A stretch of 25,000 nt of DNA from Candidatus Tectimicrobiota bacterium (GTDB taxonomy: Bacteria > Tectomicrobia > Entotheonellia > Entotheonellales > Entotheonellaceae): contig BPKO01000002.1 in NCBI GenBank assembly GCA_026005175.1, positions 1-25,000 of the forward strand, in the 5' to 3' direction. This document shows positions 1 through 25,000 of this stretch, piece by piece. Each line of letters opens with the position of its first letter. Within the stretch, counting starts at the first letter, position 1. Made by a program: the position numbers and the translations under genes. The notes under the pieces are model-generated. The model made no database searches. It saw only the letters and a list, made by a program, of their open reading frames with translations, and was not told the origin of the DNA.

Positions 1-2986
1 CCGTTTGCCGACCCGGCGGTGGCCGCGCTGGCCCTGGGGGTGGCAGGGGCGCGCCTGCGCCTGGGCGACCTGCAGCTCGCGGCGCTGCCGCTGCCAGGGC
101 AGGCCGCGCCGTTTGACCTCACCCTGCGCCTGGCCCTGCACCAGGAAACCCTGGCCGGGGGGGTGGGAGTACCGCACCGACCTCTTCGAGGCCGCAACCG
201 TCGCCCGCCTGCACCAGCACTGGCACACCCTACTGGCGGCCATCGCGGCGCAGCCAGCGCAGCGCGTCGAGCACCTGCCGCTGCTGCCAGCAGCGGAGCG
301 GCAGCGGCTGCTGCACGCCGCCGTGGGGCCACGGGTGGCGGTGCCGCAGGCGCCGTGCCTGCCCGCACTTATCGCGGCGCAGGCCGCGCGCCGGCCGCAG
401 CACGCCGCGGTGGTCTGCGGGAAGGCGCGGCTCACCTACGCCCAGCTCGAGGGGCGGGCCAATTGCCTGGCGCAGGCGCTGCACCGCCAGGGCGTGGCGC
501 CGGAGGTGCCGGTGGCCCTCTGCCTGCCGCGCACGGCCGAAGCGCTGGTGGGCATCCTGGGCATCCTCAAAGCGGGCGGGGCCTACGTGCCCCTGGATCC
601 GGAAACCCCACCGCCGCGGCTGGCCCTCTTGCTCGAAGAGACGCAGGCGCCGGTGGTGGTGACCTCGGCGGCGCTGGCGCCGCGCTTTGCGCGCCTGCCG
701 GGGCGCTGCCTGGTGGTGCCGGAGGCCGAAGCGGCGGCGGCGCCGCCGGTGCGGCTCGCCCCGCACCACCTGGCCTATATTATTTACACTTCGGGCTCGA
801 CCGGCCGGCCCAAAGGGGTGATGGTCACCCACGGCAACCTGCTTTCCTCCACGCACGCCCGCCTGCTGGCGTACGAGGAGGCGCCGGCGCGCTTCTTGCT
901 CCTCTCGCCGCTTACGTTTGACAGCTCGGTGGCGGGGCTCTTCTGGACCCTCTCCCAGGGCGGCACGCTGGTGCTGCCGCCGTCGGGCACCGAGGGCGAC
1001 CCGGCGGCGCTGGCCGAACTCATCGCGCGCCATCAGGTGACGCACTTGCTGGCGCTGCCCTCGCTGTACCAGGCGCTGCTCGAGCGGGCGCGCCCCGCAG
1101 CGCTGGCCTCCCTGCGCGCGGTGATCGTGGCCGGCGAGGCCTGCCCGGCCGGGCTGGCCGCGCGCCACCACGCGGTGCTGCCCCAGGCGGCGCTGGTGAA
1201 CGAGTACGGCCCTACCGAGGCCACGGTGTGGAGCACCGCCTACCGCGTGCCGCCGCAGGTGGCTGGCACCACCGTGCCCATCGGCCGCCCCATTGCCAAC
1301 ACCGAAGCCTACGTGCTCGACCGCCACTTGCAGCCGGTGCCGGTGGGGGTGGCGGGCGAGCTCTACCTGGGCGGGGAGGGGCTGGCGCGGGGCTACTGGC
1401 AGCGCCCGGGCCTCACCGCGGCGCGCTTTGTCCCCCATCCCTTTGCCACCCGCCCCGGGGCGCGCCTTTACCGCACGGGGGACGTGGTGCGGTGGCGGGC
1501 CGACGGCACCCTGGAGTGGCTGGGGCGCAGCGACCACCAGCTCAAGTGGCGGGGCTACCGCATCGAGCCCGAAGAGATCGAGGCGGTCTTGCAGCAGCAC
1601 CCGGCGGTGCGGCGGGCGGCGGTGGCCTTGGAGCGCTCCCGCGACCGGCTGGTGGCCTGGGTGGTGCCGGCAGGGGCGGTGGAGGAGGCGGCGCTGCGGG
1701 CTTTCTTGCAGCAGCGGCTGCCGGCCTACCTGGTGCCGGCGGCGTTTGTCTTCGTCGATGCCCTGCCGCTCACGGCGCACGGCAAAGTCGACCGCCACGC
1801 CCTGCCGTCCTTGCCGGCGACTTCCTCCGCGGCGGCGGGCACCCCGCTGGTGGCGCCGCGCGATGCCCTGGAGTACCGGCTGCTGCAGATCTGGGAGCAG
1901 GTGCTGGGCGTGCGCCCCCTGGGGGTATGGCACAACTTCTTCGACCTCGGCGGCCATTCGCTGCTGGCCATGCGGCTGCTGGCAGAAATCGAAAAAGCGT
2001 GCGGCCACGCGCTGCCGCTGAGCGCCCTGCTCCAGGCCCCCACCGTGGCGCAGCTGGCAGCGCTCTTGCGGCAAGAGGGGTGGCAGAGCCCCTGGCGCTC
2101 TCTAGTGGCCCTCCAGCCCGGCGGGCGGCATCCGCCCTTTTTCTGCGTCCCCGGCGCCGCGGGCGACGTGCTCTACCTGCGGGCCCTGGCCGAGCTGCTA
2201 GGGCCGGAGCAGCCGTTTTACGGCTTGCAGGCGCAGGGGCTCGACGGCAAGACGCCGTTTCAGACGCGCATCGAGGAGATGGCGGCGCACTACCTGACGG
2301 AGGTGCGGCAGCTGCAGCCAACAGGGCCGTACTTTCTGGGCGGCCACTCGTCAGGCGGCCTGGTGGCTTTCGAGATGGCCTGCCGCTTGCGGCAGCAGGG
2401 AGAAGCGGTGGCGCTGCTGGCCCTGTTTGACACCTTTGCTCCGGGGTACGTGGCGCAGGCTCGGCAGGCGCAGGCGGCGCGCCGCGGTTCGCGCTATGCC
2501 TGGCTGCGTGCGCGGTGGCAGTATCACGTGCAGCAGATGGCCGGCCGCACCGGGCGCGAGCAGCTTGCCTACGTGCGGGCGAGGGTTGCCGGGGTGGCCG
2601 GCAGTGTGATAAAGAGAATCTGGCAGGCTGCTGTGCGAGGCATGAAGCGCCGGCTGTGCCGCTTCTGTCTTGCCCACGGGCGGCCCATCCCGGCGCGGCT
2701 GCGGCACTTCTATGCCTATGAAATGGGTTCGCGGGCGGCAGAAGTGTACCGGCCAGGGATGTACCCCGGCAAGGTCACCGTCTTTTGCAGCACGCCAGCG
2801 GCCGAGCCGCAGCTGGGCTGGGCGGCGTATGCGGCGGGCGGCGTGGAGGTGGTCCCCATTCCGGGAGACCACCGCACCCTATTCAGGCCGCCGCACGTGT
2901 GCGAGGTGGCGCGGCAGCTGCAAGCACGCCTGGCTGCGGCGCGGGGGCACGGCAGCCAGGCGCTTCTGGCAGGGACATCAGGCTAG
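1..2986 (+). CDS. NRPS C-terminal part: C(partial)-A-PCP-TE, 5' truncated, one frameshift
   Basis: This is the terminal module of a non-ribosomal peptide synthetase. It would activate one amino acid, carry it on a phosphopantetheine arm, condense it and release the product. Frame 1 from base 1 encodes the end of a condensation domain. From the G run at 157-163 the reading continues in frame 2, so there is one base too many. Adenylation motifs in order are TSGSTGRPKG (about 785-815), NEYGPTEATVW (about 1199-1231), YRTGD with GRSDHQLKWRGYRIE (about 1470-1570), and the Lys motif GKVDRHAL near 1780. The carrier motif DLGGHSLLA has its Ser codon at 1958-1960. The thioesterase has GHSSGG (Ser codon 2348-2350) and a late GDH His. 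A hand alignment to the GrsA pocket gives roughly D-S-A-A-I-A-E-V-W-K, and I assign no substrate from it. TE is the last domain, so this is the end of the assembly line. The upstream part lies outside the window. Confidence 0.93.
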   Translation, partial: RLPTRRWPRWPWGWQGRACAWATCSSRRCRCQGRPRRLTSPCAWPCTRKPWPGGWEYRTDLFEAATVARLHQHWHTLLAAIAAQPAQRVEHLPLLPAAERQRLLHAAVGPRVAVPQAPCLPALIAAQAARRPQHAAVVCGKARLTYAQLEGRANCLAQALHRQGVAPEVPVALCLPRTAEALVGILGILKAGGAYVPLDPETPPPRLALLLEETQAPVVVTSAALAPRFARLPGRCLVVPEAEAAAAPPVRLAPHHLAYIIYTSGSTGRPKGVMVTHGNLLSSTHARLLAYEEAPARFLLLSPLTFDSSVAGLFWTLSQGGTLVLPPSGTEGDPAALAELIARHQVTHLLALPSLYQALLERARPAALASLRAVIVAGEACPAGLAARHHAVLPQAALVNEYGPTEATVWSTAYRVPPQVAGTTVPIGRPIANTEAYVLDRHLQPVPVGVAGELYLGGEGLARGYWQRPGLTAARFVPHPFATRPGARLYRTGDVVRWRADGTLEWLGRSDHQLKWRGYRIEPEEIEAVLQQHPAVRRAAVALERSRDRLVAWVVPAGAVEEAALRAFLQQRLPAYLVPAAFVFVDALPLTAHGKVDRHALPSLPATSSAAAGTPLVAPRDALEYRLLQIWEQVLGVRPLGVWHNFFDLGGHSLLAMRLLAEIEKACGHALPLSALLQAPTVAQLAALLRQEGWQSPWRSLVALQPGGRHPPFFCVPGAAGDVLYLRALAELLGPEQPFYGLQAQGLDGKTPFQTRIEEMAAHYLTEVRQLQPTGPYFLGGHSSGGLVAFEMACRLRQQGEAVALLALFDTFAPGYVAQARQAQAARRGSRYAWLRARWQYHVQQMAGRTGREQLAYVRARVAGVAGSVIKRIWQAAVRGMKRRLCRFCLAHGRPIPARLRHFYAYEMGSRAAEVYRPGMYPGKVTVFCSTPAAEPQLGWAAYAAGGVEVVPIPGDHRTLFRPPHVCEVARQLQARLAAARGHGSQALLAGTSG

Positions 2987-3580
2987 CGCAGCGTAGAGCC
3001 GGCGCCGCCAGCCATAGCCGGCAATGCCCAGCAGGCCGCTGGCAAGCAGCACCCAGGTGCCCGGCTCAGGCACGACGTGGATGTTCATGGTAAAAGCGCC
3101 GGTGCTTCCTGCGGCATAGATGCCAGAGAGGTCGGCGTGAATGGAATGCGGCCCAAAGGTGACGTAGCTCTCGTCGAAGCCGGGAATGGTAGGCCCTACC
3201 GTCACGCCGATGATATAGATATCCGGCGCGCCGAAGTCCAGGCCGGTAAAATCTAGCGTTACTCCGTTTACGCTGAGAGGTGCGACCAGATTCACCTCGA
3301 TGCTCCAGGCTTCGATGTCGATATATTCTCCCTCCAGGCCCGGCCCGCAGATGTTCTTCGAAGGATCCTCGCAGTCGATTTCCCGGACGCCGGCGGCCAC
3401 GGTCACCGTGTCGGCGAAGGTGCCAAACCCCGGAACCGTCAGGGTAATGTCCACGCTGTCGCCAATCAGCGAGGCGTGGGCCTGCTCGCCACCCAGCCCG
3501 GCGTAGGCCAGCACGCAAGCCAGGCCCAGCGCCGCAGCAGTGAGTGCCCGGCGCCAGAAGGGTGTGGTCCTGTAGCGCAT
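2978..3580 (-). CDS. PEP-CTERM sorting-domain protein
   Basis: This is a 200-residue exported protein. An N-terminal signal peptide (basic start, hydrophobic stretch, about residues 1-37) precedes a beta-rich, low-Cys middle region of unknown function. The C-terminus is a classic PEP-CTERM signal: VPEPGTWVLLASG, a short hydrophobic helix and an Arg cluster (about residues 168-195). In this family the tail is processed by an exosortase in the inner membrane, and the mature protein goes to the surface or the exopolysaccharide matrix. The start is set by an AGGAGA ribosome site 5 bases before the ATG. The 3' end overlaps the convergent NRPS gene by 9 bases. The gene stands alone and has its own sigma-54 promoter about 50 bases upstream. 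No exosortase gene is in the window. PEP-CTERM assignment is certain; the function of the middle region is unknown. Confidence 0.93.
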   Translation of the reverse strand: MRYRTTPFWRRALTAAALGLACVLAYAGLGGEQAHASLIGDSVDITLTVPGFGTFADTVTVAAGVREIDCEDPSKNICGPGLEGEYIDIEAWSIEVNLVAPLSVNGVTLDFTGLDFGAPDIYIIGVTVGPTIPGFDESYVTFGPHSIHADLSGIYAAGSTGAFTMNIHVVPEPGTWVLLASGLLGIAGYGWRRRLYAALA

Positions 3581-3629
3581 TGCGGTCTCCTTCTCCAGAG
3601 GTAAAACCAGGGTCCTGGCTCACTCCGGA

Positions 3630-3644
3630 GCAAGGGGCGTGCCA
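3630..3644 (-). promoter_or_regulatory. sigma-54 promoter of the PEP-CTERM gene
   Basis: Read on the minus strand the bases are TGGCAC-GCCCC-TTGC, an exact match to the -24/-12 consensus with GG and GC separated by 10 bases. The start of transcription would lie near 3618, giving a leader of about 38 bases to the ATG at 3580. The core GGCACGCCC(C/T)TTGCTC is almost identical to the second sigma-54 promoter at 9180-9194, so the two may share control. PEP-CTERM genes in other bacteria are known to be driven by RpoN with an NtrC-type activator (PrsR). Confidence 0.85.
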
Positions 3645-3753
3645 GGGCGGCATGGCCGGGTAAAAAAGCCACCCCGAGGGCAGCACGCGCAGCCATGACG
3701 CCCGCTGAGACACCCGGTCGCATGCATCACATCGACCCCATGACCGGCCGTTG

Positions 3754-3771
3754 CGTCTTGCAGCTGAGACC
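3754..3771. promoter_or_regulatory. Candidate enhancer site 1, GGTC-N10-GACG
   Basis: On the minus strand this reads GGTCTCAGCTGCAAGACG, an inverted repeat GTCT-N8-AGAC. Its centre is about 119 bases upstream of the -24 element of the PEP-CTERM promoter, a normal distance for a sigma-54 activator. It keeps the GTC-N10-GAC geometry of the GlrR-type sites near 9266 and 9322 but differs in the outer bases. Confidence 0.5.
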
Positions 3772-3784
3772 CCGCAGCCTGGGG

Positions 3785-3802
3785 CGTCTCAACCCTAAGA
3801 CC
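3785..3802. promoter_or_regulatory. Candidate enhancer site 2, GGTC-N10-GACG
   Basis: On the minus strand this reads GGTCTTAGGGTTGAGACG. It matches 13 of 18 positions of the site at 3754-3771 and has the same GTCT-N8-AGAC arms. The two centres are 31 bases apart, close to three helical turns, which suits paired activator binding. The rest of the 289-base gap 3581-3869 holds GC-rich hairpins (arms at 3818-3824 and 3833-3839) and no gene that I can support. Confidence 0.5.
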
Positions 3803-3869
3803 CCTGGCCAGGCCTCGGGGCCGGCTCGGAGACCGGCCCGGGCATCGTCCTTAGTCCTCAGCGCTGGCC

Positions 3870-4600
3870 ATGGAGAAGGCTCGCTTGTCTTCGCTCGCGG
3901 GCCAGCCGCTGCCGCGCCACCTGGCCATCATCATGGACGGCAACGGCCGCTGGGCCCAGCAGCGCCACCTGCCCCGCACCGCCGGCCACTGGGAAGGGGT
4001 AAAGACGGTGGACGCGGTGGTCTCGACGTGCCGCCGCCTGGGAATCCCGGCCCTGACGCTGTTTGCCCTCTCTACCGAGAACCTGGGACGGCCACGGAGC
4101 GAGCTGGCGGTGCTCATGCGCATCTTGCGCCACTACCTGCGGCGAGAAGCCGCGCGCCTGCGCCGCCAGGGCATCCGCCTGCGCACCATCGGCAATCCCC
4201 GCCTCTTGCCCGCCGCGGTGCGCGCCGCCCTGGCCAGCGCCAAAGCCCACACCCGCCGCGGCACGGCGATGGTGCTGACCCTGGGCCCCTGGGCTACGGC
4301 GCCCGCGCCGAAATGGCGCGCGCCGCCCGCCGCCTGGCCCGCCAGGTGGCCCGCGGCCGCCTGGCCCCGGCAGAGATCGATGCCCAGCGCTTTGCCGCCG
4401 CCCTCGATACCGCCGGCTTGCCACCGGTGGACTTGCTCATACGCACCGGCGGCGAGCAGCGCCTGAGCAATTTCCTGCTGTGGCAGAGCAGCGCCGCCGA
4501 GCTCTACTTCACTCCGGTGCTGTGGCCCGATTTTTCCCCCGCGCACTTGCTGCAGGCGCTGCAGGCCTACGCGCAGCGCCGCGGCGCCCGGCCTGCTTAG
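3870..4600 (+). CDS. uppS: Undecaprenyl diphosphate synthase-type cis-prenyltransferase (frameshifted)
   Basis: This protein would condense isopentenyl diphosphate onto an allylic diphosphate in cis, making the lipid carrier for wall and surface polysaccharides. The N-terminal part shows [14 protein letters not shown] with the catalytic Asp, then [14 protein letters not shown]. The C-terminal part shows [18 protein letters not shown], then [12 protein letters not shown]. The two halves lie in different frames: frame 3 up to about 4285 and frame 2 afterwards. Around the break (4281-4293) the bases are CTGGGCCCCTGGG. Removing one G and one C restores [13 protein letters not shown], which is what the family shows there. 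The combined product of about 243 residues has normal length. The ATG at 3870 lacks a clear ribosome site, so the start is the family-consistent Met before the domain. It is either a sequencing error or a recent pseudogene. Confidence 0.85.
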
Positions 4601-4631
4601 TGCCGACACCTGTCTGCCAGGAGACCGCCCC

Positions 4632-5129
4632 ATGCTTTGCCGCGTGCCGACGGCGCCCCAGCCCCTGGAGCCTTACCTCCCCCTGATGGAGGCCGCCCTG
4701 CGGCGCGAGCTGGCGCAGCTTGCCGGCCGCCTGCGCGGGGTCAAAGTGGCCCACCTCAACGCCACCGCCCAGGGCGGCGGCGTGGCCGAGATCCTGCGGG
4801 GCCTGGTGCCGCTGATGCAGGGCCTGGGCCTCGATGCCGCCTGGTACTGCCTGCAAGCCCCGCCCGCGTTCTTCCAGGCAACCAAAGCCCTGCACAACGC
4901 CCTGCAAGGCGCCCCCTGGCCGGATGCCGCCGCGGCCTGGCAGCTCTACAGCGAGGTCAACCAGCAGCTGGCGGCAGCGCTGCCAGCGGGCATCGACTGC
5001 TGGGTGGTGCACGACCCGCAGCAGGTGGGAGACCGAGAAGTGAACGCCTTTCAGCGCGGCTCGGAGGTGGTGGTGCAGAAGTCGCTGCGCGACTACCTGG
5101 CCCTCATCGCCGAGGTGGTGGATGCCTGA
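4632..5129 (+). pseudogene. treT: Internally deleted TreT-like trehalose synthase glycosyltransferase relic
   Basis: The first 130 residues look like the N-terminal half of TreT-type trehalose glycosyltransferring synthases: VAHLNATAQGGGVAEIL, a Trp-Tyr strand, then FFQATKALHNALQG and VVHDPQ. The family is about 400 residues long; this ORF has 165. After HDPQQ (about nt 5020) it jumps to a segment that in full proteins lies far downstream, EVNAFQRGSEVVVQKSLR. At about nt 5090 it jumps again to the usual extreme C-terminus, DYLALIAEVV. The nucleotide-sugar binding domain is therefore missing while the reading frame stays open. AGGAG lies 9 bases before the ATG. The end overlaps the next gene by 8 bases. 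Activity as a glycosyltransferase is very unlikely. It could be a relic kept for coupling, or an assembly collapse. Confidence 0.75.
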
Positions 5130-5547
5130 AGGCCAGGAGAAAGGCCCGGTGCCTGCGCCTCCCACCCCGCCGCGCCGGCCGCGGGCCCTGGTGGTGGACG
5201 ACGATGCGGCGGTGCGCGGCCTGCTGATGACGTTCCTGCGCCAGCAGGGCCTGGACGTGACCCCCGCCCCCGACGGCCCCGCCGGCCTCGCGGCGTTTGC
5301 TGCCGGCGGCTTTGCCCTCGTCTTGCTCGACCTCGACATGCCGGGGATGGACGGCCTGCAGCTGGCCCAGGCCATTCGCCGCCAGGACCCCGCCGTGCCG
5401 ATTGCCTTGCTCAGCGGCCGCCTGCACACCCTGACGCCGCAGCGACTGGCTCAGGCCGGCATCACGCGCGCGTTTGCCAAGCCCTTTGCCCTGCACGAGC
5501 TGGCCGCCTGGCTGCGCGCCCTCGCCTTGGCCCCACCTCCCCCTTGA
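5122..5547 (+). CDS. Single-domain response regulator (receiver only)
   Basis: This 141-residue CheY-like receiver has no output domain. The acidic pocket is VVDDDAAV (residues 24-31), the phosphoacceptor is Asp70 in LLDLDMPGMDG, the switch Ser is S98 in ALLSG, and the conserved Lys is K120 in FAKPF. The first 22 residues are a Pro-rich lead-in. The ATG overlaps the end of the TreT relic by 8 bases, so translation is probably coupled. Such proteins act by binding a partner or relaying phosphate. The soluble hybrid kinase at 7617-8798 is a possible local partner, but this is only inferred from proximity. Confidence 0.87.
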   Translation: MPEGQEKGPVPAPPTPPRRPRALVVDDDAAVRGLLMTFLRQQGLDVTPAPDGPAGLAAFAAGGFALVLLDLDMPGMDGLQLAQAIRRQDPAVPIALLSGRLHTLTPQRLAQAGITRAFAKPFALHELAAWLRALALAPPPP

Positions 5548-5572
5548 CAGCCCGGCAGGCTGCCGCTATGCT
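5544..5572 (+). promoter_or_regulatory. Sigma-70 promoter of the beta-barrel gene
   Basis: TTGACA (5544-5549), a 17-base spacer, then TATGCT (5567-5572). It overlaps the last codons of the receiver gene. Transcription should begin near 5579, just upstream of the GGAGAAGGAG ribosome site at 5600-5609. Confidence 0.75.
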
Positions 5573-5611
5573 GCTCCCCGTGCCGTGCTGGCCCGTGCCG
5601 GAGAAGGAGCC

Positions 5612-6974
5612 CTGACCCTGCCACGCCGCCTCCCTTTCCGCCGCGCTGCCGCTGCGCTGGGCCTTGGCTTGCTGCTGTGGCTGAGTGCCGGCCGCGCCGG
5701 CGGCCAGGTCCTCACCCTGACCCCCTCGCTGGCGGTAAGCGAGGGCTACGACGACAACCTCTTCCAGACCCACCGCGACCGCGAGGCCGATTTCGTCACC
5801 CTGCTGACCCCCGCCCTTGCCCTGCGCTATGCCCCCTCGCCCACCACCTCGCTCGACCTTGACTATCGCACCCGCTTTGCGTTTTTTGCCCGCCACACGG
5901 AGCAAAACCAGGTCTCGCAGCGCGCCGCGCTGCGCCTGGCCACCCCCTTGCTGGCCTTGCTCCGCGTGAACTTAAGCGATACCTTCGAGCTTACCGAAGA
6001 GCCCCTGGAGCGCGAGCTGACCATCGAGGAGGTGACCGGCCTGCGGCCGGTGAGCACGCAGCGCCGGCGGCGGACCCTGCGCAACCGCGCCGACTTGGCC
6101 CTGGACGTGCGCCTGCTGCCGCGCATCGCCCTCAACCCGTTTTTCGAAAGCCTGATCGTCGACGTCGACGTGCCCGACGAGGTGGACGAGGTGCGCTATC
6201 GCCTGGGTGGCGACTTGGGCTACATCACCCACGTGGCCCGCGACAGCCGCCTGAGCGTGGTCTATGACGTCACCCTGCACTTTTTTACCACCAACCCCGG
6301 CGGGGCGGCGCGCTCGGATTTCGCCGTGCACACCCTGGCCGCCCGCTTCCGCCACGCCCTGAGCCCGACGCTGACGAGCGACGTAAGCGTGGGCTACGCC
6401 CGCACCACCTCCGACGATGCGGCGCTCGACGGCGAGAGACAGCCTGGTGGCCAATGTGCGCCTGGTCAAGACGCTGCGCGACGGCCAGCTGGCCCTGGGC
6501 TACCAGCGCCGCCTCACTTCCGGCGGCGGCGAAGGGGAGGCGGTGGTGGCCGACGTGCTCACGCTCAGCGTTTCCGCGCCCCTCACGCCGCTTATTACGG
6601 CGCGCCTGGGGGTTAACGTCTCCTGGTTCGACTTCGACACCGCCACCCTGGGCAGCGGCGGCGACCGCTTCTTCCTGGCCCTGCGCCCCGGGGTGACGTA
6701 CCAGATGCTGCGCTTCTTCAGCCTGGCGGTGGACTACAGCTTCGAAGCCACCGACTTTACCGAGGAGGCGCTCGATCTTGACTTTGCCAACCGCCAGGAC
6801 CACCGCCTCGTGGTCACCTCGCGCCTGGCGCTGCGCAACTGGCTGTTCCTCGAGGTGTCGTACGCTTACACCCAGCGCCGCTTCAACGAGGTCACCGCCT
6901 TCCGCGGCGCCGAGGCCTTTACCCGCCACCAGGTGACCGTTTCCCTCACCACCGCCCCCACCTTGCGCTTTTAG
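5612..6974 (+). CDS. Outer-membrane beta-barrel protein (EPS/PEP-CTERM-locus type), frameshifted
   Basis: The product is about 450 residues. It has a signal peptide (Arg-rich start, hydrophobic core, cleavage near AGG|QVL), then repeated amphipathic strands typical of outer-membrane barrels, and it ends in Phe after an alternating strand. SLAVSEGYDDNLF near the N-terminus resembles barrels found in exopolysaccharide and PEP-CTERM loci. The frame changes from 2 to 3 near 6430-6440, inside GGCGAGAGACAGC. Dropping one base joins ALDGE to DSLVANVRLV. There is no ATG at the start. A strong ribosome site (5600-5609) downstream of the promoter points to CTG 5612, or to an ATG misread as CTG; GTG 5585 is the nearest conventional alternative but would sit at the very 5' end of the message. 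Secretion or porin function is inferred. Confidence 0.75.
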
Positions 6975-7003
6975 CCCGCCCGCGCCTGGCGCCAGGGCCC
7001 GCG

Positions 7004-7519
7004 CTAGAAGAGGGGCTCCACGTCGGCGCTGTCGATGTCCACGGCCACCGCGCGCTGGATGAGGTCGATGCTGACCACCAGGCGGTAGTGCTGCCTTTTG
7101 GCAATCAGGATGCCCTCGGCGCCGGCCAGCACGCCGCGCTTGACGCGCACCCGCATGCCCTCGCGCAAGTAAGGATAGGGGTCGTAGCGCAGCTGCTGCT
7201 CTACCATGGTGCGCACGGCGTCAATCTGCTCCTGGGGAATGGGCACCGGCTGGCCGTTGATGCCCACGAGGCGTACCACGCCGATGGTGGTGAGCACTCG
7301 CAGCTTCTCGCGCAGCGGGAAGTAAGCAAAAAGGTACCCGCTGAAGAGGGGCACCTCGATCAGCTTGATGCGGTCTTTCCAAACGCTGCGCTTGCGCCAC
7401 AAGGGAAGCAGGTGCGTTACCCCTTTGGCCGCCAGCTGGTCACGTACCACTTTCTCGTGCCGCGAGCGGGTATGAATGGCATACCAGTGTGGCTGATCTA
7501 CAACCGCCTCTGCTTCCAC
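7004..7519 (-). CDS. NusG/UpxY-family transcription antiterminator
   Basis: This is a specialised NusG paralogue of about 171 residues. The NGN domain begins with HWYAIHTRSRHEKVV and contains LPLWRKRSVWKDR and VPLFSGYLFAYF, which are characteristic of UpxY/LoaP-like antiterminators. A C-terminal KOW domain follows (REGMRVRVKRGVLAGAEGIL). Such proteins ride on RNA polymerase through long operons, most often for capsule and exopolysaccharide. The reading frame stays open to a TTG at 7552. I prefer GTG 7519 because GAGGGG lies about 8 bases upstream and the domain starts soon after. The gene is convergent with the barrel gene and lies last in the leftward regulatory block. Its target operon is not identifiable from the window, but surface polysaccharide genes are the likely class. 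Confidence 0.88.
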   Translation of the reverse strand: MEAEAVVDQPHWYAIHTRSRHEKVVRDQLAAKGVTHLLPLWRKRSVWKDRIKLIEVPLFSGYLFAYFPLREKLRVLTTIGVVRLVGINGQPVPIPQEQIDAVRTMVEQQLRYDPYPYLREGMRVRVKRGVLAGAEGILIAKRQHYRLVVSIDLIQRAVAVDIDSADVEPLF

Positions 7520-7573
7520 CGGGACTTCCCCTCTTTCCTCCCAGGGACCCAAACGCTGCCATGTGGATATTAC

Positions 7574-7603
7574 ACACTATCAGACTCGGGCCGCGGCACG
7601 CAA
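7574..7603 (-). promoter_or_regulatory. Possible sigma-70 promoter of the NusG-like gene
   Basis: On the minus strand: TTGCGT, an 18-base spacer, then TAGTGT, in the short gap between the hybrid kinase stop and the NusG-like gene. The region just after it is AT-rich for this genome (TGTGTAATAT). The match is moderate, and read-through from the kinase gene is also possible. Confidence 0.4.
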
Positions 7604-7616
7604 TGGCCAAGGCGGG

Positions 7617-8798
7617 TCAGCCGGCGCCGAGGAGGGCGTGGACCTGGCGCAGCAGGGCTTCGGGAGTAAAGGGCTTGGCGAGCACCGCCTCGGCCACCGC
7701 AGCGCCGTAGCGCTGCGCCAGCACCCCTGGCGGATAGCCGGAAATGAGGAGGACTTTGAGGTCGGGATGGCGGGCGCGAAGGCAAGCGGCCAGGGTGGGG
7801 CCGCTGAGCTGCGGCAAGACGACGTCGGCGAGCAGCACGTCGACCGGCTGTTCTTGGGCCAGGCGCAGGGCCTCGCTGGCCGAGCCGGCGGCCAGCACCG
7901 TGTAGCCCTGGCGCTGCAAGACGGCGCGTACCAGCTGGCGCACCTCGGCGTCGTCTTCCACCAGCAAAATGCGCCCCGCACCGCGCGGCAGCGGCGCCGC
8001 CTGCGGCGCCGGAGAGGAGGCCGCGTCGGGCGCGGCCCGCGGCAAGTACACGGTTACCGTAGTCCCTTGGCCCGGGGCGCTGCGCACCGCGAGCAGGCCC
8101 CGGTGCTGGCGCACGATCTGCGCCACGAGCGTCAGGCCGAGGCCGGTGCCGTGGGCTTTGGTGGAAAAGAAGGGGGTGAAGAGCTGCGCCTGCACCGCGG
8201 CGTCCATGCCGCAGCCGGTGTCTGCGACGGCCAGCTTTACGGCCGGCCCGCGCTGCGGCGCCTCGGTTGCCACCTCGGCAAAGTCGGCGTTGGCGGTGTG
8301 AATCGCCAGCCGGCCGCCCTCGGGCATGGCGTCACAGGCGTTGCGCACCAGGTTGAGGAGCACCTGGGCCAGGGCCGCCGGATCCCCACAGACCTCGCCC
8401 AGGTCGGGCGCCAGGCAGGTTTCAAGGGAAATCGCCTCGCCCAGCAGGGCCTGCAGCAGCCGGCTGAAGTCGGCGATCAGGCGGTTCAAGTTCACGGCCT
8501 GCCGCGGCTGCCCGCGGCCGCAGGCAAGCAGCTGGCGGGCAAGGGCTGCTGCTTGCTGGGCGGCCCGGAGCACGGCCTCGAGCTCGGCGCGCCGCGGCGC
8601 CGAGCCGCGCTGCAGCAAGAGCTCGCTGTAGCCGCCGATCACCGTCAGCAGGTTGTTGAGTTCGTGGAGAACGCCGCCGGCCACCCGTCCCAGGGTGGCC
8701 AGCCCCTGGAGCTGCTGCCACGCCGTGGCCGTCAGGGTCACCTCTTCGGCGCCGGCGTCTTGGCGAGAAGCGGTCACGCCCCTGGCCTCACGAGGCAC
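7617..8798 (-). CDS. Soluble hybrid histidine kinase (HisKA-HATPase-REC)
   Basis: The protein has 393 residues and no transmembrane or PAS domain. Only about 35 residues precede the H-box (GGVLHELNNLLTVIGGYSELL, His45). The ATPase domain shows an N-box (LVRNACDAMPEGG), DTGCGMD, FTPFFSTKAHGTGLGL and a G2-like GQGT. A receiver domain (about residues 275-390) ends the protein, with VEDDAEVR, Asp in LLADVVLPQL and Lys in LAKPF. It therefore autophosphorylates and can pass the phosphate to its own receiver. The input must come through a partner. The GTG start at 8798 overlaps the Fis-type gene by 11 bases. GTG 8777, with GAGG 8 bases upstream, is an equally good start. It is co-transcribed with the Fis-type gene from the sigma-54 promoter. 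The HELNN box is typical of NtrB-like kinases. Confidence 0.9.
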   Translation of the reverse strand: MPREARGVTASRQDAGAEEVTLTATAWQQLQGLATLGRVAGGVLHELNNLLTVIGGYSELLLQRGSAPRRAELEAVLRAAQQAAALARQLLACGRGQPRQAVNLNRLIADFSRLLQALLGEAISLETCLAPDLGEVCGDPAALAQVLLNLVRNACDAMPEGGRLAIHTANADFAEVATEAPQRGPAVKLAVADTGCGMDAAVQAQLFTPFFSTKAHGTGLGLTLVAQIVRQHRGLLAVRSAPGQGTTVTVYLPRAAPDAASSPAPQAAPLPRGAGRILLVEDDAEVRQLVRAVLQRQGYTVLAAGSASEALRLAQEQPVDVLLADVVLPQLSGPTLAACLRARHPDLKVLLISGYPPGVLAQRYGAAVAEAVLAKPFTPEALLRQVHALLGAG

Positions 8799-9123
8799 GC
8801 TGGCTGGCCGGGGCCGCCTCGGGCGTGCCGTAGGGCATTTCGGGCATGGCGCGCAGCTTGCGCCGCAGCGTCTGCGGCGAGAGGCGCAGCAGGCGCGCTG
8901 CGGCGGCGAGGTTGCCGCCGCTGGCCTGCAAGGCCCTGAGAATGAGCGCCCGCTCGAGCTGGTAGACCACGGCGGCGGTGATCTCGGGCAGCGACCAGCC
9001 CTGGCGCAGCGCCTGCACCGCCGCTTCCAGGTTGAAAAAACGCATGGCGGGAAGGCGGCCCGTCTCCAGCGAGCGGGCCAGGGCTTCGGCCGCCACGGGG
9101 TCTAAGAGCGAGACGGCAGGCAT
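8788..9123 (-). CDS. Small Fis-type helix-turn-helix protein
   Basis: This 111-residue protein has a C-terminal Fis/HTH_8 motif (about residues 54-92): LERALILRALQASGGNLAAA followed by ARLLRLSPQTLRRKL. This is the same fold as the DNA-binding end of sigma-54 activators, but there is no AAA or receiver domain. It probably acts as a free-standing DNA-binding or architectural protein, or pairs with the kinase encoded next to it. AGGAGG lies 6 bases before the ATG. It is the first gene after the sigma-54 promoter and overlaps the hybrid kinase gene. The N-terminal 50 residues match nothing I recognise. The DNA target is unknown. Confidence 0.82.
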   Translation of the reverse strand: MPAVSLLDPVAAEALARSLETGRLPAMRFFNLEAAVQALRQGWSLPEITAAVVYQLERALILRALQASGGNLAAAARLLRLSPQTLRRKLRAMPEMPYGTPEAAPASQRAS

Positions 9124-9179
9124 GGCATTCCTCCTCGTTCAGCAACCGCAATCGTGCGCTCGGCATGCGTCTTTACAGA

Positions 9180-9194
9180 GCAAAGGGCGTGCCG
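9180..9194 (-). promoter_or_regulatory. sigma-54 promoter of the Fis-type/hybrid-kinase operon
   Basis: The minus strand reads CGGCAC-GCCCT-TTGC, with the invariant GG and GC 10 bases apart. The start of transcription would lie near 9168, about 45 bases before the ATG at 9123. The core GGCACGCCC(T/C)TTGCTC matches the PEP-CTERM promoter at 3630-3644. Confidence 0.85.
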
Positions 9195-9257
9195 AGGCGC
9201 CTGCGCCTTGTAAGGCCAGCCGCCGCCGTGCCCGCTGCGGCAAGACCGGGACAGGGT

Positions 9258-9275
9258 TGTCGCCAGCAAGCGACA
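9258..9275. promoter_or_regulatory. GlrR-type enhancer site, TGTC-N10-GACA (proximal)
   Basis: TGTCGCCAGCAAGCGACA is a perfect TGTCGC-N6-GCGACA palindrome centred about 73 bases upstream of the -24 element. TGTC-N10-GACA is the known recognition pattern of enterobacterial GlrR/QseF. A glrR homologue ends 63 bases away. Confidence 0.85.
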
Positions 9276-9313
9276 CAAGGAGCACGGGATCCTGCGTTTT
9301 CAGGGCCTTAGGC

Positions 9314-9331
9314 TGTCGCCGGCAAGCGACA
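9314..9331. promoter_or_regulatory. GlrR-type enhancer site, TGTC-N10-GACA (distal)
   Basis: TGTCGCCGGCAAGCGACA is identical to the proximal site except for one central base, and C/G pairs flank it. The centres are 56 bases apart. It lies only 6 bases past the glrR stop codon, outside any gene. Confidence 0.85.
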
Positions 9332-9337
9332 GGGGAG

Positions 9338-10717
<1,380 letters not shown>

Positions 10718-10731
10718 AAACGCGCCTTCGT

Positions 10732-11403
10732 TCAAGTCGCAGGCATCTGGGGGCGCTTGCGCTCGTGCAAGCGCTTTTCGATGTGCTTGAGCTCGTCGAT
10801 CATCTTTTGCAAATTCTCTACCAACTGCCGCTCCTGCTGCAGCTGTTTTCGGCACTGCTGGCGGGCAGCCTGGGAGGCTTTGGCTTCCGCGTGCAGCTGC
10901 TGGCAGGTGCGCTCCAGCGCCTGCTTTTCCAGCCGCACCGCTTCCAGCTGGGCGCGCACCGTCTGGTAGAGGACGGCGTTTTTCTGGCCGTCGCCGACCA
11001 GCTGCCCCAGCAAGGCAGCAAAGTGCTTGCCGGCGCCCTCGGGGGCTTGCTCGCCGTAAGCGCGCAAAAGGGTCAGGGCGCGGGCCGGGTCGCGAAACGG
11101 CGCGTCGGGCAGCAGCAAGAGCAGGCTCAGGCGCAGGGCGTTGTCGCCGTGGGCGGCGTAGCGCGCCGCTTCTTCCTCGTAGCGGGCCTGGAGCTGGGCT
11201 GCCGGAAGCGCTTGCAGCTGCTGGTAGTCGCGCAGCAGCGCTGCCAGGTCGGCGTCGCGGCTCAGCCGCAGGCGCCACGGGCCGGCACAGGCGGCCAGCA
11301 GCAGCAAGAGCCCTGCGCAGAGCAGGCTCCAGCTGGCCAGGCGGCGCGCTTCAGGCCGGCTGCGCGGGCAAGACGACGCGGAAGTGGGCACCGGTGGGAA
11401 CAT
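10732..11403 (-). CDS. qseG: QseG/YfhG-like lipoprotein
   Basis: A lipoprotein signal with the lipobox LLAAC (Cys39 from the chosen ATG) is followed by a helical domain. A long charged coiled coil forms the C-terminal third (residues about 140-215, rich in Gln, Glu, Lys and Arg). In enterobacteria QseG sits between qseE/glrK and qseF/glrR and acts as an envelope partner of the kinase, and the gene position here is the same. The start is uncertain. ATG 11403 overlaps the kinase gene by 53 bases and leaves a long n-region; GTG 11391 is an alternative, and neither has a clear ribosome site. Translation is probably coupled to glrK. The family call rests on synteny, length and architecture more than on a recognisable motif. 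Confidence 0.75.
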   Translation of the reverse strand: MFPPVPTSASSCPRSRPEARRLASWSLLCAGLLLLLAACAGPWRLRLSRDADLAALLRDYQQLQALPAAQLQARYEEEAARYAAHGDNALRLSLLLLLPDAPFRDPARALTLLRAYGEQAPEGAGKHFAALLGQLVGDGQKNAVLYQTVRAQLEAVRLEKQALERTCQQLHAEAKASQAARQQCRKQLQQERQLVENLQKMIDELKHIEKRLHERKRPQMPAT

Positions 11404-12778
11404 CGTGCAGGACTTCGATGCGGCCGTTGAGGGCGGCCAGGTACTCCTTGGCAATCGCCAGGCCCAGGCCGCTGCCGCTGATGATGCCTTGCGGCGACGG
11501 GGTGCTCTGATAAAAGGCCTCAAAAACCCGCTCCTTGTCTTCCGGGGCAATGCCGGGGCCCGAGTCCACCACGTCGAGGATGGCGGCGTCGGACCGGCGC
11601 TGCAGCGAAATGCGAATGGTTCCCCCGTCCGGGGTGTACTTGACGGCGTTGGAGAGCAGGTTGTCGATGACGATGCGCAGCTTCTCGTCGTCGCCCCAGA
11701 CCAGGGTTTCGGTGGCGGCAATCTCCAGGTGCAGCTTTTTGGCAATGAGAACCGGCTTGTGGTCCACCGTCACCTCTTCGAGCACGCGGTGCAGGGGCAC
11801 CGGCTTGAGCGCCGGCACGGCCTGGCGCGCCTGCACCACGCTGAAGCGCAGCAAGTCCTCGATGAGCTTGTGCAAGTGCACGCACTTCTGGCGCAGGATG
11901 TGGACGATTTCCCGCTGCTGCGCGGTGAGGGGGCCGACCACCTCCTCGGCTAGCAGCTCCACCCCCTCGCGGATGGCGGTGAGCGGCGTTTTGAGCTCGT
12001 GCGAGACGTTGCGCAGGAACTTGGTCTTGGCCGCTTCGAGCTCCTGCAGGCGCCGGCGTAGCCAGTCGAGGCGCTGCCCCACCTGCTCGAGGTCGCGCGG
12101 CCCGCGAATGGCGATCGCGGAGGCGAAGTCGCCTTCCCCCAGCCGCCGGATGGCGTGGTCGAGCTGGCGGATGGGGCGGGCGATGAGGAGCACGAAAATG
12201 GCGGTGAAAAGCAGCGCCCCGGGCACCAGCCCCACCGCCTGCCACAGCAGCGTGCGCTGCGCGGCGCTGGCTGCCGCCTGCATGGCGGCCACTTCGCGGT
12301 CGACCAGATCGCTGCTTTCGGCAAGCAGCTGCCGCGCCGTCTCGGTGAGCGCGGCAAAAGCGCTCAGCGCCTGGCCCTGCGGCGCCGCCGGCGGCTGCCG
12401 CAGGGCGGCAGAGACGGCTTCCTCCTGCGCTAGCATGGCCTGGAGCTGCTGCTGCTGCGCCCCTGCAAGCGGCAGGTTGGCCATGTTGGCCGCCGTTTGC
12501 CGAAAGCGGGCGCGGGCGGCGGCGTAGGCGTCGAGCAGCTCGGCATCGCCCAGCACCTGGTACTGCCGGGCGTGGCGCTCCATGGTGAGCAGCTGGTCGT
12601 AAAGGGCGCGGAAGCCCTGGGTAACCACCACCGCGCGGTAGACCGCTTGCTGGCTGCGCTCGGCAAGGCGGTCGACGGCGACGGTGGCCACGACGATGCC
12701 CAGGATGAGGGGAAAGGCAACCAGGCAGAAGCCCAGCAGCACTAACTTGACGAACGATTTGGGACGATAAAGGGCCAT
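11351..12778 (-). CDS. glrK: GlrK/QseE-like membrane sensor histidine kinase
   Basis: The protein has 475 residues. Transmembrane helix 1 spans about 12-34 and helix 2 about 180-200. The helical region between them would face the periplasm. HAMP follows (RPIRQLDHAIRRLGEGDF, about 201-250), then the H-box NVSHELKTPLTAIREG with His260. The ATPase domain has IDNLLSNAVKYTPDGG, DSGPGI, FEAFYQ and GSGLGLAI. It would phosphorylate Asp61 of the GlrR-like regulator encoded two genes on. The start at ATG 12778 is preferred over the upstream open frame (to 12913) because a strong promoter with its start near 12802 lies between them. The next two genes overlap or follow closely, giving one operon. The stimulus cannot be told from the sequence. 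Confidence 0.9.
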   Translation of the reverse strand: MALYRPKSFVKLVLLGFCLVAFPLILGIVVATVAVDRLAERSQQAVYRAVVVTQGFRALYDQLLTMERHARQYQVLGDAELLDAYAAARARFRQTAANMANLPLAGAQQQQLQAMLAQEEAVSAALRQPPAAPQGQALSAFAALTETARQLLAESSDLVDREVAAMQAAASAAQRTLLWQAVGLVPGALLFTAIFVLLIARPIRQLDHAIRRLGEGDFASAIAIRGPRDLEQVGQRLDWLRRRLQELEAAKTKFLRNVSHELKTPLTAIREGVELLAEEVVGPLTAQQREIVHILRQKCVHLHKLIEDLLRFSVVQARQAVPALKPVPLHRVLEEVTVDHKPVLIAKKLHLEIAATETLVWGDDEKLRIVIDNLLSNAVKYTPDGGTIRISLQRRSDAAILDVVDSGPGIAPEDKERVFEAFYQSTPSPQGIISGSGLGLAIAKEYLAALNGRIEVLHDVPTGAHFRVVLPAQPA

Positions 12779-12808
12779 GGCACGTCTCGCTTGCTGTGCG
12801 GTGGCAGC

Positions 12809-12837
12809 ACTGTACGCCGGCGCGGCCTGCTTGTCAA
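12809..12837 (-). promoter_or_regulatory. Sigma-70 promoter of glrK-qseG-glrR
   Basis: On the minus strand: TTGACA (12832-12837), 17-base spacer, TACAGT (12809-12814). The -35 is perfect and the -10 is 4/6. Transcription would begin near 12802, about 24 bases before the ATG of the kinase gene. The promoter lies in the divergent gap shared with the aminotransferase gene. Confidence 0.8.
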
Positions 12838-12851
12838 GCCCTTTGGCGGTG

Positions 12852-12870
12852 TGCCCCGCGCAGCGGGGCA
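12852..12870 (+). promoter_or_regulatory. Leader hairpin before the aminotransferase gene
   Basis: TGCCCCGC, loop GCA, GCGGGGCA: an 8-bp perfect stem ending 14 bases before the AAGGAG ribosome site of the gene starting at 12897. There is no T run, so it is not an obvious terminator. It could stabilise the leader or serve as a protein-binding inverted repeat. Confidence 0.4.
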
Positions 12871-12896
12871 GGCAACTTAGAAGAAGGAGCGGTTCC

Positions 12897-14063
12897 GTGG
12901 TGGAGTGGCGCATTCCCCTTGCCGACCTCGAGCTCGACGAGACCGAAGTGCGCGCCGTGGCAGAGGTGCTGCGGTCGCGCTGGCTGTCGATGGGGCCGCT
13001 GACCGCCGAGTTCGAGCGGCGCTTTGCCGCTTACCTTGGCGTCAAGCACGCCCTGGCGGTGAGCAGCGGCACCGCCGCCCTGCACCTGGCCCACCTCGCC
13101 CTGGGGGCGGGGCCGGGCGATCGCGTGCTGTGCCCGGCCCTTACTTTTGTGGCTACCGCCAATGCCATTTGCTACAGCGGCGCGCAGCCGGTGTTCGTCG
13201 ACATCACCAGCCCCGACGACCTCAACCTGTCGCCCGACGACGCGGCGGCCAAAATCGACGCCACCACCCGCGGCATCTGCGTGGTGCACTACGGCGGCTA
13301 CGCCTGCGACATGGAGCGCATCGGCCGCCTGGCGCGCGCCCACGGCCTCTACGTGGTGGAAGACGCCGCCCATGCCCCGGGAGCGGCCTGCTGGGTGAGC
13401 GACGGCGAGGGCACGCTGGTGCTCAAAAAGTGCGGCAGCCTGGGCGACGTGGGCTGCTTTAGCTTCTTTGCCAACAAGAACCTGACCACCGCCGAGGGCG
13501 GCATGCTCACCACCAACAGCGATGCAGTGGCCGAGAAGCTGCGCCTGCTGCGCTCGCACGGCATGACCAGCCTCACCTGGGACCGCCAGCAAGGGCACAG
13601 CTTCAGCTACGACGTGGTGGCCCTGGGGTTCAACTACCGCCTCGACGAGCTGCGCGCCGCCCTGGGGCTGGTGCAGCTCGACAGGCTCGAGGCCAACAAC
13701 CGCCGGCGCCAGCAGGTGGTGGCCTGGTACCGCCAGGCGCTGGCCGAGCTGCCGGACATCGGCGTGCCCTTTGCCGGCGTCACCACCCCCTCGGCCTACC
13801 ACCTCATGCCCGTTCTCTTGCCCCCCGGGGTTGACCGCACCCGCCTCATGCAGCACTTGCGGGCGCGCGGCATTCAGAGCAGCATCCACTACCCGCCGAT
13901 CCACCGCTTTGCCCACTACCGCCGCGCGGCAGGCCAGGTGCACCTACCGGTGACCGAGGCGGTGGCCGCGCGGCTCCTCACCCTGCCGCTGTACCCCGCC
14001 ATGCGCCGCGAAGACGTGCAGGCGGTGGTGGCGGCCCTGCGCGACGGACTGGCTGCGGCGTAA
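12897..14063 (+). CDS. DegT/DnrJ/EryC1/StrS-type sugar aminotransferase
   Basis: This is a PLP enzyme of 388 residues that would transfer an amino group to a keto group on a nucleotide sugar, giving amino sugars for surface polysaccharide. The family pattern is clear. MGPLTAEFERRFAAYLGVKHALAVSSGTAALHLA comes first in the N-terminal part (split here over residues 32-65). VVEDAAHAPGA follows, with the cofactor-binding Asp, then SFFANKNLTTAEGGML with the Schiff-base Lys194, then GFNYRLDELRAALGLVQL. The C-terminal HYPPIH segment is also typical. The start is GTG 12897, 7 bases after AAGGAG. Its position next to MurJ-like and EPS-type genes fits an envelope role. The exact sugar is not predictable. 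It is transcribed divergently from glrK and ends 6 bases before the convergent glycosylase gene. Confidence 0.92.
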   Translation: MVEWRIPLADLELDETEVRAVAEVLRSRWLSMGPLTAEFERRFAAYLGVKHALAVSSGTAALHLAHLALGAGPGDRVLCPALTFVATANAICYSGAQPVFVDITSPDDLNLSPDDAAAKIDATTRGICVVHYGGYACDMERIGRLARAHGLYVVEDAAHAPGAACWVSDGEGTLVLKKCGSLGDVGCFSFFANKNLTTAEGGMLTTNSDAVAEKLRLLRSHGMTSLTWDRQQGHSFSYDVVALGFNYRLDELRAALGLVQLDRLEANNRRRQQVVAWYRQALAELPDIGVPFAGVTTPSAYHLMPVLLPPGVDRTRLMQHLRARGIQSSIHYPPIHRFAHYRRAAGQVHLPVTEAVAARLLTLPLYPAMRREDVQAVVAALRDGLAAA

Positions 14064-14069
14064 GGCGGT

Positions 14070-14765
14070 CTAGCGCCCCGCCAGCAGGGCGCGTGCGGTG
14101 GCAAACACGGCCTCCAGCATGGGGCGGGTGAGGCGGCCGGTCTGCGTGTTCTGGCGGCTGGGGTGGTAAGAGGGCAGCAGGCTGTAGCGGCCGCCAGCCA
14201 GGGCGTAGAGGCGGCCGTGGGCAAAGCGGGGCAGGGGCCGGGGCAGGTCGAGGCCCAGGTGGCGGCAGAGGCGCAGGCAGGCGTCAAAGGCGATGCGCCC
14301 CAGCGGCACGATCACCTGCACGCGGGGAAGCCGCTGCCACTCCTGCACCAGGTAAGGGAAGCAGTTGGCGATTTCTTGCCGCAGCGGCTTGTTGCCAGGG
14401 GGCGCGCAGCGCACCACCTGGGTGATGTAGCAGTCGTGCAGGCGCAGGCCGTCGTCGCGGTGGCGGGAGGTAGGCTGGTTGGCAAAGCCGGCCGCGTACA
14501 GCGCCGCAAACAGCCAGTCTCCGCTCTGGTCGCCGGTAAAGGTGCGGCCGGTGCGGTTGCCGCCGTGGGCGGCGGGAGCCAGGCCCACCACCAGCAGCCG
14601 CGCCGCCGCGTCGCCAAAGCCGGGAACCGGCTTGCCCCAGTAGGGCAGGTGGCGGAAGCGGCGCACCTTGCGTGCGGCCACCTCCTGGCGGTACTGCACC
14701 AGCCGCGGGCAGCGGCAGCAGGCCACGATGGTTTGCTGGAGGCGGTCAAGCGCCTGACATGCCAC
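14070..14765 (-). CDS. Fe-S uracil-DNA glycosylase (family 5-like)
   Basis: This is a DNA repair enzyme that would remove uracil, and possibly other deaminated bases, from DNA. It has 231 residues. Four cluster Cys positions of family 4/5 glycosylases are visible: C16 or C17 with C19 in VACCRCPRL, C120 in VVRCAPPGNKP and C135 in IANCFPYL. The active-site motif is GLAPAAHGGNRTGRTFTGD (61-79), where Ala-Pro-Ala replaces the Glu-Pro-Gly of family 4, as in family 5 (UDGb). The C-terminal motif is HPSRQNTQTGR. The start is GTG 14765 with no ribosome site, only 13 bases past a strong hairpin that should end transcription from the preceding gene. How it is expressed is therefore unclear. Confidence 0.88.
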   Translation of the reverse strand: MACQALDRLQQTIVACCRCPRLVQYRQEVAARKVRRFRHLPYWGKPVPGFGDAAARLLVVGLAPAAHGGNRTGRTFTGDQSGDWLFAALYAAGFANQPTSRHRDDGLRLHDCYITQVVRCAPPGNKPLRQEIANCFPYLVQEWQRLPRVQVIVPLGRIAFDACLRLCRHLGLDLPRPLPRFAHGRLYALAGGRYSLLPSYHPSRQNTQTGRLTRPMLEAVFATARALLAGR

Positions 14766-14778
14766 GGCTAATGAAAAG

Positions 14779-14804
14779 CCCCTACCCGCAGCCGCGGGTA
14801 GGGG
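14779..14804 (-). terminator. Rho-independent terminator of the small secreted-protein gene
   Basis: An 11-bp perfect stem (CCCCTACCCGC pairing with GCGGGTAGGGG) with a 4-base loop, followed on the minus strand by CTTTTC. It lies 9 bases after the stop of the 75-residue gene. Confidence 0.8.
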
Positions 14805-14813
14805 AAAAGCGGG

Positions 14814-15041
14814 TTAGTTTTTGGGCGCCGGGGCCGGCGTAGCCGGCTTGTCTTGCTGCGCCAGCACCAAGGTGCCCGCCTCCTCGGTGGGGTTAGCAGG
14901 GGCTTTGGTTTTCTCTGCTTCCGGGGTGGCCTTGACGGTGCTGGTGAGGGTGGCATGGCCGCAGTCGCCAAAGGCCAAAGCCGCCCCCGCCACGCCCAGA
15001 ACCAGCCCCAGGGCCAGCATCAGAGCCAGCAGGCGCTTCAT
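14814..15041 (-). CDS. Small secreted protein, 75 residues, unknown function
   Basis: A clean signal peptide (MKR start, hydrophobic residues 4-18, ALAFG cleavage near residue 23) is followed by about 50 mature residues with one Cys in DCGHATLTSTV and a low-complexity Ala/Pro/Thr/Lys tail. I do not recognise the family. The expression signals are strong: a perfect TTGACA -35 with 17-base spacing, AGAAGGAGG 5 bases before the ATG, and an 11-bp terminator hairpin. It is therefore a self-contained transcription unit, probably well expressed. Being short and disordered, it could be a periplasmic or surface peptide. A single Cys-His pair hints at metal or heme contact, but nothing more can be said. 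Confidence 0.75.
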   Translation of the reverse strand: MKRLLALMLALGLVLGVAGAALAFGDCGHATLTSTVKATPEAEKTKAPANPTEEAGTLVLAQQDKPATPAPAPKN

Positions 15042-15079
15042 TGCCGCCTCCTTCTGGTTGGGGGAACGATTGTTTTTCT

Positions 15080-15108
15080 AAGTTACTCCTTTGTCCGCGC
15101 GGTGTCAA
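15080..15108 (-). promoter_or_regulatory. Sigma-70 promoter of the small secreted-protein gene
   Basis: On the minus strand: TTGACA (15103-15108), 17-base spacer, TAACTT (15080-15085). It overlaps the last codons of the murJ-like gene, so the small gene is uncoupled from it. Confidence 0.75.
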
Positions 15109-16465
15109 GCGGCGGGCCGGCCGGGCAGCGGCGCTGCCACAGGACGAAGAGGGCCAGGGCGCTGGCCAGCAGCGTCAGGCTGCGCGCCAGGGCAATGCCC
15201 CAGTGGCTAAACAGCCGCATGAAGACCAGGTCGGCCAGCACATTCACGCCAAAGGCGCCCAGGCCCACCCGCGCCGGCGTCATGGTGTCCTGCAGGGCGT
15301 AGAAGCAGCGGTGCAGCAGGTGCAGGCAGCCGTAAAAAGGCAGGCCCAGCAGGTAAGCGCGCAGCGCCTGCGCCGTGTGCAGGGTGTCGCTGGCCTGGAA
15401 GCGGCCGTACTCGTAGACCAAGCGGGTGAGCGGGCCGGCCAGCAGCACCCCGGCGGCCGCCACCGGCACCGTAAGCAGCAGGACCAGCCGCAGGCCGGTG
15501 CGGGCGCGTTGCCGCAGCAGGGCAAAAGCGCCGGCGTGGTAAGTGCGCGCCAGGTCGGTCAGCAGCACGGTGGAAAGCGGCACCACGCACAGGCTGGCCG
15601 GCAGCATGAAGAGCAAGAAAGCGTAGTTGAGCGCGGCAATCGCCCCGGGAAAGAGCAGCGAGGCCAGGGCGCGGTCCACCAGGGCGCCCAGGGGGGCTAG
15701 CAAGGTAGTGAGAAAGGCGCCCTGGGCCAGGCGGCGCAGGCGCCGCAGCCCAAGGCCAAAAGGCAGGCACGGCCGGTACGCAAGGCCGTAGCGGGCCAAA
15801 AAAGGGAATTGCAGCAGCAGCTGCGCCAGGGCGCCGGCCGAGACCCCCACCGCCAGGCTGACGATGCCCAGCGCCGGGGCCAGCCCCACCGCTGCGGCAA
15901 TCACCACCAGGTTGAAAACCACCCCCGCATACTCCGGGGCGCCGTAGTGGTCAAGCGTGTTGAGGGCGCCCTTGCACACCGAAAGCAGCGCCTGCACCAC
16001 CAGCATAGGCAGCATGAGGCGAAAGAGCAGCACCGCCAGGCGGTGCGTCTCGGCCGCCAGGCCCGGGGCAGCCGCCCGCATCAGCAGCGGCGCTGCCAGG
16101 GCCGCCAGGCCGGCCAGGGCCAAGCCGGCGAGCAGGCAGAGGGTAAAGAGGCCGCGAAAGAGCCGCTGCAGGGCCTGGCGGTCGTGGCGGTAAGCCGAGA
16201 GGATCGGCACCAGCACGCCTCCCAGGGGGCCGCTGAGCAGCACCACTTGCAGGATGCTGGGCACGGAGAACGCCACCACAAAGGCGTCCATAGCCGCCGT
16301 GGCGCCAAAGAGCCAGGCCTGCACCGCGGCGCGCAAGTAGCCTAGCGGGCGGCTGAGCAGGGTGGCGGTAACGATGGGCAGGCCGCGCCGCCACAGAGAA
16401 GGAAACGCCCCGGCGGCAGGCAAGCCAAGGCGCGGCCAGGGCGGGCCAGAGGGGATGTCCGGCAT
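15083..16465 (-). CDS. murJ: MurJ/MviN-family lipid flippase
   Basis: An integral membrane protein of 460 residues with about 13-14 hydrophobic helices. It belongs to the MOP exporter superfamily that flips undecaprenyl-linked precursors across the inner membrane. Family signs are LLSRPLGYLRAAVQAWLFG near the N-terminus, DAFVVAFSVPS, and FYALQDTMTPARVG in the C-terminal half (the FYAlqDt.tP signature). The ATG at 16465 follows GAGG by 6 bases. A longer frame to a GTG at 16537 starts inside the terminator of the preceding gene and is rejected. It could handle lipid II or another polyprenyl-linked glycan. The uppS-like and sugar aminotransferase genes nearby make surface glycan plausible, but sequence alone does not separate these. 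Confidence 0.88.
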   Translation of the reverse strand: MPDIPSGPPWPRLGLPAAGAFPSLWRRGLPIVTATLLSRPLGYLRAAVQAWLFGATAAMDAFVVAFSVPSILQVVLLSGPLGGVLVPILSAYRHDRQALQRLFRGLFTLCLLAGLALAGLAALAAPLLMRAAAPGLAAETHRLAVLLFRLMLPMLVVQALLSVCKGALNTLDHYGAPEYAGVVFNLVVIAAAVGLAPALGIVSLAVGVSAGALAQLLLQFPFLARYGLAYRPCLPFGLGLRRLRRLAQGAFLTTLLAPLGALVDRALASLLFPGAIAALNYAFLLFMLPASLCVVPLSTVLLTDLARTYHAGAFALLRQRARTGLRLVLLLTVPVAAAGVLLAGPLTRLVYEYGRFQASDTLHTAQALRAYLLGLPFYGCLHLLHRCFYALQDTMTPARVGLGAFGVNVLADLVFMRLFSHWGIALARSLTLLASALALFVLWQRRCPAGPPLDTARTKE

Positions 16466-16524
16466 GCGCAGCCTCGCGTGCGGCCCGCCGGCAGGAAGCG
16501 GGTGCGGCAGGCCAGGGTGCTTCG

Positions 16525-16551
16525 GCCGCCGGGGCACGGTGCCCCGGCGGC
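16525..16551 (-). terminator. 27-base perfect inverted repeat after the suf/hydrolase operon
   Basis: GCCGCCGGGGCAC and its complement GTGCCCCGGCGGC are separated by a single base. The repeat lies 6 bases after the stop of the hydrolase gene. The stem is very stable but no T run follows, so it may act as an mRNA 3' end or a weak terminator. Confidence 0.55.
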
Positions 16552-16557
16552 GGGCCT

Positions 16558-17280
16558 TTAGGCCCCCTTGAGGTAGGTGGCAAACCAGGCCAGCGTCTTT
16601 TGCCAGGCGTCGGCTGCGGCCTGGGGGTGGTAGCTGGCGCGCTCGTCGCAGTTAAAGCCGTGGTCGGCGCCCTCGTAGATGTGGAACTGATAAGTCTTGC
16701 CCGCTTGCTTGAGCGCCGCTTCGATGTTGCGCACGTCTTCCACCGAGGGGTTTTGGTCCAGTGCGCCAAACAGCCCCAGGATGGGGCACTGGATGCCCGC
16801 GGTGCGCTCGATCGGCGCTGGGCCCTCGCCAAAGGGGACAAAAATGCGGCCGCCGTAGTAGACCACCGCTGCCGCCAGGGCAGGATTGACGCAGGCCATC
16901 AGGTAGCTGATGCGGCCCCCCACGCAGTAGCCCACAATGCCGATTTTGTCGGTCACCTGCGGGTTTTGCTGCAAGTACGCAATCGCCGCGTTGCAGTCTT
17001 TGATGATCTCGTCGTCGCGGAGGCGCCCCATCACCTCGCGCACCCGAGGGTCGCCATACGGCAGGACCACGTCGGGGCCCTGGCGGTGGTAAAGATCGGG
17101 GCAGACGGCCACGTAGCCCTCCCGGGCAAAGCGGTCGGTGACGCGCTGCATGTGGCCGTTGACGCCAAAGGCTTCCATGATCACCACCACGCCGGGGTGA
17201 GGGCCGGCCACGTCCGGCATGCTGACGTAAGCGCGCATCGGCTGGCCGTCGACGTGAAGGGTTTCCCAGTGTGCTGCCAT
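16558..17280 (-). CDS. Dienelactone hydrolase family protein
   Basis: This alpha/beta hydrolase of 240 residues belongs to the carboxymethylenebutenolidase family, which opens lactone or ester bonds. The triad is visible: Cys119 in GIVGYCVGGR, Asp175 in FGALDQNPS and His207 in GADHGFN. Glu36 in IMEAFGVN is the residue that normally holds the Cys in its resting state. The start is ATG 17280, where AAGGAG lies 6 bases upstream; an upstream in-frame ATG (17304) overlaps the sufU stop and is less likely. It is the last gene of the Rrf2-sufS-sufU unit, 23 bases after sufU. No other aromatic-degradation genes stand beside it, so the substrate is open. Confidence 0.9.
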   Translation of the reverse strand: MAAHWETLHVDGQPMRAYVSMPDVAGPHPGVVVIMEAFGVNGHMQRVTDRFAREGYVAVCPDLYHRQGPDVVLPYGDPRVREVMGRLRDDEIIKDCNAAIAYLQQNPQVTDKIGIVGYCVGGRISYLMACVNPALAAAVVYYGGRIFVPFGEGPAPIERTAGIQCPILGLFGALDQNPSVEDVRNIEAALKQAGKTYQFHIYEGADHGFNCDERASYHPQAAADAWQKTLAWFATYLKGA

Positions 17281-17303
17281 GGCCTCTCCTTTTCCTGAAG
17301 TCA

Positions 17304-17711
17304 TCACTCGCCGTTGCGCTCGGCTTCCACCTGGCGCCCCTCGTAAAGGCAGATGGCCTTCTCCAGGGCGCGCAGGGGGAGCATGGCGCACTTGACCCGC
17401 ATGGTGGTGAGCGGGATACCGATGAGCCGGAGCATCTCCTCGCGGCCCAGTTTTTTCACTTCCTGCAGCGGCTTGCCCTCGATTTCTTCCATGAGCATAG
17501 AGGCGGCGGCCATGCTGATGACGCAGCCCTTGCCGTCGAAGCGCACTTCCGCCAGGCGCCCCTGCGCGTCGAGGCGCGCCTGCACGCACACCTCGTCGCC
17601 GCACAGCGGGTTGTAGTCGCGGTACTCCAGCGTCGGGTTGTCGAGCCGCCCGCGACAGTGCGGGTTTTCGTAGTGGTCGAGGATGTTCTCCTGGTAAAGG
17701 TTATAACTCAT
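17304..17711 (-). CDS. sufU: SufU/IscU-type Fe-S cluster scaffold or sulfur acceptor
   Basis: The protein has 135 residues and accepts sulfur from the cysteine desulfurase for iron-sulfur cluster assembly in the cytoplasm. The three ligand Cys are C37 in NPLCGDE (with Asp39), C63 in GKGCVISMAAASML and C108 in RVKCAMLPL. GxGCxIS with SxML is the pattern of the SufU branch. The ATG overlaps the sufS stop by 4 bases, so the two are translationally coupled. SufBCD is not in the window and must be elsewhere. Confidence 0.92.
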   Translation of the reverse strand: MSYNLYQENILDHYENPHCRGRLDNPTLEYRDYNPLCGDEVCVQARLDAQGRLAEVRFDGKGCVISMAAASMLMEEIEGKPLQEVKKLGREEMLRLIGIPLTTMRVKCAMLPLRALEKAICLYEGRQVEAERNGE

Positions 17712-18961
17712 CGGTGCAAGAGCCTCCTGGCTTCGCCTATGGCTTCGATGAGGACGTCGATTTCCTCCACCGTATTATACACATAAAAGCTGGCGCGGCA
17801 GGTGCCGTTGACGCCAAGAATGCGCATCAGCGGCATGGCACAGTGGTGGCCGCCGCGGATGGCCACACCGTGCTGGTCGAGAATCGAGGCCATGTCGTGC
17901 GGGTGAATGCCTTTGAGGTTAAACGAGACCACGCCGCCGCGCGCTTCGGCTTCCGGGCCGTAAATTTCCAGGTCTTTGATGAGGCGCATCTGCTCAAGGG
18001 CGTAGCGGACCAGGGCCTGCTCGTGGGCGTGCACGGCCTGCATGCCCAGCTTTTGCAAGTACTCCACCGCCACCCCCAGGCCGATGCCCGGGGCGATGGG
18101 GGCAGTGCCGGCTTCGAACTTCCAGGGCAGGTCGTTCCAGCGCGCCCCTTCCAGGGTGACCTCGCTGATCATGTCCCCGCCGTAGAGAAACGGCTCCATG
18201 GCCTCCAGCAGGCGGCGCTTGCCGTAAAGCACGCCGATGCCGGTGGGGCCGAGCATCTTGTGGCCCGAGAAGGCATAAAAATCGCAGTCCAGGGCACGCA
18301 CGTCCACCGCCATGTGCGGGACGCTCTGCGCCCCGTCGACGCAGATCAGGGCCCCCTGGGCATGGGCCAGCTTGGCCAGCTCCTGCACCGGGTTGACGGT
18401 GCCCAGCACGTTCGAGACGTGGGTCACGGAGACCATGCGGGTGCGGGGGCCGATGAGCTGTGCCGCGTGGTCGAGGTCGAGCTTGCCCTGGGCGTCGATG
18501 CGGATGTAGCGCACCTGCGCGCCGGTGCGCTTGGCGATCTGCTGCCAGGGCACCAGGTTGCTGTGGTGCTCCATCTCGCTGAGCACCACCTCGTCGCCGG
18601 GGCGCAGCTCGCGCAAGCCCCAGGCATAGGCCACCAGGTTGAGGGCTTCGGTGGTGTTCTTGGTAAAGATGACTTCTTCGAAGTCGGCGTTGATAAAGCG
18701 CGCCACGCGCTCGTGCGCCTGCTCGTAGGCCAGCGTTGCCTCTTCGCTCAGCACGTACACGCCACGGTGGATGTTGGCGTGCGAGGTCTTGTAGTAGTTG
18801 CTGATCGCCTCGATCACCGCCAGCGGCTTTTGCGACGAGGCGGCGCTGTCCAAGTAGACCAGGGGGCGGCCGTGGATGCGCCGCTCCAGAATGGGGAAGT
18901 CGCGGCGGATGGCTGCTACGTCGAGGGGGGTTGACATACGGGAAACGGATGGCTGCGACAT
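17708..18961 (-). CDS. sufS: SufS-type cysteine desulfurase
   Basis: A PLP enzyme of 417 residues that takes sulfur from cysteine as a persulfide and leaves alanine. The Schiff-base Lys235 is in FSGHKMLGPTGIG, the catalytic Cys374 in RGGHHCAMPLM, and PLP contacts include EHHSNLVPW and DGAQSVPH. The short Cys loop and RGGHHC form are those of group II (SufS/CsdA) enzymes. ATG 18961 follows AGAAGGA at suitable spacing. A second ATG (18937) has no ribosome site. It lies 16 bases after the Rrf2 gene and overlaps sufU, which makes a regulator-desulfurase-scaffold operon. Confidence 0.95.
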   Translation of the reverse strand: MSQPSVSRMSTPLDVAAIRRDFPILERRIHGRPLVYLDSAASSQKPLAVIEAISNYYKTSHANIHRGVYVLSEEATLAYEQAHERVARFINADFEEVIFTKNTTEALNLVAYAWGLRELRPGDEVVLSEMEHHSNLVPWQQIAKRTGAQVRYIRIDAQGKLDLDHAAQLIGPRTRMVSVTHVSNVLGTVNPVQELAKLAHAQGALICVDGAQSVPHMAVDVRALDCDFYAFSGHKMLGPTGIGVLYGKRRLLEAMEPFLYGGDMISEVTLEGARWNDLPWKFEAGTAPIAPGIGLGVAVEYLQKLGMQAVHAHEQALVRYALEQMRLIKDLEIYGPEAEARGGVVSFNLKGIHPHDMASILDQHGVAIRGGHHCAMPLMRILGVNGTCRASFYVYNTVEEIDVLIEAIGEARRLLHR

Positions 18962-18977
18962 ACGCGCTTCCTTCTCG

Positions 18978-19448
18978 TTACGCGGGTGGGGCGGTCCCCG
19001 CAGGGGATGGCGAAGCGAGCCACTGCACGCGCTTGCTGCCGTCGCGCAGGCGGGCGGCGAGGTCGGCCAGGGTAATGCGGCGCAGCGCCGCGCGCATGTG
19101 GGCTTCCACTTCCTGGAACGCCGAGCCGATGACGCACTGCGGCCCGGGCTCGCACTGGCCGTGGGCGCTCATGCACTGGTAAAGAAGCGTCTGGCCTTCG
19201 ACCGCCTGCACCACCTCCTGAAGCGAAATGGCCTCAGGCGGCAGCGCCAGGCTGTAGCCGCCTTTGGTGCCGCGGTAAGACACCACCAGGCCGCTGCGGG
19301 CCAGGGTCTGAAAGACCTTGCGCAGCGAGGGCTCAGAGACGCGCAGCGCCCGCGCCACTTCTGGCAGCATCACCACCGCGTCCTGCGGATGCAGGGCCAA
19401 AAAGAGCAGCCCGTGCAGGGCGTACTCGGTGCTCAAGGAAAAACGCAT
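18978..19448 (-). CDS. Rrf2-family Fe-S-sensing transcription regulator (IscR-like)
   Basis: A winged-helix repressor of 156 residues. The N-terminus MRFSLSTEYALHGLLFLA and the wing SYRGTKGGYSLA are characteristic. Three Cys at 92, 99 and 105 sit where IscR holds its [2Fe-2S] cluster (92, 98 and 104 in E. coli). It should therefore report on Fe-S supply and control the sufS-sufU genes that follow. A long inverted repeat between its promoter and start codon is a likely operator. The C-terminal 20 residues are an Ala/Pro tail. Whether it acts more like IscR or another Rrf2 type such as NsrR cannot be settled, but the location favours Fe-S control. Confidence 0.92.
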   Translation of the reverse strand: MRFSLSTEYALHGLLFLALHPQDAVVMLPEVARALRVSEPSLRKVFQTLARSGLVVSYRGTKGGYSLALPPEAISLQEVVQAVEGQTLLYQCMSAHGQCEPGPQCVIGSAFQEVEAHMRAALRRITLADLAARLRDGSKRVQWLASPSPAGTAPPA

Positions 19449-19452
19449 GGTT

Positions 19453-19490
19453 GTGCCTTAATCTAGACAATTCGATTCCACTTTAGGCAC
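19453..19490. promoter_or_regulatory. Inverted-repeat operator candidate for the Rrf2 regulator
   Basis: The outer arms GTGCCTTAA (19453-19461) and TTTAGGCAC (19482-19490) match with one mismatch. The span of 38 bases is AT-rich for this genome and covers the end of the -10 element and the transcription start. Its place suits autoregulation by the Rrf2 protein; the sequence is not a clear IscR type-1 box. Confidence 0.5.
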
Positions 19491-19518
19491 ATTACCGCAT
19501 CCGGCCAGCGCCTGTCAA
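19489..19518 (-). promoter_or_regulatory. Sigma-70 promoter of the Rrf2-suf operon
   Basis: On the minus strand: TTGACA (19513-19518), 18-base spacer, TAATGT (19489-19494). It lies between the cytochrome stop and the Rrf2 start. Confidence 0.75.
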
Positions 19519-19531
19519 ACTTGGGCTGGCC

Positions 19532-20698
19532 TCAAGGGGTGTCGAGGGGGCGGCCGCAGCCGGGGCAGAAGCGGTAAGCCGGGAGGAGGCGGCGGCCGCA
19601 CTGGGCGCAGAAGTTGGGCCTGGCGGGGGGAGGCGGCGGGGCGGCGGCGGCCGGGCGCTGGCGAGGGGCGCGCCGCCACAGCCAGGCCCCGCCGGCCAGC
19701 AGCACCGCGGCCAGCCCCAGGGTGGCAAAGGCAAGCAGGGTGTAGTCTGTGTAAGGGGTGGCAGGCAGGGGCGCCGCCAGGGAAGGCGCGCTCCTGGGCA
19801 CCGAGGGGGTAGGGTCGGTTTTCACGTAGCGGACGCGGAAGGTGAGGGGCGCCTGCACGTCCTGGTACAGGAACCGGTGGTAAGTAAAGCCGCGCTCGTC
19901 ACGGCTGCGCACCATGGCTGGCGGCTCGGTGGCAAAGTCGCGAGCGGCCAGGGGCTGCTGGATGTCCACTTCCAGGTGGGCGATGGGGTAAGAAAGGGCC
20001 AGGGTGTACGCAAACTGCTTTTCGGCTTGTCCCGCCGCAAACGGCTCGTAGTACCACTCCACGAAAAAGCGCGGCGCCGGCAGGCTCAGCACCAGGGTAT
20101 CGGTCTTTTCGCCGCGCCGCACCTCGTGCGGCTGCAGCAGCAGCTCGCCAGCAGGAGAAATCATGCCGGCGCCGATGAGCTCGGCACCGCGGGGCAAGGG
20201 CAGGGCAAGGCGGGTGGGCAGGGCGGTGGCCGGCGCCACTTCGCCGCGCAGCATCACCAGCACGCGCGGGTCGTCGTACTCGGGCCAGATCGACAGGCGC
20301 AGGCGGGTAAGGGAGAGGGCTGCTGCGGGGGCGGCAGGCGCCGCCGCGGCCAGGGTGCGCACGTAAGCCACCAGGTCCTGCAGCTGGGCCTCGCTGAGCC
20401 GGTCGCCAAAGGCCGGCATCGCCCCGCGGCCCTCGCGGAGGGCGGCCAGGAGCTGGGCATCGGTACGCGCCGCCAAGTACGCGGCATCTGCCAAGTTGGG
20501 CGGGGGAGAGGGCAGCGCCGCGGCCAGGCGCCCGCCACGCCCGTCGGCGCCGTGGCACGAAACGCACAGGCGCTGGTAAAGCGCCTTGCCCGCCTGCGGA
20601 TCCCCCGCTGCCAGCGCCAGCCCCTGCACGAGCAACACCAGAAAAAGGGGACAGGCTACTTTTTTACTAGCCGTTGAGAAAAAGTAGCCTGTCCCCAT
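19532..20698 (-). CDS. Exported cytochrome c with membrane anchor and C-terminal zinc ribbon
   Basis: The protein has 388 residues. A signal sequence leads to a class I cytochrome c domain: heme motif CVSCH (45-49) and the axial-Met loop GRGAMPAFGD (Met94). A beta-rich periplasmic domain of about 190 residues follows that I cannot name. Then come one transmembrane helix (about 319-341), a Pro-rich linker and a four-Cys zinc ribbon (C364, C367, C378, C381) that should face the cytoplasm. Combining a periplasmic heme with a cytoplasmic zinc ribbon is unusual. AAGGAGG lies 6 bases before the ATG. Codons 1-18 come from a palindromic repeat (20647-20696), which now supplies the n-region of the signal peptide. 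Electron transfer or redox sensing are both possible. Confidence 0.85.
   Translation of the reverse strand: MGTGYFFSTASKKVACPLFLVLLVQGLALAAGDPQAGKALYQRLCVSCHGADGRGGRLAAALPSPPPNLADAAYLAARTDAQLLAALREGRGAMPAFGDRLSEAQLQDLVAYVRTLAAAAPAAPAAALSLTRLRLSIWPEYDDPRVLVMLRGEVAPATALPTRLALPLPRGAELIGAGMISPAGELLLQPHEVRRGEKTDTLVLSLPAPRFFVEWYYEPFAAGQAEKQFAYTLALSYPIAHLEVDIQQPLAARDFATEPPAMVRSRDERGFTYHRFLYQDVQAPLTFRVRYVKTDPTPSVPRSAPSLAAPLPATPYTDYTLLAFATLGLAAVLLAGGAWLWRRAPRQRPAAAAPPPPPARPNFCAQCGRRLLPAYRFCPGCGRPLDTP
20647..20696. repeat. Palindromic repeat with 18-bp arms inside the cytochrome signal-peptide codons
   Basis: Arm GGGGACAGGCTACTTTTT (20647-20664) and its exact complement (20679-20696) flank a 14-base loop. 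The flanks extend the pairing after one mismatch. Arms of this kind look like dispersed REP/MITE-type elements. It is the only copy in the window. Confidence 0.85.
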
Positions 20699-20715
20699 TT
20701 CCTGCCTCCTTAAGG

Positions 20716-20744
20716 AGTGTAGGCGCTTTGCGCCTGGGTGGCAA
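20716..20744 (-). promoter_or_regulatory. Possible sigma-70 promoter of the cytochrome gene
   Basis: On the minus strand: TTGCCA, 17-base spacer, TACACT. The spacer holds a GGCGC-TTT-GCGCC palindrome (20722-20734). The predicted start would fall very close to the ribosome site, which weakens the call. Confidence 0.35.
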
Positions 20745-20820
20745 GGGTGGCTGGATCGGTGCGGGGCGATGCGGTATGGTAAAGGCCAACGGGATCTTGC
20801 TTGACGTGGAGAGCGCGCGC

Positions 20821-21570
20821 ATGTGTCTGCTGATGGTGATTCACCGCTACGTCCGGGACTACCCGCTGGTGCTGGCGGCCAACCGCGACGAGTACTACGA
20901 CCGCCCGGCGCAGGGGCCGCAGCGGCTAGCCACCGCCCCGGCGGTGTGGGGCGGGCGCGACTTGCGAGCCGGCGGCACTTGGCTGGGCGTCAACGCCCAC
21001 GGCCTCGTGGTGGGCCTCACCAACCGGCGCCTGCAGCCGGAGCAGGAAAACGACCCGCGGCGGCGGTCGCGCGGGCTCCTGTGCCTGGAGGCGCTGCGCT
21101 GCCGCAGCGCCGCAGAGGCTGCCGCTTGGCTGGCGCAGCAGCCGCCGGACCAGTACAACCCGTGTAACTTGATGCTGGTCGACGCGCACCAGGCCTTCTG
21201 GGTGGCGTACGAAGGCAAAGCAACGGTCCAGGCGCTGGCTCCCGGCGTGCACTTGCTGGCCAACGGCAACCTCAACGACGTCACCACGGCGCGCATCCAG
21301 CGGGCGCGCCACCTGCTGCAGCGGCTGGCGCCGGCGCCGCTGGCGGCGGTGCTGCCGCTGCTGGAGGCGATTTGCCGCGACCACGAAGCGGCCGCGCAGG
21401 AGCACGACACCATCTGCCTGCACCGCGCCGGCGGCAAGTACGGCACCGTCTCTTCCACCATCCTGGCGGTGGCGCCCGGGCTGCGGCACAGTGTGTACCG
21501 CTATGCTGCCGGCCCGCCCTGCCGCGCGCCCTATCAAGACTACTCGTCGCTCTTTGCCGACGCGCCATGA
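20821..21570 (+). CDS. TANGO2/NRDE-family protein
   Basis: The protein has 249 residues. The start MCLLMVIH is typical of the family and puts Cys at position 2, like Ntn-hydrolase-related proteins. NRDEYYDRPA, the signature that names the NRDE family, follows at about residues 25-34. GGTWLGVNAHGLVVGLTNR, LANGNLND and the late KYGTVSSTILAV stretch also fit. The open frame extends upstream to 20674, but the homologous part begins at ATG 20821, with GGAGAG 8 bases before it. The molecular role of this family is not settled; it has been linked to lipid and heme handling in eukaryotes. The gene overlaps the potassium channel gene by 4 bases (ATGA). A weak promoter-like TATGGT lies at 20775-20780. 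Confidence 0.9.
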   Translation: MCLLMVIHRYVRDYPLVLAANRDEYYDRPAQGPQRLATAPAVWGGRDLRAGGTWLGVNAHGLVVGLTNRRLQPEQENDPRRRSRGLLCLEALRCRSAAEAAAWLAQQPPDQYNPCNLMLVDAHQAFWVAYEGKATVQALAPGVHLLANGNLNDVTTARIQRARHLLQRLAPAPLAAVLPLLEAICRDHEAAAQEHDTICLHRAGGKYGTVSSTILAVAPGLRHSVYRYAAGPPCRAPYQDYSSLFADAP

Positions 21571-22640
21571 AGTCGCAGGCTTTCCCCTGGCAAAGGGTGC
21601 CGCCGCTGCTTCGCCGCCTTTTCCCTGCCGGCCGCTTCCGCTGGCGGCCGCGCCTGTCGCTGGGCCGCTACCGGGTGGCGCTGGCCCTCCTGGGTGCCCT
21701 GGTGGTCTTGGGAGCCCTGGGGTATCACCTCCTCGAAGGCATGAGCGCCCTCGATGCCCTCTACATGACGGTGATCACCCTTTCCACCGTGGGGTTTGGC
21801 GAGGTAGTGCCGCTTTCCCCGCCGGGGAGGGTGTTCACCATTGGCCTCATCATCCTTGGCGTGGGCGCCGTGGCCTGGGCGGCCACCAGCCTGGCGGAGG
21901 TCTTCTTTGCCGAGCAGCTCCATCACGCGCTGTGGAGGTACCGCATGCAGCACGCCATCGACCGCCTTTCTGGCCACTACATTATCTGTGGCTACGGGCG
22001 CATGGGCCAGCAGATCGGCCTCGAGCTGCAACGCCGCGGCCTGCCCTTTGTGGTCATCGATCGCGACGAGGGCGTGCTCGAAGCGCTGCAGGCCAGTGGG
22101 GTCTTGCACGTGCAGGGCGATGCCACCCTTGACCGTACCTTGCTCGCTGCCGGCGTGCAGCGGGCCAAGGGGTTGGCCACGGCCCTCACCAGCGATGCCG
22201 ACAACGCCCTGGTGATCATCAGCGCCAAGGGACTGAACCCGCTCCTGCAGGTGGTGGCCAGGGCCTCGAGCCAGGAAGTGGAGGGCAAGTTTTTGCGCGC
22301 CGGTGCCGACCGCGTGGTGACGCCCTACACCATAGGAGGGCAGCGCATGGCGCTGAGCCTGCTGCAGCCGGCGGTGAACGACTTTTTGACCTCGGTGGTC
22401 TTTGACGCTGCCAAGCAGACGGAGCTGGGAGAGCTGGTGGTGCAGCCCCACTCCCCCTTTGCCGGCCGTAGCCTGCGCCAGTCGCGCCTGCGCGAGGAGT
22501 GGGGGGCGATTGTGGTGGCCATCAAGCGCGCCGACGGCGAGCTGCTCCTCAGTCCCGGCGCGGATACGGTGCTGAAGCCGGGTGACCAGGTGATCGTGGT
22601 GGCCGAAGTGAAGCGCCTGCGGGCCTTGCAGGCGCTGTAA
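21567..22640 (+). CDS. Two-helix potassium channel with RCK (TrkA-N/TrkA-C) domains
   Basis: The protein has 357 residues. Helix 1 (about 36-56) and helix 2 (about 90-112) flank a pore loop. Its filter is TVGFGE (74-79) where TVGYGD is usual; Phe for Tyr still occurs in K+-selective channels, and Glu replaces Asp at the mouth. The cytoplasmic RCK domain begins HYIICGYGRMGQQIG with a GxGxxG nucleotide-binding loop and an acidic end in VVIDRD. The TrkA-C part holds the last 90 residues. Such channels are tetramers gated by ligands bound to RCK. The ATG overlaps the TANGO2 stop and there is no separate ribosome site, so translation is coupled. Confidence 0.93.
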   Translation: MKSQAFPWQRVPPLLRRLFPAGRFRWRPRLSLGRYRVALALLGALVVLGALGYHLLEGMSALDALYMTVITLSTVGFGEVVPLSPPGRVFTIGLIILGVGAVAWAATSLAEVFFAEQLHHALWRYRMQHAIDRLSGHYIICGYGRMGQQIGLELQRRGLPFVVIDRDEGVLEALQASGVLHVQGDATLDRTLLAAGVQRAKGLATALTSDADNALVIISAKGLNPLLQVVARASSQEVEGKFLRAGADRVVTPYTIGGQRMALSLLQPAVNDFLTSVVFDAAKQTELGELVVQPHSPFAGRSLRQSRLREEWGAIVVAIKRADGELLLSPGADTVLKPGDQVIVVAEVKRLRALQAL

Positions 22641-22655
22641 AGTGCGAGCGCTGTC

Positions 22656-22684
22656 TTGTCATGCCGGGGCGGGGGTGGTATAGT
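22656..22684 (+). promoter_or_regulatory. Sigma-70 promoter of the hydrolase-thiolase-DUF35 operon
   Basis: TTGTCA (22656-22661), 17-base spacer, TATAGT (22679-22684). Transcription would begin near 22691, about 44 bases before the ATG at 22735. Confidence 0.75.
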
Positions 22685-22734
22685 GGCCTGACGCCGCGAC
22701 GGACAGAGGGCCGCATGCGAGCAAGGGGAGAGCG

Positions 22735-23544
22735 ATGCCAACCACGTACTACTACGTCGACGGAGTGGCCATCCATACGTACTACACCGGGACCACCATC
22801 TTGCCCGGCACGCCGCTGCCCAAGGAAAAAGGGCAGGCGGTGCTCTTCGTGCACGGCGCCGGGGGCAACGGCCACGTGTGGGTGGAGATCATGGCGCAGC
22901 TGGCCACCGCGCACAGCCCGGTGGCCATCGACTTGCCGGCGCACGGCCGCTCTGGAGGCCTGCTGGCCGCCGAAAGCATTGAAGCCTATTGTGACATAGT
23001 TGACAAATTTATCGAAGTGACACAATTCAAACCTTTTGTTTTCGTGGGGCACTCGATGGGCGGCGCCATTGCCCAGGTTTACGCCCTGCGGCATCCGGAG
23101 AAGCTCAGAGGGCTGGTGCTCAGCAGTACGGGCGCGCGCCTGCGGGTGCTGCCGGAGACCCTGGCCCTGTGGAAAGACGCCGCCATGGGGCGGCCGGTCA
23201 ACGTCTATACGCGGGTGGCATACAGCGACAAGACGCCGATGGAGGTGGTGCGCCGGGGGTGGATGGAGCAGCGCAAGACCGACCCGCGGGTGCGCCTGGG
23301 CGACCTGCTGGCCTGCGATCGCTTTGACTACATGGAAGCCATCAAGGCGATCCGGGTGCCCACGCTGGTGCTGTGCGGCACCGACGACGTGGTCACCCCG
23401 CCCAAGTACGCCGAGTACCTGCAGCGGCAGATTCCCGGGGCGCAGCTGGTGATGATTCCCGATGCCGGCCACATCACGTACTTGGAGCAGCCGCAGGCGG
23501 TGACCAAAGCCATTGCCGACTTTCTGGCGCAGCTTGCGGCGTAG
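22735..23544 (+). CDS. Alpha/beta hydrolase
   Basis: The protein has 269 residues. The oxyanion segment is HGAGGNGHVW (40-49), the nucleophile Ser107 lies in GHSMGG, the acid is in GTDDVV (217-218) and His246 is in DAGHITYLEQP. AAGGGGAG lies 4 bases before the ATG. Residues 81-103 (about 22975-23043) are written in AT-rich codons (tat, tgt, ata, aaa, ttt, aca, caa) unlike the rest of this GC-rich gene, though the protein stays family-like. The gene is followed by the thiolase-like and DUF35 genes in the same direction, 47 and 2 bases apart. An ester, thioester or C-C bond hydrolase in acyl-CoA or aromatic/steroid-type catabolism is likely; the substrate is not predictable. Confidence 0.9.
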   Translation: MPTTYYYVDGVAIHTYYTGTTILPGTPLPKEKGQAVLFVHGAGGNGHVWVEIMAQLATAHSPVAIDLPAHGRSGGLLAAESIEAYCDIVDKFIEVTQFKPFVFVGHSMGGAIAQVYALRHPEKLRGLVLSSTGARLRVLPETLALWKDAAMGRPVNVYTRVAYSDKTPMEVVRRGWMEQRKTDPRVRLGDLLACDRFDYMEAIKAIRVPTLVLCGTDDVVTPPKYAEYLQRQIPGAQLVMIPDAGHITYLEQPQAVTKAIADFLAQLAA

Positions 23545-23591
23545 CGCTTGGGCTTCCTGGAGCGACCTGCCGAGCAAGAAAGGGGAGGGCG

Positions 23592-24743
23592 ATGCACTTT
23601 TCACGGCAAGCGGCAATCGTTGGCGTGCACGAGCACGAGACACGCTGGGCTCCTGACAAAACCGACTTCCAGCTGGCGGCAGAAAGCGCCCGCGCCGCCC
23701 TGGCCGACGCCGGCCTTACCCTCAAAGACGTGGACGGCTACTTCGTGGCTGGCGTGTCGGGAATGGCGCCGGCGCTGATGTGCGAGCACCTCAACATTCG
23801 TCCCAAAGTGGTGGATTCGACGTCGATTGGCGGCACGTCGTTTCTGGCGCACGCCGCGCACGCCGCCTCGGCTATTGCCACTGGCCGCTGCGAGGTGGCG
23901 CTCATCACTTACGGCAGCACGGCAGCCTCGCGCGGGGTGGCGGTGGGCACCGGAGGGCGGGCCGGCTATGAGATTCCGGAGCAGTACGAGCTGCCTTACG
24001 GGCTGACCACGGTGGCCGCGTATGCCCTGTGCGCGCAGCGCCACATGCACGAGTTTGGCACCACCAGCGAGCAGCTGGCCGAGATTGCCGTCACCTTTCG
24101 CCGCCACGCCAGCCTCAACCCGCACGCCAAGTACCGCGAGCCCATCACGGTGGAGGACGTGCTCGCCTCGCGCATGATTTCCTCGCCGCTGCACCTGCTC
24201 GACTGCTGCATCATCTCCGACGGGGCGGGGGCGGTGGTGATGACGTCGGCGGCGCGGGCCCGCGACTGTGCCAAGCCGCCGGTGTGGCTGCTGGGGGCAG
24301 GGGAGACGGTCTTTCATCCCGAAGCCGGCAAGCGGGATTTTATGCGCATGGCGGCCAGCCAGACCGGGCCGATTGCCCTGGGGCAGGCGGGGGTACGGCT
24401 GGAAGACATCGACTTGTGCATGATTTACGATTCTTTCACCATCACCGTGCTGATGACCCTGGAGAACCTGGGCTTTTGCAAGATCGGGGAAGGGGGGGCC
24501 TTTGTCAGTGGGGGGCGGCTGGCCCTGGACGGGGAGTTGCCCACCAACACCGACGGCGGCGGCCTCTCCTCCAACCATCCGGGGATGCGCGGGATTTTTC
24601 TGATTATTGAAGCCACGCGCCAGCTGCGCGGGGAATGCGGGCCGCGGCAGGTGCCCAACTGCCGGCTGGCTCTGGCGCACGGCACGGGCGGCACGCTGGG
24701 CACGCGGCACGGCGGGGTGACGCTGATTCTGGGGAGGGACTGA
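23592..24743 (+). CDS. Thiolase-fold protein of the SCPx/Ltp2-like branch, no catalytic Cys
   Basis: The protein has 383 residues. Thiolase-fold features are AAIVGVHEHETRW, the DSTSIGGTSF helix entry (75-84), CCIISDGAGAVVM, YDSFTI, GGGLSSNHPGMRG with the conserved His, and HGTGG close to the C-terminus. At the helix start where degradative thiolases carry the nucleophilic Cys (CASG/CSTG) the sequence is IGGTS, without Cys. This resembles lipid-transfer-type partners that act as aldolases together with DUF35 proteins. The DUF35 gene begins 2 bases after the stop, so the two very likely form one complex. GGGGAGGG precedes the ATG. A retro-aldol or thiolytic step on a CoA thioester is inferred. 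Confidence 0.9.
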   Translation: MHFSRQAAIVGVHEHETRWAPDKTDFQLAAESARAALADAGLTLKDVDGYFVAGVSGMAPALMCEHLNIRPKVVDSTSIGGTSFLAHAAHAASAIATGRCEVALITYGSTAASRGVAVGTGGRAGYEIPEQYELPYGLTTVAAYALCAQRHMHEFGTTSEQLAEIAVTFRRHASLNPHAKYREPITVEDVLASRMISSPLHLLDCCIISDGAGAVVMTSAARARDCAKPPVWLLGAGETVFHPEAGKRDFMRMAASQTGPIALGQAGVRLEDIDLCMIYDSFTITVLMTLENLGFCKIGEGGAFVSGGRLALDGELPTNTDGGGLSSNHPGMRGIFLIIEATRQLRGECGPRQVPNCRLALAHGTGGTLGTRHGGVTLILGRD

Positions 24744-24745
24744 GG

Positions 24746-25000
24746 ATGAGCGAGTGGCGCAAGCCGGTACCGCGGGTGGACGCCGAATCGAAGCCGTTTT
24801 GGGAAGCCTGCCGGCGGCACGAGCTTTACTTGCAGCGGTGCCGGGCCTGTCAGGAATTTTACTACTACCCGCGCAACACCTGCCCTTACTGCCTGGGCAG
24901 CGACGTAGAGTGGGTGCGGCTGAGCGGGCGCGGTACCGTGTACACGTTCACCGTCACCTATCAGCACGGCGGCGAGGGCTTTCGCGACGAGGTGCCCTTT
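24746..25000 (+). CDS. DUF35 Zn-ribbon/OB-fold acyl-CoA-binding protein (3' cut by window)
   Basis: Eighty-five residues are visible. The N-terminal helix KPFWEACRRHELYLQRC leads into a zinc ribbon with C32, C35, C46 and C49 (RCRACQ and TCPYCLG). The start of the OB fold, GRGTVYTFTVTY, follows. DUF35 proteins pair with thiolase-fold proteins and bind the acyl-CoA; known pairs include ChsH2-Ltp2 in steroid breakdown and BbsA-BbsB in toluene breakdown. The ATG is 2 bases after the thiolase stop, with GGGAGGG upstream. The end lies outside the window. Confidence 0.93.
   Translation, partial: MSEWRKPVPRVDAESKPFWEACRRHELYLQRCRACQEFYYYPRNTCPYCLGSDVEWVRLSGRGTVYTFTVTYQHGGEGFRDEVPF

Follow-up and report, generated by a model that had tools for sequence, protein, structure and literature searches.

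A predicted GlrR-activated sigma-54 promoter directly after glrR in a Candidatus Tectimicrobiota bacterium, and its counterparts with other cargo in another class

The short stretch between glrR and the gene that follows it in a Candidatus Tectimicrobiota genome very probably holds a sigma-54 promoter activated by GlrR itself, as judged from sequence comparison. The promoter would drive genes for a Fis-like protein, a soluble hybrid histidine kinase and probably a UpxY-type antiterminator. To our knowledge, little is known of GlrK and the stress regulator GlrR outside the enterobacteria, where glmY and rpoE are the established targets. The window, by which we mean the whole 25,000-nucleotide stretch analyzed (contig BPKO01000002.1, positions 1 to 25,000), carries on its minus strand, in this order, glrK, a lipoprotein gene, glrR, a gap of 214 bp, the Fis-like gene and the hybrid kinase gene (Table 1). 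A preliminary description of this DNA had placed a Fis-type helix-turn-helix (HTH) gene and a hybrid kinase gene next to glrK-qseG-glrR. All of them are there, in order and on a single strand, with qseG represented by a lipoprotein gene that gave no Pfam or NCBIfam match.

The gap contains two palindromes, both reading TGTCGCTTGC[T/C]GGCGACA, which are exact TGTC-N10-GACA sites, as had been described, with 6-bp arms (TGTCGC/GCGACA). They are spaced 56 bp apart, and the distal one lies just where it had been reported, six bases beyond the end of glrR. Their distances to the -24 element had been given as 73 and 129 bases, figures that hold when counting starts from the site centers; counted from the site ends, 63 and 119 bp remain to the sigma-54 site. 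Two exact sites within the 214-bp gap never arose in 20,000 dinucleotide shuffles, and a single one arose in only 16. Allowed one mismatch, TGTC-N10-GACA is common in the window (6 observed against 4.8 expected). The perfect form, TGTCGC-N6-GCGACA, occurs three times in the 4-Mb genome, two of these in the gap; we rejected the third (C4:252465) as a GlrR target, as it overlaps the start of an RNA-methyltransferase-like ORF and comes without a good sigma-54 site. The gap also holds a single weak IHF-like site, with one mismatch.

Our reference sites for E. coli were taken from the glmY promoter of the K-12 genome. The middle upstream activating sequence (UAS) there is TGTCGCTTTCTGGCGACA, and the proximal site of the window, read on the transcribed strand, is the same at all but one of its 18 bases and in equal orientation. 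The protein side of the match is as close. The recognition helix of GlrR, RNRTEFYKLL, is identical in the window and in E. coli and is absent from the other enhancer-binding proteins (EBPs) examined in this genome. The NCBIfam GlrR model is the best match for the protein, at 645 bits against 424 for ntrC, the next; this score lies below the equivalog cut-off of 763, as do the scores from 32 positive genomes of another class. Among the Pfam families, Response_reg and Sigma54_activat are strong, and HTH_8 falls just below its cut-off. The published consensus for QseF/GlrR upstream of glmY is TGTN12ACA (PMC6075780), and two such sites stand upstream of the sigma-54 promoter in the window. Since the sites resemble a glmY UAS and are joined by a matching sigma-54 promoter, GlrR very probably switches on the neighboring regulatory genes. 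The likeness to E. coli extends to the arrangement as a whole: a glrK-qseG-glrR operon, several TGTC-N10-GACA sites, a sigma-54 promoter and a target that adjoins the operon. The differences are that the predicted target in the window lies after glrR rather than before glrK, encodes proteins rather than a small RNA (sRNA), has two sites rather than three and belongs to a different phylum.

Table 1. Features of the glr locus and of the predicted target operon, in the order of transcription.
Feature	Coordinates	Strand	Remarks
glrK-like membrane sensor kinase gene, HAMP-HisKA-HATPase	11351..12913 (start may be near 12778)	-	Orthologue in relative G001 53% identical, operon order kept
QseG-like lipoprotein gene, lipobox LAAC	10732..11350 (start approximate)	-	Assigned from position and lipobox alone
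glrR, REC-AAA+-HTH sigma-54 activator, 459 aa	9338..10717	-	60% identical to E. coli GlrR
Distal predicted GlrR site (UAS), TGTCGCTTGCCGGCGACA	9314..9331	-	16/18 against E. coli glmY UAS; 6 bp past glrR stop codon
Proximal predicted GlrR site (UAS), TGTCGCTTGCTGGCGACA	9258..9275	-	17/18 against E. coli glmY UAS; orientation to promoter matching
Sigma-54 promoter, CGGCACGCCCTTTGCT, -24 GG, -12 GC	9179..9194	-	Second-best sigma-54 score in the window
Shine-Dalgarno sequence of Fis-like gene, AGGAGG	9130..9135	-	Read from the sequence
Fis-like HTH protein gene, 111 aa	8788..9123	-	PF02954, E 7e-13
Soluble hybrid histidine kinase gene, HisKA-HATPase-REC, CckA-like	7617..8798 (start codon uncertain)	-	
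UpxY-family NusG-type antiterminator gene	7004..7552 (GTG start at 7519 also possible)	-	Above UpxY family cut-off

The sigma-54 promoter, called good in the preliminary description, is borne out: it has a single mismatch to TGGCAC-N5-TTGCW, its -24 element being CGGCAC instead of TGGCAC. The predicted transcription start falls at about 9168, leaving a leader of about 45 nt before the Fis-like gene. We considered an sRNA in this interval and rejected it, given a leader so short, with a ribosome site, ordinary folding and no relevant Rfam match. No terminators or sigma-70 promoters were found across 6950 to 9400, a span that includes the 64 bp separating the kinase gene from the UpxY-type gene on the same strand. 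The latter, which had been overlooked, is probably the third gene of the operon.

Genome-wide, the combination is close to unique. The pattern TGTY-N10-RACA followed after N40-70 by a sigma-54 promoter has two matches in 4 Mb, one in the window and one at C1:516491, and the reversed control has none. Both matches carry a second UAS; at C1:516491, the second palindrome lies 67 bp upstream. This other promoter (L119 8425-8908; C1 ~516424-516907) follows a PhoB/PhoR-like gene pair and precedes the gene for a 75-aa basic protein, which has no Pfam family and a 48% identical homologue in another genome of the phylum, G004. A looser pattern gave about as many matches as its reversed control in G000 and was dropped. 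Two further candidates, a nosZ-like gene (C6:121806) and a PAS-type gene (C11:22916), were also set aside, their motif arising from tandem TGACA-N3-TGTCA-like repeats, which are a different kind of site. Repeats of this kind before sigma-54 promoters (L122 ~3790-3920, L123 ~4890-5010) are probably the sites of another activator.

The position of the promoter has counterparts far from this phylum. A search for GlrR in 386 genomes across the domain gave three matches. One of them led us to its class, presumably the Gammaproteobacteria in the GTDB sense, where a search of 143 genomes then found 32 positive. From this class, 34 glr loci were retrieved, selected by GlrR and not by its sites. With the sites of each locus left out of the matrix used to scan it, 11 of the 34 have a UAS and a sigma-54 promoter on the same strand in roughly the first 600 bp past the glrR stop codon (L162, L163, L164, L165, L166, L169, L172, L173, L174, L176 and L180). 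In five others (L170, L171, L179, L184 and L189), the promoter is found on the glrK side, either divergent from that gene or ahead of qseG, recalling E. coli with its glmY. A matrix built from the three E. coli sites alone places such a pair after glrR in nine of the 34 loci and in the window, a result matched by none of 200 shuffles. With the fuller matrix, the glr loci (376 kb) yield 20 pairs, whereas unrelated contigs totaling 702 kb yield none. Because this matrix retains the sites of the locus being scanned, its count of 20 is biased upward for the training loci; the zero of the control is independent of this. Among 17 double-site promoters, the spacing between sites is 56 to 68 bp in 16 and 84 bp in one (median 66), and the proximal site stands 53 to 94 bp from the promoter. 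The 56 bp of the window is the shortest spacing seen. The earlier proposal that GlrR regulates the promoter of the Fis-like and kinase genes thus finds support in the near-identity to the glmY UAS, the recognition helix, the near-uniqueness in the genome and the same architecture elsewhere.

What lies behind the promoter changes from locus to locus. Small exported EF-hand proteins are encoded there in L162, L166, L169, L173 and L179, with one more in L170; BON-domain proteins in L165 and L189; and an OpgG/MdoG glucan protein in L174 and, behind a short unassigned stretch, in L176. In L171 (2353-3156) and L172 (7840-8655), the gene is that of the PEP-CTERM/exosortase-associated acyltransferase TIGR03694, behind leaders of several hundred bases, which may connect GlrR with exosortase systems. 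In L184, the promoter overlaps the start of the qseG-like gene, with the sigma-54 site lying some 2.0 kb ahead of the stop codon of glrR, and the cargo is the lipoprotein gene, which suggests autoregulation in that lineage. We found no description of GlrR targets of these kinds in a literature whose subscription papers were covered incompletely. We prefer to view the window as a single case under a broader rule, by which a local GlrR promoter often follows glrR and its cargo changes.

Closer relatives look different. In a phylum sample of five genomes, the window's own and four relatives, the order glrK-lipoprotein-glrR is common to the window and G001 only. After glrR, G001 has neither the palindromes nor the operon for the Fis-like protein and kinase, and the strict pattern is absent from its whole genome. 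G001 and G003 do contain palindromes like these, but none has a suitable sigma-54 promoter alongside, and we rejected them as GlrR targets. As a separate full-length gene, the Fis-like protein was found in none of the four relatives and in none of 56 other genomes. In a tree of GlrR, the window pairs with G001 (support 0.93), and the pair is nested inside the other class, joining L175 and L176 with 0.90; support is weak at the deeper nodes and falls to 0.19 at one of them. The tree is most simply explained by acquisition of the glr operon from the other class, possibly along with the promoter downstream of it. Whether the double-site promoter after glrR is an old, portable slot, carried along with the glr operon even from phylum to phylum while the gene behind it is exchanged, strikes us as an even call.

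What would the promoter do here? Extrapolating from E. coli, GlrK, modulated by the QseG-like lipoprotein, would phosphorylate GlrR, which would bind both palindromes and open the sigma-54 promoter through its AAA+ domain. The transcript would then span the Fis-like gene, the soluble hybrid kinase gene and probably the UpxY-type gene. In this way, an envelope signal may raise a small set of regulators encoded beside genes of PEP-CTERM and exopolysaccharide type. A single-sequence model of the Fis-like protein (mean pLDDT 74) resembles the DNA-binding domains of Fis and NtrC, best that of E. coli Fis, with weak E-values; its recognition helix is unlike that of GlrR, so it should not compete for GlrR sites. 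In the kinase, no sensor domain was found, and the motifs of the phospho-acceptor histidine and the receiver aspartate are kept, as read by eye. A GlrR-driven cascade has a precedent in the sigma-54 promoter of E. coli rpoE, where GlrR likewise drives another regulator (PMC6075780); there the regulator is a sigma factor, here it would be a Fis-like protein and a hybrid kinase.

The neighborhood includes a PEP-CTERM gene (2978-3580, minus strand), a gene with a partial match, below the cut-off, to a PEP-CTERM-associated outer-membrane protein family, and an AMP-ligase/carrier/thioesterase gene. Given these PEP-CTERM-type neighbors and the UpxY-type gene, the operon would most likely feed into exopolysaccharide or surface control. 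Its probable third gene, by its score, resembles the specialized NusG proteins of the UpxY/RfaH types. These stand first in an exopolysaccharide operon, whereas that of the window appears last behind a sigma-54 promoter. The claim that one two-component system switches on another therefore survives in part: a soluble hybrid kinase is indeed encoded, but with the probable UpxY-type gene behind it what the operon controls may be exopolysaccharide rather than another full two-component system.

It is here that the most durable alternative comes in. A glr cluster acquired by horizontal transfer may have brought the GlrR-driven promoter with it; the genes for the Fis-like protein and the kinase would then be mere passengers, with no weighty cascade and an output, if any, that is mainly UpxY and exopolysaccharide. 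This is compatible with the promoter part of our explanation and disputes only the cascade. The nesting of the window and G001 within the other class would fit it, as would cargo that differs among lineages, the UpxY match above its cut-off and the PEP-CTERM-type neighbors. A Fis-like gene with a good ribosome site right behind the promoter argues otherwise, as do Fis-like and kinase proteins that look intact, and we regard the passenger account as a minority view to be taken seriously.

That GlrR is a bystander, and that PrsR or another EBP binds the palindromes and controls the operon, we consider improbable. The genome does encode a true PrsR, on contig C12, and has eight other EBP-like matches besides GlrR, and the PEP-CTERM gene of the window has its own near-perfect sigma-54 promoter, TGGCACGCCCCTTGCT, at 3629-3644 on the minus strand. 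PrsK/PrsR control of PEP-CTERM genes would indeed resemble our case as sigma-54 control in PEP-CTERM and exopolysaccharide surroundings (PMC1569441). However, motif 1 of PrsR ends in TTTACA (Haft 2006, PMC1569441), unlike the palindrome, and PrsR is encoded elsewhere. From the end of glrR to the -24 element, the transcribed strand contains no TTTACA, and the PEP-CTERM promoter has no GlrR-type palindrome. On motif and recognition helix together, we rejected PrsR as the binder; against other activators stand the near-identity of the palindrome to the E. coli GlrR site and a helix that, among the EBPs listed, only GlrR shares with its E. coli namesake. Most improbable of all is that the palindromes act in the RNA, as terminator or processing hairpins at the 3' end of glrR, rather than as protein sites: the distal one, so close to the stop codon, could form a hairpin, but it has no T-run or terminator-like site, there are two copies, their E. 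coli equivalents are known UAS, and the same sites precede sigma-54 promoters divergent from glrK, upstream of qseG and, at C1:516491, away from glrR.

For the window, then, GlrR control predicts a cascade that begins at an envelope sensor and leads to a Fis-like protein, a hybrid kinase and an antiterminator. More broadly, a GlrR binding code that appears to hold across phyla, combined with the rule that the promoter lies just after glrR, would predict local targets, many of them in envelope or exopolysaccharide functions, and so makes a wider role of GlrK/GlrR testable.

Two minor observations remain. Within the window, at 3695-4600 on the plus strand, homology to undecaprenyl diphosphate synthase runs across two frames, and the gene may be frameshifted or misassembled. 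Among the loci of the other class, three have no ORF before a terminator behind the promoter (L163 and L164, and L180 by eye), and their ORF-free regions gave no Rfam match; the transcripts after glrR are candidate sRNAs outside the enterobacteria. In L164 and L180 (the first 350 bp after glrR), and also in L163, the candidate region adjoins ybgC-tolQRA-like genes.
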